In this document: piece after piece, positions 1 to 64,000 of the stretch | How positions within the stretch are numbered: position 1 is the stretch's first letter | Layout: every line of letters begins with the position of its first letter | Assembly (NCBI RefSeq): GCF_033097365.1 | Contig: NZ_AP028461.1 | Span: 1,550,001 to 1,614,000 of the forward strand | Length of the DNA stretch: 64,000 bases | Source: Actinoplanes sichuanensis | GTDB taxonomy: Bacteria; Actinomycetota; Actinomycetes; Mycobacteriales; Micromonosporaceae | Reading direction: 5' to 3' | Notes under the pieces: generated by a model | Told to the model about the DNA's origin: nothing | The model's database searches: none | Seen by the model: the letters and a program-made list of their open reading frames with translations, nothing else | Made by a program: the position numbers and the translations under genes

Positions 1-623
1 CCGACCCGGCAGACATCGGCCGAGTGCCAGCCCACCATCGCCTCCGGTTCCCGGGTCACTCCGGGCCGGTCGGCGTCCACCAGCAGCAGCACCGCGCCGG
101 TCAGGCCGTGGCCGGACACCGCACCGTCGAGACGGGCGAGCACCACGAACACACCCGCCCGGGAACCGTTGGCGACATGCCGTTTGACACCGGTCAGCCG
201 GTAGCCGCCGACCCCGTCCGGGGTGGCCACCGTGCTCAGGTGCCGCAGGTCCGAGCCCGCCGCGTCCTCGCTGATCGCCAGGGCCGCGACCGTCGTACCG
301 GCCAGCATGCCCGGCCGGTACGCCGCCCGCTGCTCCGCAGAGCCGAACATCTCCAGATAGGAGGCCGCCATGTAGGCGTGCACCCCGACCGCGGCGCGGA
401 TCCCGGCGTAACCGGTGTTCCCGAGTTCCTCCAGCAGCACCGCGCTGTCCAGGAATCCGGGCCCGGAGTGCGCGAGTGCGAACAGCCCGGCGGCGCCCAT
501 GTCCCGCCAGCCGGTGGTGCTGATGTGCCGTTGCCGTTCCCACTGCTCGGCGTACGGCAGCACGGCCCGGGCCAGCGTCTCCCGGATCCGGGCCCGCACG
601 TCCACGACGGTCGGGGCGCTCAC
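1..623 (-). CDS. Acyl-CoA dehydrogenase-like flavoprotein (3' end beyond window)
   Basis: The frame starts at GTG 623-621, inside a GTGA overlap with the stop of the adenylation gene, and stays open to the window edge (about 207 codons seen). The translation has the N-terminal helical domain (a stretch reading AGLFALAH) and the beta-domain motif AISEDAAGSDL followed by GYRLTGVKRHVANG, typical of acyl-CoA dehydrogenases; the C-terminal domain with the usual catalytic Glu lies outside the window. The family oxidises acyl thioesters with FAD. Beside a carrier protein and a SyrB2-type halogenase, the best precedent is KtzA of kutzneride biosynthesis, which closes a cyclopropane on a gamma-chlorinated aminoacyl carrier. 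Desaturation of the tethered amino acid is the alternative. The family call is firm; the substrate is inferred from context. Confidence 0.88.
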   Translation of the reverse strand, partial: MSAPTVVDVRARIRETLARAVLPYAEQWERQRHISTTGWRDMGAAGLFALAHSGPGFLDSAVLLEELGNTGYAGIRAAVGVHAYMAASYLEMFGSAEQRAAYRPGMLAGTTVAALAISEDAAGSDLRHLSTVATPDGVGGYRLTGVKRHVANGSRAGVFVVLARLDGAVSGHGLTGAVLLLVDADRPGVTREPEAMVGWHSADVCRV

Positions 624-2191
624 CGCGCGTCTGCCGAGGCCGTGGCCAGCAGGGCCCGCCGGTCCACCTTGCCGGTCGCCGACAGCGGCAGCTCGGTACA
701 GAACCGGATCTGACCGGGCACCATGTAGCCGGGCAGCAGACCGCTCAGATAGTCGCGCAACCCGGCCGGTGTGCACCGCGCGTCCTCGGTGACGACGAAC
801 GCGGCCAGTGACTTCTCACCGGCGGCGGTCTCCACCACGGTCACGAAGTTCTGCCGCACGTCACGGTGCCGACCCAGATGGTAGGAGATCTCACCCAGTT
901 CGATCCGATACCCGTTGATCTTCACCTGGTCGTCGACCCGGCCGTGGAACATCAGCACACCGTCGGCGCGCAGTGCGCCCCGGTCGCCGGTCCGGTACAG
1001 GCGTTCGGGCACACCGTCGACGTCGCGGAGCAGGAACCGGTCGCGGTTGAGCTCCGGCGCCGCCAGGTAACCCGGGGACAGTCCGGGCCCGGCGAGCAGG
1101 ATCTCCCCGGCCCGGCCGGGGGCGCACAGTTCGTCACCGTCGACCACGTACACCCGGGTGTTCTGGATGGGCAGGCCGATCGGCAGCGACTCCTCCCCGT
1201 CGGTGAGCGCGTCGACCGGGTAGAACGTCGCGAAGGTCGTGCACTCGGTCGGGCCGTAGACACTGACCAGCCGGCCGGGGCCGTACCGGGCCAGAGCCGC
1301 ACCGATGTGCCGCATCGAGTGCGCCTCCCCGCCGGTGAGGATGGTGCGCACGCTGTCCAGCGTGTCCGGCGCCTCGTCGACGATCGTGTTGAACAGCGCG
1401 GTGGTCAGGAAGACCACCGTCACACCGTGCTCGGTCAGTACCGTGCGCAGCTCCGAGCAGCGCAGATGCTGCGACGGATAGAGCACACAGACACCGCCGT
1501 GCAGCAGCGGCCCCCAGATCTCGAACGTCGCCGCGTCGAACGTGACCGGCGCGGTGTGCAGCACCACCGCCCCGGAGTCCAGGTCGGCGTACCGCGCACC
1601 GAACACCAGACGGGTGATGCCCCGATGCGTGATCGGCACACCTTTGGGCCGGCCGGTCGACCCGGAGGTGAAGTTGACGTAGGCCAGCGTGCCGGGATCG
1701 ACGGTGACATCGGGACCGGAGGCCTCGTCGCCGGGTCGGGTGTCCACCGCGACGACCGTCGCCGCGGGGAACCGGCCGGTCAGCTCCCCGGCCCGGTCGG
1801 TCAACAGCACACCGGCGCCCGCCTGCTCGAACAGGCCGTTGAGCCGCCCGTCCGGCCAGGACGCCTCGAAGGGTACGTAGTGGGCCCCGCACTTGAGGAC
1901 CGCCAGCAGTGCCACGACCAGATCCGTCGACCGCCGCACGCACACCCCGACCGGGTCGCCGGGCCGCGTGCCGTGCGCGGCCAGCCGGGCCGCCACCACG
2001 TCGGCCGCCCGGTCGAGCTCGCGATAGGTCAGGCGCTGCCGCCCGTGTACCACCGCGGTGGCCTCGGGCCCCCGGGCCACCTGCCGGGCGAAGAGCTCCG
2101 GCACACCCTGGTCGGCCGGGTACGGCGTCGCCGTCCGGTTGATCCGCCGGTGTGCCTCGCGCGCCGCGTCGTCGGCCCGCAACCTATCCAT
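620..2191 (-). CDS. Stand-alone NRPS adenylation domain, predicted Ile/Val-type
   Basis: This 523-residue amino-acid-activating enzyme makes an aminoacyl-AMP and loads a carrier protein. Core motifs appear in order: A3 TSGSTGRPKG (175-184), A5 VYGPTE (311-316), A7 YRTGDRG (399-405), A8 GRVDDQVKINGYRIELGE (417-434) and A10 with the catalytic Lys at 508 (LSATGK). Aligning by eye to GrsA-Phe gives pocket residues D219, A220, F223, F261, L285, G287, V311, T319, F320, K508, a code resembling those for branched aliphatic residues, especially Ile. There is no condensation or carrier domain on the chain; the carrier is encoded at 2944-3228. The start overlaps the thioesterase stop by 8 bp and the stop overlaps the dehydrogenase start, so translation is probably coupled. 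Confidence 0.93.
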   Translation of the reverse strand: MDRLRADDAAREAHRRINRTATPYPADQGVPELFARQVARGPEATAVVHGRQRLTYRELDRAADVVAARLAAHGTRPGDPVGVCVRRSTDLVVALLAVLKCGAHYVPFEASWPDGRLNGLFEQAGAGVLLTDRAGELTGRFPAATVVAVDTRPGDEASGPDVTVDPGTLAYVNFTSGSTGRPKGVPITHRGITRLVFGARYADLDSGAVVLHTAPVTFDAATFEIWGPLLHGGVCVLYPSQHLRCSELRTVLTEHGVTVVFLTTALFNTIVDEAPDTLDSVRTILTGGEAHSMRHIGAALARYGPGRLVSVYGPTECTTFATFYPVDALTDGEESLPIGLPIQNTRVYVVDGDELCAPGRAGEILLAGPGLSPGYLAAPELNRDRFLLRDVDGVPERLYRTGDRGALRADGVLMFHGRVDDQVKINGYRIELGEISYHLGRHRDVRQNFVTVVETAAGEKSLAAFVVTEDARCTPAGLRDYLSGLLPGYMVPGQIRFCTELPLSATGKVDRRALLATASADAR

Positions 2192-2939
2192 CGCCGTCCT
2201 CCAGCCGGGTGTTGATGATGTGCACGAGTTCCGGGCCGTGGCTCGTCATGAAGAAATGCCCGCCGGCCAGTTCGGCGACCTCGCCGCGGCAACGGCTGTA
2301 CCGGGGCCAGTGGCGCATCTCCGGGTGGCTGTCGATCGGGTCGTCGCGCCCGTAGACGGCCGTGATCGGGGCCGACACCCCACCGGGATGCCAGTCCTGC
2401 CACATCTCGGCGAGCCGGATCTCGCTGCGGATCGTCGGCAGCAGCATCGCCATCAGCAGGTCGTTGTCGAGCACCTCGGCGGGGCTGCCGCCCATCTCCC
2501 GCAGCGCGGCCCGGAAGTCCTCGTCCGATCGGGTGTGCAGCAACGGCGTCCGCTGCGGAACGTCCGGGCTGCGGCACCCGGCGACGAACAGCCGCCGGGT
2601 ACGGCCCGGGAAGCGGGCCTCGGCCAGGTGGGTCAGCTCGTACGCCAGCCGGCCGCCGAAACTGTGCCCGTAGAAGGCGTGCGGCTCGCCCAGGTACGGC
2701 TCCAGCGCGGCGAACGTGTCGTCCAGCAGCGGCTTCCAGTGCTCGTACAACGGCTCCCGCAGCCGTGCGCCGCGGCCGGGCAACTGGACCGCGAGCAGTT
2801 CCACGTGCGGGGCCAGGTCGTTCGACCAGGCCCGGAACGCCTCGGGGCTGCCCCCGGCGTACGGAATGCAGATCAGCCGTACGCCGGGTGACGTCCGGGG
2901 CCCGCGCAGCCGCAGGACCCACCTGTCCGTGCCGGTCAC
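2184..2939 (-). CDS. Type II thioesterase (alpha/beta hydrolase)
   Basis: The 251-residue protein has the type II thioesterase layout: N-terminal CIPYAGGSPEAF (oxyanion region, 24-35), nucleophile elbow GHSFGG with Ser93, acid DD199-200 and the motif GGHFF with His228. Such enzymes hydrolyse acyl or aminoacyl groups from carrier proteins, either to clear wrong loads or to release a finished building block. It lies 4 bp after the carrier gene and overlaps the adenylation gene. With no multimodular NRPS in view, release of the modified amino acid is as likely as editing; that is inference. Confidence 0.92.
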   Translation of the reverse strand: MTGTDRWVLRLRGPRTSPGVRLICIPYAGGSPEAFRAWSNDLAPHVELLAVQLPGRGARLREPLYEHWKPLLDDTFAALEPYLGEPHAFYGHSFGGRLAYELTHLAEARFPGRTRRLFVAGCRSPDVPQRTPLLHTRSDEDFRAALREMGGSPAEVLDNDLLMAMLLPTIRSEIRLAEMWQDWHPGGVSAPITAVYGRDDPIDSHPEMRHWPRYSRCRGEVAELAGGHFFMTSHGPELVHIINTRLEDGDG

Positions 2940-2943
2940 GCGA

Positions 2944-3228
2944 TCACGCCCGGGGCTCGCCCGGTGTGCCGGTGACTGTCGCGTTGCGGCCGATCGACGC
3001 CGCGATACCCCGCATGCTGCTCTGGGTGAACAGATCGTCGGGCGGCAGCGCGCCGTCGCCGTACCGCTCCTCGACCTTGGCGATCAGTTTGATCGCGGTC
3101 AGTGAGGTGCCGCCGGTCTCGAAGAAGTCGTGTCCGGGTTCGGTGGCCTGCAGGCCGAGATCCCGGCACGTGCCGAGCAGCCATTCCTGGATCGCCGTCA
3201 CGTCCGGCGTGGTCGCCTGGTCGGTCAT
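2944..3228 (-). CDS. Stand-alone peptidyl/acyl carrier protein
   Basis: A 94-residue phosphopantetheine carrier domain. The attachment motif [10 protein letters not shown] is clear, with Ser42 as the residue that would receive the 4'-phosphopantetheine arm. The length fits a free-standing carrier. Its ATG lies in an ATGA overlap with the halogenase stop, and it is followed by the thioesterase. The context indicates that it holds the amino acid loaded by the adenylation protein while the halogenase and dehydrogenase act, as KtzC or SyrB1-type carriers do. Confidence 0.93.
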
Positions 3229-4193
3229 CGCTGCTCCCCGTCCCGCGTCGGGAACCGGAAGCCGTTCACGGTCCGGTCGACGAACCGGTTGTGCTGGTAG
3301 GTGTCGGTGCCGGAGGTCAGCACGTTGCCGAACTTGGCCAGGCTCGCGCCGCCGCCGAACTCCTCCAACGAGTCCGAGTACGGGTAGACCCGTACCGAGG
3401 TCGGCAGGTAACGGCCCGCGAACCCGAGCCGCATCTGGTCGGTGAGGCCGGCATGCGGATGCGACGCGTGCATCAGCGTCGACCAGAAGACGATGAACTG
3501 CCCCTGCCGCATCACCTGCGACACGGCCTTCGACTCGTCCGGCTTCCAGTTCGGGTCCTTCTGCAGCTGGCGGTAGTCGTAGCCGAAGAAGCCGCGACGG
3601 ACGCCGTCCTTCTCCACCTGGTTCACCGAGTCGGCGTCGTAGGTCATCGTCTTCGACTCGTCGTAGTTCATCGTCTTGTGCGAGCCGGGAATGAACTGCA
3701 GGCAGCCCATGTCCTCGGTGGCCGGGGTGAACGCCGTCCACACGGTGATGGTGCCGCCGAAGTCGGCGTCCTCCGGCCAGACGATCTGCGGATGCTTGGA
3801 CCCGGCGACGTTGGAGAAGTTGTCGGCCTGGTGCCAGTCGGTGCCCTCGTCGCCGGGGTACTTCGGAAAGAACTCGGAGCGCCAGCACAGCGTGTCCGGG
3901 CCGAGGATGCTGGACACCCGGTCGACGATCTCCGGCCGGGTGATGTGCTCGGCCAGGAAGTCGACGTCCAGGTGCCGGTCGTAGTTGGCCAGGTTGGTGA
4001 CACCGGAGACAGCCTTGCCGCCGCTGTAGATGGCGGACCTGGTGTCGAGCAGCTTGGGACGCAGCCGCTGCAGGTTGGCCTGCATCTCGTCGGCGTCGTA
4101 CAGGTCGAACGGGCCGATGTAGCCCTGCTCGTGGAACAGCTCCAACTCGGCGCCGGTGAGGGAGAACCGGGTCTGCTGTTGCTGTGTTGTCAC
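3225..4193 (-). CDS. Non-heme Fe(II)/2-oxoglutarate halogenase, SyrB2 type
   Basis: This 322-residue protein belongs to the phytanoyl-CoA dioxygenase fold and, by eye, is close to SyrB2 over its length (shared blocks such as [50 protein letters not shown]). The metal site is diagnostic: His121 and His242 are kept, but the usual Asp/Glu of the HxD motif is Ala123 (HQA). In this family that gap lets chloride bind iron, so the enzyme halogenates rather than hydroxylates. SyrB2-type enzymes act on amino acids tethered to a carrier, which the next gene supplies. The start is GTG 4193 with a purine-rich GAGGCGG upstream. The 95-bp gap before it is the largest within this run, so an internal promoter is possible. 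Chlorination is strongly supported; the site on the substrate is inferred. Confidence 0.94.
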
Positions 4194-4288
4194 GTCGAAA
4201 CCGCCTCATCGTTTGATGTCCGTCAAGAGAACCGAGGGGGAGGGGTACGCCCGGAGGGGCGCGCGATCGTCGCGGGGTCCCGCCGCCG

Positions 4289-5437
4289 TCAGGCATGGCG
4301 CCTCGCGAATTCGCGGTACCGGGCGCCCAGTTCGGCGGCGTGATCGGCGGCTTCGGCGAGTTTCATCGTGCGGCAGTGGTAGCCGAGCATCCGCTGCATG
4401 ACCGCCATCTCCGGCTCGGTGAACGTGACCGTCCCGGTGGTGGCGTCGATGTGCTCGATGCCGTCGGCCCGCAGCCCCGCCTCGTTGACGGTGACCGCCT
4501 GCGCCGGAGTCATCCCGGCCGGGAGGTCCAGTGCGGCGCCGGAACGCTTGACCCGGACCGGATAACCACCGGGCAGGCCGCCGGGCGCGGGGGCGTGCAC
4601 CAGTCGGCCGGTGTCACCGGCGACGGCCGCGAGCACACTCATCGCCGACGAGGCGGTCAGCAACTGCCCCGCCACCCCGCCGAGCCGCTTCAACGGGCCG
4701 GTGAGCATCGCGAACAGCTCGTCGGCGTCGACCTCCACCGGCCGGTCCCCGTCCACGGTCGTCACCGCCAGCCGGTACGTGTCCGGCCGGCCGGTGCCGA
4801 ACCGGGGCACGTAGTGGCTGAAGTAGTGCTGCGCGACCAGCCGGACCCGCAGGTCGGTGACCGGCAGCCCGGTCCGGGCCGAGGCCGCGAAGGTCAGCGC
4901 CGGGACGATGTTGGCGACGTTGCCGATGCCGATGTCGGGTGCCAGGCCGACGGCTTTCAGCACCGGGCCGACCGCGTCCGGGAAGGCCGCGTTCACCGTC
5001 GTCGTGGTGATCCCGGACTCCCGGACCGCCTGCATCAGCAGGTGGTTCAGCGTCAGGTGCATGGGCAGCCAGGGACCCAGCTGCGCCTCGTCGAGTTCGG
5101 CGAAGACGGTCGGGGGCAACTCGGTGATCACCCGCCAGGACTGCAGGGACGCGCCCATGAAGATGATGTCCGGGCGGATCGCCGCCAGTGTCGCGGCGGT
5201 CCGGGAGACGTCGCGCAGGTCCAGCTCGACGGTGTCGGCGCGGGCCGGCACACCCAGATTGGCGGCGGCGAACCGGGCCAGGTTGGCGCGCAGTCGCAGG
5301 GCGGTGGCGTCCCGCCCGGCGAGGATCACGCGGGCGGTGTGTTCGCCGGCCAGCAGCATGGACAGCAGCCGGGCCGACAGGTCGCCGTTGCCGATCACCA
5401 TGATCAGGGGCTGGTCTGCCGGGTTCTGGTCGGTCAC
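4289..5437 (-). CDS. Rossmann-fold dehydrogenase-like protein, function unknown
   Basis: A 382-residue protein with an N-terminal nucleotide-binding signature (VIGNGDLSARLL, then VILAGRD after the second strand), as in saccharopine-dehydrogenase-like and related NAD(P) enzymes. The C-terminal two thirds match no family I can name. It may be an oxidoreductase on an amino-acid-like substrate. It overlaps the cysteine-synthase-like gene by 4 bp, which recalls the SbnA/SbnB pair that makes 2,3-diaminopropionate, but it does not look like SbnB (ornithine cyclodeaminase family). Its role in the cluster is unknown. Confidence 0.7.
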   Translation of the reverse strand: MTDQNPADQPLIMVIGNGDLSARLLSMLLAGEHTARVILAGRDATALRLRANLARFAAANLGVPARADTVELDLRDVSRTAATLAAIRPDIIFMGASLQSWRVITELPPTVFAELDEAQLGPWLPMHLTLNHLLMQAVRESGITTTTVNAAFPDAVGPVLKAVGLAPDIGIGNVANIVPALTFAASARTGLPVTDLRVRLVAQHYFSHYVPRFGTGRPDTYRLAVTTVDGDRPVEVDADELFAMLTGPLKRLGGVAGQLLTASSAMSVLAAVAGDTGRLVHAPAPGGLPGGYPVRVKRSGAALDLPAGMTPAQAVTVNEAGLRADGIEHIDATTGTVTFTEPEMAVMQRMLGYHCRTMKLAEAADHAAELGARYREFARRHA

Positions 5438-6399
5438 GGGTTCTGCCTTCCGGGTCGGGGGGTCTCCGGCCCGGTGGGCGCGAAGATGTCGTGCAGGTGA
5501 CGGTCACCGCGGTCGGGCAGCACGGCGGCCACCCGGACCGGGCGGGTGAGCAGCGGCAGGATCCGGTCCAGGGCGGCGACCACGGCACCGGACGCCGGGC
5601 CGGCCAGGATCGCCTCCGCCTGCAGCAGTCGTCGACAACCGTCGACCGTCTGCGCCTCGGTGACGTGGACGACCCGATCGATCCCGGCCGGTTCCAGCAG
5701 CTCCGGCCGCGGACCGCCGCCGGCCGTACGCCACCGGTTGGTGCCCGGCGGCCCGCCGAACACCGTCGAGCCGACCATGTCCACCGCCACCACCGACAGC
5801 GCCGGGAACTCGGCTCGCAGGCGGCGGGCCGAGCCGGTCAGTGTGCCCCCGGTGCGTACCGCCGCGACCAGGACGTCGAGCCGGTCGCCGACCGCGTCGG
5901 CGATCTCCCGGGCGGTGGTACGGAAGTGGGCGTCCGCGGTGAGCGCGTTCCCGGTCTGGTTGATCCACCGGCTGTGCGGATCGGCGCGCAGGATCTCCTG
6001 GACCCGTTCGATCCGGCGCCGCGCGTTCCCGGCCGGGTCGTCGTCACCCGGGACCGTGTCCACGGTGGCGCCGAGCAGCCGCATCACCGCCACGTCGGCG
6101 GGCGGCACGGTCGTGTCCACCACGGCGGTCAGCCGCAGCCCGCAGATTCGGGCCACCATCGCGATGCCGACGCCCGCGTCCCCGCCGACGCTCTCCACCA
6201 GGCGGGTGTCGGCGGTGAACAGCCCGTCGCGCAGGCCCTGCTCGATGATGTGCCGTGCGGCCCGGTCACTGCCGTCGCCGCTCGGGTTGAGGGCCTCCAG
6301 TTTGGCGATCACCTCGACACCGGGTTCCGGGAACAGCCGGGCGAGCCGCACCAGAGGTGTGCCGCCGACACAGTCGACGACCGAATCGCGGATCATCAC
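5434..6399 (-). CDS. Cysteine-synthase-family protein lacking the PLP lysine
   Basis: This 321-residue protein has the fold-type II PLP layout of cysteine synthase/SbnA enzymes: an N-terminal VGGTPLVRL, the glycine loop RTGGTLTG that normally holds the PLP phosphate, GPASGA near the C-terminus and the SbnA-like ending LPDRGDRHLHDIF. The segment that normally reads NPxGSVKDR reads NPSGDGSDR (38-46), so the Schiff-base lysine position is Ser44. The substrate-binding SGNTG loop is also altered (GGDAG, 72-76). The reading frame is clean, so this looks like a diverged protein and not a sequencing artefact. It could be a pseudoenzyme partner, or bind a ligand without PLP chemistry. Confidence 0.85.
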   Translation of the reverse strand: MMIRDSVVDCVGGTPLVRLARLFPEPGVEVIAKLEALNPSGDGSDRAARHIIEQGLRDGLFTADTRLVESVGGDAGVGIAMVARICGLRLTAVVDTTVPPADVAVMRLLGATVDTVPGDDDPAGNARRRIERVQEILRADPHSRWINQTGNALTADAHFRTTAREIADAVGDRLDVLVAAVRTGGTLTGSARRLRAEFPALSVVAVDMVGSTVFGGPPGTNRWRTAGGGPRPELLEPAGIDRVVHVTEAQTVDGCRRLLQAEAILAGPASGAVVAALDRILPLLTRPVRVAAVLPDRGDRHLHDIFAPTGPETPRPGRQNP

Positions 6400-6409
6400 A
6401 GGTCCTCTC

Positions 6410-7225
6410 TCACCGCTGCCGGCCCACGGTCAGCGGCAGCCGGGCGCCGGAGCCGGTACCGGTCAACGCCGCGAGATCACCGAGACTCAGGTACGGCCGG
6501 GCGGGGGACCAGCACCGGCCGCCGATCACCACCTCGGGCGGGCGGCCGGGATCACCCAGACCGGTCACCACCAGGGCCGCCTCGTCGAAGTCGTCGTGGA
6601 ACGTCAACCGGGTCGGGGTGACCACACACGTCATCCCGGCGGCCACCGCGGCACGCATGCCGTTGCGGGTGTCCTCGACCACGACACAGTCCGCGGGGTT
6701 CGCGCCCATCCGGCGTGCCGCCAGGTGGTACACCTCCGGTGCCGGCTTCTTGGCGCTGACGTCCTCGCCCGTCGTCACCGACATCGCGGCGGTCAGATCG
6801 GGGCCGACGGCACACCGCAGCACGGTCAGCACCGACGCGCGGGCGCCGGCCGACGCCACCCCCACCCGCCACCCGGCGGCCAGCGCCGTGGTGGCCAGCC
6901 GCCGCACCCCGGAGCGTGCCGTCACACCGGTCCGCACCAGATCGGCGTAGATCTCCGTCTTACGGGCATGCCACCGGGCCACCGTGGCGGCCCACACCCG
7001 CGGGTCGGCCGGCGTCTCGTACACCGCCCGGAACGCGGGATCGTCGCGTAGCGCGGCCAGCCGCTCGCGGCCACCGGAGATGGCCAGCGCCCGGGCGTAC
7101 TGCTGATCGCTCCACTGCCAGCCGATGCCCTGCTCACGCCACATCTGGTTGAACGCCCGCCGGTGCCGGCCGAGTTCCAGGTCGACCACCACGCCGTCGC
7201 AGTCGAAGATCAGCGCACGGGTCAT
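6410..7225 (-). CDS. HAD-superfamily phosphatase/phosphomutase-like hydrolase
   Basis: The 271-residue protein starts with motif I FDCDGVVVD (nucleophile Asp8, acid Asp10) and carries motif II in VGVASAG, motif III Lys in SAKKPAPEVY and motif IV VVEDT, the CbbY/phosphoglycolate-phosphatase pattern with a helical cap. It likely removes phosphate from a small metabolite. The start overlaps the aldolase stop by 4 bp. Together with the aldolase it suggests a phosphorylated carbohydrate-like precursor; the substrate is not readable from sequence. The last 40 residues are an unusual extension. Confidence 0.88.
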   Translation of the reverse strand: MTRALIFDCDGVVVDLELGRHRRAFNQMWREQGIGWQWSDQQYARALAISGGRERLAALRDDPAFRAVYETPADPRVWAATVARWHARKTEIYADLVRTGVTARSGVRRLATTALAAGWRVGVASAGARASVLTVLRCAVGPDLTAAMSVTTGEDVSAKKPAPEVYHLAARRMGANPADCVVVEDTRNGMRAAVAAGMTCVVTPTRLTFHDDFDEAALVVTGLGDPGRPPEVVIGGRCWSPARPYLSLGDLAALTGTGSGARLPLTVGRQR

Positions 7226-8055
7226 GTCTGCCTCCCCCGACTGCCCGACCGACGGATGTAGGTGTCACAGACCGCGCCGACCCGGGCCCGCAGGGCCCGC
7301 GGCAGGTCCAGCGGCTCCTCGGCCGACCCGGCGAGGTCCCGGACCGTCGCCAGATACTCGGTCTTCACCGCCGACGAGAAATTGATCTTCGAGACGCCGG
7401 CGGCCACCGTCGCCGCGAGTGCCGCCGCGGACAGCCCGCTGCCGCCGTGCAGCACCACCGGCACCGTGCCGGCCAGCCGGCGCGCCAGGTCCAGTCGGAT
7501 CGGCGGATCCGCGTCGTAGTGGCCGTGCCGGGTGCCCAGATCCGGGCTGAGGCACAGCACACCGGTCGCGGCCACGAACTCCCGGCTCCGGTCGTACGAC
7601 GCCGCCGCGACGACCGGTGTGGTCTCGCCGATCCGCGCGATCCGCTCGAATTCGCCCTCGATCTCCGCGCCGTGTCCGGCGGCTTCCGCGACCACCCGTC
7701 GGGTGTCCGCCACCGCCTCCGCGAACGGCCGGTCCGACACGTCGAACAGCGCCGACTCCCAGCCCGCCCGCACACAGTCGAGGACCTGGTCGGCATCCGT
7801 GCAGTGATCCAGATGCAGCACCGCGGCCACTCCCGACGCGGCCCGGCGGGCCTCGAAGGCGGCTCGCAGCGGCGCCGCGCCCCAGAACGCGGCGGTACGG
7901 GCGGAGGTCTGCACCACCACCGGGGACCCGGCCGAGGCCGCAGTGTCCAGCACCGCCGCCATCGTCGCCTCGTCCACCACGTTGAACGCCGGTACCGCGT
8001 ACCCCTCCGCCCGGGCCCGCCGCAGCAGCGACCCCAGGGTGTGCCGCGCGGTCAT
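7222..8055 (-). CDS. Class II (zinc) aldolase, fructose-bisphosphate/tagatose type
   Basis: A 277-residue class II aldolase. Key motifs are VPAFNV near the N-terminus, LHLDHC (Asp83 as general acid/base, His84 as zinc ligand), GTRHGHY (second His ligand region), LHGGSG (third His and phosphate loop) and KINFSSAVK. Such enzymes condense or split a ketose phosphate such as dihydroxyacetone phosphate with an aldehyde. ATG 8055 is chosen because it forms an ATGA overlap with the exporter stop; a longer frame exists, but its extra residues are arginine-rich and unlike the family. Within the operon it may supply a C-C bond in the product backbone. Confidence 0.9.
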   Translation of the reverse strand: MTARHTLGSLLRRARAEGYAVPAFNVVDEATMAAVLDTAASAGSPVVVQTSARTAAFWGAAPLRAAFEARRAASGVAAVLHLDHCTDADQVLDCVRAGWESALFDVSDRPFAEAVADTRRVVAEAAGHGAEIEGEFERIARIGETTPVVAAASYDRSREFVAATGVLCLSPDLGTRHGHYDADPPIRLDLARRLAGTVPVVLHGGSGLSAAALAATVAAGVSKINFSSAVKTEYLATVRDLAGSAEEPLDLPRALRARVGAVCDTYIRRSGSRGRQT

Positions 8056-8972
8056 CGGCCCGACCCCTGCGGCAGCGACACGACCACGGCCGGTTCCGGA
8101 TCGGCTGGGCGCGGCATCCGGGCGTACCCGACGGCGATCACGGTGATCACCACGGTCAGCGCCAGGGCCCACGGGTCGAACGGGGCGCCGAACGCCACCT
8201 GCGCCAGATAGGTCAGGCCGGGCATCGTCGTGATCAGCGTCATCGCACCCAGCGAGTCGGCCCGTTGCAGACCGACCTGCAGCAGGTACAGCGGCACCAC
8301 CACGGCGACCAGGCCGACCAGCACCAGCAGCGGCAGTCGGGTACGGACCTCGGCGACCGCCGGTGGGTCCAGCGCCAGCAGCACCAGCGCCGCCAGATAG
8401 GTCAGATGGAACCGGTTGGCGGTCACCGTCACCGGCGGCACCGCCAGCCGACCCAGTCGCTTCGACAGCAGCGCCAGCCCGGCCGCACCCAGCCCGGCCA
8501 GCAATGCCAGTCCGACACCGGTGACCAGCCGGCCCATCGGTACGGCGCCGGCCGCGTCACCGGACAACCGCAGCGCCAGAGCGCCGGAGCAGCCGATCAG
8601 CACCCAGCCGACCAGATGGTCACCGATCCGTGCGGCCCGCCCGGCGGCGATGGCGATCACCAGCGGTCCGATCGCCGTCTCGATCGACACGGCGAGGGCG
8701 GCCGGTACGTACACCAGGCTCAGGTAGAAGCTGATGAACGTGACGGCGGTCAGGACGTTCGCCGTCACCATCAGCCGGCCGTGCGCCCGCAGCACGCCCC
8801 GGCCGGGGCCCCGACGGACCCGGTCGATCACCGTGAAGACCACCGTGGCCAGAGCGAACGCGATGGTCGAGAAGAGCAGGCTCTGCGCGCCGTCCAGCCG
8901 GCCGGACAGGAATCCGCTGCTGCCCGCCTGCAGCAGCACCGCCACGCCGATGAGGGCCAGTGGGGCGTTCAC
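8052..8972 (-). CDS. EamA/DMT-family transporter
   Basis: A 306-residue, very hydrophobic protein with about ten membrane helices in two EamA-like halves (for example FISFYLSLVYVPAALAVSIE in the first). GTG 8972 lies in a GTGA overlap with the ATP-grasp stop. DMT-family proteins often export amino acids or small metabolites. Inside this biosynthetic operon the likely job is export of, and self-protection from, the finished compound. No DNA-binding or soluble domain is fused. Confidence 0.88.
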   Translation of the reverse strand: MNAPLALIGVAVLLQAGSSGFLSGRLDGAQSLLFSTIAFALATVVFTVIDRVRRGPGRGVLRAHGRLMVTANVLTAVTFISFYLSLVYVPAALAVSIETAIGPLVIAIAAGRAARIGDHLVGWVLIGCSGALALRLSGDAAGAVPMGRLVTGVGLALLAGLGAAGLALLSKRLGRLAVPPVTVTANRFHLTYLAALVLLALDPPAVAEVRTRLPLLVLVGLVAVVVPLYLLQVGLQRADSLGAMTLITTMPGLTYLAQVAFGAPFDPWALALTVVITVIAVGYARMPRPADPEPAVVVSLPQGSGR

Positions 8973-10198
8973 CGGCTCACCGGTTCCAGCTCGTAGAACT
9001 GCCCGGCGTCCTCCAGCTCGTGCAGGACCCGTAGCGCGTTCTCGATCGTCGCCGGATCCTCGTGCACGAAGAACGCGATGCCGGAGGCGCCGGTGGTCAG
9101 CAGCCGGTCCGGAACCGGGTCGCCGATCCCGGCCAGCCGCGCCACACTGTGGAACCCGGGCAGGCGTCGCAGCAGGTCCAGCCCCGGCGCCGCCCGGATC
9201 ACGCCGTCCCGGTGCGCCCGCAGGAACACCTTCGCCACATGCCGGTCCGGGCCGTAGCCGGCCGCGTCGCGCAGCGCGAACGCGGCCGGATCCAGCATGC
9301 TCTCCACGACCAGATGCTGGTGGGAGTAGCCGAACGCGGCGAAGTAGGCGTCCGGTGCCAGGCAGGGGCCCATCACCCGCGCGTTCACCTCGACCAGGCA
9401 CGGCCCGTCCGGTGTACGGCGTACCTCGGTGTGCGCGGCGCCCTCGGACACCCCCAGCGCGTCGAGGCAGTCGAAGACGTAACCGACCAGCTCCTTGTCC
9501 GGCCCGTCCAACGTCCGCGCCGAGATCATGTGCCGGAACACCGGTGCCCCGCCGACCTGCCGGTCGATGTGCGCCGCGTACAGCTCGCCGAGCGTGTGCC
9601 GGCCGCCGACGCTGACGGTGTTGACGATGAACTGCGGACCGTCCAGGTACTCCTGGACCAGGACCGCGTCGTTGGTACGGCCCATCAGGTTGCGCTCGTG
9701 AATGACCTGACCGAACGCCGCCCGTGCCTGTTCCGGATCGGCGCACACCCGGCAGCCGTCACTGCCGGCGCTGTCTCGGGGCTTGACCACCAGTGGGAAC
9801 GGGAAGTCGGCCAGCACCTGGTCGAGCTCCGTCGCGGTTCGTACGACCGCGGTCCGGGTGGCTCGTAAACCCCGCTCCCGTAGCCGCTCCATCATCAGCG
9901 CCTTGTCCCGGCGCGCCGCCGACAGCGCGTAGTCGTTACCGGGCAGCTCCAGCAGGCGGGCCAGCTCGTCGGCCGGTCGCACCCCGAACTCGCTGGCCGC
10001 GACCACGGCCGACACACCCAGCGCGCGCAGCTGCCGAGCGGCCACGGCGACGTCGGTATAGGAGATCACCCGGACACCCGTCGGGCACGGCCCGACCGGT
10101 ACGCCGGGTCCGTACACGTGGACGCACGCGGCACCCCGCTCGTGGAAGGCGCGGGCCAGCTCGGCGCCGCTGGACACAGGATTGACGAGGGCGATCAC
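8969..10198 (-). CDS. ATP-grasp ligase (amino acid/carboxylate-amine ligase)
   Basis: A 409-residue ATP-grasp enzyme. The central domain has the ATP-binding PLVVKPRDSAGSDGCRV segment, the hinge VLVQEYLDG and the metal site PCLVEVNARVMG. The N-terminal domain is Rossmann-like and the C-terminal part resembles the lid region of BacD/DdaF-type L-amino acid ligases. These enzymes activate a carboxylate as acyl-phosphate and couple it to an amine, usually making dipeptides. Here it probably joins the halogenated or cyclopropyl amino acid to a partner. It overlaps both neighbours by 4 bp. Substrates are not predictable by eye. Confidence 0.9.
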   Translation of the reverse strand: MIALVNPVSSGAELARAFHERGAACVHVYGPGVPVGPCPTGVRVISYTDVAVAARQLRALGVSAVVAASEFGVRPADELARLLELPGNDYALSAARRDKALMMERLRERGLRATRTAVVRTATELDQVLADFPFPLVVKPRDSAGSDGCRVCADPEQARAAFGQVIHERNLMGRTNDAVLVQEYLDGPQFIVNTVSVGGRHTLGELYAAHIDRQVGGAPVFRHMISARTLDGPDKELVGYVFDCLDALGVSEGAAHTEVRRTPDGPCLVEVNARVMGPCLAPDAYFAAFGYSHQHLVVESMLDPAAFALRDAAGYGPDRHVAKVFLRAHRDGVIRAAPGLDLLRRLPGFHSVARLAGIGDPVPDRLLTTGASGIAFFVHEDPATIENALRVLHELEDAGQFYELEPVSR

Positions 10199-11676
10199 AC
10201 CGAAGCTCCGACCTGGTCGAGGAAGTTGACGAAAACCGTGCCCGCCTGACCGGCGGCGGCATGCAGATAGTTCGTGATCGGGCTGCGGGCGTGCGTCGAC
10301 GGGCCGACCAGCCAGATGCGCTCCCGCGCCGGTGGGCGGATCACCACCCGCAGGTCCGCCGCCGGCCGCAGCGGTCCGGCGGCCGGTGTCCCGTCCAGGT
10401 GCAGGGCATCACCGTCCACGTGCACCGTCCGCTTGTGGTTGCCGGCCGCCGCCACCACCGTGTCGAACCGCCGGGACGTGTCCTCCCAGGTCGCCGTCCA
10501 CCCGCCGGTCGCGGTCGGTTCGACGGCGACCGGGTACGTGCGGACCACCAGCCGGCCCGCGTCGATCGCGTCCAGCAGGCGGCGGGCACTGCCCAGGGGG
10601 ATCGCCGACACGTACCGGCCGATCAGCGACCGGTGCCGTTTCATGAACGCCGACGCCCGGGCCGGGCCGGCCTGCGGCAGCCACTCGTTCAGCCCGTCGA
10701 TGACGCCGGCCACCACGTCCTGCCACGGCGTGTCGTCGGCCTCGGCCAGAGCCGTCTCCCGGCGCAGCCGCTCGTGCGGATCACCGGCCCGGACGATCTG
10801 CCGGCGCAGCGCCAGCGGTCTGACCCGCCGGATCGCCCGCACCAGCAGGTGCGCCGCCTCGCGATCCATCGCCGGATCCGGAAGGTCACCGGCGAGTCGA
10901 CCCAGTTCCTGCGCCAGCCAGGCCGCCGGCTCGGTCCGGGCCAGACGGGTCCGGACCGCCGGCAGCTCACCGGAGGGCGAGCTGATCACCACCCGCCGGC
11001 CGGAGTCGATCAGCAGCAGCGCCGTCTCGATCGCCGACAGCCGGCTGCCCAGCACCAGGACGTCACCGCCCGGCTGCACCTGGCGCAGCATCGACGCCGC
11101 GGGATACGGGGTGGGCACGAACGCCGGATGCCCCACATACGGGGTCATCAGCATCGGCACGATCGGCTCGCCCAGGCCGACGCAGACCAGCACCTCCGAA
11201 GCGGGCAGCACGCCACCGGAGGCGAGGTGGACCAGATAACCGCCGTCGGGGCCGACCGCGACCCGCAACACCCGGTCCCGCACGTGCCGGGTGGTGATAC
11301 CGCGGGCCTGGGCCATCCGGCGGTGTTCCAGGAAACGAGTCCGCGCATACTGGGCCGCCTGGAAGCGCGGCACGAACGCGGACCGGTGCTGCGGCCAGCC
11401 CCGGCCGCGCAGATAGTCACAGAGGTCGTCGGGCCGGTCCGGCAACAGCGAGGTGTCACCGGCGGGCGTGTTGCACAGGGCGTGCACGTGCGCCGAACCG
11501 AAGGCCGGTCCGAAACCCGGCTCATGCGGGTCGATCAGCGTGACACCGCGGACGACGCCGTGCCGGACCAGCTGGAGGTAGGCGCTCACACCGGTCATCC
11601 CGCAGCCGATGATCACCACCTGCTCGCCCGGCGTGGTCGATGACAGTCTCACTGGCCGCTGCTCCCGTGTCGTCAT
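10195..11676 (-). CDS. FAD/NAD(P)-binding oxidoreductase, first gene of the operon
   Basis: A 493-residue protein with a dinucleotide-binding GCGMTG near the N-terminus (VVIIGCGMTGVSAYL), followed by LIDPHEPGFGPAFG, as in the FAD_NAD_binding_9 group, and a second nucleotide region (VLVLGSRLSAIETALLL). It is probably a flavin-dependent monooxygenase or dehydrogenase on an amino acid or a carrier-bound intermediate. Start ATG 11676 sits inside a palindromic octamer. The stop overlaps the ligase start (ATGA), and nothing on the same strand lies closer than 170 bp upstream, so transcription of the cluster probably begins here. The reaction is unknown. Confidence 0.82.
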   Translation of the reverse strand: MTTREQRPVRLSSTTPGEQVVIIGCGMTGVSAYLQLVRHGVVRGVTLIDPHEPGFGPAFGSAHVHALCNTPAGDTSLLPDRPDDLCDYLRGRGWPQHRSAFVPRFQAAQYARTRFLEHRRMAQARGITTRHVRDRVLRVAVGPDGGYLVHLASGGVLPASEVLVCVGLGEPIVPMLMTPYVGHPAFVPTPYPAASMLRQVQPGGDVLVLGSRLSAIETALLLIDSGRRVVISSPSGELPAVRTRLARTEPAAWLAQELGRLAGDLPDPAMDREAAHLLVRAIRRVRPLALRRQIVRAGDPHERLRRETALAEADDTPWQDVVAGVIDGLNEWLPQAGPARASAFMKRHRSLIGRYVSAIPLGSARRLLDAIDAGRLVVRTYPVAVEPTATGGWTATWEDTSRRFDTVVAAAGNHKRTVHVDGDALHLDGTPAAGPLRPAADLRVVIRPPARERIWLVGPSTHARSPITNYLHAAAGQAGTVFVNFLDQVGASV

Positions 11677-11717
11677 GACGGCGCGGCGCCGATCGGCGCC
11701 GCCGTTGCTGTCATGAC
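11672..11717. promoter_or_regulatory. Palindrome set at the head of the halogenase operon
   Basis: A perfect 20-bp palindrome, GCGGCGCCGATCGGCGCCGC (11683-11702), is flanked by two copies of the palindromic octamer GTCATGAC (11672-11679 and 11710-11717, 38 bp apart). The first octamer contains the ATG of the oxidoreductase gene. The layout suits an operator for a dimeric or tetrameric regulator, or an mRNA hairpin over the translation start. No regulator gene lies within the visible cluster. Confidence 0.5.
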
Positions 11718-11846
11718 TCTGGCGGGGCCCGTCCTCACGGCATCCTCGCGATGTCCTCGGCTGTGGCGCGCGGCCGGTGAGCGCGCGGTCACCCCGCTCC
11801 CGACCAGGTCTGATCCGGCGCCGGCCGGTCCGTCGCGGCGGTGTGG

Positions 11847-12698
11847 TCAGGCGATCAGGGCGGTTGGCACCTCCAGGTCGGCGGTCCGGTAGAGGGCGGC
11901 CGTCCCGGCCGGTTCGTCGGCGGCGCACGTGGCGGCGACGGTGTCGAGAAGGGCGTCGTAGTCGGCGCCGGTGTGGCCCTGATAGGACGCCTCCATCCGG
12001 CCCCACTCGTCCCACGGCAGGGTCTCGACCCGGTTGAGCGCGGCCAGGTCGCGGATGGCGTTGCCGCGGATCTCGCCGGGACCGAAGTTCTCGGTGCCCC
12101 ACACGCCGAACCTCGCCGGGTCGAGGCGGCCGGCCCGGAACTCCGCCCACGCTTCGCCGCCGGTCAGGAACTGGCCGGGGACCAGGGCCTCCGGGGTGGG
12201 CAGCACGGTGAGGCCCATCGCCTCCGGGTCGGCGCGGACCCATGACCGCCCGTCGGTGGAGAACTCGATCACCCAGTGGTCCAGGCCCAGGCCGGGCTGG
12301 AAGTAGGTGGCGAAGCCGCAGCGGGCGCGGGCCGCGATGCCGCGGTGGCGGAGCAGGGCGCAGGCCAGGACGGCGAAGTGGCGGCAGGTGCCGATCACCC
12401 GGCGCTCCGGCGGCCGGGGCACGGTCAGCGGGGACGGATCGAGGTCGAGAAGCGTCCGGACCAGGCGGGCGGCGGGGCGGATCTGATTCTCGTCGAAACG
12501 ACCCGGTGGCAGCTCCAGCCGGCCGGCGTCATGGGGCTGGATGACCAGCCGGTGCACGAGCCGGGAGATGGCGATCGGATCCTCGGGGAGGTCGGCGAGC
12601 GCGCCGCGCCCGACCGACGAGAGGTCGGTGAGTGGACCACCTGCCGCGTAATCGATCGTCGTCGTCATGTCCCGCATCGTAGGCGCGGGGTCCGACAC
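11847..12698 (-). CDS. Transglutaminase-like (papain-fold) protein
   Basis: Up to 283 residues with the transglutaminase-core order: Cys in VIGTCRHFAVLACALLR, His in GLGLDHWVIEF and a likely Asp in VRADPEAMG. Bacterial members are usually amidases or peptidases, less often cross-linking enzymes. The start is uncertain: GTG 12698, ATG 12677 or ATG 12668 are in frame and none has a strong ribosome site. It lies 170 bp upstream of the halogenase operon on the same strand. Membership of that pathway is possible, but the spacing and the palindromes argue for a separate unit. Confidence 0.8.
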   Translation of the reverse strand: MSDPAPTMRDMTTTIDYAAGGPLTDLSSVGRGALADLPEDPIAISRLVHRLVIQPHDAGRLELPPGRFDENQIRPAARLVRTLLDLDPSPLTVPRPPERRVIGTCRHFAVLACALLRHRGIAARARCGFATYFQPGLGLDHWVIEFSTDGRSWVRADPEAMGLTVLPTPEALVPGQFLTGGEAWAEFRAGRLDPARFGVWGTENFGPGEIRGNAIRDLAALNRVETLPWDEWGRMEASYQGHTGADYDALLDTVAATCAADEPAGTAALYRTADLEVPTALIA

Positions 12699-12730
12699 TT
12701 CCCGGCCCGTCCGAGAGCCGGCCGATGAAG

Positions 12731-12770
12731 CCGAGCAGGGCCGCCGGAGTCCGCCGGCGGCCCTGCTCGG
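12731..12770 (-). terminator. Strong hairpin terminator after the lysine-rich mini-gene
   Basis: A perfect 17-bp stem (12731-12747 with 12754-12770, arm CCGAGCAGGGCCGCCGG) closes a 6-nt loop. It begins directly after the TGA of the 20-codon gene at 12771-12833. The T-rich tail is short (CTTCAT), as is common in high-GC actinomycetes. Confidence 0.85.
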
Positions 12771-12833
12771 TCACTTCTTCTTGTCCTTCTTGGACTTCTT
12801 GTCCTTCTTGGATTTCTTCGACTTCTTGGCCAT
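12771..12833 (-). CDS. 20-residue lysine-rich peptide
   Basis: A 21-codon frame encodes MAKKSKKSKKDKKSKKDKKK: 14 lysines, three serines and two aspartates, built on an S/D-K-K triplet. A good ribosome site (GGAGGGAG, about 8 nt upstream of ATG 12833) precedes it and a perfect 17-bp terminator hairpin follows the stop with no gap, so it looks like a real monocistronic gene. Of the 14 lysine codons, 13 are AAG and one is AAA. The charge suggests binding to nucleic acid, ribosome or polyphosphate; there is no sequence evidence for which. Such genes are usually missed because they fall below annotation length limits. Confidence 0.7.
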   Translation of the reverse strand: MAKKSKKSKKDKKSKKDKKK

Positions 12834-12995
12834 GCCGAGCTCCCTCCGCTCCCGGAACCTCCGGCGGGACGACCCCTCGGTACCACCTGCCGGATACGCA
12901 GCGTGTGCGCTTGGTTCACCGAGCGTTCACGCTAGTGGTTTCGGGTGGGGGCGGCCTACTCACCCACGGATGAGTTCTGTGCCGAGTATGAGGGT

Positions 12996-13865
12996 CTACC
13001 GGGTCGTCGCGTCCGTCGGTGAGTAGCCGAGAATGTCCAGAAGATTCCCGGTCGCGTTCCGGAAGGCCTGGTCGATGTCGTCGTCGAAGTGGTTGCGCCA
13101 GTCGCCGGACTTGCCCTTGCGGTAGTGCGAGATCCCGCCCGCCTTCTTGCGCTCGTTCATTCGCGAGAAGCTGTACTTCTCCAGCAGGGCGGTGAGTTCC
13201 TCGGGGGGCAGGACGATTCCGCAATGGCGCATCAGCGCGTCCATCTCGGCCGCCTGGTCCTCGCCGGTCAGGTCCTCGTAGCGGACCAGCCTGATCGTTT
13301 CCGACGGCGGCGCCTCGACCCACGAGCGGACCGCGTTGAACATGCCTTTCCGGGTCAGGTTCTCGATCAGATAGAGCATTCCGTCCTTCTGCGACCGCTC
13401 CCGCAGGGCGGCTCGGACGGCCAGCACGTCACCCATCGGCGTGTGTGAGTCGCGGGTCGAGAAGTAACTGGAGACGAGCAGGTCACGAGGATCGCGGTAG
13501 ATGAAGAAGGTGCGGTGCTCCGCGGGTTTCGGCATCTTGCTGTAACGCTTGTACGGGAAATACAGCGAGAGCCCGATCCGCTGCGGTGGGCAGACCCGTG
13601 GGTCCTTCCAGCCGTAGTACCGGGGGTCGTAGGTGACCAGCCCGGAACGGCGATAGACGATCGGGTCGCTGAACACCGACTTCACCCACTGGCTGGCCGT
13701 CTTGCGGACCGCGCAGTGGTAGATGTTGACGAATGGGCTGCGGTCCTCGACCGGCACGGTGATCCGCAGTTTCGCGTTGTGCGCCTCGAGCAGGGCGCGT
13801 CGCCCGAGCACCCGCACGGAATCGGGCGTGTGCTGTTTTGCGAACATCACGGTGCGATTGAGCAT
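12996..13865 (-). CDS. Sulfotransferase-family protein
   Basis: A 289-residue protein with sulfotransferase features: a 5'-phosphosulfate-binding-like segment (VRKTASQWVKSVF), the 3'-phosphate motif FIYRDPRDLLVSSYFS and a C-terminal RKGKSGDWRNHF that matches the GxxGxW element. It would transfer sulfate from PAPS to an unknown acceptor. ATG 13865 is preferred (GAGGA upstream); an in-frame GTG at 13937 has no ribosome site. It appears to stand alone, with the mini-gene 163 bp downstream. Confidence 0.85.
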   Translation of the reverse strand: MLNRTVMFAKQHTPDSVRVLGRRALLEAHNAKLRITVPVEDRSPFVNIYHCAVRKTASQWVKSVFSDPIVYRRSGLVTYDPRYYGWKDPRVCPPQRIGLSLYFPYKRYSKMPKPAEHRTFFIYRDPRDLLVSSYFSTRDSHTPMGDVLAVRAALRERSQKDGMLYLIENLTRKGMFNAVRSWVEAPPSETIRLVRYEDLTGEDQAAEMDALMRHCGIVLPPEELTALLEKYSFSRMNERKKAGGISHYRKGKSGDWRNHFDDDIDQAFRNATGNLLDILGYSPTDATTR

Positions 13866-14016
13866 CGTCAAAGTCCAATTCCTCGCCAGGCGGAACGGCA
13901 CGCCGACGTCGCACACGCCGTCGTGCGTTGGGGGCACTTTACAAGAACATTGACATCGTTACGAGAGTGTCTCGTCTCGGCCACAACCTCGAGGCTGTGA
14001 AAAGGCTTGGAGGAGC

Positions 14017-14043
14017 CTGGGCCGGGCCTCCGCCCGGGTCCAG
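14017..14043. terminator. Possible hairpin in a 274-bp intergenic gap
   Basis: CCGGGC (14022-14027) pairs with GCCCGG (14032-14037) around a CTCC loop, and an outer CTGG/CCAG pair extends it. It lies between the starting sulfotransferase gene and the ending GlxA-type gene, so it may end the transcript entering from the right. There is no clear U-tract. The rest of the gap (13866-14139) shows nothing I recognise. Confidence 0.35.
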
Positions 14044-14139
14044 CCCAAGCTCGCCTCACCTGCACAAACGATCGAGCGCCGGATTCGTCACGCGAGGCCG
14101 GAAGCTGAACGAACTCACAGGTTGAACGTTGCGTGAACG

Positions 14140-15090
14140 TCAACGACCGGCAGCGGACGTCCGGAACGTGCGCCGATACGTCTCCGGTGGGACGCCCAGC
14201 TGCTGACTGAAGTGACGTCGGAGCGTGGTGGCCGTACCCATGCCGGTCCTGGTGGCGATCTGCTCGATGCTGAGGTCGGACAGCTCCAGCAGCTCCTGCG
14301 CCCGGCGGACCCGTTGATCGTGCAGCCAGCGCAGCGGGCTGCCGCCGGTCACGGCATGGAAGTGCCGGGCCAGGTTGCGGGAGCTCATGCCCGCCTCGCG
14401 GGCCAGGTCACGGACCGAGAGCGGCTCGCCGAGCCGGGCCAGCGCCCACGCCATCACACCGGTCAGCACGTGGGTGCGGCCGTGCCCGACCGCGGCCGGG
14501 ATGAACTGGGCCTGCCCGCCCGGCCGGTGCGGCGGCACGACGAGGGTCCGGGCCAGCGCGTTCGCCACCGCGGTGCCGTGGTCCAGGCGCACCAGATGCA
14601 GGCACAGGTCCATGCCGGCGGCCTTCCCGGCCGAGGTCAGCACGTCACCGTCGTCGATGTAGAGCACACCCGGGTCGACGGTCACCGACGGATAGCGGGA
14701 CTGCAGCAGGTCGGTGTGCGCCCAGTGGGTGGTCGCCCGCCGCCCGTCCAGCAGACCGGCCTCGGCCAGCGTGAACGCGCCCGTGCAGAGCGACGCGACC
14801 CGGGCGCCCCGGGCGTGGGCGGCGCGGACCGCCTCGACCAGAGCCGGCGCGGGCGGTTCGAGCGGGTCGCGGCAGGACGTGATCAGCACCGTGTCGGCGG
14901 TGGCCAGCGCTTCCAGGCCGTGCCGGACACCGGCGGTCAGCCAGCCGCCGACGGCCGCGCCGTCCTCACCGCAGATGACCAGCTCATACCAGGTGTCGGC
15001 GAGTTCCCGGTCGGCGCCGAACACCTCGCACGCGGCGGCCAGCTCGTAGAGCGGGGTGCCGTCGGTGACCGGCAGAGCGACACGGTGCAT
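14140..15090 (-). CDS. GlxA-type transcriptional regulator (DJ-1/PfpI + AraC HTH)
   Basis: A 316-residue regulator. Residues from about 1 to 170 form a DJ-1/PfpI-like domain with the elbow ASLCTGAFTLAEAGLLDGRRATTHW, where the Cys occupies the nucleophile position. The C-terminal 100 residues carry two AraC helix-turn-helix units (LSVRDLAREAGMSSRNLARHF and IEQIATRTGMGTATTLRRHF). It is divergent from the saccharopine-dehydrogenase-like gene at 15162 with a 71-bp gap holding an inverted repeat. The usual logic is that it controls that neighbour and itself. Confidence 0.92.
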   Translation of the reverse strand: MHRVALPVTDGTPLYELAAACEVFGADRELADTWYELVICGEDGAAVGGWLTAGVRHGLEALATADTVLITSCRDPLEPPAPALVEAVRAAHARGARVASLCTGAFTLAEAGLLDGRRATTHWAHTDLLQSRYPSVTVDPGVLYIDDGDVLTSAGKAAGMDLCLHLVRLDHGTAVANALARTLVVPPHRPGGQAQFIPAAVGHGRTHVLTGVMAWALARLGEPLSVRDLAREAGMSSRNLARHFHAVTGGSPLRWLHDQRVRRAQELLELSDLSIEQIATRTGMGTATTLRRHFSQQLGVPPETYRRTFRTSAAGR

Positions 15091-15116
15091 GTCCGAAACT
15101 GTACGGGAGATGGCGT

Positions 15117-15144
15117 TCCGGACGCTGTCCCCAGGCGGTCCGGA
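15117..15144. promoter_or_regulatory. Inverted repeat between divergent genes
   Basis: TCCGGAC (15117-15123) and GTCCGGA (15138-15144) form a 7-bp inverted repeat with a 14-bp spacer, centred in the gap between the GlxA-type regulator and its divergent neighbour. It could be the regulator's binding site. Confidence 0.4.
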
Positions 15145-15161
15145 CCGCGAACATCTACGGC

Positions 15162-16106
15162 ATGAACAAGCGCATCGCGGTCCTCGGGGCCGCCGGGCAC
15201 ACCGGACGTTTCGTCGTCGCCGAGCTGGAGCGGCGCGGCCTCACCCCGATCCCGTGCGGCCGCGGCACCGACCTCGACCAGGCCTTCCGTGCCGCCGACG
15301 CGGTGCTCAACTGTGCCGGTCCGTTCAACACGACGGCCGGGCCGGCGATCGAGGCGGCGATCCGGGCCGGGATCCCCTACCTGGACGTGACCGCAGAGGT
15401 CGAGGTGGTCGGCGACACCTTCGCCGCCTTCCGCGACGCGGGCATCCCGATCGTTCCGGCGGCCGCCTTCTACGGCGGCCTGGGCGATCTGCTGGCCACC
15501 GCGGCCACGGCACCGTTCGTCGCGGTCGACGAGCTGACCATTGCGTACGCCCTGAGCAGCTGGCATCCGACGAGCGGCACCCGCCGTACCGGCAAGGTCT
15601 CGACGTCCCGCCGCGACGGCAACCGGATCGCCTTCGTCGACCACCGCCTGCGGGTCCGAGACGGCGAGGCGCCCCGCGCCGAGTGGGAATTCCCCGCCCC
15701 GATCGGTCGCCGCGCGGTCGTCGGCGAGTTCGTCACCGCGGACAGCGCCACCATCCCCTCGCACATCGGCACCCCGGTGATCCACTCGTTCATGACCGCG
15801 AACGCCGTCGCCGATCTACGCGACCCGGACGCACCGGAACCGGTCGCCGTCGACGGGTCGGGCCGGTCCACGCAGACGTTCCTGGTCGAGGTGGTGGCCC
15901 GGTCCGGTGATCAGGAGCGACGGGTGACGGCGAGCGGCCGGGACATCTACGCGATCACCGCACCGCTCGTCGTCGAGGCCGCGGTCCGGCTCCTCGCCGG
16001 CGAGGGCGCCGCGGCCGGCGTGGCGACCCTGGGCGCCCGCTTCGACCCGCTCGCCTTCCTGGCCGCACTCGGTCGGGACAACCTGGTCGTCACGGAATCT
16101 CGATGA
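15162..16106 (+). CDS. Saccharopine-dehydrogenase-like NAD(P)-binding protein
   Basis: A 314-residue protein with the N-terminal dinucleotide fold (IAVLGAAGHTGRFVVAELERRG) and the family block AVLNCAGPFNTTAGPAIEAAIRAGIPYLDVTAE, as in saccharopine dehydrogenase-like and trans-acting enoyl reductase proteins. It is probably an oxidoreductase with unknown substrate. It is transcribed away from the GlxA-type regulator, and its 3' end overlaps the tail of the frameshifted gene on the opposite strand by 17 bp. Confidence 0.85.
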   Translation: MNKRIAVLGAAGHTGRFVVAELERRGLTPIPCGRGTDLDQAFRAADAVLNCAGPFNTTAGPAIEAAIRAGIPYLDVTAEVEVVGDTFAAFRDAGIPIVPAAAFYGGLGDLLATAATAPFVAVDELTIAYALSSWHPTSGTRRTGKVSTSRRDGNRIAFVDHRLRVRDGEAPRAEWEFPAPIGRRAVVGEFVTADSATIPSHIGTPVIHSFMTANAVADLRDPDAPEPVAVDGSGRSTQTFLVEVVARSGDQERRVTASGRDIYAITAPLVVEAAVRLLAGEGAAAGVATLGARFDPLAFLAALGRDNLVVTESR

Positions 16107-16499
16107 CCGGCCGGACCGGAGTCTCCTCGGTCAGCCCGCCGTCGTAGACCGTCTCGGCCGGCTCCGGCTCCCGATAGGCGGTGGGTAGTCGTCGCCCCAC
16201 CGGAACAGGGTGGTGGCACCCGCACCGCAGGCGTGCTCCCACTCGTCCGGGGTCGGCGGGCACAGGCCGGAGGAGCGCAGACCGGCGATCACCCACTCGT
16301 GCCCGTCGCCCTCGTCGTCGGCGAACTCCTCGGACGGCCGGGCCCGGACCGCGACGAGCCGGGCCGGCAGCGTGACCCGGCGGGCCGGAGAGGTGGCGGC
16401 GGTGATGAAGTCGAGCGGCGTGCCGCTCAGGCCCCACTCACCGGCGGCCTCGTCGGAGAACTCGTTCCAGGCGTGCTGGGTCAGATCGGCGTGTGACAC
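16090..16499 (-). pseudogene. Frameshifted small protein with FGE-sulfatase-like motif
   Basis: The frame from GTG 16499 encodes about 105 sensible residues ending in CPPTPDEWEHACGAGATTLFRWGDDYP, which resembles the TEAEWEYA...WGD segment of formylglycine-generating-enzyme-type proteins, then runs into nonsense and stops at 16131. In the next frame the sequence continues sensibly as PTAYREPEPAETVYDGG and stops at 16090. One extra C in the CCC run (GGG on the plus strand at 16182-16184) would join them into a protein of about 136 residues. It is therefore a decayed gene or a sequencing error. It follows the MarR gene by 7 bp and so is the last member of the molybdenum hydroxylase operon. Confidence 0.65.
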
Positions 16500-16506
16500 C
16501 GCGACA

Positions 16507-16929
16507 TCATGCCCGGGAGATCAGCGTGATCAGCTGCCGGCGGAAGTGGTGGTAGTCCTCGACCGCGCCGAGCAACTGCTCCGACTCCTGCTCCTCGCGG
16601 CGTGCCGTGGCCAGCGCCTCCGCGCCGGCCACGGTGATGGTGACGACGGTGCGGCGCCGGTCCCGGTCGTCGGCGGCACGCCCGGCGTGGCCGGTGCGTA
16701 CCAGGCGGTCGATGGTACGGCTGATCGTCTGATCGGTGACCCGGCACAGGTGGGCCAACTCGCGTTGGGAGAGTGGCCCGCCCGCCAGGTGGTGCAGGGC
16801 GATCAGCCCGGCGTGGGTGAGCCCGAGCCCGGCCAGGAACCTGTCGAAGCGGCCCTCGACCATCCGGGCGGCCACCGACAGCAGCCGCCCGGTCGGCCAG
16901 GTTTCGACGTCGTCCTGCACGCCGGTCAC
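16507..16929 (-). CDS. MarR-family transcriptional regulator
   Basis: A 140-residue winged-helix regulator. The recognition region reads LSQRELAHLCRVTDQTISRTIDRLVRTG and the wing follows as RAADDRDRRRTVVTITVAG, the standard MarR DRR motif. GTG 16929 overlaps the stop of the molybdopterin subunit gene (GTGA). It is co-transcribed with the oxidoreductase and is likely its ligand-responsive repressor; the ligand is unknown. Confidence 0.9.
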   Translation of the reverse strand: MTGVQDDVETWPTGRLLSVAARMVEGRFDRFLAGLGLTHAGLIALHHLAGGPLSQRELAHLCRVTDQTISRTIDRLVRTGHAGRAADDRDRRRTVVTITVAGAEALATARREEQESEQLLGAVEDYHHFRRQLITLISRA

Positions 16930-18902
16930 CCTACTGGCACTCCATAGGGCATCCCGGTGACCGGTTCCCCGGCGGCGAGCGCCGACGCGATGGCCGCGGC
17001 GGCCGGGGGATAGGCGAGTTCACCGAGCCCGCCGATCGGAGCCTCGGACGCCACCACGATCACCTCGGTCTCCGGGCAGTCGGTGATCCGGGCCCACGCG
17101 TAGTCCCGGAACGACGACTCCACCACCGCCCCGTCACGGACCGTGATCTGCGCGCCGAGAACCGTCGACAACGCGTCCAGGATCGCCCCTTCCACCTGCG
17201 CCTTGACCCCGGACGGATGGACCGGGATCCCGACGTCGACGGCGGCGGTGACCCGGCGTACCCGGCGGGCGCCCGGATCGGCCTCGACGATCACGGCGAT
17301 CGCCGAGCCGTAGTCGAGATGACACGCCACCCCGGTCCGCCCGGAACCGGAGGCCCGCGTGGCCGCCGCGTCCAACACCCGCCGTAGCCGGGAGCCGGCG
17401 GGCAGCAGCCGCCGCCGGAACTCGACCTGGTCGTGGCCGCCCCGCTCGGCGATCTCGCTGAGGAAACACTCCTCGGCGTACCCGAACTGCCCGGCGTACA
17501 CGCCCCGCCAGAATCCGGTGCGCAGCGGCGCCGGTCGCAGCGTGACGCTCACACCGCCGGGCACCGTGTAGGGGAAGTGGTCACCGCTGGCCCGGACCAC
17601 GACCGGGTTGGCGAACGGCGGACTCACCGTCAACGGCCAGGTCACCACCTGATGGGTACGGCCGACCGGCAGCCCGTCGGCGTCCAGGGTCGCGGCCAGC
17701 CGGTGCACCGACATCGGCCGGTACGAGTCGTGCCGGGTGTCGTCGGCCCGGGTCCAGCGCACGCTCACCGGCTGCCCGACCGCCCGGGAACAGGCCACCG
17801 CCTCCATCACCACGTCGGTCTCGATGCGCCGCCCGAACCCGCCACCGGCGAGCGTCGGATGCACCACGGCCTGCGCGCCGAGCTGATTGCGCAGCCCACC
17901 CGGGTCCTGAACCGGCGCCCACACCGTGATCGCGGTGTCGGTGACGTGCGCGGTCGCGTTCATCGGTTCCATCGGGGCGTGCGCGAGCAGCGGCATCCGG
18001 TAGACCCGCTGCACGTCCGGGGTGCCGGGGACCGCGGGCAGCGCGGCCTCCAACTCGTCCAGCCAGACCCGGCTGTCCGCCGCCGGGGTGCCTCCGGTCC
18101 AGGTAACGGCCAGGGCGGCCCGGCCCCGCAGCGCCGTGTCGGTGGTGCGGGCGATCACCGCGACGCCGCCCTGCCCGGCGGTCAACGTCACCACGGCGGT
18201 CACGCCCGGCACGGCCAGGGCCGCGGTGTCGTCGACGGTGGCGACCTTCGCGCCGATCCACGGTGGGCGGGCGACCACGGCGATCAGGCTGCCCGGCGGC
18301 GCGTGCTCGGCGCCGTAGCGGGCCTTGCCGGTGACGATGTCGCGGGCGTCGGCGCGGCCGGCCCGGGTGCGTCCGATCAGCCGCCACCGCTCCGGCGGGG
18401 TGAGGGTGACCGGTACCGTGGCCGGGTCGATCGCGGCGGCGTCCTCGACCAGGTCACGGTAGGGGAGCGGGCGATGCGCGGGATGCCTGATCCGGCCGTC
18501 GCGGGCGGTGCACTCGGCGGCCGGGACGGCCCAGCGGGCGGCCGCGGCGGCGATCAGCAGGCAGCGGGCGGTGGCGCCGGCGGTGCGCAGTGGTTCGGCC
18601 ATCATCCGGCTGGACGTCGAGTTGGCGACCGCCTGCGACCCGTAGACGGCGGTGTCGCCGGGTGCCTGTTCGAGTCGCACGTCGTCGACCCCGACGGCGA
18701 GTTCCTCGGCGACCAGGACGGCGGCCATCGTGCGGACCCCCTGCCCGGTGTCCGGGCGCGGAACCGTGACGGTCACCCGTCCCCGGTGGTCGACGCGGAC
18801 GAAGACATTGACCAGATCTTCGGCGGTACGGGTGGGAAGCGCCGTTCTCAGCGGAACCGCCACCACGAGTGCCGCGCCCAGGAAGCCGCGCCGGGTGATC
18901 AT
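16926..18902 (-). CDS. Molybdopterin-binding subunit of an aldehyde/isoquinoline oxidoreductase
   Basis: A 658-residue large subunit of the xanthine dehydrogenase superfamily, closest in layout to isoquinoline 1-oxidoreductase beta subunits, which are Tat-exported and lack an FAD subunit. The N-terminus MITRRGFLGAAL carries a twin-arginine signal. Cofactor-region segments include GGGFGRRIETDVV, FWRGVYAGQFGYAEECFL and the C-terminal EAPIGGLGELAYPPAAAAI with the likely catalytic Glu. The ATG is in an ATGA overlap with the iron-sulfur subunit stop. It would hydroxylate an aldehyde or N-heterocycle outside the cytoplasmic membrane; the substrate is unknown. Confidence 0.9.
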   Translation of the reverse strand: MITRRGFLGAALVVAVPLRTALPTRTAEDLVNVFVRVDHRGRVTVTVPRPDTGQGVRTMAAVLVAEELAVGVDDVRLEQAPGDTAVYGSQAVANSTSSRMMAEPLRTAGATARCLLIAAAAARWAVPAAECTARDGRIRHPAHRPLPYRDLVEDAAAIDPATVPVTLTPPERWRLIGRTRAGRADARDIVTGKARYGAEHAPPGSLIAVVARPPWIGAKVATVDDTAALAVPGVTAVVTLTAGQGGVAVIARTTDTALRGRAALAVTWTGGTPAADSRVWLDELEAALPAVPGTPDVQRVYRMPLLAHAPMEPMNATAHVTDTAITVWAPVQDPGGLRNQLGAQAVVHPTLAGGGFGRRIETDVVMEAVACSRAVGQPVSVRWTRADDTRHDSYRPMSVHRLAATLDADGLPVGRTHQVVTWPLTVSPPFANPVVVRASGDHFPYTVPGGVSVTLRPAPLRTGFWRGVYAGQFGYAEECFLSEIAERGGHDQVEFRRRLLPAGSRLRRVLDAAATRASGSGRTGVACHLDYGSAIAVIVEADPGARRVRRVTAAVDVGIPVHPSGVKAQVEGAILDALSTVLGAQITVRDGAVVESSFRDYAWARITDCPETEVIVVASEAPIGGLGELAYPPAAAAIASALAAGEPVTGMPYGVPVG

Positions 18903-19360
18903 CGGGCCAGCTCCGCGGCTCGCCGGACGGCCGCCCGGATGCGTGGATACGTTCCGCAGCGGCACACGTTGTCCCGCAGCGCCTCGTCGATCTCGGCATC
19001 GGTCGGCTCGGGGTTCGCGGCCAGCAGCGCCACCACGGTCATGATCTGGCCCGGCTGGCAGTAGCCGCACTGGGCCACGTCCAGTTCCAGCCAGGCCCGC
19101 TGCACCGGATGGTCACCGTCCGCGGACAGCCCCTCGATGGTGGTGATCCGGTCGCGGGTGGACTCGGCGACGGTCCGTACGCAGGGCCGTTCCGCCCGGT
19201 CGCCGACCAGTGACGTGCAGGCCCCGCACGCACCGACGCCACAGCCGTACCGCGGCCCGGTCAGGCCCAACTCCTCCCGCAGCGCCCACAGCAGCGGCGT
19301 GTCGCCGGGCACCTCGACGGTCTGCCGCCGTCCGTTGACGTGTAAGCGGTACCGATCCAC
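18899..19360 (-). CDS. [2Fe-2S] subunit of the molybdenum hydroxylase
   Basis: A 153-residue small subunit with both cluster motifs: plant-type CGVGACGACTSL followed by a later Cys, and the second cluster CGYCQPGQIM...NVCRCGTYPRI. It passes electrons from the molybdopterin subunit. GTG 19360 is chosen because GGAGG lies 4 nt upstream; an ATG at 19375 lacks a ribosome site. A 36-bp palindromic repeat lies just upstream (19372-19407). No CoxM-like FAD subunit gene is nearby, as expected for the isoquinoline-oxidoreductase type. Confidence 0.93.
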   Translation of the reverse strand: MDRYRLHVNGRRQTVEVPGDTPLLWALREELGLTGPRYGCGVGACGACTSLVGDRAERPCVRTVAESTRDRITTIEGLSADGDHPVQRAWLELDVAQCGYCQPGQIMTVVALLAANPEPTDAEIDEALRDNVCRCGTYPRIRAAVRRAAELAR

Positions 19361-19371
19361 GCTGCCTCCAG

Positions 19372-19407
19372 CCATCGATGAACGCCCATTGTTCAGTCTG
19401 CTGAACA
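19372..19407. repeat. 36-bp dispersed repeat, copy 1, with palindromic core
   Basis: The element consists of the palindrome CATCGATG, a variable triplet, then GCCCAT and the inverted repeat TGTTCAG-TCTG-CTGAACA (19390-19407). A second copy at 34549-34584 matches at 33 of 36 positions, all mismatches being in the triplet. It lies between divergent genes, 12 bp upstream of the [2Fe-2S] gene start. Such a compound palindrome fits a shared operator, or the footprint of a small mobile repeat. Confidence 0.7.
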
Positions 19408-19437
19408 CCGGTGACAACGGGCACCGCGACACTCTTT

Positions 19438-19457
19438 CTGTTAAGAGACCTTTACAG
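19438..19457. promoter_or_regulatory. Imperfect inverted repeat upstream of the GH92 gene
   Basis: CTGTTAAG and CTTTACAG (one mismatch) are separated by AGAC, 55 bp upstream of the mannosidase start. This could be an operator. No local regulator is linked to it. Confidence 0.3.
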
Positions 19458-19512
19458 ATCGATATCGGGCGATTGAGGATGGCGGGTGATCATCCTCATC
19501 GATGGAGGTCCC

Positions 19513-22500
19513 ATGCGTCGTACCCCGATCGCCGCTCTGCTGTCGCTCGTGCTGGCCGGGGGGTCGATGGCGGTGAGCCGACCGGCCGCGGCCGCCCCGG
19601 GCCCGCGGTTCAGCACCTCGTTCGAGACCGGGGACCCACCGCCCACCTGGCAGAACACCGCGGAACGCGTCTCCGGCGTGGACGGCCGGCTGCGAACCGG
19701 GATCCCCGGCTCGGTCAACGACCGGGTCACCGCGGTCACCGCGTCCGGCGAGAACACCGGCGGCGGTGAGGTCAAGGAGAACCTGCTCGACGCCGACCCG
19801 GACACCAAGTGGCTGGTCTTCGCCGGCACCGGCTGGGTGACCTACCGGTTGAACGCACCGGTACGGGTCGTCCGCTACGCCCTGACCGCCGCGAACGACG
19901 TGCCCGCCCGCGACCCGCGCGACTGGCGCCTCGAGGGCTCGGCCGACGGCGCCACCTGGACCACCGTCGACACCCGGACCGGGCAGGCCCTCGGCGAACG
20001 CGGCACCACGACCACCTACGACGTGGCGACACCCGGCGACTACGGCTTCTACCGGCTGACCGTGACCGCCAACGGCGGCGCGACCATCGTGCAGCTGGCC
20101 GACCTGCAGCTGTCGAACGGCGACGACACGCCGCCACCGGCCGAACCGGCCCGTAGCGCGATCGGCACCGGGCCGTCCAACGCGCCGGCCGCCAAGGCGC
20201 GGGTCGGCTACTCCGGCCTGGCCTCGCTGGAGTTCGCCGGACGTCATGCCACCGACGGTCGCGGGTACACGTACAACCGGATCTATGACGTCGATCTGAA
20301 GATCGGGCCGGACACCGAGCTCTCCTACCTGGTGTTCCCCGAGTTCAGCCGGGGTGACCTGAGCTATCCGGCCACCTACACCGCGGTGGATCTGGCCTTC
20401 ACCGACGGCACGTACCTGAGCGCGCTGAAAGCCCGGGACCAGCACGGGACCGTGGTCAGCCCGCAGGCGCAGGGCGCGGCGAAGAAACTGTCCGCGAACC
20501 AGTGGAACAAGATCGTGTCGCGGATCGGCGCGGTCGCCCGCGGCAAGACCGTCGACCGCATCCTCGTCGCCTACGACAAGCCGTCCGGCCCGCAGAGCGC
20601 CTGGCGGGCCTGGTTCGACGACATCACCCTGACCGACGTCAGGGAACAGAAGCCGATCAAGAGCCTCGCGGGGTACGTGGAGACGCGCCGCGGAACGCAG
20701 TCGAGCGGGGGCTTCTCCCGGGGCAACAACATCCCCGCCGCCGCCGTGCCGCACGGCTTCAACTTCTGGACCCCGGTGACCGACGCGTCCACCCTGAACT
20801 GGCTGTACGAATACCACAAGGCCAACAACGCGGCGAACCTGCCGCAGCTGCAGGCGCTGTCGGTCAGCCACGAGCCGAGCCCGTGGATGGCGGACCGGCA
20901 GACCTTCCAGTTCATGCCGCAGGACGGCACCGGTGTCCCGAACGCCGACCGGACCGCCCGCGCGCTGCCCTTCCACCACGAGAACGAGACCGCCCGGCCG
21001 CACTACTACGGTGTCACGTTCGACAGCGGACTCTCGGCGGAGATGGCGCCCACCGACCACGCCGCCCTGCTGCGGTTCACCTTCACCGGCGACGGCGGCA
21101 ACATCATCTTCGACAACGTCAACGACAGCGCCGGCCTGACCGTCGACGCGGCGACCGGCACGATCACCGGATGGACCGACGTGCGCAGCGGCCTGTCCAA
21201 CGGCGCGTCCCGGATGTTCCTCTACGCCACCGTCGACGCCCCGGTGCTCGGCGGCGGCCTGCTGCCGGCCGGCAACCGGCCCGCCACCGGATACGTCACC
21301 GTCGGCGCCGAGACGGTGAACCTGCGGGTGGCCACCTCCCTGCTCAGCGTCGACCAGGCCCGGCACAACCTGGAGTTGGAGATCGCCGCCGCGGACACCC
21401 TGGAGACGGTCCGCCACCGCGCCGAGACCGCCTGGAACGCCAAGCTGCGGACCGTCGAGGTGGAGGGCGCGAGCCGGGACCAGCTGGTCACCCTCTACTC
21501 CAGTCTGTACCGGCTGTTCCTCTACCCGAACTCGGCCCACGAGAACACCGGCACGAACGCGGCACCGGTGTGGCGGCACGCGGTCCAGTCGTCGACGACC
21601 TCACCGCCGAGCACGCCGACGCAGACCGGGGCCGAGGTCAAGGACGGCAAGGTGTACGTCAACAACGGCTTCTGGGACACCTACCGCACCACCTGGCCAG
21701 CCTACTCGCTGCTCACTCCGACACTGGCCGGGGAGATGGTGGACGGGTTCGTGCAGCAGTACCGCGACGGCGGCTGGATCTCCCGCTGGTCGTCGCCGGG
21801 CTACGCGAACCTGATGGTCGGCACGAGTTCGGACGTGGCGTTCGCGGACGCGTACCTCAAGGGCGTGAAAGGTTTTGATCTTGAAGACGCCTATGCGGCC
21901 GCCGTCAAGAACGCCTCGGTCGCGCCGCCGAACGACAACGTCGGCCGTAAGGGCCTGACCACCTCGATCTTCAAGGGGTACACGCCGTCGGACGCCACCG
22001 GTGAGGCGATGTCCTGGGCGATGGACGGGTACATCAACGACTTCGGCATCGCGAACATGGCCCAGGCTCTCGGCCACACCGAGGAGGCCGCCTACTACCG
22101 GTCGCGCGCCCTCAACTACGTCAACCAGTTCGACGCGTCGGTCGGCTTCTTCCAGGGCAGGAACTCCGCCGGGCAGTGGCGGTGGGGCCCGTCGCAGTAC
22201 GACCCGGAGGTGTGGGGCTACGACTACACCGAGACCAACGGCTGGAACATGGCCTTCCACGTGCCGCAGGACGGGCAGGGCCTGGCCGCCCTGTACGGCG
22301 GGCGGGACGCCCTCGCCGGGAAACTGGACACGTTCTTCTCGACGCCGGAGACCGGGCTCAAGTTCGGATCGTACGGCGGTGTCATCCACGAGATGACCGA
22401 GGCCCGGGACGTGCGGATGGGCCAGTACGGTCACAGCAACCAGCCCTCGCACCACATCCCGTGGATGTACACCTTCACCGGGCAGCCGGCCAAGACCCAG

Positions 22501-23268
22501 GCCCTGACCCGGGAGATCGTCGACCGGCTCTACCTGGGCAGCGAGATCGGCCAGGGCTACCCGGGCGACGAGGACAACGGTGAGATGTCGGCCTGGTACG
22601 TGTTCGCCGCCCTCGGCTTCTACCCGTTGCGGATGGGCAGCGCCGACTACGTGATCGGTTCGCCGCTGTTCACCAAGGCCACGATCAACCTGGAGAACGG
22701 CCGGAAGGTCGTCATCCGGGCCTCCGGCAACTCGTCGCGGAACGTCTACGTCCAGTCCCTGAAGGTCAACGGCCGGGCGTGGAACTCCACGAACCTGCCG
22801 CACTCGATCCTCGCCGGCGGCGCCACCCTCGACTTCACCATGGGCTCGAAGCCGTCGAAGTGGGCGACCGGGGCGAAGGCGGTGCCGCCGTCGCTGACCT
22901 CCGGGTCCGAACCGGCCCGCCCGCGGAAGGACGTGACCGGCACGGTCACCGCGGCCGCCCTGGCCGACGACTCCTCGGCGACCGAGGCGACCGTCACGGC
23001 ACAGGAGTGGACGCTGCCCACGGCAGCCGAGGTCGGCCAGTACACCATCACCTCCGCGACGGCGGCAGGCGCCGACCCGGCCGGCTGGCGACTGCTCGGC
23101 TCAGCCGACGGCACCACCTGGACCGAACTCGACACCCGATCCGAGCAGGCGTTCCCGTGGCGGCGGCAGACCCGCCCGTTCACGGTCGCGTCGCCCGGCG
23201 CGTACACCCACTACCGCATGGAGTTCACCGGCCCGGCCACCGTGGCCGAGCTGGAGCTGCTGGCTTAG
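19513..23268 (+). CDS. Secreted GH92 family alpha-mannosidase
   Basis: A 1,251-residue exported glycosidase. ATG 19513 has a perfect GGAGG and opens a Sec signal peptide ending near AAAAPG. Residues about 80-205 form an F5/8 type C (discoidin-like) domain, and a related segment closes the C-terminus. The middle carries GH92 hallmarks: PHGFNFWTPVTDA, NNGFWDTYRTTWPAYSLLTP, GHSNQPSHHIPWMY and GDEDNGEMSAWYVFAALGFYPL, with the likely catalytic Glu at 1024. GH92 enzymes are calcium-dependent exo-acting alpha-mannosidases that trim yeast or fungal mannan and N-glycans. Linkage specificity cannot be read here. Confidence 0.95.
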   Translation: MRRTPIAALLSLVLAGGSMAVSRPAAAAPGPRFSTSFETGDPPPTWQNTAERVSGVDGRLRTGIPGSVNDRVTAVTASGENTGGGEVKENLLDADPDTKWLVFAGTGWVTYRLNAPVRVVRYALTAANDVPARDPRDWRLEGSADGATWTTVDTRTGQALGERGTTTTYDVATPGDYGFYRLTVTANGGATIVQLADLQLSNGDDTPPPAEPARSAIGTGPSNAPAAKARVGYSGLASLEFAGRHATDGRGYTYNRIYDVDLKIGPDTELSYLVFPEFSRGDLSYPATYTAVDLAFTDGTYLSALKARDQHGTVVSPQAQGAAKKLSANQWNKIVSRIGAVARGKTVDRILVAYDKPSGPQSAWRAWFDDITLTDVREQKPIKSLAGYVETRRGTQSSGGFSRGNNIPAAAVPHGFNFWTPVTDASTLNWLYEYHKANNAANLPQLQALSVSHEPSPWMADRQTFQFMPQDGTGVPNADRTARALPFHHENETARPHYYGVTFDSGLSAEMAPTDHAALLRFTFTGDGGNIIFDNVNDSAGLTVDAATGTITGWTDVRSGLSNGASRMFLYATVDAPVLGGGLLPAGNRPATGYVTVGAETVNLRVATSLLSVDQARHNLELEIAAADTLETVRHRAETAWNAKLRTVEVEGASRDQLVTLYSSLYRLFLYPNSAHENTGTNAAPVWRHAVQSSTTSPPSTPTQTGAEVKDGKVYVNNGFWDTYRTTWPAYSLLTPTLAGEMVDGFVQQYRDGGWISRWSSPGYANLMVGTSSDVAFADAYLKGVKGFDLEDAYAAAVKNASVAPPNDNVGRKGLTTSIFKGYTPSDATGEAMSWAMDGYINDFGIANMAQALGHTEEAAYYRSRALNYVNQFDASVGFFQGRNSAGQWRWGPSQYDPEVWGYDYTETNGWNMAFHVPQDGQGLAALYGGRDALAGKLDTFFSTPETGLKFGSYGGVIHEMTEARDVRMGQYGHSNQPSHHIPWMYTFTGQPAKTQALTREIVDRLYLGSEIGQGYPGDEDNGEMSAWYVFAALGFYPLRMGSADYVIGSPLFTKATINLENGRKVVIRASGNSSRNVYVQSLKVNGRAWNSTNLPHSILAGGATLDFTMGSKPSKWATGAKAVPPSLTSGSEPARPRKDVTGTVTAAALADDSSATEATVTAQEWTLPTAAEVGQYTITSATAAGADPAGWRLLGSADGTTWTELDTRSEQAFPWRRQTRPFTVASPGAYTHYRMEFTGPATVAELELLA

Positions 23269-23275
23269 GCCGCCG

Positions 23276-23308
23276 GACCCGGCTCGGTGGCTTCCACCGG
23301 GCCGGGTC
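23276..23308. terminator. Bidirectional hairpin between convergent genes
   Basis: A 15-bp stem (23276-23290 with 23294-23308, one mismatch) with a CTT loop lies just after the GH92 stop and touches the stop codon of the convergent PilZ gene. It probably ends transcription in both directions. Confidence 0.75.
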
Positions 23309-23927
23309 AGTCCTGACCGCGGCGGCGCTCGGCGATCTCCGCCGCGAAGATGTGCTGCCTGATCGACTGCGCCAGGGGCTCCTCGGCCTGGAACCTCATC
23401 ACCACGTTGTATCCCGGCATGTCCCAGGCGTCCCGGACGGCGTGCACCACACCGTCGATCTCGACCTTGCCGCCGTGCAGCGACACCGCGGCCTGGATCC
23501 GGTCGTTGACGGCGGCCTGCACCGCATGCTCCGTCCAGCACCGCAGTCCGCCCTCGCTGATGTCCAGCAGGCGGGCACCGAGCGGGCCCTGCTCGTCCGC
23601 CATCAGGTGCAGGGCGCCGCCGCCCCCACCGCGGACGAACTGGCGGCGGTTGCTGATCGCCGGAGCGCCGACGGCCTCGAGAACCCAGCGTGACGAGGCA
23701 TCGTCACCGGCGGACACCAGTCGACAGGGCAGGACAGCCCGTGAACGCGGCTGCGCCCAGAACAGGTCGAGCTTCTGCCCTGGCTGAAGGGTGATCCGGT
23801 CGGTGGTCTCCAGCGGCGCCGCGACCGCGATCTGCATGCCGTCGACCTCTTCCAGCCGGGAACGGTAGGTCGCCTCCGCATCGGCGGTGAGAAATACCGG
23901 CGTGCCGACCGGCGGAAACTCGACCAT
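23307..23927 (-). CDS. PilZ-domain protein (putative c-di-GMP receptor)
   Basis: A 206-residue protein with an N-terminal YcgR-like beta domain and a C-terminal PilZ domain. The c-di-GMP motifs are present: the arginine motif NRRQFVR and, about 35 residues later, DISEGGLR (D/NxSxxG). It should change conformation on binding the second messenger. ATG 23927 has AAAGG upstream; the longer frame adds ten unlike residues. It may answer to diguanylate cyclases such as the one at 55090-59976. Confidence 0.85.
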   Translation of the reverse strand: MVEFPPVGTPVFLTADAEATYRSRLEEVDGMQIAVAAPLETTDRITLQPGQKLDLFWAQPRSRAVLPCRLVSAGDDASSRWVLEAVGAPAISNRRQFVRGGGGGALHLMADEQGPLGARLLDISEGGLRCWTEHAVQAAVNDRIQAAVSLHGGKVEIDGVVHAVRDAWDMPGYNVVMRFQAEEPLAQSIRQHIFAAEIAERRRGQD

Positions 23928-24319
23928 GACGGTGCCTTTCGGGGGAGTTTGCGGCATCGGTCCCGCCGACTACACGGTCGCCGACCCGCCTGTGGGCGAT
24001 CAACCATGTCGGCAGCAGCGGGGCGATCTGAAGCAGAAGGCCCGGCGGAGTCTTCCCGGCCGGGTTGCGCATGATCATCCGGCGTGCCTGTTCGTACTAC
24101 CTATTTCTGCCCATGGTCCGCGGGTGCCGCGAGACGGCATGCTTGCCGCGGTCCGGCGGGGGAGGACCGCCGGGGATTCGGTTCCTGGGGGGCATGGGAA
24201 CGGTCCTGCGGCGCACTCGCGCCGATGACGACGTCGATGTGCGGGCTGGGGGGGTAGCGCGCACATCGACGTCGGCCGGTGGACCGCCGTCGTGCGACCC
24301 CGATGATTCGAGGAGAAGC
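23928..24319. other. Long intergenic region before the first RTX gene
   Basis: A 392-bp stretch without a convincing gene. A frame running into the RTX gene from 24065 is open, but its translation is not protein-like and has no ribosome site. The stretch must hold the promoters for the divergent PilZ and RTX genes. The only clear structure is the inverted repeat at 24229-24274. Confidence 0.5.
24229..24274. promoter_or_regulatory. Perfect 15-bp inverted repeat upstream of the RTX gene
   Basis: CGACGTCGATGTGCG (24229-24243) and its exact complement (24260-24274) flank a G-rich 16-nt loop containing seven consecutive G. It ends 45 bp before the RTX ATG. It could be a regulator site, a leader hairpin controlling the mRNA, or a terminator/attenuator. 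Confidence 0.55.
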
Positions 24320-25408
24320 ATGACCAGAGTGCGCAAGACCGCCGCCGGGACGCTCGCGGTGGCGGTGGGAACCGCCGCGGCGCTGGTCACGGCCACGCCC
24401 GCCCGAGCAGCCGGCACATCGTGGGCCTATGTCGACGGCAACCGACTGACCGTCGAGGCCGCCTACGGTGTCGTGAACAACTATTACGTCCGGAGCGGCT
24501 CAGGCGTCTTCCACTTCTACGACAGCGACGGCGCCGTCCTGCTGGACCCGGGCCGGTCCGGTGGCTGCGTGTCGGCGACGTCCAGCATGATCAGCTGCCC
24601 GCTCTCGGTGCTCATCCTGTCCGTCGACGCCCGCGACGGCGACGACTACGTGCAGAACGACACCGACCGGCGGCTCAGCGTGCACGGCGGCGACGGCGAC
24701 GACCGGATCCTCGGCGGTGGCGGCTACGACGGGATCTACGGCGACGCAGGCGACGATCATCTGGAGGGTCGCGGCGGCCACGACTTCGTGTTCGGCGGCG
24801 CCGGTGACGACCGGACCTGGGGCGGCGACGGCGCTGACGTCATGGACGGTGGGTCCGGCGTCGACGAGGTCCACGGCGAGGCCGGCAATGACACCCTGGA
24901 GAGCGCCGACGGCAACGACCGGCTGCTCGGCAGCTTCGGCAACGACACCATCCAGGACAGTCGTTTCGTCGACGGGGGCTGGGGCGACGACACGGTCTAC
25001 ATCCGGCACCAGGGCACCGGCGACATCTGGGGCGACGACGGATACGACACCCTCAACTACACCGCCTGGACCATCCCGGTCTACGTCTCGCTGGACGGCA
25101 ACTCCAACGACGGCTCCGAGGCGGCCGCGTGCGACGACTGGATCGGCTGCCCCGTACCCTCCGCCCAGCACAACGTGCACGGCGACTTCGAACGGGTGAT
25201 CGGCAGCCCGAACGGCGACCGGATCTCCGGCAACGGCGAGCCCGACGAGATCTACGGCGGGGGCGGCAACGACAAGCTGTACGGCAACGGCGGCGACGAT
25301 CTGCTCGACGCCCAGGCCGGCACCTCGCAGACCCTGAACGGCGGCACCGGCACCGACACCTGCCGTGGCTCCGGCACGCTCAGCAAGAGTGGCTGTGACC
25401 TGGTCTGA
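24320..25408 (+). CDS. Secreted RTX-type calcium-binding repeat protein
   Basis: A 362-residue exported protein. ATG 24320 follows GAGGAGAAGC. A Sec signal peptide ends at ATPARAAG. After a unique N-terminal domain of about 100 residues with a Cys pair, glycine/aspartate nonapeptides of the GGxGxDxU type run through most of the chain (GGDGDDRILGGGGYDG, GDAGDDHLEG and so on), which fold into a calcium-loaded parallel beta-roll. Gram-negative RTX proteins use type I secretion; here a normal signal peptide replaces it. A paralogue of the same architecture is at 33266-34420. The role at the cell surface is unknown. Confidence 0.9.
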   Translation: MTRVRKTAAGTLAVAVGTAAALVTATPARAAGTSWAYVDGNRLTVEAAYGVVNNYYVRSGSGVFHFYDSDGAVLLDPGRSGGCVSATSSMISCPLSVLILSVDARDGDDYVQNDTDRRLSVHGGDGDDRILGGGGYDGIYGDAGDDHLEGRGGHDFVFGGAGDDRTWGGDGADVMDGGSGVDEVHGEAGNDTLESADGNDRLLGSFGNDTIQDSRFVDGGWGDDTVYIRHQGTGDIWGDDGYDTLNYTAWTIPVYVSLDGNSNDGSEAAACDDWIGCPVPSAQHNVHGDFERVIGSPNGDRISGNGEPDEIYGGGGNDKLYGNGGDDLLDAQAGTSQTLNGGTGTDTCRGSGTLSKSGCDLV

Positions 25409-25554
25409 AGCACCGCGCCTGGCCGACGTCAGGTGAAGCGGTCCGGGGACGCCGCCGGCACGGCGACCCCGGACCGCGCTGATCCGGCTCTCACGGTCAT
25501 CGATAGGATCGCCCGGCGCATCGGGGGGCCGATGCGTAAGCCGGGAGGGTGCGA

Positions 25555-28398
25555 GTGGAAAACTCGTTGGTCGGGCGGCAGGCGGAGCTGGCGGTCCTGC
25601 GCGCCGCGCTGGACCGGAGCGCGCGCGGCCCGGTCGTGGTCGCGATCAGCGGGGATCCAGGCATCGGAAAGACCCGGCTGCTCGGCGAACTCGGCGCGGA
25701 CGGAAGCCGCCGTGGCTGCCTGGTGCTGGCGGGCCGGGCGGCCGAATTCGAGCGGGAGGTGCCGTTCGGCACGGTCAAGAACGCCCTCGCCGACCACGTC
25801 GGCAGTTGGTCGGAGGCACTCGACGACGCCGACGTCCGGCTGCTGGGGACCGTCTTCCCCGGACTGGTCAGGCCCGACGACACCGCCGGGCCGCCACTGC
25901 TGCCCGGCGAACGGTACCGGGTGCACCGGGCGGTCCGGGCGCTGCTGGAGGCGATGGCGAGCGACAGCGGGCTCGTGCTGATCCTCGACGATCTGCACTG
26001 GAGCGACGAGGGTTCGCTGGAGTTGCTCGATCACCTGCTCCGGCATCCACCCCGAGGCGGCGTGCTGGTGGCCCTGGCCTACCGGCCGCGGCAGGTCGAG
26101 GCGCGGCTCGGCCGGGCGGTGGCGGCGGCCGTGCAGCGTGGGCTGGCCACCGTCGTCACGGTGGGCCCGTTCAGCCGAGCCGAAGCCGATGCGCTGCTGC
26201 CGGCGGGGCTGAGCCCGTCCCGGCTCCGGCAACTCTACGAGGCCAGTGCGGGCAACCCGTTCCATCTGGAACTGCTCGCCCGGGGCCCGGACGACGGGGA
26301 GGCCGCCCTGCCGGCCGCCCTCGCCGGCGAGTTCAGCGGGCTGGACCGCCTGCACCGACGAATCCTGTACGCGGCGGCGGTGGCCGGCGACGACGTCGAC
26401 GTCGGCTTGCTGGCGGCCGTGGCCGACCTGCCGCTGTCCGACGTGCTGCCCGCGCTGGACGATCTGACCGGCCGAGACCTGATCCGGCCGTACGGGACCG
26501 GTGGCGCCTTCCGGTTCCGGCATCCGCTGTTGCGCAGCGCCGCATACCAGCAGGCCGGTGCGGGCTGGCGGCTGGCCGCGCACGCCCGCGCAGCGCGGGA
26601 ACTGGGACGGCGCGGCGCACCCGTCGCCGACCGGGCGACGCACGTCCAGGCCTCCGCACCGGTGGGCGACCTGGCCGCGGTGCGCCTGCTGCAGGCGGCG
26701 GCGATGGACGCCATGCGGATCACCCCGGCCGCGGCCGCGCATTGGCTGCAGGCGGCGCTGCGGTTGCTGCCGGGGGAGCCCGGCACCGTCGACACCCGGC
26801 TCGAGCTGCTCAACCTGCGGGCCCAGGCGCTCGGCATCACCGGTCGACTGGCCGAGAGCCGCGAACTGTTCGGCCAGATCCTCGCGATGCTGCCATCCGG
26901 CACCGAGCCCCGGGTCGCCGTGGTGAGTTTCCTGACCATGGTCCAGCACCTGCTCGGCGAACACGGCGAGGCCCGCGCGCTCGTCCTGCGCGAAATGCAG
27001 CAGTGGCCCGACCACGGCAGCGCCGCCGCCGCCGGTGCGCTGCGGGTCGCCCAGGCACTGACCACGCTGATGTCCGGGCCGGCCGAGGACACGGCGGTCG
27101 AGGCCGCGATCGGCACCGCCCGGGAGACCGGCAGCCGGGCCCTGCTCGCGGCCGCCCTGGGCGTCGGAGTGGTGGCGAGTCAGGCGTTCGGGAGGCCCGG
27201 CGGCCAGGCCCGAGCCTGGCTGGACGAGGCGGCGGAGCTGATCGACGCGATGCCCGACCAGGAGGTGGCCCAGCGCCTCGACACCGCGTTGTTCCTCGGG
27301 TGGGGCGAGCTCTACCTGGAACGCTACCCGGCCGCGCTGCGCCACCTGCAGCGCGCGTTGCACGTCGCGCGGGCGACCGGCCAGAGTCACCTGATCGGTT
27401 CCCTGCAGACGATCGAAGCGGTGGCGCACTGCGCCACCGGCGACCTTCCCCGCGCGTTGTCGGCGCTCGACGACGCCATGGAGTCGGTCGTGCTCACCGG
27501 AGGACGGGACGCGTATCCCCGGGTGCTCGGCTACCAGTGCTGGGCCCGGGTCTGGACCGGTGACGTCGACGAAGCGCTGACCCTGGGTGAGCAGGCGGTG
27601 GCGCTGGCCCGCGGCCGCAGCGTGCAGGACTGGCAGTCAGCGGTCGCGGAAGGAATGCTGGGCTGGGCCCGATACGCCGCCGGCGACCCGGACGGCTGTT
27701 CCGAGGTGATGCTGGAGGCGGGCCGGGGACCCGATCTGCCCGCCGTCCGGCCGCTCTGGCAGCCGCGATGGTTCGAGGTGCTGACCGCTGCGGCGGCCGC
27801 GGCCGGCGACCGTCGGCGCGCCGCGGATCTGGCGGCCCGTGCGGCCCGCCTGCCGGCCATCGCGGGCCGTCCCCGGCGGGCCGGCATGATCGCGATGGCT
27901 CAGGTCCACGCCGGACTGCACGTCGACCCGCAGGCGGCGGCCGGGCATGCGGTGCGTGCGGCGGCTCTCTTCACCCGGGCCGGGGACCGGCTCGGTACGG
28001 CGCAGGCGCTCTTCTACTCCGCTGTCGCGCACCGGGAGATCGGCGATCCCGATGAGGCCGCGCGGGCCGTCGTAGCGGCCCGGCTCAAGCTCGCCGGCTG
28101 CGGTGCCCGGCCGCACTGGCTGGCCCGGGCGACCGGCATCGCCCTGGACGACGAGGCGCCGGCCCGACGCGACGATCCGGCGAAGACGTACGGGATCACC
28201 GTGCGGGAAAGCGACGTGCTGGCCCTGTTGGCGGAGTCGCTGACCGCCGCCGCGATCGCACGCCGGCTCGGGATCAGCGCCGGCACCGTCCACAAGCACC
28301 TCGCGGCGTTGTACCGCAAGCTGGGCACCGGCGACCGGCTCGCCACCGTGCTGCGGGCCCGAGCACTCGGCCTGGTGGCCGCGGACGGCGAGGGCTGA
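25555..28398 (+). CDS. Large LuxR-family ATPase regulator (LAL type)
   Basis: A 947-residue one-component regulator. The N-terminal NTPase has Walker A (SGDPGIGKTRLL) and Walker B (VLILDDLHWSDEG), the middle is helical and TPR-like, and the C-terminus is a LuxR helix-turn-helix (VRESDVLALL..LTAAAIARRLGISAGTVHKHLAALYRKLG). LAL proteins activate transcription when an inducer releases the ATPase. GTG 25555 is preferred, with GGGAGG 6 nt upstream; another GTG at 25549 is too close to that site. It lies between two exported-protein genes on the same strand and may control them; that is inference. Confidence 0.92.
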   Translation: MENSLVGRQAELAVLRAALDRSARGPVVVAISGDPGIGKTRLLGELGADGSRRGCLVLAGRAAEFEREVPFGTVKNALADHVGSWSEALDDADVRLLGTVFPGLVRPDDTAGPPLLPGERYRVHRAVRALLEAMASDSGLVLILDDLHWSDEGSLELLDHLLRHPPRGGVLVALAYRPRQVEARLGRAVAAAVQRGLATVVTVGPFSRAEADALLPAGLSPSRLRQLYEASAGNPFHLELLARGPDDGEAALPAALAGEFSGLDRLHRRILYAAAVAGDDVDVGLLAAVADLPLSDVLPALDDLTGRDLIRPYGTGGAFRFRHPLLRSAAYQQAGAGWRLAAHARAARELGRRGAPVADRATHVQASAPVGDLAAVRLLQAAAMDAMRITPAAAAHWLQAALRLLPGEPGTVDTRLELLNLRAQALGITGRLAESRELFGQILAMLPSGTEPRVAVVSFLTMVQHLLGEHGEARALVLREMQQWPDHGSAAAAGALRVAQALTTLMSGPAEDTAVEAAIGTARETGSRALLAAALGVGVVASQAFGRPGGQARAWLDEAAELIDAMPDQEVAQRLDTALFLGWGELYLERYPAALRHLQRALHVARATGQSHLIGSLQTIEAVAHCATGDLPRALSALDDAMESVVLTGGRDAYPRVLGYQCWARVWTGDVDEALTLGEQAVALARGRSVQDWQSAVAEGMLGWARYAAGDPDGCSEVMLEAGRGPDLPAVRPLWQPRWFEVLTAAAAAAGDRRRAADLAARAARLPAIAGRPRRAGMIAMAQVHAGLHVDPQAAAGHAVRAAALFTRAGDRLGTAQALFYSAVAHREIGDPDEAARAVVAARLKLAGCGARPHWLARATGIALDDEAPARRDDPAKTYGITVRESDVLALLAESLTAAAIARRLGISAGTVHKHLAALYRKLGTGDRLATVLRARALGLVAADGEG

Positions 28399-28495
28399 CC
28401 GCGCCGGTATACCCAGTTCTAGGAATATCGGCGCGGAACCTGATCGGGAAGGCTGGTCGGCGGATCCACCACGATCACCGACGTTAGGAAAGATC

Positions 28496-28879
28496 ATGCG
28501 CTTCTCTCGAGCGGTCGGGCTGGCCGCGGCTTTCGGGCTGGCTACCGGTGCTCTCCCGGCGGTACCCGCGGCGGCGGCCGTGACGCCGGTATGCACCCTC
28601 ACCATCGGCGCCGCGTACCCGCCCTACCAGGGCTACTACCTGTTGCACGTCGGCTGCACGGTGGGGAACGTGGTCAGTTTCTCGGTGCACGGTTCCGACG
28701 TGTGGGACGACGACTGGCTCTTCACCCAACGTGACGGCTACGAGATCATCGTCGACGGGGGCAGGCTCAACGAGGACCCCGGCGCCGGGGACGAGATCTA
28801 CGCCAAGGCCACGGTCCGGCTACCCGACGGCAGCACCCTCAACGTGGGGACCAACAAGGTCCACGGCCGGTGGGGCTGA
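28496..28879 (+). CDS. Small secreted protein, unknown function
   Basis: A 127-residue protein with a clear Sec signal peptide (RFSRAVGLAAAFGLATGALPAVPAAAAV) and a compact domain of about 100 residues with two cysteines (VCTLTIG and LHVGCTVGN) likely to form one disulfide. The mature part is acidic and strand-rich (SFSVHGSDVWDDDWLF). I do not recognise the family. It follows the LAL regulator after 97 bp on the same strand and is followed by a terminator-like hairpin. Confidence 0.75.
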   Translation: MRFSRAVGLAAAFGLATGALPAVPAAAAVTPVCTLTIGAAYPPYQGYYLLHVGCTVGNVVSFSVHGSDVWDDDWLFTQRDGYEIIVDGGRLNEDPGAGDEIYAKATVRLPDGSTLNVGTNKVHGRWG

Positions 28880-28959
28880 AGCAGGCGACCAGGACACGTC
28901 GAGACTGTTTCGACGGGGTCGGGAACCCGGCGTCGCGCAGCACAGCGGTGTGCTTCCGC

Positions 28960-28983
28960 CGCCCGCCCCGGCCGCGGCGGGCG
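28960..28983 (+). terminator. Hairpin after the small secreted protein gene
   Basis: CGCCCGCC (28960-28967) pairs with GGCGGGCG (28976-28983) around an 8-nt loop, in the gap between the convergent secreted-protein and CocE genes. There is no U-tract. Confidence 0.5.
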
Positions 28984-29024
28984 CCCTGTCGGACGACCCG
29001 CCGTGTCCTACCGGCGCGGGCAGA

Positions 29025-30644
29025 TCATCCGGACGCTCTGCCGGCACGAACCGGCAGGACGACAGATGACGGTCGCTGCGGATCATGATGGACGGCCTGG
29101 TCCGCGGCGACCATCCGGGTAGCCACCGGATGCGGTTCCCCGGTCCCGAGATTGCGGGCGTACCGCGGGAACGCGCCACTGGACACCTGCACCCGGATGC
29201 GATGGCCGCGCTGGAAACGATGCGCGGCGGGCCACAGCCGTACCTCGACCCGACCTGCCGTGCCCGCCCCGGAAACACTGGTCAGACCGTCGCAGACGTT
29301 CACCGACCGGCCCTGCGGATCGACGTCGCAGAGCCGCACGAACACGTCGGCGAACTCCGCGCTCGACTCGAACCAGATCTCCGCGCCGACCTCACCGACG
29401 ATCTCCAGGTCCTCGTCGAGCACGGCACCGGTGTAGACCAGCACGTCCGGCCGGGCCTCCAGGGCGGTGTTGTCGACCCGGCCGGCGTCGGCGACCAGGC
29501 GCACCCCACCGACCGCCGGCGTCGGATCGGCCGGGTCGTAGCGGTACCGGTCCGGCGGCGACGGCGTGGGCGCATGCACCGCCAGGCCGCCGTCGGGCTG
29601 CAGATGCCAGCGTTGCGGTGCGTACCCGTCGGGCGGCCACGACGCGAAGTCACGCCACTCCTCCTCGCCCGTCACGTACAGCCGCACCGGTGGCCGCGGT
29701 GGCGGCTGTTCGCCGCGCGCGTACGCCAGGCCGAACTCGACAGCCTCACGGACCGGCACACCGGTCATCTCGGTGTGCGTCCACGGCCCGACGGTCAGCC
29801 GGGCGGGCCGGCCGCCCTGCTGCAGCGCCCGGAAGTCACGCAGCTGACCGGGCAGGAAGATGTCGTACCAGCCGCCGATCGAGCTGACCGGGATCCCCAC
29901 CTGGGCGACACGTTCGCGGTGGTCCAGGTCTGCCCATCGCGGCGACGCCGCGTCGTGGGCGAGAACATCCTGGATGTACGGCGACCGCGTGCCGATCGCG
30001 GCGGTGTCGGCGTCGCCCAGCGGTAACGTCCACAACGCCCGCGCCGTCCGGCGGGCCTGGGCGAACTGCCGTAGCATCGCCAGCGGCCGTTCCTGGGTGC
30101 CGACCAGCGCACCCCAGCCGAACGGGGTCTCCAGCGACAGGCCGTCGGCGCGCAGGAACTCCAACGTCAACGCCGACTCGGTGACCTGCGGGATCATCGC
30201 CTTCACCGCCGGCGGCAGGTCACCGGCCATGGCCCACTGCACGTACCCGAGGTAGCTCAGGCCGTACAGCACGATGGCGTCGCCGAACCACGGCTGCCCG
30301 ATCACCCAGTCCAGAGTGGCCAGGCCGTCGGCGCGTTCCTGCCGCATCGGATCGAGGGTGCCGCCGGACCCGAAACCACCGCGGACGCTCTGGATCAGCA
30401 CCTGAAAACCACGTTCGGCGAGCGGCCGGGCCAGTATCGCCCCGAACGGGCCGCGACGGCCGTACGGCGTGCGGATCAACGCGACCGGCAGGCCCCGCTC
30501 ACCGTCGCGTGGCTCCCACCGGTCGGCCAGCAGCACCGTCCCGTCCGGCATAGGCGTCCGCAGGTCACGGTGAACCCGCAGGTCACGGGTGATCGGCGGA
30601 GGCAGTTGCAGGCGCCGCTGGATGATCCGGCTCAGGATGCTCAT
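29025..30644 (-). CDS. CocE/NonD-family (X-Pro dipeptidyl-peptidase-like) hydrolase
   Basis: A 539-residue serine hydrolase. The start LRVHRDLRTPMPDGTVLLADRW is typical of the family, the nucleophile lies in VLYGLSYLGYVQWAM (GxSYxG), the likely catalytic His is in VGPWTHTEM and a jelly-roll C-terminal domain follows. Members hydrolyse esters or amides (cocaine esterase, glutaryl-acylases, peptidases). There is no signal peptide, so it acts in the cytoplasm. Its start lies 62 bp inside the upstream TetR gene, suggesting coupled expression. Confidence 0.9.
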   Translation of the reverse strand: MSILSRIIQRRLQLPPPITRDLRVHRDLRTPMPDGTVLLADRWEPRDGERGLPVALIRTPYGRRGPFGAILARPLAERGFQVLIQSVRGGFGSGGTLDPMRQERADGLATLDWVIGQPWFGDAIVLYGLSYLGYVQWAMAGDLPPAVKAMIPQVTESALTLEFLRADGLSLETPFGWGALVGTQERPLAMLRQFAQARRTARALWTLPLGDADTAAIGTRSPYIQDVLAHDAASPRWADLDHRERVAQVGIPVSSIGGWYDIFLPGQLRDFRALQQGGRPARLTVGPWTHTEMTGVPVREAVEFGLAYARGEQPPPRPPVRLYVTGEEEWRDFASWPPDGYAPQRWHLQPDGGLAVHAPTPSPPDRYRYDPADPTPAVGGVRLVADAGRVDNTALEARPDVLVYTGAVLDEDLEIVGEVGAEIWFESSAEFADVFVRLCDVDPQGRSVNVCDGLTSVSGAGTAGRVEVRLWPAAHRFQRGHRIRVQVSSGAFPRYARNLGTGEPHPVATRMVAADQAVHHDPQRPSSVVLPVRAGRASG

Positions 30645-31239
30645 CGACGATCCTCTCGTTCAGGGCGGTCATCATCACCGACGTCGCCGCCAGCAGCCGG
30701 TCGGTGAACTCCTCGGGATCCAGCGGATCAGGGCCGTCCACCACCCAGCTGGTGACGAGCGCGCCCACGCCGCCGGTCACGAACGTCGCGAGATCCTCGA
30801 CGGCCCGCGCGGTCAGCCGGTCACCGTGGACCGTCTGCAGCCCGTGCCGGTTGACCGGCAGGATCAGCCGCAACAGGCCCCGGTCCAAGGCGAACGCGCA
30901 CGAACCGGTCAGCAGCGCGCGGTAGAAGGCCCGGTGCTGGGCGAAATGCCGGGCTACTGGCAGCGCCCGCTCCCGGCTCGCCACCGGCGCCTCGTCGGTC
31001 AGCGCGGGGAGCAACTCGCGGCGGGCGAGGTCGAGGCCGGCCTCCAGCAGCAGCGTGTCCCGGTCACCGAAGTGCTGGTAGACGACCCGGCGGCTGACGT
31101 CGGCGGCCTCGGCGATGTCGGACAGGGCCACCGCGGTGGTGCCTCGTTCGGCGACCAGGGCCACCGCCGCGCTCATCAGAGCCGAACGGGTGCGGCGGAC
31201 CCGCCGATCCGTCGCCGGCTGCGGCGTGGGAAGAACCAT
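30583..31239 (-). CDS. TetR-family transcriptional regulator
   Basis: A 218-residue regulator with an N-terminal helix-turn-helix (VALSDIAEAADVSRRVVYQHFGDRDTLLLEA) and a variable ligand-binding half. ATG 31239 has AGGA 7 nt upstream; the GTG at 31254 does not. It is transcribed into the overlapping hydrolase gene and probably represses both. Confidence 0.92.
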   Translation of the reverse strand: MVLPTPQPATDRRVRRTRSALMSAAVALVAERGTTAVALSDIAEAADVSRRVVYQHFGDRDTLLLEAGLDLARRELLPALTDEAPVASRERALPVARHFAQHRAFYRALLTGSCAFALDRGLLRLILPVNRHGLQTVHGDRLTARAVEDLATFVTGGVGALVTSWVVDGPDPLDPEEFTDRLLAATSVMMTALNERIVDEHPEPDHPAAPATASADHP

Positions 31240-31333
31240 GCCAAGATCCTGCACACCTGTTACTAAAAACTCAAGTGTTCTCGATCGGCGCGTGCCGCCG
31301 GCGGCTCCGGTCGCGGACGACGCCGGCGCCGCG

Positions 31334-33190
31334 TCAGGTGTACAGCACGAAGCCGCCGGCCGGGACCGTGATCTCGACGGCCTTACCGTTGCGGGACTCC
31401 ACCTCGACCGCCCGGCCCTCCTCGGTGGGATCGGTGCTGAAACGGCACGTCATGGCGCCGCCTTCGGCGTGCAGGCCGGCGTCGACCGTGACCCAGGCGG
31501 TGCGTGGCCGGTCGGGATCGGTGTTCACGGCGGCTAGAACCTCGTCGTCGGCCAGGATCCGCGACCACGGCACGACGGATGACATCCGCCCGCCGAGGAC
31601 CCGCGGCAGTCCGAAGTTCCGGCCGTCGCCGGAGATCTCCCGCAGATACTGCCTGCCGCGCCGCAGCGCGGGCATCCGGCGCCGCATCGCCAGGAGCCGG
31701 GCGAACTGGCGGTACGTCGGGTGGTTCTCGTCGAAGGCGTGTCCGCCGTGGCTGCGAAACGGCCCGAAGTCGCCGCCGAACATCGCCTCCCGGATGTATC
31801 GGTCGTTGCCGCCGGCGCCGTCGAAGCCCTGCTCGCTGCCGTAGTAGACGCACGGGATCCCGAGTGTGGCGGCGTTCAGGGCGAGCGCCGCGAGGGCCAG
31901 GCGCCCGCCGTCGCCGTCCGCCGCGAAGCGTGCCTTCCGGTCGCCCTTGCGTACCTGATCGTGGTCGTCGTAGCCGGTCACCACGCGGTTCCGGAACCAG
32001 GTGGCCGAGTCCTTGCCGATCTCGAAGGAATTGCGGAACAACCCGAAGTACTCGGCGGGGTCGCGGACTCCCTTGATCAGCCCTTCCAACCGGTCCTGCA
32101 CGTCGGCGATACCCAGCGCGGCGTCCATCCCGACCTGCTCCAGCGTCCGGTACGCGAACCCCCGGTCTCCGGTGATCTCCGCGATCAGGTAGAAGTTGTC
32201 CTTGCCGATGCTCTGCGCGAACTCGTGGATCGCCGAGGCGAAGTAGCGGGCCGCGCCCGGGTCCATGTGCTTGACCGTGTCCACCCGGAAACCGTCCAGA
32301 TCGGCGAAGGCGATCCAGTACTGGTACACGCGGGTCAACGCGCGTAACGCCGGGGACGGCTGATACCGGTCGACCGGCCCGGTGCCGAGCGCGATGTCCT
32401 TGAGCCCGAAGAAGTCGCCTTCCACGAACTCGGGATGGTGATCCCAGTCGACGATCCGGCCCCGGGCGGTGAACGTGCCCGGCTGCTGCAACTCGGCGGG
32501 CCAGACCGCGCCGTCCGGCCACGCCGTGTCGTCTACCGGCCCGAACGGAAGAAGCGGCTTGCCGCCGACGTCCCGGAAACCCTCGACGCGGTACGGGCGG
32601 CCGTCCCAGCGTGGGTCGAAGAACGAGACGCCGTCCTGCTCGGTGAGGTAACGGTCGGGGTCGTAGCCGAACACGTCGCCGGCGTGATTGACGACCACGT
32701 CGAGGATGACCCGGAGACCCTGCCGGTGTGCGGCGGAGACCAGATCGCGCAACTCGTCGGCGGAACCGAAGTGCGGGTCGACGTCGAGGAAGTTCTGGGC
32801 TCCGTACCCGTGGTAGCTGTCCGAGCCGGGCACCTGCCGCAGCACCGGGCTGATCCAGATCGCGGTGACTCCGAGCCGGCGCAGGTAGCCCAGCTTGCTC
32901 CGCAGGCCGGCCAGGGTGCCGCCGGCCCAGTCCGCGCCGGCGGCCGCCCAGCGCGCCCGGTCCGCATCAGTGGTGATCGCGTTGCCGTGGTCGGCGGCTC
33001 GCAGCGGCGGCGTCGTACCGGTGGCCACCGGCTCGCCGTCGTTGTCGAGGTAGTCGCGCTCCCGCCCGTCGGAGAACCGGTCCAGCATCAGGAAGTACAG
33101 AACCTGGTCCTCCCACGCCGCGGGTGACGGATGGAAGTCACGATCGACGAGCTGCGCGAAGTTCACGTCGGCCACTCGGCGTACGGTCAT
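31334..33190 (-). CDS. GH13 alpha-amylase-family glycoside hydrolase
   Basis: A 618-residue enzyme with the four conserved GH13 regions: DVVVNHAGD (I), GFRVDTVKH (II, nucleophile Asp), LIAEITGD (III, acid Glu) and VTGYDDHDQV (IV, where the usual NHD reads DHD). There is no signal peptide, so it is intracellular and likely acts on maltodextrins, trehalose or sucrose-type glucosides. It is a single gene between the TetR unit and the second RTX gene. Confidence 0.9.
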   Translation of the reverse strand: MTVRRVADVNFAQLVDRDFHPSPAAWEDQVLYFLMLDRFSDGRERDYLDNDGEPVATGTTPPLRAADHGNAITTDADRARWAAAGADWAGGTLAGLRSKLGYLRRLGVTAIWISPVLRQVPGSDSYHGYGAQNFLDVDPHFGSADELRDLVSAAHRQGLRVILDVVVNHAGDVFGYDPDRYLTEQDGVSFFDPRWDGRPYRVEGFRDVGGKPLLPFGPVDDTAWPDGAVWPAELQQPGTFTARGRIVDWDHHPEFVEGDFFGLKDIALGTGPVDRYQPSPALRALTRVYQYWIAFADLDGFRVDTVKHMDPGAARYFASAIHEFAQSIGKDNFYLIAEITGDRGFAYRTLEQVGMDAALGIADVQDRLEGLIKGVRDPAEYFGLFRNSFEIGKDSATWFRNRVVTGYDDHDQVRKGDRKARFAADGDGGRLALAALALNAATLGIPCVYYGSEQGFDGAGGNDRYIREAMFGGDFGPFRSHGGHAFDENHPTYRQFARLLAMRRRMPALRRGRQYLREISGDGRNFGLPRVLGGRMSSVVPWSRILADDEVLAAVNTDPDRPRTAWVTVDAGLHAEGGAMTCRFSTDPTEEGRAVEVESRNGKAVEITVPAGGFVLYT

Positions 33191-33265
33191 GGTCGTCTCC
33201 TCGATGCCGGCCCTCGCCAGGCTAACGCCGCCTCCTGGTGGCGCGGCCCGGTGTGTCCGGATCCA

Positions 33266-34420
33266 TCAGAACTCGCAGTTGACGACGACCCGGCCGATGC
33301 CGCAGTCGTCACCGAGCACGTGCGACTCCCCGTTGAGGTAATCGGCGGCGTCGCCGGCGAGGAAGTCGTCGCCGAATCCGCCGTATACGGTGTCCGCGTC
33401 CTCCTGGCCGGACAGGTCGTCCGCGCCGTCGTTGCCGAACAACTTGTCGCGACCCAGGCCACCACCCAGCGTGTCGGCGCCGTCGCCGCCCTGCAGGACG
33501 TCCACGCCTCCCTCGCCGATCATCAGGTCGTCACCCGCGTCCCCGTTCAGGACGTCGTCGCCCGCCTGACCGCTGATCCAGTCGGCGCCGTCGCCACCAC
33601 TGAGCAGGTCACCGTCGTTGCCACCGAGGATGGTGTCGTTGTCCGTGCCGCCGTAGAGGACGTCCGCTCCGGCGCCGCCTTCGACGTAGTCGCCGCCGCT
33701 GCCGGCCCACACCTCGTCGTTCCCCTCGCCGCCGTAGACCGTGTCGTCCCCGCGACCACCGTCGAGGAAGTCCCCGGAGGCGTCGCCGTAGACGGAGTCC
33801 GGGTCGTCTCCGCCGTTGATCACATCGGTGTCCGACCCGCCGTACAGCGTGTCCGCGCCCGCGCGGCCGTCGAGACTGTCGCGGTCCGGGCCGCCGTACA
33901 TCTCGTCCGGACCGGCGCCGCCGTCCATCCTGTCCAGACCGCCGTCGCCGGTGGCGTAGTCGTTCCCGTCGCGGCCCTGCAGATCGTCGTCGCCCAGTCC
34001 GCCGTAGAGCAGGTCGCGGACTGTGCCGCCCTTGAGGACGTCCGCCCCCGGGCCGCCGGTCAGAATCGCCGGCAGAGCCGTCTCGTTGACGATCGTGTCG
34101 TTACCGTCGTTGGTGTCCACCTGCAGGAACGTCACCTGTGTCCGGTCGCACGCCACGACGGTGAGGTCGTCGCCGAGGTATCGGCACCCGGTCCTGGGCA
34201 CGATGGTGACGATGTCGTCCAAGACGTAGGCGGTCGGGGTCTGCGTCACGACGACGTTGTTCGGGTCGCCCGCCGCGGCCAGGTAATAGACGGTCCCTCC
34301 CGGATACACCCACACCTGGCCACCCCCGGCGGCGTGTGCCGGGTTCGGCGCGGCCAGCACTGCCGCACCAGCGGTTGCCGCGGCCAGCAACGCGCCGCGC
34401 AAGGCACGAGTGGTGTACAT
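33266..34420 (-). CDS. Secreted RTX-type calcium-binding repeat protein, paralogue
   Basis: A 384-residue protein with the same plan as the one at 24320-25408: signal peptide (ALRGALLAAATAGAAVLAAPNPAHAAG), a unique N-terminal beta domain with one Cys pair (TGCRYLGDDLTVVACD), the link VDTNDGNDTIVNET, then over 20 GGxGxDxU nonapeptides and a short tail with two Cys. ATG 34420 has AAGGG upstream. It is probably a calcium-stabilised surface or secreted beta-roll. The divergent membrane-protein gene and the 36-bp repeat lie upstream. Confidence 0.9.
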   Translation of the reverse strand: MYTTRALRGALLAAATAGAAVLAAPNPAHAAGGGQVWVYPGGTVYYLAAAGDPNNVVVTQTPTAYVLDDIVTIVPRTGCRYLGDDLTVVACDRTQVTFLQVDTNDGNDTIVNETALPAILTGGPGADVLKGGTVRDLLYGGLGDDDLQGRDGNDYATGDGGLDRMDGGAGPDEMYGGPDRDSLDGRAGADTLYGGSDTDVINGGDDPDSVYGDASGDFLDGGRGDDTVYGGEGNDEVWAGSGGDYVEGGAGADVLYGGTDNDTILGGNDGDLLSGGDGADWISGQAGDDVLNGDAGDDLMIGEGGVDVLQGGDGADTLGGGLGRDKLFGNDGADDLSGQEDADTVYGGFGDDFLAGDAADYLNGESHVLGDDCGIGRVVVNCEF

Positions 34421-34548
34421 GATCTCGATTCCCTTCGTCACCGTCACAGCGTCGGAGAGCCTGGTCGATCCGGGCCCACGCCGGTATGGCGAGAACTGGG
34501 TAACACGAACGGCCGAACCGCGGCGCCGAACGGCGAAGCCGGCGCCAC

Positions 34549-34584
34549 CCATCGATGGCTGCCCATTGTTCAGTCTGCTGAACA
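34549..34584. repeat. 36-bp dispersed repeat, copy 2
   Basis: Same element as at 19372-19407: CATCGATG, a variable triplet (GCT here, AAC there), GCCCAT, then TGTTCAG-TCTG-CTGAACA (34567-34584). It ends 17 bp before the GTG of the membrane-protein gene and lies 129 bp upstream of the divergent RTX gene. Both copies occupy divergent intergenic regions. Confidence 0.7.
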
Positions 34585-34601
34585 TCCGCCATACTCGCCG
34601 T

Positions 34602-35645
34602 GTGGTCGACGACACGGCGGTGCGTAGTGAGCGGGTCCTGCTGTGGGGTGTGCCGGCGGTCGCGCTGCTCACCGGCCTGGTGTGGATCCTCGGCCAGGGC
34701 CTGACGAGCGTGGCGCTGCTGCCCGATCAGGGCGCCGCCTGGTATGAGTGGAAGCTGCCCGAACCCACCGCGTGGACCCGGCTGTCGGCGTGGACCGGAT
34801 ACGCCGCCCACCAGATCGTGTCGTGGGGGCTGATCTACTACGCGCAGACCCGCTCGCGGCAGTGGACCCGTGGGCTCAAGACGGTCAACGTCGTCGCGAT
34901 CGGGGCCAACCTCGGGTTCATCGCCCTGCACGAGATCCAGACGCAGGTGTTCTACGACGGGCTCGCGCAGGACGTCTCGATCTTCAGCTCGCAGGGTTCG
35001 GTCGTACTCCTGCTGGTCGCCGTCCTGCTGATGGAGAACCGCCGCCGCGGCCTGATCGCCGGCAAGCCCGCGCCCATCCCCGCCGTCGTGGTCGATTTCG
35101 TCCGCCGGTATCACGGTTATCTGTTCAGTTGGGCGATCATCTACACGTTCTGGTACCACCCGATGGTCACCACGAGTGGGCACCTGATCGGGTTCTTCTA
35201 CATGTTCCTGCTGCTGTTGCAGAGCAGCCTGTTCTTCACCACCGCGCACACCAACCGCTGGTGGACGATCAGCCTCGAACTCATGGTCGCCGTGCACGGC
35301 ACCCTGGTCGCGGTGATGAACTCCGGGCCGGACGGCGCCTGGCCCCGATTCCTCTTCGGGTTCCTGGCCGTCTTCGTGATCACCCAGATGCACGGGCTCG
35401 GGCTCAGCGCCCGCACCCGCTGGCTGCTCCTGGTCGGCTGGCTGGCCGGCGCCTCCCTGGTCTACTGGAACCGCGGGCTCGCCAACCTGCACGAGCTTCT
35501 GCGGGTCCCGATGGCCGAATACCTCGTGCTCGGCGTCCTCGTCCTGCTGCTCTGGCCGATCGCGCTACTCGCTCGTGCCGTCACCGACCGGCGTGGGAAC
35601 GCTCCCGTCGCCACCAGTGAAAACGCCCGTCAAGACGCCATCTGA
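34602..35645 (+). CDS. Polytopic membrane protein, unknown function
   Basis: A 347-residue protein with roughly eight to nine hydrophobic segments (LLWGVPAVALLTGLVWIL, VVLLLVAVLLM, LIGFFYMFLLLLQSSLFF, FLFGFLAVFVITQMHGLGL and others). Conserved-looking polar residues lie in or near membranes (YHGYLFSWAIIYTFWYHPM). I do not recognise the family. GTG 34602 is the first plausible start; the open frame upstream reads through the repeat and is not protein-like. It is divergent from the second RTX gene. Confidence 0.75.
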   Translation: MVDDTAVRSERVLLWGVPAVALLTGLVWILGQGLTSVALLPDQGAAWYEWKLPEPTAWTRLSAWTGYAAHQIVSWGLIYYAQTRSRQWTRGLKTVNVVAIGANLGFIALHEIQTQVFYDGLAQDVSIFSSQGSVVLLLVAVLLMENRRRGLIAGKPAPIPAVVVDFVRRYHGYLFSWAIIYTFWYHPMVTTSGHLIGFFYMFLLLLQSSLFFTTAHTNRWWTISLELMVAVHGTLVAVMNSGPDGAWPRFLFGFLAVFVITQMHGLGLSARTRWLLLVGWLAGASLVYWNRGLANLHELLRVPMAEYLVLGVLVLLLWPIALLARAVTDRRGNAPVATSENARQDAI

Positions 35646-35712
35646 AAACGTGAACCGACGTGGCTGATGCCGCGTACCTGCTGGTGGGGGCGCCGACAGG
35701 ACGGAGTCGATC

Positions 35713-36381
35713 ATGTTTCCCACCAACACGCTCGAAACCACCCTTCTGCATGTACGCCGAGGGCAGTCACCACCGGAGGCGTTACTCTCCGCGCTCGCCG
35801 ACGAGCCGGTCTGGGTGCCGTTGCCGACGACCGGGCCGCTGCCGCTCACCACCATCAACGGGTCCTCCTACGTGACCGTCTACACCTCCGCCGAGCAACT
35901 CGCGCGGGCCGGTGCCGGTCATCGCCGTCAGATCCGACTCACCGGACGTCAGCTGGCCGAACGCATCCCCGCCGACCTGGGCTTCGCCGTCAACCCCGGC
36001 TCGGCCACCAGTGTTCCGGTCGCGGCCGTCAACATCGATCGGATTCGTGGCCACCGGGCGCCCGCCATCCTCCTCGGAAATCCGCATCCGGAGCCGTACC
36101 ACCTGCTCCAGGCCCTTGCCGGTGGTTTTCAGGCGGTGGCCGGAGTGCTGGAGGCCCGCCGGGCGCTGCGCCGCATCGACGACGGCCCGGAGACCCTGAT
36201 GATCGGCATCCGCCCCAACCGTCAGATCCCGACCTGGCCGCGCGAGATCCGGGCCGCGGTGGAACAGGCCGCCCGCCTCACCCCGGTGGCCCACGACATC
36301 GAGATAGTCCTGCTCGACGAGCAGTCCTCGGAGGCCACCTGGATGCTGAACCGGGCCGCCCCGTTCTACGCCCGCCGCTGA
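35713..36381 (+). CDS. SseB-family protein
   Basis: A 222-residue protein matching the SseB layout: a short helix, then an N-terminal domain (PVWVPLP, YVTVYTSAEQL) and a C-terminal part with ILLGNPHPEPYHLLQAL and an IEIVLLDE strand. SseB was named for altered serine sensitivity in E. coli; actinomycetes carry several, often near secretion loci, and their biochemistry is unclear. It is 67 bp downstream of the membrane-protein gene and may be co-transcribed. Confidence 0.8.
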   Translation: MFPTNTLETTLLHVRRGQSPPEALLSALADEPVWVPLPTTGPLPLTTINGSSYVTVYTSAEQLARAGAGHRRQIRLTGRQLAERIPADLGFAVNPGSATSVPVAAVNIDRIRGHRAPAILLGNPHPEPYHLLQALAGGFQAVAGVLEARRALRRIDDGPETLMIGIRPNRQIPTWPREIRAAVEQAARLTPVAHDIEIVLLDEQSSEATWMLNRAAPFYARR

Positions 36382-36530
36382 CGCCCGGTCACCGCGCCCC
36401 CTCGCGCGTCCGCTTCCTTCTCACGCACCCCCTCCGGCGATGATCTTCGATGCAGCCGTGCCGGATGCCGGTGTGGTGAAGGGCGCGCCATAGCCGGACG
36501 TGTGTTTCGGAGTTGCGAGGGCTGGGCTAG

Positions 36531-36565
36531 GCTGACCAGACGGTCAGCGGGCCGAAAAGGTTTTC
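36531..36565. promoter_or_regulatory. Operator-like repeats upstream of the LacI gene
   Basis: GCTGACC-AGAC-GGTCAGC (36531-36548) is a 7-bp inverted repeat directly after a TAGGCT -10-like hexamer. GAAAAGGTTTTC (36554-36565) has LacI-operator-like GAAAA/TTTTC arms. Both precede the TTG start at 36592 and could mediate autoregulation. The rest of the 36382-36591 gap shows nothing else. Confidence 0.45.
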
Positions 36566-36591
36566 AAGAACGGCATGCGGGAGAAGATTTC

Positions 36592-37593
36592 TTGTCAAGG
36601 GCCACTCTTCGCGACGTCGCCAAGCTCGCCGGTGTGTCGGTCGCGACCGCGTCCAAAGCGCTCAACGGGCAGCCGCAGGTCCGCGCCGAGACCCGGGAGC
36701 GTGTCATCCGCGCCGCCGAGCAGCTCTCCTTCTCGCCGAACACGCTCGCCCAGGGCCTGATCACCCAGCGCAGCGGCACGGTCGGGCTGCTGACGTCCGA
36801 CCTGGAGGGTCGTTTCTCGATCCCGATCCTGATGGGCGCCGAGGACGCGTTCGGATCCGATCAGACCTCGGTCTTCCTCTGCGACGCTCGTGGCGACACG
36901 ATCCGGGAGAAACACCACCTGCGCGCGTTGCTGTCCCGGCGGGTCGACGGGTTGATAGTGGTCGGTGCCCGGCCCGACACCCGCCCCTCCCTCGGCGACC
37001 TGCCCGTTCCGGTGGTCTATGCGTATGCGCCGTCCGACGACCCGGTCGACCTGTCGCTGATCACCGACAACACCGGTGGCGGCCGGACCGCCGTCGACCA
37101 CCTGATCCGATGTGGACGTCGCCGGATCGCCCACATCACCGGCGACCCCGGCTACAGCGCCGCCCAGGACCGGGCCCGTGGCGCCGTCGACCGGCTCACC
37201 GAGGAGGGGCTGACCCTGGCCGGTGGCGAGGTCTGGTTCGGCATGTGGTCCGAGGCGTGGGGCCGCGGCGCGACCCGCATGCTCCTCGACAGATGCCCCG
37301 ACGTCGACGCCATCTTCGCCGGCTCCGACGAGATCGCCCGCGGTGTCCTCGACGTCCTCCACGAGGAGCGCATCGACGTACCGTCCCGGGTCGCCGTGAT
37401 CGGTTTCGACAACTGGAGTGTCCTCGCCGTCAACTCCCGGCCGCCGCTGACCACCATCGACCTCAACCTGGAACACCTCGGCCGGATAGCGGCCCAGCGC
37501 CTCTCCGCGGCCATGGACGGCACCGCGGCCTCCGGGGTCGAAACCTTCCCGGTCCGCCTGATCACCCGCGAATCCACCGCACCGCTGCGCTGA
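36592..37593 (+). CDS. LacI-family transcriptional regulator
   Basis: A 333-residue regulator with the LacI helix-turn-helix at the very start (ATLRDVAKLAGVSVATASKALNG, then RVIRAAEQLSFSPN) and a periplasmic-binding-protein-like sugar domain (FAGSDEIARGVLDVL, VIGFDNW). TTG 36592 fits the family N-terminus and has GGGAGAAG upstream; longer frames add unrelated residues. A consensus-type LacI palindrome at 40372-40385 makes the DUF6807 gene a possible target. Confidence 0.93.
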   Translation: MSRATLRDVAKLAGVSVATASKALNGQPQVRAETRERVIRAAEQLSFSPNTLAQGLITQRSGTVGLLTSDLEGRFSIPILMGAEDAFGSDQTSVFLCDARGDTIREKHHLRALLSRRVDGLIVVGARPDTRPSLGDLPVPVVYAYAPSDDPVDLSLITDNTGGGRTAVDHLIRCGRRRIAHITGDPGYSAAQDRARGAVDRLTEEGLTLAGGEVWFGMWSEAWGRGATRMLLDRCPDVDAIFAGSDEIARGVLDVLHEERIDVPSRVAVIGFDNWSVLAVNSRPPLTTIDLNLEHLGRIAAQRLSAAMDGTAASGVETFPVRLITRESTAPLR

Positions 37594-37657
37594 CCGACCT
37601 GATGGTCGACCTCCGCACCGCCGTTTCGCCGCCGCCGGGCCGGATCCGGTGTCGGCG

Positions 37658-38500
37658 TCAGACGGTCGTGACGCGTAGGCCCAGGCGGCGGCCGAGATCG
37701 GAGCCGAGCTCCGGCGGCGGGCCGAGGCTGACCAGAGCCAGCCGCAGCACGTGCCGGATCGGGGTCGGGCCGAGTCGCTCGCCGGGCGTGACATACATCC
37801 GGGCCAGGCAGCGCGGCAGCACCGCCGGAATCCCGGCGACCCGGGCGAGACGCACGGCGGTCTCCGCGGTCGCCGCGGTCCGGGTCTGCGCGCCCATCGC
37901 GGCGAGCCGCCCGACGAGCAGATCAAGACCGAGATCAAAGGTGTACGCGACGAGCCGCCGCCCACGGTAGGGCCGTTTCCCGCGGTCCGCCCCGGCCACG
38001 CCTTCCGGGAACAGCACGGCGTAGTCGTCGCGCCCCAACGGTGTGGCGACCACCCCCGGCGGGAGTGTGACCTGCTCGGCGATGGCGACGACCGCCACGT
38101 CCAGCGAGCCCTCCGCCACCCACCCGATCAGCCGGTCACCGTGGTCGGCGACCTGAGCCACGTCACCCAGGGCCGGGAACAGCAACGGCGCCAGACTGGC
38201 GAAGGTGCCGACGGTGAGGGGCCGTTCCCGTACCGCCGCCCGGGTCTGCTCCACCAGGGACGCCAGGTGCCGCAGGATGTGCTCGGCCCGCGCGGCCATC
38301 TCCCGCCCGGCCCCGGTCGGCCGTGCCCCGGTCGGGTCGCGCACGAAGAGCCGTTCGCCGACGCGGCGTTCCAACGCGGCCAGCCGCTGACTGGCCGACG
38401 GCTGGCTGATCAGTAGTTCCCGGGCGGCCGCCCCCACCGATCCGAGCCGGGCGACCGCGCTGACCAGCCGCAGATCCTCGACCTCCGGCAATGAACCCAT
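37658..38500 (-). CDS. LysR-family transcriptional regulator
   Basis: A 280-residue LysR protein: N-terminal winged helix (LRLVSAVARLGSVGAAARELLISQPSASQRLAALERRVG) and a substrate-binding domain. It is divergent from the MFS transporter gene with 73 bp between, so it likely controls that exporter. Confidence 0.92.
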   Translation of the reverse strand: MGSLPEVEDLRLVSAVARLGSVGAAARELLISQPSASQRLAALERRVGERLFVRDPTGARPTGAGREMAARAEHILRHLASLVEQTRAAVRERPLTVGTFASLAPLLFPALGDVAQVADHGDRLIGWVAEGSLDVAVVAIAEQVTLPPGVVATPLGRDDYAVLFPEGVAGADRGKRPYRGRRLVAYTFDLGLDLLVGRLAAMGAQTRTAATAETAVRLARVAGIPAVLPRCLARMYVTPGERLGPTPIRHVLRLALVSLGPPPELGSDLGRRLGLRVTTV

Positions 38501-38573
38501 AGCCCCAGCCTATGACCACCACCAGCGTCCGGCCGGCTACCCGCCACCGCCGTCACCCGACACGCTCGGTCAT

Positions 38574-40028
38574 GTGCTGAAGACGACGGCGAAACGAGAC
38601 CTGGGTGCGCTGCTCGCGGCCACCTTCCTGAGCTGGATGGGGCAACGGATCACCGCGATCGCCCTCCCGCTGGTGGCGCTCGCGCAGACCGGCGACGTGT
38701 GGACCACCGGGCTGGTCGCCGGTGCGGCCGGGCTTCCGCTGCTCACCTCCGGCTGGTGGGCCGGCGGCCTGCGGCACCGGATCTCCGACGGCGGGGCCCT
38801 CGCCGTGGTCCAGGTCGGCCAGGCGCTGGGGCTGCTCATCGTGCCGGTAGCCGCGCTGTTCGGGGCGATTTCAGCCGTACATCTGGGGCTCTGTGGTCTT
38901 CTGTCGGGAGCGGCCGCGGCCCTGGCCGGGCCCGCCCGGCAGGCGCTCACCGCCGACGTCGCCGATCGTCTCGGGCCGGGTGCCGCCGCCCGCGCGCTCG
39001 CCTGGCAGGATCTCGCGCATCGGGCCAGTATGGTCCTGGCGCCGCCGCTGGCGGCCGCCGCGGTCGCGGCGACCGGCCCGGTCCCGCTGCTGTGGTGCGA
39101 GGCCGCCGGTCTGACGATCGCCGCCGTGATCACCTTGCCGGTGCGTCCGTCGCGGCGACCCCGCAAGACCGATGCGCCGGTACGGATCCGCGCGGTTCTG
39201 CGCCGGCACCGGGAATTGCGGCGGGTCTTCGTGATGAGCGGCGTGGGCGGCGCGGTCTGGTTCGCGTTCGTGCTCGGTCTGGCGGTGCTCGGTGCCCAGA
39301 CCGGCCGTCCGGGGGTGCTGATCGCCGCGGGCATGGCCGGCTACGGGTTGGGTTCGGTGGCCGGCGCCGTCGCCGCACCCGTCCTGTCCACGCGGTTGCC
39401 GCCGGTGCGCACCGCGGCGTTCAGCTGGATCGTTCTCGGTCTGGCGTTCGTGGCGATCGCCGCCGTGGACGGTTCCCCGGTGCTGATCGCGGTCCTCGCC
39501 GCAGCCGGTGGACTGGCCATGCCGATCGGCATAGCGGTCGTGAACGCCCTGATCAGTTTCCGCACCACCGGCCCGGAACGGCAGGCCGCGTTCGCCGCCG
39601 AGAGCATCGTCCACGACGGCGCCGCCACGCTGGGCATGCTGGCCGGCGGCGCGGTGATCGGTGCCGCCGGTGCCCGGCCGACCCTGGTGGTGGCCGGCCT
39701 CCTGCAGATCGGCGTGGCCCTGGCGCTGGGCGGATGGTTCCCGCACCGGCCGCGGCGGTCAGACGAGGGCGGCCTCGGTGGTCGGGGACAGAATGCCGGG
39801 CCACGCCGGTCAGACGAGGGCGGTCTCGGTGGTCGGGGACAGAATGCCGGGCCACGCCGGTCAGACGAGGGCGGTCTCGGTGGTCGGGGACAGAATGCCG
39901 GGCCACGCCGGTCAGACGACGGCGGTCTCGGTGGTCGGGGACAGGATGCCGGCCACGCCGGCCGCCCGCAGTGTCTGCAGGACGTTGGCCTGCGGGTCGC
40001 GCACGGTGAAGGAACGGCCGTGCCGTAA
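38574..40028 (+). CDS. MFS transporter with repeat-extended C-terminus
   Basis: A 484-residue protein starting at GTG 38574. The first 390 residues look like a 12-helix major facilitator exporter (FLSWMGQRITAIALPLVALA, then GGLRHRISDGGAL at the loop 2-3 position). The hydrophobic part ends at ALALGGWFPHRPRR; after it come four glycine-rich copies of a 17-residue unit (RRSDEGGLGGRGQNAG) encoded by the 51-bp tandem array at 39759-39961, and the frame then reads antisense through the STAS gene. The natural stop was probably lost when the array formed. Confidence 0.85.
   Translation: MLKTTAKRDLGALLAATFLSWMGQRITAIALPLVALAQTGDVWTTGLVAGAAGLPLLTSGWWAGGLRHRISDGGALAVVQVGQALGLLIVPVAALFGAISAVHLGLCGLLSGAAAALAGPARQALTADVADRLGPGAAARALAWQDLAHRASMVLAPPLAAAAVAATGPVPLLWCEAAGLTIAAVITLPVRPSRRPRKTDAPVRIRAVLRRHRELRRVFVMSGVGGAVWFAFVLGLAVLGAQTGRPGVLIAAGMAGYGLGSVAGAVAAPVLSTRLPPVRTAAFSWIVLGLAFVAIAAVDGSPVLIAVLAAAGGLAMPIGIAVVNALISFRTTGPERQAAFAAESIVHDGAATLGMLAGGAVIGAAGARPTLVVAGLLQIGVALALGGWFPHRPRRSDEGGLGGRGQNAGPRRSDEGGLGGRGQNAGPRRSDEGGLGGRGQNAGPRRSDDGGLGGRGQDAGHAGRPQCLQDVGLRVAHGEGTAVP
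39759..39961. repeat. 51-bp tandem repeats derived from the STAS gene 3' end
   Basis: Three 51-bp copies (39759-39809, 39810-39860, 39861-39911) abut the genuine 3' end of the STAS gene (39912-39961, 50 bp, slightly diverged). Each copy contains the STAS stop codon complement TCAGACGA and the last 16 codons. The three extra copies are nearly identical to each other, so the expansion looks recent. They are read in frame by the convergent MFS gene. Confidence 0.9.
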
Positions 40029-40250
40029 CGCCACCTGACGCCCGGTGAGCAGGCTGCGCATGCCGGCCGCGCCGAGGAACGGCACCGCGGCGAGGTCGAC
40101 CACCAGGTGACGGACCCCCTCCTGCTCGGCCGCGTTGATCAGGATCAGACTGAGTGCCTCACTGACGTCGTGATCGAGCTCGCCACCGACCTCGAGCCGT
40201 ACCCCGCCGTCGCCGTCGTCGTGCTTGCACACCGTGAACGGGCCGGTCAT
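39912..40250 (-). CDS. STAS-domain anti-sigma factor antagonist
   Basis: A 112-residue single STAS domain (VRLEVGGELDHDVSEALSLIL; HLVVDLAAVPFLGAAGMRSLL). The serine normally phosphorylated in SpoIIAA-like proteins (DxSxxxS/T) is replaced: the loop reads DLAAVPFLGAAG, so classical switch phosphorylation looks unlikely. No anti-sigma kinase gene is adjacent. Its last 51 bp have been triplicated downstream. Confidence 0.85.
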   Translation of the reverse strand: MTGPFTVCKHDDGDGGVRLEVGGELDHDVSEALSLILINAAEQEGVRHLVVDLAAVPFLGAAGMRSLLTGRQVALRHGRSFTVRDPQANVLQTLRAAGVAGILSPTTETAVV

Positions 40251-40371
40251 CTCACTTCCCTCCGTCGAAGCCCCGATTCTCCGGCACCGGCGGCGGGTTG
40301 CGGGGCCAGATCACTCCGATGGCGGAAACTTCCACCGCTTGCCCGTCCCCGGTCGAGGCCACTAGGCTGCC

Positions 40372-40385
40372 GGAAAGCGCTTTCC
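40372..40385. promoter_or_regulatory. LacI-type operator palindrome
   Basis: GGAAAGCGCTTTCC is a perfect 14-bp palindrome with the central CG and AAGCGCTT core typical of LacI/GalR-family sites. It lies 4 bp after a TAGGCT -10-like hexamer and 18 bp before the DUF6807 gene start, where a bound repressor would block transcription. Confidence 0.7.
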
Positions 40386-40403
40386 TGCCGGTAAGGGGTA
40401 CGG

Positions 40404-41201
40404 ATGACCGAGCTGCACGTCGACGGCACCCGGGTGGCCACCTATGTGGACGCCCCCGAACTCGACATCCGTCTCGCGCCCCGTCCCTACCTGCACCCGG
40501 TCCGCACGCTGGGCGGCACCGTCGTCACCGGCGAGCTCCCGCAGGACCACCCGTGGCACCTCGGGGTCTCGGTCACCATGCAGGACGTCGACGGTGTCAA
40601 CGTCTGGGGCGGCCGCACCTACGTGCGCGACCAAGGCTACATCTGGCGCGACGACCACGGGCGGGTCCTCTCCGACGGGCGTACGCCGCTGCCCGGCGGC
40701 TTCACCGAAGACCTGCGGTGGGTCGACGCGGGCGGCGGGCTTCTGCTGAGAGAGCGGCGTTCGGTCACGGCCCGTCCGGCGGCGCGAGGTTGGCGGCTCT
40801 TCTTTCGGTACGAACTGAGCGCCCCCGCCCAGTCGGAGGTGACGATCGGCAGCCCGGCCACGAACGGGCGAACCGGGGGAGCGGGCTACGGCGGCTTCTT
40901 CTGGCGCGCCGGCGAGGGTTCGGCGGTCACGTTCACACCGTCCGGCTCCGAACCGCACGGTTCCACCGACCCGTGGCTGGCACTGTCCGTCGAGGACGCG
41001 TACACCCTGGTCTTCACCGGCCTGGACGGCGACGACCGCTGGTTCGCCCGCACCGAACCGGGAGACTACAACGGTGTCTGCGCCGCCCTGGCCTGGGCGG
41101 ACCCGCTGACCATCAAGCCGGGCGTCCCGTTGAGCCGGGAGATCACCGTCCTGGTCGCCGACGGCCACCTGACCCGCGACGAGGTCGCCGCCATCGTGTG
41201 A
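40404..41201 (+). CDS. DUF6807 (PmoA-like) family protein
   Basis: A 265-residue protein with the family pattern: RPYLHPVRTLGGTVVTGELPQDHPWHLGVSVTM near the N-terminus, VNVWGGRTYV, and a C-terminal DRWFARTEPGDYNGVCAALAW. Relatives are annotated as methane-oxygenase PmoA, but they occur in sugar-use loci of actinomycetes and the activity is unproven. A LacI-type operator precedes it, so sugar-responsive control is likely. Confidence 0.82.
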   Translation: MTELHVDGTRVATYVDAPELDIRLAPRPYLHPVRTLGGTVVTGELPQDHPWHLGVSVTMQDVDGVNVWGGRTYVRDQGYIWRDDHGRVLSDGRTPLPGGFTEDLRWVDAGGGLLLRERRSVTARPAARGWRLFFRYELSAPAQSEVTIGSPATNGRTGGAGYGGFFWRAGEGSAVTFTPSGSEPHGSTDPWLALSVEDAYTLVFTGLDGDDRWFARTEPGDYNGVCAALAWADPLTIKPGVPLSREITVLVADGHLTRDEVAAIV

Positions 41202-41205
41202 CGCC

Positions 41206-41715
41206 TCACGACTCCCGGACGCGGGCCGCTTCGGTCTCGTAGGCGGTGGTCAGTTCGTCGAGGACCGACGGGGTGCCGGGTGGGCGGGGCAGGCCCAGGT
41301 GCAGTTCCCGTAGCTCGTCCATGAAACGGGACCACATCGGCGGGCCGCCGCGCTCCAGCAGCTCGGCCCGGATCGACAGCTCGGGTGACGCCGGGAGGTG
41401 GCGGCGGCCCCAGGCGCCCAGGTGGGCGAGGACCGGGACCAGCTGGATCGACGGCTCGGTCAGGCTCAGCCGGAGCCGCTGCTTGTGCCCCGGATCGGGC
41501 GCCGAGGTGATCATGCCGAGCCGGGTCAGCCGGTGCAGGCGGTCGGCCAGGATGTTCGTGGCGATGCCCTCCTCGGAGCCGGTGAGCAGCGCCCGGAAGT
41601 GCCGGCGGTCGCCGAACATCATGTCCCTGATGATCAGCAGCGACCATCTGTCGCCCAGCACCTCCAGGGTGAGGTTGATCGGGCATCCGGACCGGTGCTC
41701 TTCGGTGTCTGGCAT
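41206..41715 (-). CDS. HxlR-family transcriptional regulator
   Basis: A 169-residue winged-helix regulator with the N-terminal redox-type Cys and family block (CPINLTLEVLGDRWSLLIIRDMMFGDRRHFRALLTGSEEGIATNILADRLHRLTRLGMI). It is divergent from the DHFR-like reductase gene at 41794 with inverted repeats between, so it probably represses that gene. Confidence 0.9.
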   Translation of the reverse strand: MPDTEEHRSGCPINLTLEVLGDRWSLLIIRDMMFGDRRHFRALLTGSEEGIATNILADRLHRLTRLGMITSAPDPGHKQRLRLSLTEPSIQLVPVLAHLGAWGRRHLPASPELSIRAELLERGGPPMWSRFMDELRELHLGLPRPPGTPSVLDELTTAYETEAARVRES

Positions 41716-41731
41716 GAGTTCCTCGTTCCTC

Positions 41732-41780
41732 GCAAACCGATTGCAGCCTACTATCGGTTGTTGTCCGCAACCGGTTTGGT
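41732..41780. promoter_or_regulatory. HxlR operator candidates
   Basis: CAAACCGAT (41733-41741) and ATCGGTTG (41753-41760) form an inverted repeat with one bulged base, and AACCGGTT (41769-41776) adds a palindromic third half-site pair. All lie in the 78-bp gap between the HxlR and reductase genes. Confidence 0.5.
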
Positions 41781-41793
41781 CGAGAGGAACCTC

Positions 41794-42390
41794 ATGGCCT
41801 TCGTCACCGCCTCCATCTCCGTGTCGGCCGACGGCTTCGTCGCCGGTGTGAACCTCAGTGCCGAGAAACCGTTCGGCGACGGCCCGGTCGACGAACTGCA
41901 CCGCTGGATGTTCGAGACGCCCGAGGAGAACCGGGCGGAGCTCGACGAGATCGTCGCCGCCGACGCGTTCATCATGGGCCGCAACATGTTCGGCCCGATC
42001 CGCGGCGAATGGGACATGAGCTGGCAGGGCTGGTGGGGCGACGAACCGCCGTACCACAAGCCGGTCTTCGTCCTCACCCACCACGCCCGCGAGGACCTGC
42101 CGATGGCCGGCGGCACCACCTTCCACTTCGTCACCGGCGGCATCCACGAGGCGTTCGACCAGGCCCGCAAGGCCACCGGCGACGGCCACATCGCGATCGC
42201 CGGTGGCGCCGCGACCGTCAACCAGTTCCTCGCCGCCGGACTGATCGACCAGCTCAGCCTCCAGATCACGCCGGTCGTCCTCGGCGCCGGGCAGCGGCTC
42301 TTCGACGGTGTGCCCGTGCTGAAACTGGAGCAGATCGGCTCCCGCTCGGCGTCGCTGACCACACACATCAAATACCGCGTGGTTCGCTGA
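41794..42390 (+). CDS. RibD/dihydrofolate-reductase-like domain protein
   Basis: A 198-residue protein with the RibD C-terminal/DHFR-like fold: ISVSADGFVAG at the N-terminus, FIMGRNMFGPI, GGAATVNQFLAAGLIDQL and LQITPVVLGAGQRLFDG. It is an NADPH-dependent reductase of unknown substrate, common beside HxlR genes. ATG 41794 has GAGAGG upstream. Confidence 0.88.
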   Translation: MAFVTASISVSADGFVAGVNLSAEKPFGDGPVDELHRWMFETPEENRAELDEIVAADAFIMGRNMFGPIRGEWDMSWQGWWGDEPPYHKPVFVLTHHAREDLPMAGGTTFHFVTGGIHEAFDQARKATGDGHIAIAGGAATVNQFLAAGLIDQLSLQITPVVLGAGQRLFDGVPVLKLEQIGSRSASLTTHIKYRVVR

Positions 42391-42440
42391 CCGCACCCTG
42401 GTGCGGCGCCGCCCGCCGCGATGCGCGAAGCTCGACGGCT

Positions 42441-43907
42441 ATGGGGCGCGTGACTGTGGGTTTCCTCCGGTGGCTGGGGCTGGCCGGTTCGTTGATGCTG
42501 GCCGGTGCCGGTCGGCTCGGCGGGGCGTTTCCCAGCGCGGACCTGGAGGCCACCCCACTCAGCGTGGCCCGCGGACCCTACGGGCCGATCATCATCGGAC
42601 TCTGGCTGGCCGGCACCGCGATCACCTCGTACGCCTGGTGGACCCTGCGCGACCGGGTTCCGACACTGCGCTGGGGGCTCGTCACGGCGGCACTGTGGCT
42701 GCTGCCGTTCCTGTTCACGCCGCCGATGGGCAGCCGCGACGTGTACTCCTACGCCTGCCAGGGCGAGATGTTCACGCACGGCCTCGACCCGTACCGGCAG
42801 GGCGTCTCGGCGTTGCCGTGCACCTGGTTGAACACGGTCGCCGAGATCTGGCGGGACACCGTCACCCCGTACGGCCCCCTCTTCATCCTGATCGCCGGCG
42901 CCGCGGTCGCGGTGGGCAAGACGCTGACCGGGACCATCGTCGTCTTCCGCCTGATCACCCTGGCCGCGATCGTCGTGGTCGCCGCCTGCCTGCCGGCGCT
43001 GGCGCGCCGCTGCGGCATCGCGCCGGAGCGCGCGATCTGGGTGGCGCTGGCCGGGCCTCTGGTCGGCGCGCACATGCTGGCCGCGCCACACAACGACGCG
43101 GTCATGATCGGCTTGCTGGTGGCCGGTCTCTATCTGATCGTACGGGCGCAGGCCCGCCCGATCCCGCTGCTCACCGGCGGTGTCCTGCTCGGACTCGCGG
43201 TCGCCGTGAAAGCGACGGCGATCGTCGTGATCCCGTTCGCCGCCCTGATCGCCATGCGTAAGGCGACCGGCCCGGACGGCTGGCGTGGCCTGCGCACCGA
43301 GATCGGGCCGCTGGCGAAGGCCGCCGCCCTCGTCGGCGGCTCGTCGGTGCTGGCACTACTCGCCGTGACCGTCGCCAGTGGGCTCGGCTTCGGCTGGGTG
43401 CCGGCCATGCAGGGCAGCACCACGATCATCCAGTTCACCTCGCCACCGACCGCGGTCGGCATGACCCTCACCTACGCGGGCCAGGCACTGTTCCCCGGAT
43501 TCGACGCGGTACCGGCGGTACGCGCCGTCGCGCTCGTGGCGCTGGCCACCGTACTCGTCATGCTGTTCGTGGCCGCCCTACGTGACGCCGACCGGGACCG
43601 GGCCGCCCTGCGGGGAGCGGCCTTCGGGATGGCCGCCGTGGTCCTGCTGTCGCCGGTCTTCCACCCCTGGTACGCGATGTGGCCGCTCACCCTGCTGGCC
43701 GCCGTCACGCTCCGGACCAGCACCTTCATGTGGATCTCGATCGTCGCCGCGTTCTCGGTGATGCCGGACGGCGGTGGTCTGCCCCGGTTCGTGAAGTTCC
43801 CCGGCGCGCCGCTGATGACCGTGTTCCTGATCGTGCTGGCGGTCCGCTTTTACAGGCGACGCACAGCCGTGACACAACCGGATCCTCAGCAAGCGACCTT
43901 TCCTTGA
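42441..43907 (+). CDS. Polyprenol-phosphomannose-dependent mannosyltransferase (MptA/B-like)
   Basis: A 488-residue membrane enzyme with about 11-13 helices. The first external loop carries MGSRDVYSYACQGEMFTHGLDPYRQGV, the Asp-bearing catalytic segment of GT-C alpha-1,6-mannosyltransferases, and a later HPWYAMWPLTLLAAV is also typical. It would extend mannan or lipoglycan outside the membrane from a polyprenyl-phosphate mannose donor. It follows the reductase gene by 50 bp on the same strand; a functional link is not evident. Confidence 0.85.
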   Translation: MGRVTVGFLRWLGLAGSLMLAGAGRLGGAFPSADLEATPLSVARGPYGPIIIGLWLAGTAITSYAWWTLRDRVPTLRWGLVTAALWLLPFLFTPPMGSRDVYSYACQGEMFTHGLDPYRQGVSALPCTWLNTVAEIWRDTVTPYGPLFILIAGAAVAVGKTLTGTIVVFRLITLAAIVVVAACLPALARRCGIAPERAIWVALAGPLVGAHMLAAPHNDAVMIGLLVAGLYLIVRAQARPIPLLTGGVLLGLAVAVKATAIVVIPFAALIAMRKATGPDGWRGLRTEIGPLAKAAALVGGSSVLALLAVTVASGLGFGWVPAMQGSTTIIQFTSPPTAVGMTLTYAGQALFPGFDAVPAVRAVALVALATVLVMLFVAALRDADRDRAALRGAAFGMAAVVLLSPVFHPWYAMWPLTLLAAVTLRTSTFMWISIVAAFSVMPDGGGLPRFVKFPGAPLMTVFLIVLAVRFYRRRTAVTQPDPQQATFP

Positions 43908-43943
43908 GTCGTCCAGCTCCCATGGCGACGAAGGATGGCCCGC

Positions 43944-45299
43944 ATGCCCGCTCACACCCTGTCCCGCCGGTCCTTCGGCGCCGCCCTTCTCGGGGCCGTC
44001 GGCCTGGCCGTAGCCGGCGGCTGTTCGAGCGGCTCGTCCTCCGCGGCCTCGTCGTCGACCACCGCCACCGCGGGCAGCGGCCTGTTCGACGCCACCCAGG
44101 TCCATGACATCGAGTTCACCTTCGACCAGGCCGCCTACGACAAGGTGATCGACGCCTACCTCAACGACCAGTCGAAGGAGTGGCTGGAGGCGACCGTCAC
44201 GATCGACGGCACCACCTTCGAGAAGGCCGGGCTCCGCCTCAAGGGCAACTCGACGCTGCGTGGTCTCACTGAATCCGGTGCGACCGCGAGCACCGGCGAC
44301 AACCGGGGCGGCGGCCCCGGTGGCAGTCTCTCCGCCGAGAAGCCACAGGACCTGCCGTGGCTGGTCCGGCTCGACAAGTACACCGACGGGCAGGAACTCG
44401 GCGGATACAACGAGTTCGTGGTCCGCTCCAACAACACCGACAGCGCCCTCAACGAGGCCGTCGCCCTGGAGTTGCTCGCCGTCGCCGGGCTCGCCACCCA
44501 GAAGTCGGTGTCGACCCGGCTCAGCGTGAACGGCGGCAGCGAGGTCCTCCGGCTGATCATCGAGAATCCGGCCGACAAATGGGACGCCGACAACTTCGCC
44601 TCGGCGGGCATCCTCTACAAGGCGGAGAGCGGCGGCGACTACTCGTACCGGGGCGACGACGCCGCCCAATACGAGGACGTCTTCGACCAGGAGACCGACA
44701 GCGACAATCCGAACCTGGCACCGCTCGCCGCGTTCCTCAAGTTCATCAACGAGTCCGACGACGCCACGTTCGCCGCCGACCTGTCCAAGCATCTGGACGT
44801 CGCCGCGTTCGCCACCTACCTGGCCTTCCAGGAGCTGGTCAAGAACTCGGACGACATCGACGGACCCGGCAACAACTCGTACCTGCGGTACACGACCGAC
44901 AAGGATCAGTTCACCGTGGTCGCGTGGGACCACAACCTGGCGTTCGGCGGGATGGGCGGCGGCGGTGGCAACCGAGGCGGTGGTGGCGCTCCTGCCGGTG
45001 GTGGCGCTCCGGCCGGTGGTGGCGCTCCTGCCGGGGACGGCGGCCAGGGCCGCCGCAACGGAGGCGGTGGTCCCGGCGGGCGCAGCAACATCCTCGTCAC
45101 CCGGTTCAACGCCGACAAGACCTACAAGGCGTCGTACGACAAGGCGCTCACCGACCTCAAGGCCACCCTCTTCACCAGCGGCAAGGCGGCCTCGATCCTG
45201 CAGACGCGGGCCGCGGTGCTGACCGCCGAGGCGTCCGACCTGATCAGCGCCGACACCGTGACCTCGGAGTCCGACGCCATCAAGGCCTTCTTCGCCTGA
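43944..45299 (+). CDS. CotH-kinase-family Tat lipoprotein
   Basis: A 451-residue exported protein. The start HTLSRRSFGAALLGAVGLAVAGGCSS combines a twin-arginine motif with a lipobox ending in Cys, so it is probably a lipoprotein exported folded. The rest matches CotH-family proteins (GLRLKGNSTLRG, EFVVRSNNTDSALNEAVALELL, VAWDHNLAFGG), which are atypical protein kinases of the spore-coat and cell-envelope type. A Gly/Ala/Pro insert (GGGAPA x3, encoded by 18-bp repeats) follows the presumed metal-binding DHN. ATG 43944 has AAGGA at good spacing; an upstream ATG 43935 does not. Confidence 0.87.
   Translation: MPAHTLSRRSFGAALLGAVGLAVAGGCSSGSSSAASSSTTATAGSGLFDATQVHDIEFTFDQAAYDKVIDAYLNDQSKEWLEATVTIDGTTFEKAGLRLKGNSTLRGLTESGATASTGDNRGGGPGGSLSAEKPQDLPWLVRLDKYTDGQELGGYNEFVVRSNNTDSALNEAVALELLAVAGLATQKSVSTRLSVNGGSEVLRLIIENPADKWDADNFASAGILYKAESGGDYSYRGDDAAQYEDVFDQETDSDNPNLAPLAAFLKFINESDDATFAADLSKHLDVAAFATYLAFQELVKNSDDIDGPGNNSYLRYTTDKDQFTVVAWDHNLAFGGMGGGGGNRGGGGAPAGGGAPAGGGAPAGDGGQGRRNGGGGPGGRSNILVTRFNADKTYKASYDKALTDLKATLFTSGKAASILQTRAAVLTAEASDLISADTVTSESDAIKAFFA
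44979..45032 (+). repeat. Three 18-bp tandem repeats in the CotH gene
   Basis: Units 44979-44996, 44997-45014 and 45015-45032 (GGTGGTGGCGCTCCTGCC, one substitution in the second) encode GGGAPA each. It is an in-frame, probably slippage-prone linker. Confidence 0.85.
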
Positions 45300-45386
45300 C
45301 CCCGGCCGGGGCCGGCCGGCGGTGCGTGGGCCAGAAGGTTCGGATTGGCTGCGGTGCCGTGTGGGCCGGAGTCGTAGCGTCGAGGC

Positions 45387-46241
45387 GTGACCGTGGGATT
45401 CGTCGGGCTCGGGGTGATGGGACAGCCGATGGCGCTCAATCTCGCCCGGGCCGGGACCGAACTGATCGTCTGGAACCGGACTCCGGACCGGGCCGGACCA
45501 CTCCGCCAGGCCGGTGCGACGGTGGCCGGCGACGTGGCGGAGGTGTTCGCGGCTGCCGAGACGGTCATCCTGATGCTGGCCAACGACCGGGTCATCGACG
45601 ATGTCCTGGGGCGGGGGACCGACACTTTCGGCGAACTCGTGCGCGACCGCACGGTCGTCCACATGGGCACCACCGCTCCGGCCTATTCGGCCGGCCTCGG
45701 GCGGGATGTGATCGCGGCCGGTGGATCGTACGCCGAAGCTCCGGTCTCGGGGTCCCGCGGCCCGGCGGAGACCGGCGACCTGGTGGTGATGATCGCCGGA
45801 GGCGGGCCCGCGGTCGAGGATCTGCTGCGGCCCATGTGCCGGGAGATCGTGCGCTGCGGTGACGTGCCCGGTGCGCTGCTGATGAAGCTGGCCGTCAACA
45901 CGTTCCTGATCAGCATGGTCACCGGGTTGGCCGAGGCGTTCCACTTCGCCGGGCGGCATGGGCTCGATCCGGGGACGCTGTCGGCGGCGCTCGACGCCGG
46001 GCCGATGGCCAGCGTGGTGTCCCGGGTGAAGAGCCGCAAACTGTGCGAACGCGACTTCGACGTGCAGGCCGCGATTCGCGATGTGCTCTACAACAACGAA
46101 TTGGTGCTCGGCGCCGCGCGGGAGGCGGGCTTCGGGTCACCGCTGCTGGAGGTGTGCCGCGAGCTGTATTTCGAGACCGACCGCGCGGGCTTCGGTGGGG
46201 AGGACATGGCCGCCGTGATCCGCGCCCTGGAAGCGCGTTGA
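45387..46241 (+). CDS. 3-hydroxyisobutyrate-dehydrogenase-family oxidoreductase
   Basis: A 284-residue beta-hydroxyacid dehydrogenase. The N-terminus has the NAD(P) motif [20 protein letters not shown]; then come the substrate motif [22 protein letters not shown] and the catalytic Lys in [14 protein letters not shown]. Imine reductases and succinic-semialdehyde reductases share this scaffold, so the substrate is open. GTG 45387 is the start. Its 3' end overlaps the convergent EamA gene by 154 bp. Confidence 0.88.
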
Positions 46242-47119
46242 CGCGGCCCGGTGCCGGCCCGGTGCTCACGTTCCACCCGCTGCCCCCAGTAGGTTCCGGC
46301 CAGCACCAGCGCGATGCCGAACCCGGCCAGCACCGTCAGGTGCTCACCGCCCAGACCGATTCCGATCAGCACAGCCCAGACCGGCTCGGTGCCCAGCAGG
46401 AGGCTCGCACGGGCCGGTGACGTCCGCCGGATCGCCCACAGTTGCACCAGGAACGCGAAGACGCTGCACCCCAGCGCCAGATAAAGGACGCCCAGCCACT
46501 CACCGGCGCCGAGGTCGCCGACCGCCAACGGCCACGCGGCGACGGTGAACACGACCGCACCCACCACCGTCTGCAACGTGGTCAGCGTGACCGTGTCGAA
46601 CGACGGCCGGGCCAGTCTTCCGGAGAGCGTCACATGCGCGGCGCGGACCACCGCGGCGATCAACATCAACAGATCTCCGACCGAGGGGGTACGCAACCCG
46701 GGCCCCGCCACCAGCAGGAACACCCCCGCGGTGGCGACCGCCGCAGCGATCAGGAACCGTCTCGGCAGCCCGCCCTGCATGACCGGCGTGAGCAGGATGG
46801 TCAGGCTGATCAGCACTCCGGCGTTGGTGGCGCTGGTGAGCGACACCCCGTACGTCTCGAGGACCAGCACCGTCGCCTGCGTGCAGCCGAGCAGGATCCC
46901 GACGGCCAGCTCCCGCCGCTGCACCCTGCGCCGGAACATCAGCGGCAGCATCGCGAACATCGACACCAGATAACGAAGGGCCAGCACGACGAGTACGCCG
47001 GTCGCGGCCACCAGGGTCTTGGCGGCGAGATAACTGCTGCCCCAGACGGCGGCCACGGCCAGCAGGAGGAGGTCTCCGGTCACAGCGGCAAGCTTGCGGC
47101 CCGCCGATCCGGTAGACAA
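46088..47119 (-). CDS. EamA/DMT transporter with antisense C-terminal extension
   Basis: The first 285 residues are a ten-helix EamA-family exporter ([47 protein letters not shown]). The hydrophobic part ends near GTYWGQRV; about 60 polar residues follow, of which 51 codons are antisense to the dehydrogenase gene, so the normal stop seems to be missing. The start is uncertain: TTG 47119 or GTG 47083. It is divergent from the LysR gene at 47157, its probable regulator. Confidence 0.8.
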
Positions 47120-47156
47120 GAGGTCATCTGGTGAACCGACGATGTAGTGAGGGCTT

Positions 47157-48044
47157 GTGGATCCGCATCACCTGAGGTTGCTGCGCGAGCTCGGCGAGCG
47201 CGGCAGTGTCGCCGCCGTCGCCCGTGCGATGCACATCACGCCGTCCGCCGTCTCCCAGCAGCTGAACACGTTGCAGCGCTCGGCCCGGGTGCCGCTCACC
47301 GAGCGTCGTGGTCGCCGTCTGGTCCTGACCGGCGCGGGCCGGGCACTCGCCGCCGCCGCTGTCGAGGTGATGACCGCTTTAGATCGGGCCGCCCGCGCGG
47401 TCGGTGACCACCTCGACGCCCCGGACGCCCCGGTGAGTGTGGCCGCGTTCCACAGTGCCGCGCTGACCTGGTTCGCGCCGCTGATCACCAGGCTCGCCGA
47501 GGCCGGCGGCCCGCCGGTGCGCTGCGCCGACGAGGACGTGGCACACGCCGATTTCCCGGCGCTGGTCGGTGACTATGACCTGGTGGTGGCACACCGGCTG
47601 GCGCACAGCCCGCCGTGGCCGGCCGACCGGCTGACGGTGATCCCGTTGATCGAGGAGCCGCTGTACGTCGCGATGTCCGCCGACCACCCACTGGCCCAGC
47701 GGCCCCGGCTCACCGCCGCTGACGTCGTCGGCTGGCCGTGGATCAGCGTGCACGAGGGGTTCCCGCTGGAAGGGGTGCTGACAGCGATCGCCGCCGCGGC
47801 GGGCCGGCCGCTGGACATCAGACATCGGATCAACGAGTTCACGGTCACCGCGTCAGTGGTGGCGGCCGGCGAGGTGCTGGCATTGCTACCCGGCCGCACG
47901 ACCACCCCGCACCCACAGTTGATGCTGCGCCCACTCGCCGACATCCCGGCCGCCCGCCACATAGACATCCTGACCAGGCCGGAGTCCCTGCACCGCGCCG
48001 CAGTCCGCACGGTCCTGGAAACCCTGAAGTCGATAGCGACCTGA
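47157..48044 (+). CDS. LysR-family transcriptional regulator
   Basis: A 295-residue LysR protein (LRLLRELGERGSVAAVARAMHITPSAVSQQLNTLQR, then an effector domain). GTG 47157 has GAGG upstream. It is divergent from the EamA transporter gene, an arrangement seen for amino-acid or metabolite export switches. A 15-bp tandem array follows its stop. Confidence 0.92.
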   Translation: MDPHHLRLLRELGERGSVAAVARAMHITPSAVSQQLNTLQRSARVPLTERRGRRLVLTGAGRALAAAAVEVMTALDRAARAVGDHLDAPDAPVSVAAFHSAALTWFAPLITRLAEAGGPPVRCADEDVAHADFPALVGDYDLVVAHRLAHSPPWPADRLTVIPLIEEPLYVAMSADHPLAQRPRLTAADVVGWPWISVHEGFPLEGVLTAIAAAAGRPLDIRHRINEFTVTASVVAAGEVLALLPGRTTTPHPQLMLRPLADIPAARHIDILTRPESLHRAAVRTVLETLKSIAT

Positions 48045-48065
48045 CCCGCCCCTCGGGCCGTTTCG

Positions 48066-48206
48066 GCCTCGGACCTCTCGCCCTCGGACCTCTCGCCCTC
48101 GGACCTCTCGCCCTCGGACCTCTGGCCTTCGGGCCTCTCGCCGTCGGACCTCTCGCCTTCGGTGTCCCGGCCTCGGACCTCTCGCCCTCGGACCTTTCGG
48201 CCTCGG
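48066..48206. repeat. 15-bp tandem repeat array
   Basis: About nine units of GCCCTCGGACCTCTC-type sequence run between the convergent LysR and MarR genes; the second and third units are identical, while later ones vary (one is 14 bp, one 16). On either strand the array reads open in more than one frame (GPLALG- or GERSE-type peptides), but there is no start signal. It may act as a terminator-like spacer or be a slippage product. Confidence 0.9.
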
Positions 48207-48213
48207 TGGTCTG

Positions 48214-48732
48214 TCAGCAGGTTTCGGGTGGGGTGGGCTTGTCGCCGAGGCAGGAGGTCAGGTGGGGGGCGGCGGCGGTCAGCAGCTGCCGGCCGATCTT
48301 GGCGAGTTGGCCCACCTGTTCCGGGGTGAGGGCGTCGAACACCAGGCGGCGGGCCTCGCGGACGTGGTCGGGTGCGGTGGCGACGACCGCGTCCCAGCCG
48401 GCGTCGGTGAGAACCGCTTCGACGCAACGGTTCTCTGACGAGTCGATCGAGACCCGGCGGGCGACCCAGCCGTGTTTCTCCAGGCGGGAGACGGCATGTG
48501 AGAGGCGCGACGGTGATCCGGCGGCGAGGTGGGCGAGGCTTCCCATGCGTACCGCCCGGCCCGGCGCCTGAGACAGCGACGACAGGATCGTGTACTCGAA
48601 GAAGTTGATCCCGGCGTCCCGTTTGAGCTGGGCGTCGATGGCCGGCGGCAACGCGGTGAGCACCGCGGTCAGCGCCATCCAGGCGCTCGTCTCGTCGTCG
48701 GAGAGCCAGGGGGCGGCTGTGGGATCGCTCAC
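48214..48732 (-). CDS. MarR-family regulator of the azoreductase gene
   Basis: A 172-residue MarR protein: helix-turn-helix MGSLAHLAAGSPSRLSHAVSRLEKHGWVARR followed by the wing. It is divergent from the flavin reductase gene, and two identical palindromes (48760-48771, 48795-48806) lie between, so it most likely represses both. Quinones or azo compounds are plausible inducers. Confidence 0.92.
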   Translation of the reverse strand: MSDPTAAPWLSDDETSAWMALTAVLTALPPAIDAQLKRDAGINFFEYTILSSLSQAPGRAVRMGSLAHLAAGSPSRLSHAVSRLEKHGWVARRVSIDSSENRCVEAVLTDAGWDAVVATAPDHVREARRLVFDALTPEQVGQLAKIGRQLLTAAAPHLTSCLGDKPTPPETC

Positions 48733-48759
48733 GGATCAGAAGAATACGCGATCAACCAC

Positions 48760-48806
48760 TTGAACGTTCAACACTTGCGGTGTCATGCTTCGTCTTGAAC
48801 GTTCAA
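48760..48806. promoter_or_regulatory. Twin MarR operators
   Basis: TTGAACGTTCAA, a perfect 12-bp palindrome, occurs twice (48760-48771 and 48795-48806) with a centre-to-centre distance of 35 bp in the divergent gap. The second is extended to 14 bp. Two sites allow separate or cooperative control of the two promoters. Confidence 0.8.
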
Positions 48807-48847
48807 GTCCAACTGATCCGGACTTGACATGAAATTTGGAGAATTCG

Positions 48848-49471
48848 ATGGCCGTTCTGCGTGTCGACGCCAGCATCCTGGGCCCGAACTCCGCGAGCAC
48901 CGAGCTCGCCGACCTCGTGGAGAAGGAGCTGGGCGGCGCCCCGATCGTCCGCCGCCACCTCGGCGCCAGCCCGCTTCCCGCGGACGCCTGGGCCACCGCC
49001 ATCCAGGCCGCCTACGTCCCCGCCGAGCAGCGCAGCGACGCCCAGCACGGCGCCGTCGCCCTGGCCGGTGAGCTGGCCGACGAACTGCGCTCCGCGGACG
49101 CCGCGATCCTGGCCCTGCCGTTCTACAACTACGGCGTCTCGCAGCACGTCAAGACCTGGTTCGACCTGGCCATGGCCGGCGGCGACAACGGCGAGAAGTT
49201 CCTCGAGGGCAAGCCGGTCGTGGTCCTGACCACCCGGGGTGGCTCCTACGGACCCGGCACGCCCCGTGACGGCTGGGACCACAACACCGACTACCTGCGC
49301 CGCGTCGTCGGCGACATCTGGGGTGCCGACCTGACCCTGATCGAGCGCGAGTTCACCCTGGTCGGCGTCAACCCGGCGCTGGACGCGTTCAAGGAGACCG
49401 CCGCGGTCATGCGCAAGTCGGCCCACGAGGCCGCCATCGAGGCCGGCCGGGCCCTCGCCGCGCGCGCCTGA
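48848..49471 (+). CDS. FMN-dependent NAD(P)H azoreductase/quinone reductase
   Basis: A 207-residue flavodoxin-like reductase: VLRVDASILGPNSASTELADL at the N-terminus (FMN phosphate loop), ALPFYNYGVSQHVKTWFDLAMAGG and VVLTTRGGSYGPGT, all typical of AzoR. It reduces quinones or azo bonds with two electrons. ATG 48848 has GGAG 7 nt upstream. Its last codons are duplicated after the stop. Confidence 0.92.
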   Translation: MAVLRVDASILGPNSASTELADLVEKELGGAPIVRRHLGASPLPADAWATAIQAAYVPAEQRSDAQHGAVALAGELADELRSADAAILALPFYNYGVSQHVKTWFDLAMAGGDNGEKFLEGKPVVVLTTRGGSYGPGTPRDGWDHNTDYLRRVVGDIWGADLTLIEREFTLVGVNPALDAFKETAAVMRKSAHEAAIEAGRALAARA

Positions 49472-49524
49472 TCGCATCCGCGAGCCGCCGGCCCGCCTGA
49501 TCGCATCCGCGGGCCGCTGGCCGG
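49467..49524 (+). repeat. 29-bp tandem duplication at the azoreductase 3' end
   Basis: Two copies (49467-49495 and 49496-49524) share CCTGATCGCATCCGCG and most of the rest. The first includes the azoreductase stop codon. The remaining gap to 49576 is otherwise featureless. Confidence 0.7.
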
Positions 49525-49576
49525 ACCGGGCCCGAAACGTCCCGCGAGCCGCTGACGGGCCCGGACACCGGGCGGG

Positions 49577-51124
49577 TCATCCGGTCGGGGTGGTGTGGTG
49601 CGCCGCCTGCTGCAGGTCGAGTTCCTCGATCAGGGAACGGGCCACGTCCTCGGTGAGCCGCTGTTCGTGCACCGCCCGCCCGAGCGCCAGCCGCCGAGCC
49701 TCGAACGACGCGTCGACATCGACGGCCGGCTGGGCGGCGGCCTCGGCGACTACGGCCCGTCCCACCGAGCGGAGTCGTTCCTCCTCGGCGTTCTCGGCGG
49801 CCAGGTCGAAGCGGAGCCACCGGGCCAGCCGGCCCACGCTGGTGCCCTGCACGAGCAGCGTGCCGAGGGTGACGATCAACGCGATGACCTGGATCGCGTC
49901 GCGCCCCGGAAACGGCTCGCCGCTCTTGGTGAACTCGGGGATGGCGGCCGCGGCGGCGAGAGTGAGGATGCCGCGCATGCCGGTCCAGCTGACCAGCACG
50001 GTCTCCTTGACCGACGGTGGGGGCAGCGGCCTGCTTCGACGGCGCTGCAGCCGCGCCTCGCGAGCCTGCCGGTAGCGAGGATCCCGCTCGGCGCGGCGCA
50101 GCAGCATCCGATGCCGTAGCCGCCACCGTCCGAACAGGGCGAACACCGCCACGAAACGGAACAGCATCGCGGCCACGAGCAGCACCCCGGCCGCGACCAG
50201 GGTGCGGGTCAGCCCCGGATCGCCGTCCTCGGAGAGATCTTCGAGAACGAACTTCAACTGCAGGCCGATGTACGCGAACACGAACGTCTCGAGGAGGAAG
50301 TCGAGCACCCGCCACACCTGTTCCTCCTGAAGGCGGGTGCGGTAGCCGCCCGGGTACTGGTGTTTCGGATCGAGGGTCAGGTTGATGCTCATCGAGAAGG
50401 CGGCCATCACCACGGCGAGGATGCCGGAGGCGTGCACCTGCTCGGCGGTCAGGAACGCGGTGAACGGCAGCAGCAGCACGAGCGCCGTCTCCAGCGTCGG
50501 GTTCCCGAGTCGCTTTCGAATGATCAAACCCATCAGGGCGTACGCCGCACCGATGCCCACCCCGATCGCGGCGGCCCGCAGCAGCTCCCGCAGACCGCCC
50601 TGCCAGGTGGTGTGCGCCCCGTCGGCGGCCGCCACCGCCAGAGTGAACAGCGTCAGCGCGGTCGCGTCGTTGACCAGGCTCTCCCCGGTCAGGATCGAGG
50701 TGGCCCGCCGGGGCAGCCCGATCTCGTGACCGTGCGAGACGGTGGTGATGGTGTCCGGCGGGGCGAGGACGGCGCCGAGCACGAACGCCGCGTACACCCC
50801 GATCGACGGCAGCAGCAGCGTCGACAGCCAGCCGAGGAACCCGGCGGTCAGCACCACCACGACGACACCGAGGTAGATGATGGCCCGCAGTTTGGCACCG
50901 AATGCCGCGAACGACGCGCCCCGGGTCGCCGAATAGAGCAGCGGCGGGATGACCAACGCCATGATCAGCTCATGGTCCAGCTCCAGCTCGGGCATGCCGG
51001 GCAGGAACGACGCCGCGGCCGCGAGCACCACGATCGCCCAGCCCGGCTCGAAGCGGTGCCGCCGGGCGATCGAGGTGACCGCGATCCCGACGCCGATGAT
51101 GAGAAGCAGCTGGACGCCATTCAC
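49577..51124 (-). CDS. Na+/H+ antiporter, CPA1 family
   Basis: A 515-residue transporter with about 12 helices and a hydrophilic C-terminal tail. The ion-binding segment SILTGESLVNDATALTLF carries the essential ND pair of NhaP/NHE-type exchangers. It expels sodium or potassium for protons. GTG 51124 is the likely start, 5 bp after the LysR stop, so the two genes may be translationally coupled although no ribosome site is seen. Confidence 0.9.
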   Translation of the reverse strand: MNGVQLLLIIGVGIAVTSIARRHRFEPGWAIVVLAAAASFLPGMPELELDHELIMALVIPPLLYSATRGASFAAFGAKLRAIIYLGVVVVVLTAGFLGWLSTLLLPSIGVYAAFVLGAVLAPPDTITTVSHGHEIGLPRRATSILTGESLVNDATALTLFTLAVAAADGAHTTWQGGLRELLRAAAIGVGIGAAYALMGLIIRKRLGNPTLETALVLLLPFTAFLTAEQVHASGILAVVMAAFSMSINLTLDPKHQYPGGYRTRLQEEQVWRVLDFLLETFVFAYIGLQLKFVLEDLSEDGDPGLTRTLVAAGVLLVAAMLFRFVAVFALFGRWRLRHRMLLRRAERDPRYRQAREARLQRRRSRPLPPPSVKETVLVSWTGMRGILTLAAAAAIPEFTKSGEPFPGRDAIQVIALIVTLGTLLVQGTSVGRLARWLRFDLAAENAEEERLRSVGRAVVAEAAAQPAVDVDASFEARRLALGRAVHEQRLTEDVARSLIEELDLQQAAHHTTPTG

Positions 51125-51129
51125 GGAGA

Positions 51130-51999
51130 TCAGGTTAGTGGCGGGAGTGCGGCGATGAAGGCCGCGACGGCCGGATGCGCGGCGGCACCCTGGCGGAAGG
51201 CGACCCGGGTGCGTCGGCGGGTCGGCAACGGCAGCAGTCGTACGCCGGACGGCAACCCGGCGGTGGCCAGCTGTGGAACGACCGCCACGCCCTGACCGGC
51301 GGCGACCAGGGCCAGGACGGTCCCGAAGTCGTCCACCCGGTGCCGGGCGCGGGGCGTGAACCCGGCCGCCTCGCAGAGCTTGAGCGTGGCGGTGTGGCAG
51401 AGGGTGCCCGGGCCGGCCAGGATCCACCCGGCCCGGCTGAGGTCACGCAGTGTGCCGGCGGCCGAGTCGGCGGCGACGGCCAGATGAACGGTCTCGTCGA
51501 GTAGCGGAACGCTCTGCAGGCCGGGACCGGTCTCCATCGGCACCACGTCATAGTCCTGGACCAGCCCGACGTCGAGGCGGCGGTCCCGTAGCGCGGCTGG
51601 GACCTCGGCCGGGTCCAATTCGGTGAGTTGCAGGTCGAGGGCGGCGTGGCGGTTGCCGAGCGTGATCAGGGCCGGGGTGAGCAGGGTGCGGATCGCCGAC
51701 GGGAAGGCGCCGATGCGCAGCTCGCCGGTGAGCCCGGTGCGTGCGGCGGCCAGTGCGGCGCCGGTCTGTTCCAGTGCGGTCAGGACGGTTTCGCCGTGCT
51801 GGACCAGCAGACGACCGGCGGCGGTGAGCGCGACCCGGCGGCCGGTGCGTTCGAGCAGCGCGATGCCGGCTTCCCGCTCCAGGGCGGACAGCTGCTGGGA
51901 GACGGCCGACGGGGTGTACGTGTGTGCGGACGCGACGGCGGCGATCGTGCCGAGGCGGGACAGGTCGCAGAGCAGGCGGAGGCGGCGCACATCGAGCAT
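51130..51999 (-). CDS. LysR-family transcriptional regulator
   Basis: A 289-residue LysR protein with the helix-turn-helix LCDLSRLGTIAAVASAHTYTPSAVSQQLSALEREAG. It is divergent from the DapA-like gene (70-bp gap) and directly upstream of the antiporter gene. The DapA-like gene is the more likely target. Confidence 0.92.
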   Translation of the reverse strand: MLDVRRLRLLCDLSRLGTIAAVASAHTYTPSAVSQQLSALEREAGIALLERTGRRVALTAAGRLLVQHGETVLTALEQTGAALAAARTGLTGELRIGAFPSAIRTLLTPALITLGNRHAALDLQLTELDPAEVPAALRDRRLDVGLVQDYDVVPMETGPGLQSVPLLDETVHLAVAADSAAGTLRDLSRAGWILAGPGTLCHTATLKLCEAAGFTPRARHRVDDFGTVLALVAAGQGVAVVPQLATAGLPSGVRLLPLPTRRRTRVAFRQGAAAHPAVAAFIAALPPLT

Positions 52000-52069
52000 C
52001 AGTTCAGCTTACGTATCACCTCAGGAATGTGAACTGGACCTGATGCTCGAACGGGTCGAGGCTTTCGGC

Positions 52070-52927
52070 ATGGAACTGCGCGGGATTCTCGTACCCCTGA
52101 TCACGCCTTTCGGTCTTGATCGGGAAGTTGCCCTTGACGTGCTGGAGCGGCTCGCCCATGAGGTCCTCGACGACGGCGCGGCCGGGCTGGTGGCGCTCGG
52201 CACGACTGGCGAGCCGGGGTCGCTGACCCCCGCTGAGCAGGAGAATGTGGTCGAAGTCGCGGCCCGGGTGGCGCGGGAGCGCGACGTGCCGCTGATCGTC
52301 GGGGCGCGGCCGGACCTGGCGACACGGCCCGGGGTGACGGCGGCGCTGAGCCTGGTTCCGCCGTTCGTGCGGCCCGGCGAGGCGGGTGTCGTCGCCCATT
52401 TCGAAGCACTCGCCGGAAGTGTCCCGCTGGTGATTTATCACGTGCCGTACCGGACCGGGCAGGAACTGTCGATCACCACGATTCGGCGACTGACTTCGAT
52501 TTCCGGAGTGATCGGGATGAAGTACGCGACCGGCACCATCGAGGTGATCGGCGACCTTCCGGACGGATTCGCGCTGCTTGGTGGCGACGATCCGCTGATC
52601 TCGCCGATGCTCGCGACCGGCGCGCACGGCGGCATTCTCGCCTCCGCACACATCGCGACCAGGGCATTCGCCGACCTGGCAGCCGCCTGGCAGGCCGGTG
52701 ACGTCGCGCGCGCCAGACGTCTCGGCGGCCCGCTGGCCGACCTGTCGCGGTCGCTGTTCGCCGAGCCCAACCCGACCGTGATCAAGGGTGTTCTAGAAGA
52801 TCAAGGGCGAATTCCCACCTCGGCGGTACGGCTACCCCTCCTACCGGCAGCGCGGAGCACGGTGGCAGCCGCCCTATCGCTGTGCGAAGCACTCACCTCC
52901 GGGGTCCTAGACGGCCCCGCCCGCTGA
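52070..52927 (+). CDS. DapA-family (dihydrodipicolinate synthase-like) aldolase
   Basis: A 285-residue (beta/alpha)8 lyase: GILVPLITPFG at the N-terminus, AGLVALGTTGEPGSLTPAEQ, the tyrosine in VIYHVPYRTG and the Schiff-base Lys in GVIGMKYATG. Family members condense pyruvate with aldehydes or cleave 2-keto-3-deoxy acids. It is probably not the housekeeping DapA, since it stands with its own LysR regulator. ATG 52070 is used; ATG 52043 in frame is an alternative. The 3' end overlaps the convergent LysR gene by 21 bp. Confidence 0.88.
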   Translation: MELRGILVPLITPFGLDREVALDVLERLAHEVLDDGAAGLVALGTTGEPGSLTPAEQENVVEVAARVARERDVPLIVGARPDLATRPGVTAALSLVPPFVRPGEAGVVAHFEALAGSVPLVIYHVPYRTGQELSITTIRRLTSISGVIGMKYATGTIEVIGDLPDGFALLGGDDPLISPMLATGAHGGILASAHIATRAFADLAAAWQAGDVARARRLGGPLADLSRSLFAEPNPTVIKGVLEDQGRIPTSAVRLPLLPAARSTVAAALSLCEALTSGVLDGPAR

Positions 52928-53890
52928 GGCCGGCCCCGGGCCGGTCGGTTCGGTGGGCCCGGCCCGCTCCGGGCCGGCGGTCAGGTCGGCGGCCTGGTCG
53001 GCGACCACGCTCAGGAACGTGGTCAGGGCCGGTGACAGCGGGCCGTCGCGGGTCACGGTGAACAGGCGGCGGCCCAGGTCGGTCTCGGCCACCTGGCGGT
53101 AGGCCAGCGTCGGGTCCTCCGCGGGCAGGTTGAGCAGCGGCAACAGGGCGACCGCGGCCGCGTGCCGGACCACGGCCAATTGCACGTCGGCGTCGTTGGA
53201 GTGGTGCCGGACGTCCGGTTCGTAGCCGCCGAGGGTCCGACAGTTTCCGACGATCATCGCGTGGTGACCGGTGGTCTCGTCGGAGGACACCCACACCATG
53301 TCCCGCAGGTCGGCCAACGCCACCGGACCGTCCGGCACGGCCAGCGGATGACCGGCCGGAAGCACGATCAGCAGCCGCTCGGACAGCAGTGGCTCGAACC
53401 GCATACCGGCCGGTCGTGGGCGGGGATGCCCGTCGTATTCGTCACTGATCACCAGGTCGACCGAACCCAGTCGCAGGCCGGGCAGGGCCTGCTCCAACTC
53501 CAGCTCGGACACCTCCATCCGGACCAGGGGATGCTCCGCGGCCATCCGAGCCAGCGACGGGACGAGCAGGTGCCGGGCGGCCGACTGGACACCGCCGGCT
53601 CGGACCGTACCCCTGACCTGATCGCCGAGTGACGCCAAGTCGGACGTCGCCGCCTCCGCCGCGGCCAGCAGCACCCGGGCGTGCTGCGCCAGCAGCCGCC
53701 CCGCGTCGGTCAGCCGGACCCCACGCCCGGCCCGCTCCAGCAGTGGCGTGCCGACCTCCTTCTCCAGCACCGTGAGCTGCTGCGACACCGCCGACGGGCT
53801 GTAACCGAGAGCGGTCGCCACGGCACCCAGAGTGCCGCGCTCCTCGAACTCGCGCAGGAATCGAAGTCGGCGCAGATCCAGCGTAATCAT
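52907..53890 (-). CDS. LysR-family transcriptional regulator
   Basis: A 327-residue LysR protein (LRFLREFEERGTLGAVATALGYSPSAVSQQLTVLEKEVG). ATG 53890 is chosen because the family N-terminus begins there. It is divergent from the EamA gene at 53952, repeating the LysR/EamA arrangement at 46.1-48.0 kb. Confidence 0.92.
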   Translation of the reverse strand: MITLDLRRLRFLREFEERGTLGAVATALGYSPSAVSQQLTVLEKEVGTPLLERAGRGVRLTDAGRLLAQHARVLLAAAEAATSDLASLGDQVRGTVRAGGVQSAARHLLVPSLARMAAEHPLVRMEVSELELEQALPGLRLGSVDLVISDEYDGHPRPRPAGMRFEPLLSERLLIVLPAGHPLAVPDGPVALADLRDMVWVSSDETTGHHAMIVGNCRTLGGYEPDVRHHSNDADVQLAVVRHAAAVALLPLLNLPAEDPTLAYRQVAETDLGRRLFTVTRDGPLSPALTTFLSVVADQAADLTAGPERAGPTEPTGPGPASAGGAV

Positions 53891-53951
53891 GCACAAATGC
53901 TTATCATTCAACTCCAGGAATCGTCACTGGACCTGCATAGTTGTAGGCCCG

Positions 53952-55004
53952 ATGCTCTGCGGTATGGGTCCACTGCTCTGCCTGCTGTCGGCCGCCGGTT
54001 TCGGCGCCATGTCGATCTTCGGAAAGTTCGCCTACGACGCCGGAGTGTCCCCGTCCGCCCTGCTCCTGGTGCGGTTCGTGATGGCCGCCCTGATACTGGC
54101 CGGTCTCCTCGCACTCCGGCCCGTCGCGGGGCGGGCACCGCTGTCGCGGCCCAGCGGGTGGACGGTGTCGGCCGCGTTGGCGCTCGGTGCGGTCGGGTTC
54201 GCCACCCAGGCGACGCTCTACTTCGAGGCGCTGCGGCTGATGGACGCTTCGCTGCTGTCGTTGATCCTCTACACGTACCCACTGATGGTCACCGCCGCCG
54301 CGGTGCTGCTGCGCCGTGACCGGATGACCCGCAACCGCGCCATCGCCCTGGCCGTGGCCTCCGCCGGAACCCTGCTCGTCCTCCTCGGCGCCGGAGCCGG
54401 CGCGCTGAGCCCGCTCGGAGCCGCGCTCGGGTTCGGGGCGGCCCTCACCTACACCATCTACATCCTCGCTTCGGACCGCGTGCTGCGCAGCGTGCCGCCG
54501 ATGCTGCTGGCCACCCTGGTGATGACCGGAGCGGCGCTGGCCTTGGCCGGGAAAGCCCTGGTCACCGGGGGAGTGGACCTCGGTTTCAGCCCGGCCGGCT
54601 GGTTCTGGGTGACCTGCATCGCGGTCGTCTCCACGGTACTGGCGTCGTTGACGTTCTTCGCCGGCCTACGCCGAACCGGGCCCTCGACGGCCGCCATCCT
54701 CTCCACCGTCGAGCCGGTCATCACCACCACGCTGGCCGCCGTGACGCTCGGCGAGTTCCTGACTCCGGCCCAGCTCGCCGGCGGGGTGCTGGTGCTCGCG
54801 TCGGTAGCCGTCGTCCAGCTCCGCCCGCGCCGCGCCACCCGGGCCCAGGCCCCGGTTCCGTCGGCCGAGCGCGCAGCGAACCGGCCGAGATTCGAGTCGT
54901 CGCGGTCAGCGGTAGATCGCGTGTTCCAGGCCGAGGTTGCGGATCGCCTCCAGGTCGACAGCGGTCAGCGCGGCACGCGACGGCTCGGCGGCACCACGCT
55001 CTGA
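53952..55004 (+). CDS. EamA/DMT-family transporter
   Basis: A 350-residue protein with ten helices in two EamA halves (LLCLLSAAGFGAMSIFGKFAYDAG; STVEPVITTTLAAVTLGEFLTPAQLAGG). It is a probable metabolite exporter. The start is ATG 53952 or ATG 53964. The membrane part ends near VVQLRPRR; the last 60 residues are polar, and part of them is antisense to what looks like the C-terminal end of another protein (see findings). Confidence 0.85.
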   Translation: MLCGMGPLLCLLSAAGFGAMSIFGKFAYDAGVSPSALLLVRFVMAALILAGLLALRPVAGRAPLSRPSGWTVSAALALGAVGFATQATLYFEALRLMDASLLSLILYTYPLMVTAAAVLLRRDRMTRNRAIALAVASAGTLLVLLGAGAGALSPLGAALGFGAALTYTIYILASDRVLRSVPPMLLATLVMTGAALALAGKALVTGGVDLGFSPAGWFWVTCIAVVSTVLASLTFFAGLRRTGPSTAAILSTVEPVITTTLAAVTLGEFLTPAQLAGGVLVLASVAVVQLRPRRATRAQAPVPSAERAANRPRFESSRSAVDRVFQAEVADRLQVDSGQRGTRRLGGTTL

Positions 55005-55089
55005 GCCCGCCGCCGCCGGCGGTGACCGTCGTGCACAGGGCCGGGCCCGAAGCCCTCAGCGTGGCGTGGGCCCGGCCGATCAGGATCAG

Positions 55090-58000
55090 GTGAACTCCGT
55101 GTCACCGGTCCGGGAGGTCCTGTACGACAGCGACCGCACCCGGGTGATCCGGGTACGGCCGTACGGCGGCGGGCCGGCCGTCATCGAGAAACAGCCGCTC
55201 GGGCCGGGCGCAGGCGACCGGCTCCGCAACGAGCTGGCCGTCCTGCGCCGGCTCCAGGGCACCCTCGGCGTGCCCCGGCTCCTTCCGGACAGCCCCGACG
55301 GCACCGTCGGCTACACCGAGACCCCGGCCGCCACGTTGGCCTCGCTGACCCTGCCGCTGCTCGTCCCCGCCCTGCTCGACCTGGCGATCGACCTGGCCGG
55401 CACGCTCGCCGCCGTGCACCGCCAGGGCGTCGTACACCGTGACGTCAGCCCGGCCAACGTGCTGATCCCCGTCGTGGACGGCGAGCCGGCGCCGCACGCC
55501 CGGCCGATCCTGATCGACTTCGAGCTGGCCACCACGGCCACCGTGGACCTCGCGGCCCCGGCCGGCACGACCGGCGACGTGATAGCCGGCACGCTGGCCT
55601 ACCTGGCGCCGGAACAGACCGGCCGCACCGGCCGCCCGGTCGACCACCGCGCCGACCTCTACGCGTTCGGGGCCGTGCTGTACGAAGCCGCGACCGGGGC
55701 GCCCCCGTTCGGCCGCGACGGCGACCCGCTGCGCCTGGTCCACGACCACCTGGCCCGCGTGCCGGCGCCGCCGATCCGGTCGAACCCGGACCTTCCGCCG
55801 TTGCTGTCCGACATCATCCTGCGGCTGCTCGACAAGGAACCCGACCAGCGGTACCAGAGCGGCGAAGGGCTCGCCTACGACCTGACCCGGCTGCGGGACG
55901 AGACCGCCGCGTTCGTGCTGGGGGAGCGGGACTTCCCGATGCGCCTGGCCCCGCCCCGGCAACTGGTCGGCCGGGAGGAGCCGCTGGCGACGCTGCGCGG
56001 GATGCTCGCCACCGCCACCGCCGGCAACCGTGGCGTCGCGCTGATCACCGGCCCACCCGGCGTCGGCAAGACCGCGCTCGTCGACCGGCTGCGCCCGGCC
56101 GTGGCGGCGGCCGGCGGCCGGTTCGTGGCCGGCAAGTTCGACCAGTTCCGGCGCGATCTCGGCGCCGACGCGGTACGGCAGGCGTTCTGCGCCCTCGGCG
56201 ACCAGCTGCTCGCCGAACCCGACGATGAGGTGGCCCGCCTGCGCGAGCGGCTGCCGGAGCGTCTGGGCCCGAACGCGGGACTGGCCGCGGCCGTGCTCCC
56301 ACCCTTCGCCGCGCTGCTCGGTGTGGCACCGGAACCGGGCGACGACGACCCACGCCGGGCCGCGTCCCGGCTCCGCCAGGTCGGCCTGGACCTGCTGCGG
56401 GCCGTCGCGTCCAGCGCCCGACCGGTGACCCTGTTCATCGATGACCTGCAATGGGCCAGCGCCGGCGCGTTCGGGTTCCTGGACGCCGTGCTCGCCGAAC
56501 CGGACCTGCCCGGCGTGCTGATCCTCGGCGCGTTCCGGGAGGCCGAGGTGGACGCCGCGCACCCGCTGACTCCGACCCTGGCCCGGCTGCGCGACACCGG
56601 CGGCAACGTCGGCGAGCTGCCGCTGGCCAACCTGCCACCCGGAGATCTGACCACACTGCTGGCACGGATGCTGCGCCTGCCGAACCCGGCCGCGGTGCCG
56701 CTGGCCGAGCTGCTCGCCGCGCACACCGGCGGCAACCCGTTCGACTCCGTCGAGATGGTCAACGCGCTGCGGCGCGACGGGGTGCTGGTTCCTGACGGCG
56801 ACGGCTGGCGCTGGGACCCGGCGACGGCACGCCGGTTCGTCGCACGCGGCGACGTCGTGGACCTGCTCGGCGCCCGCATCGAGGAGCTGCCGGAACAGAC
56901 CCGCGCACTGCTGGAGGTGATGGCCTGCCTCGGCGGCGAGGTCGACCTGACGCTCCTGCCGATCGCCGCCGGCCGCCCGGCCGAGACGGTCGACGCCGAA
57001 TTGCTGCCCGCAGCCGACGAAGGCCTGGTCGAGGTGCACCGCGACGGCACACCGGCCGCGTGTTTCCGGCACGACCGGGTGCAACAGGCGGCGTACGCCC
57101 GCTTGGATGCACCGGCCCGGACCGGACTGAGCCTGACGCTGGCCCGCCGGCTGGCGTCCGAACCCGCCTACGCCCTGGCCGCCGCCCGCCTCTACCTGAC
57201 GGCCGTGGACGAGCTGACCGACCCGGACGAGCGGCTGCTGGCCGCGTCCCTACTGCGCCGGGCCGCCGCAGCGGCCCGTCTGGTGGTGAACCATGCGGCG
57301 GCACAGGCGTTCCTGGCCGCGGCGGTACGGCTCCTGCCCGCGACCGACAGCGGCTACCGGCAGGCGCAGGCGGAATGGCACGCGTCACTGTGCAGCCTCG
57401 GCCGGTTCACCGAGGCCGACGAGGTGTTCCAGGCACTGGAGGCGGCCGGTGGCGATCCGGTGCCACACGCGGGCGCGGTCTGCGAACAGATCGTCGGTCT
57501 CACCAACCGGGGCCGGATGCCGGACGCGCTGGAGCTCGGGCTGCGCCTGCTGGGCCGGCTCGGGGTCGCCGTGCCCGGCCGCGACGAACTGGGCCCGCGG
57601 ATCGGCGCCGGTCTGGACGTCCTGTACGGATGGCTGGCCACCGGCGACGCCGAGGACGACCTGGCCCGCCCCGAGCTCACCGAACCCCGCCAGGTCGCGA
57701 TCGCCCGGGTGATCAACCGGCTGATCCCGCCGGCCTTCTTCTGCGACCAGATCATGATGGCGTGGCTGGTGCTGGAGTCGGGCGCGCTGTGGGCGGCCCA
57801 CGGCCCGGCCGCCGCGCTCGTCGGCCCGCTGAGCCACGCCGGATTCGTGACCGTCCCGGCGCGCGGCGACTATCGGGCCGGGTATCGGGCGGTACGTCGG
57901 GTGCTCGCGGTGGGCGGGGCCCGCGGCTGGGAACCGGACACGTCACAGGCGAAGTTCCTGCACGCGCTGGGCACGGTCGCCTGGTTCGAGCCGGTACAGC

Positions 58001-59976
58001 ACATGGTCGGCATCGCCCGGGAGGCGCACGAGGGGCTGCTGCGCGGCGGCGACCTGCAGAACGCCGCCTCCACCTACTTCGCGTCCCTGCCGGGGCTGCT
58101 GGACGCCGGGCCGGACCTGGACGCCTACGCCGCCGAGGCCGACGCCGCGCTGATGCTGTGCGGCCGGATCGGATACGACCACGCCGACGCGGCGTTCCGG
58201 GCCCACCGGCAGCTCGCCCGGACACTGCGCGGCGAGGCCGACGACGACGGCCTCGACGAGGCCGAGATCGAGGGAAACCCGACGGCGGCGGTCAATTTCC
58301 ATATCGTACGGTCGGTGGCCGCGGCCGTTCTCGGCGAACGCGACGTCCTGAACCGGCACACCGCCGCCGCCCTGACCCTGTTGCCGTGCATCACCGCGAC
58401 GTACGGCAACGCGCAGGCGCACGTCCTGGCGGCGCTCGCCGCGGCCGAACGGGCCCGCACCGCCACCGGCGACGGCGACCGGGAGACGGCCCTGGCCGAC
58501 CTGGACCTCAGCGCACGGTTCCTCGCCGAGCGGGCGGTCGACCAGCCCGGCAACTTCGGGCACCTGCTCCGGCTCGCCGACGCGGAACGCGCCTGGGCGA
58601 CGGGTGACTTCGACGCTGCGGCCACCGCCTACGACGCCGCGGTGTCCGGCGCTTCCGGCGGTGGTTCACCCTGGCACGCGGCGCTGATCGCCGAGCGGGC
58701 CGCGCTGTTCTTCGACGCCCACCGGATGCCGCACGTCAGCCGGCAGATGCTCACCGAGGCCCACCGCGGATATGCGGTCTGGCGCGCGCACCACAAGGTC
58801 CACCTGCTGGAGCGGGAGCATCCGTTCCTCGCCGCGCCGCCGGCCCATGCCGGGGCCCCGGCGTCGCCGACTGTTCGCACGTCGCACAGCATCAATCTGT
58901 CCACCGAGGTGATCGACCTGATGGCGGTGCTGGAGGCGGCCCGGGCACTGAGTTCGGAGACCGACCTGGACCGGCTGCGGCACCGGGTGGAACAGGTGCT
59001 CAGCGCCATGACCGGGGCGACCGCCGTACGGGTCCTGCTCCGCGACGACGCCACCGGCGAATGGATGCTGCCGGCCGACGTCCGGGCGGTCCGGCCGGCG
59101 CTGACCCTCGCCGAAGCCGGCGAACGCGGCCTGCTGCCGGTGACCGCCGTCCGCTACGCCGACCGCACCGGCGAGCCGATGCTCGTCGACGACGCCACCC
59201 ACGACGACCGGGTGGCCCGCGATCCGTACCTGGCCGGGCTGCCGCACTGCTCGCTGCTGGTCGTGCCGGTGCTCAGCCAGGGACTGCCCCGGGCCATGCT
59301 GGTGCTGGAGAACCGGCTGACCCGGCAGGCGTTCTCCGCCTCCCGGCTGGACGCGGTCCAGCTGATCGCCGGGCAGCTCACCGTCTCCCTGGACAACGCC
59401 CTGGTGTACGCCTCCCTGGAGCGGCGGGTCGCCGAACGCACCGAGGAACTCGGCGAGGCGAACCGCCGCCTGGAGATGCTGACCCTCACCGACCCGCTCA
59501 CCGGCCTGGCGAACCGTCGCCGCCTCACCGAGACGCTGGACGCCCTGTGGGTGCAGTCGCTGCGCTCCGGCGACCCGATCGGCCTGGCCATGATCGACAT
59601 CGACCATTTCAAGAAGTACAACGACCACTACGGCCACCAGGGCGGCGACGAATGCCTGCGCCGGGTCGCAGGCGCGCTGCGCGACGCCGTTCGCACGACG
59701 GATCTGGTCGCCCGGTACGGCGGCGAGGAGTTCTGTGTCGTCATGCCCGCCGCCGGGACGCCGGGCGCCGTCGCGGTCGCCGAACGGGCCGTGCAGGCGG
59801 TGGCCGCCCTGCGGGAGTCGCACGTGCTGGCCGACGGCGGCATCGTGACCATCAGCGTGGGCGTGACCAGCGCGACCCCCACCGGCGGCGTCCCGCCCGA
59901 CCATCTGATCAAGTGGGCTGACGAGGCCCTCTACGAGGCCAAACGCACCGGCCGTAACCGGGTCGCCGCCTCCTGA
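55090..59976 (+). CDS. Kinase-like/AAA ATPase/GAF/GGDEF signalling protein
   Basis: A 1,628-residue multidomain sensor. Residues 1-275 are a Ser/Thr kinase-like domain (ATP Lys34 in VIEK, catalytic HRDVSPAN with Asp118, and IDFE 142-145 where DFG has become DFE, followed by APEQTGR). Residues about 290-600 are a large ATPase with Walker A GPPGVGKT (Lys327) and Walker B VTLFIDDLQWA. A long helical repeat region follows, then a GAF domain (about 1280-1440) and a C-terminal diguanylate cyclase with an intact GGEEF (1544-1548) and DPLTGLANRR. It should make c-di-GMP in response to an input sensed by the other modules. GTG 55090 is the probable start. Similar kinase-ATPase-GAF fusions usually end in histidine kinase or GGDEF modules. 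Confidence 0.9.
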   Translation: MNSVSPVREVLYDSDRTRVIRVRPYGGGPAVIEKQPLGPGAGDRLRNELAVLRRLQGTLGVPRLLPDSPDGTVGYTETPAATLASLTLPLLVPALLDLAIDLAGTLAAVHRQGVVHRDVSPANVLIPVVDGEPAPHARPILIDFELATTATVDLAAPAGTTGDVIAGTLAYLAPEQTGRTGRPVDHRADLYAFGAVLYEAATGAPPFGRDGDPLRLVHDHLARVPAPPIRSNPDLPPLLSDIILRLLDKEPDQRYQSGEGLAYDLTRLRDETAAFVLGERDFPMRLAPPRQLVGREEPLATLRGMLATATAGNRGVALITGPPGVGKTALVDRLRPAVAAAGGRFVAGKFDQFRRDLGADAVRQAFCALGDQLLAEPDDEVARLRERLPERLGPNAGLAAAVLPPFAALLGVAPEPGDDDPRRAASRLRQVGLDLLRAVASSARPVTLFIDDLQWASAGAFGFLDAVLAEPDLPGVLILGAFREAEVDAAHPLTPTLARLRDTGGNVGELPLANLPPGDLTTLLARMLRLPNPAAVPLAELLAAHTGGNPFDSVEMVNALRRDGVLVPDGDGWRWDPATARRFVARGDVVDLLGARIEELPEQTRALLEVMACLGGEVDLTLLPIAAGRPAETVDAELLPAADEGLVEVHRDGTPAACFRHDRVQQAAYARLDAPARTGLSLTLARRLASEPAYALAAARLYLTAVDELTDPDERLLAASLLRRAAAAARLVVNHAAAQAFLAAAVRLLPATDSGYRQAQAEWHASLCSLGRFTEADEVFQALEAAGGDPVPHAGAVCEQIVGLTNRGRMPDALELGLRLLGRLGVAVPGRDELGPRIGAGLDVLYGWLATGDAEDDLARPELTEPRQVAIARVINRLIPPAFFCDQIMMAWLVLESGALWAAHGPAAALVGPLSHAGFVTVPARGDYRAGYRAVRRVLAVGGARGWEPDTSQAKFLHALGTVAWFEPVQHMVGIAREAHEGLLRGGDLQNAASTYFASLPGLLDAGPDLDAYAAEADAALMLCGRIGYDHADAAFRAHRQLARTLRGEADDDGLDEAEIEGNPTAAVNFHIVRSVAAAVLGERDVLNRHTAAALTLLPCITATYGNAQAHVLAALAAAERARTATGDGDRETALADLDLSARFLAERAVDQPGNFGHLLRLADAERAWATGDFDAAATAYDAAVSGASGGGSPWHAALIAERAALFFDAHRMPHVSRQMLTEAHRGYAVWRAHHKVHLLEREHPFLAAPPAHAGAPASPTVRTSHSINLSTEVIDLMAVLEAARALSSETDLDRLRHRVEQVLSAMTGATAVRVLLRDDATGEWMLPADVRAVRPALTLAEAGERGLLPVTAVRYADRTGEPMLVDDATHDDRVARDPYLAGLPHCSLLVVPVLSQGLPRAMLVLENRLTRQAFSASRLDAVQLIAGQLTVSLDNALVYASLERRVAERTEELGEANRRLEMLTLTDPLTGLANRRRLTETLDALWVQSLRSGDPIGLAMIDIDHFKKYNDHYGHQGGDECLRRVAGALRDAVRTTDLVARYGGEEFCVVMPAAGTPGAVAVAERAVQAVAALRESHVLADGGIVTISVGVTSATPTGGVPPDHLIKWADEALYEAKRTGRNRVAAS

Positions 59977-60154
59977 CCCGGGACGCCTCCGTCCTACCAC
60001 GGTGGCTCTTTCGGGTCGGAGTTGCGAGACGGCGGAGAGTGCCGGTGCTATGGGTGGCGTTCCGCAAACTCAAGAGATCAACTGTGGACAGTGGTGGGCG
60101 CTGTCCCGTCGGGGACTACCATGGGCTGCGTCACTTCGCTGGAAGGGCGGCACC

Positions 60155-61189
60155 GTGCGGCAGGCGCTGGTCAAGAGTTCCCCGGAGGTGGCGTCGGCTC
60201 TCTCGGTCCGGCCCGATGGCTCGGCGCCGCGATGGCGGCCCGTCTGGGTGGCCGACACCGGCTCGTCGACGGACGGGTTCGTCACCGCGGTCGGCTGCTC
60301 GCCCGGGGCGGATCTGCTCGCGGTCGGGGACCGCAGCGGGTGCCTACGTCTCTACCGGCGCGACGGCGGCCTGATCGCTGAGCGGCGCACCGACCGCGCG
60401 GCCGGCCTCACGGCGCTGGCCTGCGGTCATCACGCCGGGCGGCCCTACCTGGTGTCGCTCGACCGCGGCAACGTCCTACAACTGTGGGACGGCCGCACCG
60501 GCGAACCGTTGACCTCGGTGTCACTGACCGGCCGCCGGGGTTCCCACCTGAGTCTCGTCTCGATCGGCGGCCGGTTGATCGCTTCCCTGGCCGGTGACAA
60601 GTGGCGGGGAGTCCTGATCGACCTGGCCTCCGGCCGGAAAGTCGCCAGAGACGAGTTCGAACCCCACCCGATCGTCTTCCTCGACGGCCACCCGGTGACC
60701 GTGACGGCAGACGCTGACGGCGTCCTCCAGGTGACCCCCATTCCGGCCGCCACCGGGGTTCCGGCCGCCACCGGGGTTCCGGCCGCCACCGGGGTTCCGG
60801 CCGCCACCGGGGTTCCGGCCGCCAGCAGGATTCCGGCCGCTACCACGGTTCCGGCCGTCCGCCGCAACACCGCGCCGTCGGCTGCCGGCATCGAGGAGGA
60901 CGCGCCCCGGGGACTCGACGCCACGAGTGGCTGCGTGCCGGGAGCGCCCGGACCGGTGATCTGTTTCGACGCCGCTGGGCAGCTGATGGCCGGTGTGATC
61001 CGTTCCCACCGGGTGACGATCTGGGATGTCGCCGAGCACCGCACCGTCGATGAGCTGACGGCCCAGGTCCCGGTCGATGGGCTGGCGGCCACCGCCGGAG
61101 GAGACCTGATGTTCCTCGCCGGCGGGGAGGCCGTGTTCCTGGCCCACGAGGAGCCGGACACCGGCGCGCCGCCCGAATCCACGTTGTAG
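60155..61189 (+). CDS. WD40-like beta-propeller protein with hexapeptide repeats
   Basis: A 344-residue protein with degenerate WD-type blades (LLAVGDRSGCLRLYRRDG, LVSLDRGNVLQLWDGRTG, RSHRVTIWDVAEHRTV). Between blades lies a Pro/Ala linker of VPAATG units encoded by 18-bp repeats. There is no signal peptide. It is probably a scaffold or interaction protein. GTG 60155 has GGAAGGG upstream; longer frames are not protein-like. It lies 178 bp after the GGDEF protein gene on the same strand. Confidence 0.75.
   Translation: MRQALVKSSPEVASALSVRPDGSAPRWRPVWVADTGSSTDGFVTAVGCSPGADLLAVGDRSGCLRLYRRDGGLIAERRTDRAAGLTALACGHHAGRPYLVSLDRGNVLQLWDGRTGEPLTSVSLTGRRGSHLSLVSIGGRLIASLAGDKWRGVLIDLASGRKVARDEFEPHPIVFLDGHPVTVTADADGVLQVTPIPAATGVPAATGVPAATGVPAATGVPAASRIPAATTVPAVRRNTAPSAAGIEEDAPRGLDATSGCVPGAPGPVICFDAAGQLMAGVIRSHRVTIWDVAEHRTVDELTAQVPVDGLAATAGGDLMFLAGGEAVFLAHEEPDTGAPPESTL
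60743..60850 (+). repeat. Six 18-bp tandem repeats in the propeller gene
   Basis: Units of CCGGCCGCCACCGGGGTT: four perfect copies (60743-60814), then two diverged ones (60815-60850). Each encodes PAATGV. Perfect copies suggest recent expansion. Confidence 0.92.
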
Positions 61190-61210
61190 CCAAGGGGAAG
61201 GACGGCTCTA

Positions 61211-61946
61211 GACACCTTTCGCGGTCGGGGTCTGGCTGGTGATGGCGGAGATAGACCTGTTCCGGTGAGGTAGCCGTCGATCAGACGGGTGCGATATTGC
61301 ATGCGTTTGAGGCGGTTCTTCACCGCGGCGGCCAGGTCGGTGGCGGTGTGGACGGCGAGGTTGGCGAGGCTGCCTTTCATCGTCGACCAGACCTTTCAGT
61401 TCCGGCGCGTACGCGGGCAGCTCTACCGGGTTCAGCTCCGCCGCGTACGCGGGCGGCTGGTAGACCCGCAGCCAGTTCCGGGCGGCGATCGCCGCCCGCG
61501 TCGCCGGTGTCCGGTGCGCGGACAGGCCGTCCCAGCCCAGCACGATCGGCGTCTGGAGCTGCTGGTGGGCGGCATCCAGCAGCCGGATCAGGTCTGGCGT
61601 TCGGAACCGGCCCTTTTGAGGCCGGCGCTTGCGCGCCACCGGCGGTCCAGGCCGGCGCTTGCGCGCCACCGGCAGTCCAGGCCGGCGCCTGTGCGCCACC
61701 GGCAGCCCAGGCCCGCCGCTGGTAGGCCGACTTCGTCGACACCTCCAGCCGGGCGGCGAACTCGACCGCCGATCTACCCTCGGCGAACGTCTGCCCCGCT
61801 TGACGCCGCACTCGCTCCCGTCGTGCCCGTTCGGCCTGGTCAACGCCGCCGCCATCGCCGAATCGCATACCGACCAGCACAACCGACACCCACCTGCCGA
61901 CACGATCACCCGCAAGCCTCACAGCGGATCTGCGCCAGACCCCCAA
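61211..61946 (-). pseudogene. IS630-type transposase remnant
   Basis: Pieces of one transposase appear in three frames in the right order. An N-terminal helix-turn-helix part (AGQTFAEGRSAVEFAARLEVSTKSAYQRR) comes first, followed by a 30-bp triplicated stretch. Next is a DDE part (PIVLGWDGLSAHRTPATRAA, then VYQPPAYAAELNPVE with a partial duplication PAYAPELKG). The C-terminal part is in another frame (KGSLANLAVHTATDLAAAV, then NRLKRMQYRTRLIDGYLTG). The first catalytic Asp region is missing. It cannot encode an active enzyme. Confidence 0.85.
61621..61710. repeat. Three 30-bp tandem repeats inside the IS remnant
   Basis: Units 61621-61650, 61651-61680 and 61681-61710 begin GCCGGCGCTTGCGCGCCACC and differ at a few bases. 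They sit where the central part of the transposase is missing. Confidence 0.9.
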
Positions 61947-61958
61947 CCCAGAAGGTGT

Positions 61959-63707
61959 CTAGGCGTAGGTCGTGTCGGTGGCGGCTATTCGCAGGGCCTC
62001 CACCAGGCGGCGGTACAGGTCGTCGGTGGAATACAGGTCGGTGTGGGTGCCCTGGGCTCGGACCCGGCCGTCCTCCAGGACGATGATGCGGTCGGCGTCG
62101 AGGACTGTGGACAGGCGGTGGGCGATCGTCACCACCGCGCCGGACGAGGCTCGCTCTCGGATGCAGTCCTGCACGGCGGCCTCGGTCAAACCGTCGACCT
62201 GGGCGGTCGCCTCGTCCAGCAGGAGGATCTCGGGGGTGCGCAGCAACGCGCGGGCCAGGGCGATCCGTTGTCGCTGGCCGCCGGACAGGTCGGTGGCGCT
62301 CAGGGCCGGGTCGACGCCGTCCAGTCGGACGGCGGTCAGCACCGTTCGGATCTCGTCGTCGGTGGCGTCGGGATGGGTGAACCGCAGGTTGTCCGCGATG
62401 GTGCCCGGCAGCACCGGGGTCTCCTGCTCGACGTAGGCGAGCCGGCCGCGGACCTCGGAGTGGCTCCACTCGGTGTATGGCCGGCCGTCCAGCAGGATGC
62501 GGCCGTGCTCCGGCTCCAGGAAACGCAACAGCAGCGAGAACAGTGTGGTCTTGCCGGCGCCGGACGGGCCGACGATGGCGGTGTGGCCGTGTCGCGGGAT
62601 CTCCAGGTCGATGCCGCGGACCGCGGGCGCCACATCGGGGCCGTAACGGGCGGTGACCCCTTGCAGCACCAGGACCGGCCCACCCGCCGCCGTCGCCGAG
62701 GGCGCGAACACGGCCGGACCGTCCGTTGCGGAGGGGGAGTGATCGGCGGGCTCCTGGCCGATCGTGTCGAGCTCGTTGATGCGGGCGGCGGCGGCCATGC
62801 CGGACTGGAGCGCCGTCAGGTTCTGCGTCAGCTCGCTGATCGGGCCCATCAACTGGAACACGTAGAGCAGGAACGCCACCAGTGTGGACACCTCGAGCAG
62901 GCCCAGGCTGGCGCGCCACGCCCCGACGGCCAGGATCAGCATCACCGAGAGCTGGATGCCGGACCACGAAATGGTCCACACGGTGGCCGAGACCCGCGCG
63001 GCCCGGATGCTGTGGGTCGCGGCGTCCTGGGCGTTGCCGATGATCTGGTCGCCCTGGCGGGTCTCGGCGCGGCTCGCCTTGACCGTGCGGATGGCCCGCA
63101 GCGAACCCTCCAGATTGGCGCCGAGACGGCCCACCGACTCCTGCGCGGCGGTCTGTGCGACGCCGATGCGGGGCAGCAGGCGGCTCATCCCGGCGCCGAC
63201 CACCACGACCGCGCTGAGCGTGCAGGCCAGCAGGGTCAGGTCGAGGACGCCCATCAGGATCAGCGTGCCGATCAGGCCGACACCCGCGTTGATCAGGCCG
63301 ATCAGGCTGCCGGAGGCGGCGTGCAGCAGGCCGGTGTCGGAGGTGACCCGGGTGACCAGCTCGCCGGTGGGACGGCGCTGCAGGTCGAGGACCCGGGCCC
63401 GGAAGTAGCGCCTGATGATCGAGGTGCGAGCGTCCAGGACGATCTGCTCGGCGAGCGTGCCCATCAGGATCCACTGCCAGAGGCCGATGGCGGCTCCGAT
63501 GACGACCAGGCCGGCCAGGACGGCGACCGGACGGGCCAGATCGAGGCCGCTGGAGAAGCTGTCGAGCACCCACTTGGTGACCATCGGGGTGGCCAGACCG
63601 GCGGCGTTGGCGGCCAGGCCGAGGACCAGGCCGAGCAGCATGGTGCGGCGATGCGGGCGGAGCACGGTGAGGAGGGTTCTCAGGCGCGTGGGATCCGGCA
63701 TGCCCAT
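61959..63707 (-). CDS. ABC exporter, fused permease and ATPase
   Basis: A 582-residue half-transporter: six-helix membrane domain (about 15-310, LRPHRRTMLLGLVLGLAANAAGLA) and C-terminal ATPase with Walker A GPSGAGKTT, signature LSGGQRQR, Walker B ILLLDEAT and the H-loop AHRLST. It is likely a homodimeric lipid or drug exporter. ATG 63707 is used; ATG 63701 is an alternative and neither has a clear ribosome site. It is divergent from a TetR gene. Its stop TAG is completed by the end of the IS element. Confidence 0.9.
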   Translation of the reverse strand: MGMPDPTRLRTLLTVLRPHRRTMLLGLVLGLAANAAGLATPMVTKWVLDSFSSGLDLARPVAVLAGLVVIGAAIGLWQWILMGTLAEQIVLDARTSIIRRYFRARVLDLQRRPTGELVTRVTSDTGLLHAASGSLIGLINAGVGLIGTLILMGVLDLTLLACTLSAVVVVGAGMSRLLPRIGVAQTAAQESVGRLGANLEGSLRAIRTVKASRAETRQGDQIIGNAQDAATHSIRAARVSATVWTISWSGIQLSVMLILAVGAWRASLGLLEVSTLVAFLLYVFQLMGPISELTQNLTALQSGMAAAARINELDTIGQEPADHSPSATDGPAVFAPSATAAGGPVLVLQGVTARYGPDVAPAVRGIDLEIPRHGHTAIVGPSGAGKTTLFSLLLRFLEPEHGRILLDGRPYTEWSHSEVRGRLAYVEQETPVLPGTIADNLRFTHPDATDDEIRTVLTAVRLDGVDPALSATDLSGGQRQRIALARALLRTPEILLLDEATAQVDGLTEAAVQDCIRERASSGAVVTIAHRLSTVLDADRIIVLEDGRVRAQGTHTDLYSTDDLYRRLVEALRIAATDTTYA

Positions 63708-63710
63708 AGT

Positions 63711-63726
63711 GGAACACTGATGTTCC
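63711..63726. promoter_or_regulatory. TetR-type operator
   Basis: GGAACA-CTGA-TGTTCC is a perfect 6-bp-arm inverted repeat in the 46-bp gap between the divergent ABC exporter and TetR genes. It starts 3 bp upstream of the exporter ATG, so a bound repressor would block that promoter. Confidence 0.65.
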
Positions 63727-63753
63727 GTTCTGGGCAAGTGTTATTCTGCGCCG

Positions 63754-64000
63754 GTGACAAGCGTCCCATCCGGCAGCCGGGCCCGGACCCGGCAGGCGAT
63801 CCTCGACGCGGCGATCGAGGTGATGGCCCGCAATCCGGCCGCGTCGCTCGGTGACGTGGCCGAGGCGGCGGACGTCGGGCGTACCACTCTGCATCGCTAT
63901 TTTCCGGAGCGCAGCGACCTGATCGCCGCCCTGCGGGCCGAGGCCATCGCCCGCGTCGACGGTGCGGGCGCCCGGGCCCGGATCGAGGAGGGCGCCGGCG
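63754..64000 (+). CDS. TetR-family regulator (5' part, runs off the window)
   Basis: GTG 63754 opens a frame of 82 codons to the window end. The N-terminus SRARTRQAILDAAIEVMARN and helix-turn-helix SLGDVAEAADVGRTTLHRYFPERSDLIAAL are standard TetR. It probably represses the divergent ABC exporter in response to an exported compound. The ligand domain is outside the window. Confidence 0.93.
   Translation, partial: MTSVPSGSRARTRQAILDAAIEVMARNPAASLGDVAEAADVGRTTLHRYFPERSDLIAALRAEAIARVDGAGARARIEEGAG

Follow-up and report, generated by a model that had tools for sequence, protein, structure and literature searches.

What does a kutzneride-type halogenation and cyclopropanation cassette make when no peptide assembly line stands beside it? 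This question is raised by a locus of Actinoplanes sichuanensis (assembly GCF_033097365.1, contig NZ_AP028461.1) at the left end of the window, the whole 64,000-nucleotide stretch analysed here. The preliminary description had proposed a KtzA-D-like gene set that includes a SyrB2-type halogenase, with no modular NRPS; indeed, the nearest of 17 condensation-domain matches in the genome lay approximately 3 Mb off. We consider it fairly probable, judging from sequence comparisons, that the locus is a SARP-controlled, probably horizontally acquired cluster for a cyclopropyl amino acid, probably joined into a dipeptide. The core of the cluster comprises the following genes:

623 down to -492 (genome 1549508-1550623), minus strand: KtzA-type flavoprotein of the acyl-CoA-dehydrogenase fold, 371 aa, Glu237 kept
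620..2191, minus strand: stand-alone adenylation protein, 523 aa, PF00501, code DAFFLGVTF
2184..2939, minus strand: type II thioesterase, 251 aa, PF00975, with GHSFGG, Asp and His motifs
2944..3228, minus strand: stand-alone carrier protein, 94 aa, PF00550, phosphopantetheine Ser in GGTSL
3225..4193, minus strand: SyrB2/KtzD-type non-haem Fe(II)/2-oxoglutarate halogenase, 322 aa, H121, A123 and H242

All five reading frames were found where they had been described, and Pfam matches confirmed their domains. The flavoprotein gene crosses the window edge, with positions 1..623 inside, and flank sequence completes its 371 residues and stop codon. The interval first reported, 1-4193, held as the core of the unit, but the whole unit is larger, as an empty site in a relative Actinoplanes genome (G028, locus L110) delimits an insert of approximately 20.1 kb from about -7400 to 12707. 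The left part of the insert carries a BenE-family transporter, a SARP regulator, a CPA2 antiporter and a sucrase/ferredoxin-like gene, and not the unrelated lipid-degradation operon that had been named as a possible contrary finding. The K46 sulfotransferase (12996-13937) was excluded as a cluster member, its DNA being also present at the empty site. The remainder of the insert in the window is as follows:

1..12707, no strand: in-window part of the insert, limited by the empty site
4289..5437, minus strand: gene 37, 382 aa, malate/lactate dehydrogenase fold in its AlphaFold model
5434..6399, minus strand: gene 38, SbnA-like PLP-fold protein, 321 aa, PLP lysine changed to Ser and TSGN loop replaced
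6410..7225, minus strand: HAD phosphatase (beta-phosphoglucomutase-like), 271 aa
7222..8055, minus strand: class II fructose-bisphosphate-aldolase-like enzyme, 277 aa
8052..8972, minus strand: EamA-family transporter, putative start
8969..10198, minus strand: ATP-grasp L-amino acid ligase-like protein, 409 aa
10195..11685, minus strand: FAD/NAD(P)-binding oxidoreductase, PF13454, start position provisional
11847..12698, minus strand: transglutaminase-like protein, 283 aa, at the right edge of the insert

The cassette is not a chance assembly: its run of genes points one way throughout, with short gaps or overlaps between neighbours, and A. xinjiangensis keeps the run at 83-96%, with dN/dS values of 0.14-0.40. 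The single stop codon among the A. xinjiangensis matches was in the HAD gene, at the second-last aligned residue.

The protein at 3225-4193, adjoined by the carrier gene, is a predicted SyrB2-type Fe/2-oxoglutarate chlorinase. It scored 433.7 bits against the NCBIfam model TIGR01762 'chlorinating enzyme' (cut-off 226.3), and its closest solved relatives were SyrB2 (2fct, 443.7 bits) and CytC3 (3gja, 408 bits). Alignment places both iron histidines, and Ala123 rather than a carboxylate at the ligand position, just as had been read from the protein alone. Across 55 related loci, a sample gathered by searching for six peptide patterns from the query rather than a full census, His121 and Ala123 were invariant (55/55 each) and His242 was present in 54/55. 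The locus departing at His242, L057, is a truncated reading frame. The search with the halogenase protein gave 2243 matches, the best 120 of which were listed. In the halogenase tree, a clade of 47 rows (support 100/99) included all 40 flavoprotein-linked rows, with SyrB2 and CytC3 outside. Two members of this clade lacking the flavoprotein, L043 and L044, have a different adenylation code, DIWLTGLCI, and clade membership alone therefore does not fix the substrate.

The code DAFFLGVTF was shared by the query and 33 of the 38 relatives having both adenylation and flavoprotein genes. With code positions set by the corresponding GrsA stretch, we take this type of code to be that of isoleucine; the adenylation protein is thus isoleucine-type by code and is predicted to load isoleucine. 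The flavoproteins all (40/40) have the LCAD/IVD-type Glu, Glu237 in the query. Proteins of the acyl-CoA-dehydrogenase fold are also capable of dehydrogenation, and the flavoprotein residues examined, Glu237 included, fit ring closure and dehydrogenation alike. The KtzA-D-like assignment was borne out by identities to Kutzneria sp. 744 (L041) of 72% for the halogenase, 56% for the carrier, 60% for the adenylation protein and 64% for the flavoprotein. Furthermore, in a best-match test against the A. sichuanensis genome, applied to the flavoprotein, the Kutzneria protein found the cluster flavoprotein first, at 470 bits, with the second of 20 matches at 149 bits. Chlorination of isoleucine followed by cyclopropane closure is the best reading of the core.

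The ligase gene at 8969-10198 favours the 'small peptide' that the preliminary description had offered as an alternative product. Its protein aligned with a solved L-amino acid ligase (PDB 30vh) over query residues 3-402 at 156 bits and exceeded the PF13535 cut-off, showing ATP-grasp kinship with L-amino acid ligases (PDB 30vh, BacD and DdaF) over nearly its whole length. Among the NCBIfam models listed, none was matched above its cut-off (253.8 versus 302 for PRK07206), and the score fell far short for the dapdiamide synthase DdaF model (NF041595, 154.3 versus 840). Gene 38 resembles SbnA, the diaminopropionate-precursor synthase of staphyloferrin B (240 bits; TM 0.83-0.89 to four SbnA entries), and scored 274.4 against a TIGR03945 cut-off of 349.95; unlike SbnA, it lacks the PLP lysine and the TSGN loop. 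At the lysine position the query has Ser, whereas 118 of the 120 homologues listed have Lys and two have Thr; the lysine is absent here, in A. xinjiangensis and in homologues P0242 and P0243. A working diaminopropionate synthase is excluded without this lysine, and a decaying gene is disfavoured by a dN/dS of 0.20 and no stop codon. Gene 38 thus looks like a PLP-fold protein under selection after lysine loss. Gene 37 had no sequence match in Pfam, NCBIfam or PDB. With up to four candidates scored per genome, 394 genomes of the class yielded the query's own copy only, and 18 copies were found in 392 genomes of one class-mate genus. The neighbourhoods fetched for 17 of these 18 included HAD genes in 14/17, transaldolase-like genes in 8/17 and a class II aldolase in 1/17. 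With the cluster's own HAD as sole query, HAD genes were seen in four neighbourhoods.

Considering these results, we propose the following pathway. The adenylation protein would load L-isoleucine onto the stand-alone carrier, and the halogenase would place chlorine at the gamma carbon of the carrier-bound isoleucine. Glu237 of the flavoprotein may then remove the alpha proton, the ring closing with expulsion of chloride to give an allocoronamoyl-type thioester, from which the thioesterase would release the cyclopropyl amino acid. The ATP-grasp ligase could join this amino acid to a second one, which the aldolase, the HAD phosphatase, gene 37 and the lysine-less gene 38 may make or modify, and the product would be moved by the EamA, BenE and CPA2 transporters.

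The early steps of this pathway may run unchanged and still end in a free amino acid, cyclopropyl or chlorinated, with the ligase and the genes around it making something else or serving only to mask it. The ligase occurred in the fetched flanks of only 3/39 named relatives, A. xinjiangensis included, and was absent from those of 36/39, so that the cassette needs no ligase in general; a free amino acid is also favoured by exporters in relatives (AzlCD in L012 and L018, LysE in four Pseudomonas) and by a tRNA-editing gene near the cassette in 17/39. However, the ligase gene here shares both the co-directional run and the insert with the cassette. Moreover, Streptomyces natalensis (L018) and Streptomyces sp. 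NBRC 110611 (L012), which have the halogenase, carrier, thioesterase, adenylation and flavoprotein genes in common, also both carry the FAD protein (42-43%), the ligase (57%) and EamA (39-42%), indicating that ligase and cassette travel together in these two. We thus regard the free amino acid as unlikely and a dipeptide as the likely product.

Retention of chlorine, with a flavoprotein that is oxidising or silent and a product containing gamma-chloro-isoleucine or a chloro-alkene, appears quite improbable. Chlorinated products are listed for the SyrB2 and CytC3 pathways in the excerpt of PMC8407142, but the halogenase clusters with the Kutzneria enzyme and away from SyrB2 and CytC3, and no other protein of the genome matched the Kutzneria flavoprotein as well as that of the cluster; a SyrB2/CytC3-like, chlorine-keeping route is disfavoured by the halogenase tree. 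An operon that degrades lipids or branched-chain acids and happens to include a halogenase-like oxygenase would accord with the acyl-CoA dehydrogenase fold and the PhyH Pfam family, yet it is extremely improbable given Ala123, the TIGR01762 score and the carrier and adenylation partners, and was rejected on the left flank and active site.

The editing genes near relatives' cassettes suggest an amino acid able to poison translation, making mode of action and self-protection testable. The idea of self-protection is drawn from the relatives, since none of five own-genome matches to the editing gene lay within 4 Mb of the cluster. As a tentative extension, which we regard as possible rather than probable, the cassette may represent a stand-alone pathway, widely transferred, whose product is a cyclopropyl analogue of isoleucine; charged on tRNA, the analogue would poison translation, and many carriers would protect themselves with a dedicated trans-editing deacylase and amino-acid exporters. 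In Actinoplanes, the ligase would mask the analogue as a dipeptide, and the partner would come from a new submodule made up of the aldolase, the HAD protein, gene 37 as an unclassified enzyme of malate-dehydrogenase fold, and gene 38 as a protein of SbnA fold that works without the PLP lysine. For 33/39 relatives, ranging from Actinoplanes to Pseudomonas, the fetched flanks (at most 10 kb on each side, less in some) showed no second adenylation domain, and a free amino acid or dipeptide is thus a testable product class. A literature search of titles and abstract openings, weak because most subscription papers were outside its scope, returned no stand-alone KtzA-like cluster, no ligase-plus-halogenase cluster or gene-37 submodule, and no tRNA editing as self-protection.

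Kutzneride biosynthesis is a known example of this chemistry, but no example is known of its use away from a large peptide assembly line and beside two unexplained enzymes. In Pseudomonas syringae, whose Cma genes serve coronamic acid formation, the ring is closed by CmaC, which is not known to be related to KtzA. The CytC1-4 / armentomycin set, comprising a stand-alone adenylation protein, carrier, halogenase and thioesterase, needs no assembly line to yield its amino acid and, to our knowledge, has no flavoprotein; CytC3 falls outside the halogenase clade of the cluster, and the CytC substrate differs. The excerpt of PMC8407142 names CytC3 and armentomycin, gives coronatine, kutzneride and curacin as cases of cryptic chlorination followed by cyclopropane closure, and describes such pathways as mostly supplying an assembly-line building block. 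Free clusters of the coronamic type have some precedent, as the excerpt of PMC8719888 describes a Pseudomonas with a coronamic acid cluster that lacks the polyketide and ligase genes of coronatine. KtzD chlorinates thioesterified L-Ile on the way to the cyclopropyl ring of allocoronamic acid, according to the excerpt of PMC12615548. In Kutzneria sp. 744, four homologues over the full length are co-encoded in the same direction and order as here, three presumably being the loci named KtzA-C, and the adenylation code is DAFFLGMTF instead of DAFFLGVTF, both isoleucine-type. The Kutzneria genes are flanked on both sides by large frames with adenylation matches and have no thioesterase within the run, whereas the Actinoplanes cluster has a thioesterase within the run and no NRPS near, and its cassette, unlike the Kutzneria set, is accompanied by an L-amino acid ligase, an aldolase, a HAD protein, gene 37 and gene 38.

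The window spans positions 1550001-1614000 of a single contig of 12.14 Mb, and each gene named in the preliminary description was found at its reported position on the minus strand by an open reading frame search. The acyl-CoA dehydrogenase (flavoprotein) gene, cut by the window edge, extends to 371 aa with flank DNA (positions below 1), and its GTG start overlaps the stop of the adenylation gene. The genes considered here are as follows.

Left of the flavoprotein gene: BenE-family transporter (convergent), SARP regulator, CPA2-type antiporter, sucrase/ferredoxin-like gene
623 to -492, minus strand: flavoprotein
620-2191, minus strand: adenylation protein
2184-2939, minus strand: thioesterase
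2944-3228, minus strand: carrier
3225-4193, minus strand: halogenase
4289-5437, minus strand: gene 37
5434-6399, minus strand: gene 38
Beside the halogenase run with genes 37 and 38, minus strand: HAD phosphatase, class II aldolase-like protein, EamA transporter
Further along, minus strand: ATP-grasp ligase, FAD/NAD(P)-binding protein, transglutaminase-like protein

The halogenase aligned near full length to SyrB2 (443.7 bits) and CytC3 (408 bits) and exceeded the cut-off of the NCBIfam chlorinating-enzyme model (433.7 versus 226.3 bits); the claimed His121, Ala123, and His242 were all present. Among 55 related loci, obtained from a scan with short patterns of the query and not a census, His121 and Ala123 were conserved in 55/55 and His242 in 54/55, the sole exception being the truncated frame of L057. 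This Actinomadura sp. DC4 gene (10001-10594), apparently truncated or frameshifted, adjoins a full-length adenylation match. The closest named relative of the locus was that of Actinoplanes xinjiangensis, and among the 55 scanned loci halogenases outside Actinoplanes reached 84% identity, nearer than that of Kutzneria. Three halogenase relatives (P0059, P0060, and P0078) are labelled 'chemotaxis protein CheX' in database entries, a name that is probably wrong; CheX-named matches are mentioned among SyrB2 and CytC3 homologues in a passage of PMC4859513.

Kutzneria sp. 744, described as the kutzneride organism in a passage of PMC11705231, is among the 55 loci. Its halogenase, carrier, adenylation protein, and flavoprotein share 72, 56, 60, and 64% identity, respectively, with those of the query cluster, and the order of the four is equal. 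A search of the query genome with the Kutzneria flavoprotein gave 20 matches, of which the cluster gene ranked first at 470 bits and the next reached 149 bits. Kinship and gene order support the preliminary KtzA-D reading, on which the query cluster would make a cyclopropyl amino acid. The left flank, in which a lipid-degradation operon would have spoken against this reading, holds none, carrying transporter, SARP regulator, and antiporter genes instead. The LCAD/IVD-type glutamate of the flavoprotein was conserved in 40/40 rows; its position was located by aligning the flavoprotein with the human LCAD sequences 8w0t and 8w0z, which differ there (Glu versus Gln).

A maximum-likelihood halogenase tree was built from the query, SyrB2, CytC3, and 54 loci (57 rows in total; L057 omitted as truncated). 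The query fell inside a 47-row clade (support 100/99) comprising all 40 flavoprotein-linked rows and seven without flavoprotein, with SyrB2 and CytC3 outside. Flavoprotein linkage was clustered on the tree (3 changes; 0/500 shuffles as low), though near-copies add to the clustering and long branches were flagged by the program. The nine variable positions of the adenylation protein, numbered on a GrsA stretch, read DAFFLGVTF, an isoleucine-type code. This code was common to 33 of the 38 flavoprotein-linked loci with an adenylation gene, the other five being DAFFLGMTF (Kutzneria), DAFFLGITF (two), DAFFLGATF (one), and one with a gap. The halogenase clade is not uniform in code, because its seven flavoprotein-less members read DAFFLGVVF (five) or DIWLTGLCI (L043 and L044). 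The carrier serine was conserved in 47/47.

The reported genes stand as placed, but the reported limits do not: in G028, an Actinoplanes genome without the cluster, matches to the query end at -7400 and resume from 12707, giving a larger insert of approximately 20.1 kb. Approximately 0.8 kb separates the flank matches in G028, with a TetR-like frame there, judged by eye; two other fetched genomes (G024 and G026) matched on the right side only. This single empty site fits insertion in the query lineage and loss in G028 alike. Of 67 genomes of the genus, two hold the halogenase at >90% identity, and these two also hold gene 37; six more carry halogenase relatives of 41-63%. A sulfotransferase gene (12996-13937), considered as a cluster member, was rejected, as it lies just outside the insert and is also present at the empty site.

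Gene 38 is the least explained part of the cluster. Among solved structures it was closest in sequence to SbnA (240 bits), and its predicted model (mean pLDDT 88.6) was closest in fold to SbnA (TM 0.83-0.89 over four entries). However, the PLP lysine is replaced by Ser in the query and by Thr in A. xinjiangensis, P0242, and P0243, the latter two being the only exceptions to Lys among 120 homologues listed (118 Lys), and the SbnA substrate loop TSGN becomes VGGD or VCGD in the lysine-less proteins. Because the lysine and TSGN are lost yet dN/dS between the query and A. xinjiangensis is 0.20, within the neighbours' range of 0.14-0.40, selection appears to maintain gene 38 in the absence of the usual chemistry; the lysine-less form is shared by the Actinoplanes relatives. 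It is possibly a structural partner, or possibly an enzyme no longer using PLP in the usual way. Gene 37 is one of at least 672 related proteins for which neither Pfam nor NCBIfam has a model, and its predicted fold is that of malate dehydrogenase; a HAD gene lay near its relatives in 14 of 17 neighbourhoods fetched. Both genes may have roles in the pathway.

Two products may be considered, a free amino acid and a dipeptide. Bearing on the former, relatives of a PF04073 trans-editing gene occurred in the fetched stretches of 17 of 39 named flavoprotein-linked loci, 12 of them inside the cassette (the KtzA-D-like set), and in 0/16 halogenase loci without flavoprotein and 0/17 gene-37 loci used as controls:

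L012 (Streptomyces sp. NBRC 110611), 13585-14058: trans-editing (YbaK-like) gene
L021, 13552-14025: trans-editing (YbaK-like) gene
15 other loci: trans-editing (YbaK-like) genes

Among solved structures, TTHA1699, a putative trans-editing enzyme, was nearest to the L012 protein, followed by others including YbaK; the score of the L012 protein against the NCBIfam YbaK model was 60.3, under the cut-off of 153.25. AzlC-AzlD, of a branched-chain amino acid exporter family, was found in two Streptomyces loci, a LysE-type gene in four Pseudomonas loci, and a CPA2 antiporter like the insert's own in 15/39 flavoprotein-linked loci versus 4/16 and 0/17 controls; these editing and transporter counts are not independent, since the Pseudomonas (four) and Pseudoalteromonas (two) rows are near-copies. 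The simplest meaning of the editing-gene link would be a free amino acid chargeable on tRNA, and its mode of action may lie there. No editing gene was found near the query cluster, all five matches in its own genome being >4 Mb off.

Bearing on the dipeptide, the ATP-grasp ligase matched 30vh, an L-amino acid ligase of solved structure, at 156 bits. No condensation domain was found near the cluster, the nearest of 17 matches in the query genome being about 3 Mb away; therefore, a peptide, if made by these genes alone, would be the product of the ligase. A dipeptide is the likely product of the cluster. L052, a MAG contig, may hold another ligase-type cluster: its halogenase (58%) faces relatives of the ligase (33%) and of gene 38 (29%) on the opposite strand. 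In L012 and L018 (Streptomyces natalensis), the FAD protein, ligase, and EamA genes follow the cassette, and the larger set therefore recurs in another family; the EamA genes were missed in a second search with the BLAST low-complexity filter on, and genes 37 and 38, HAD, and aldolase were absent from the fetched stretches of both loci. Compared with the kutzneride system, the query cluster is a new version of the KtzA-D set in its gene content: it lacks an assembly line and is combined with a putative L-amino acid ligase and with a submodule comprising genes 37 and 38, the HAD phosphatase, and the aldolase-like protein.
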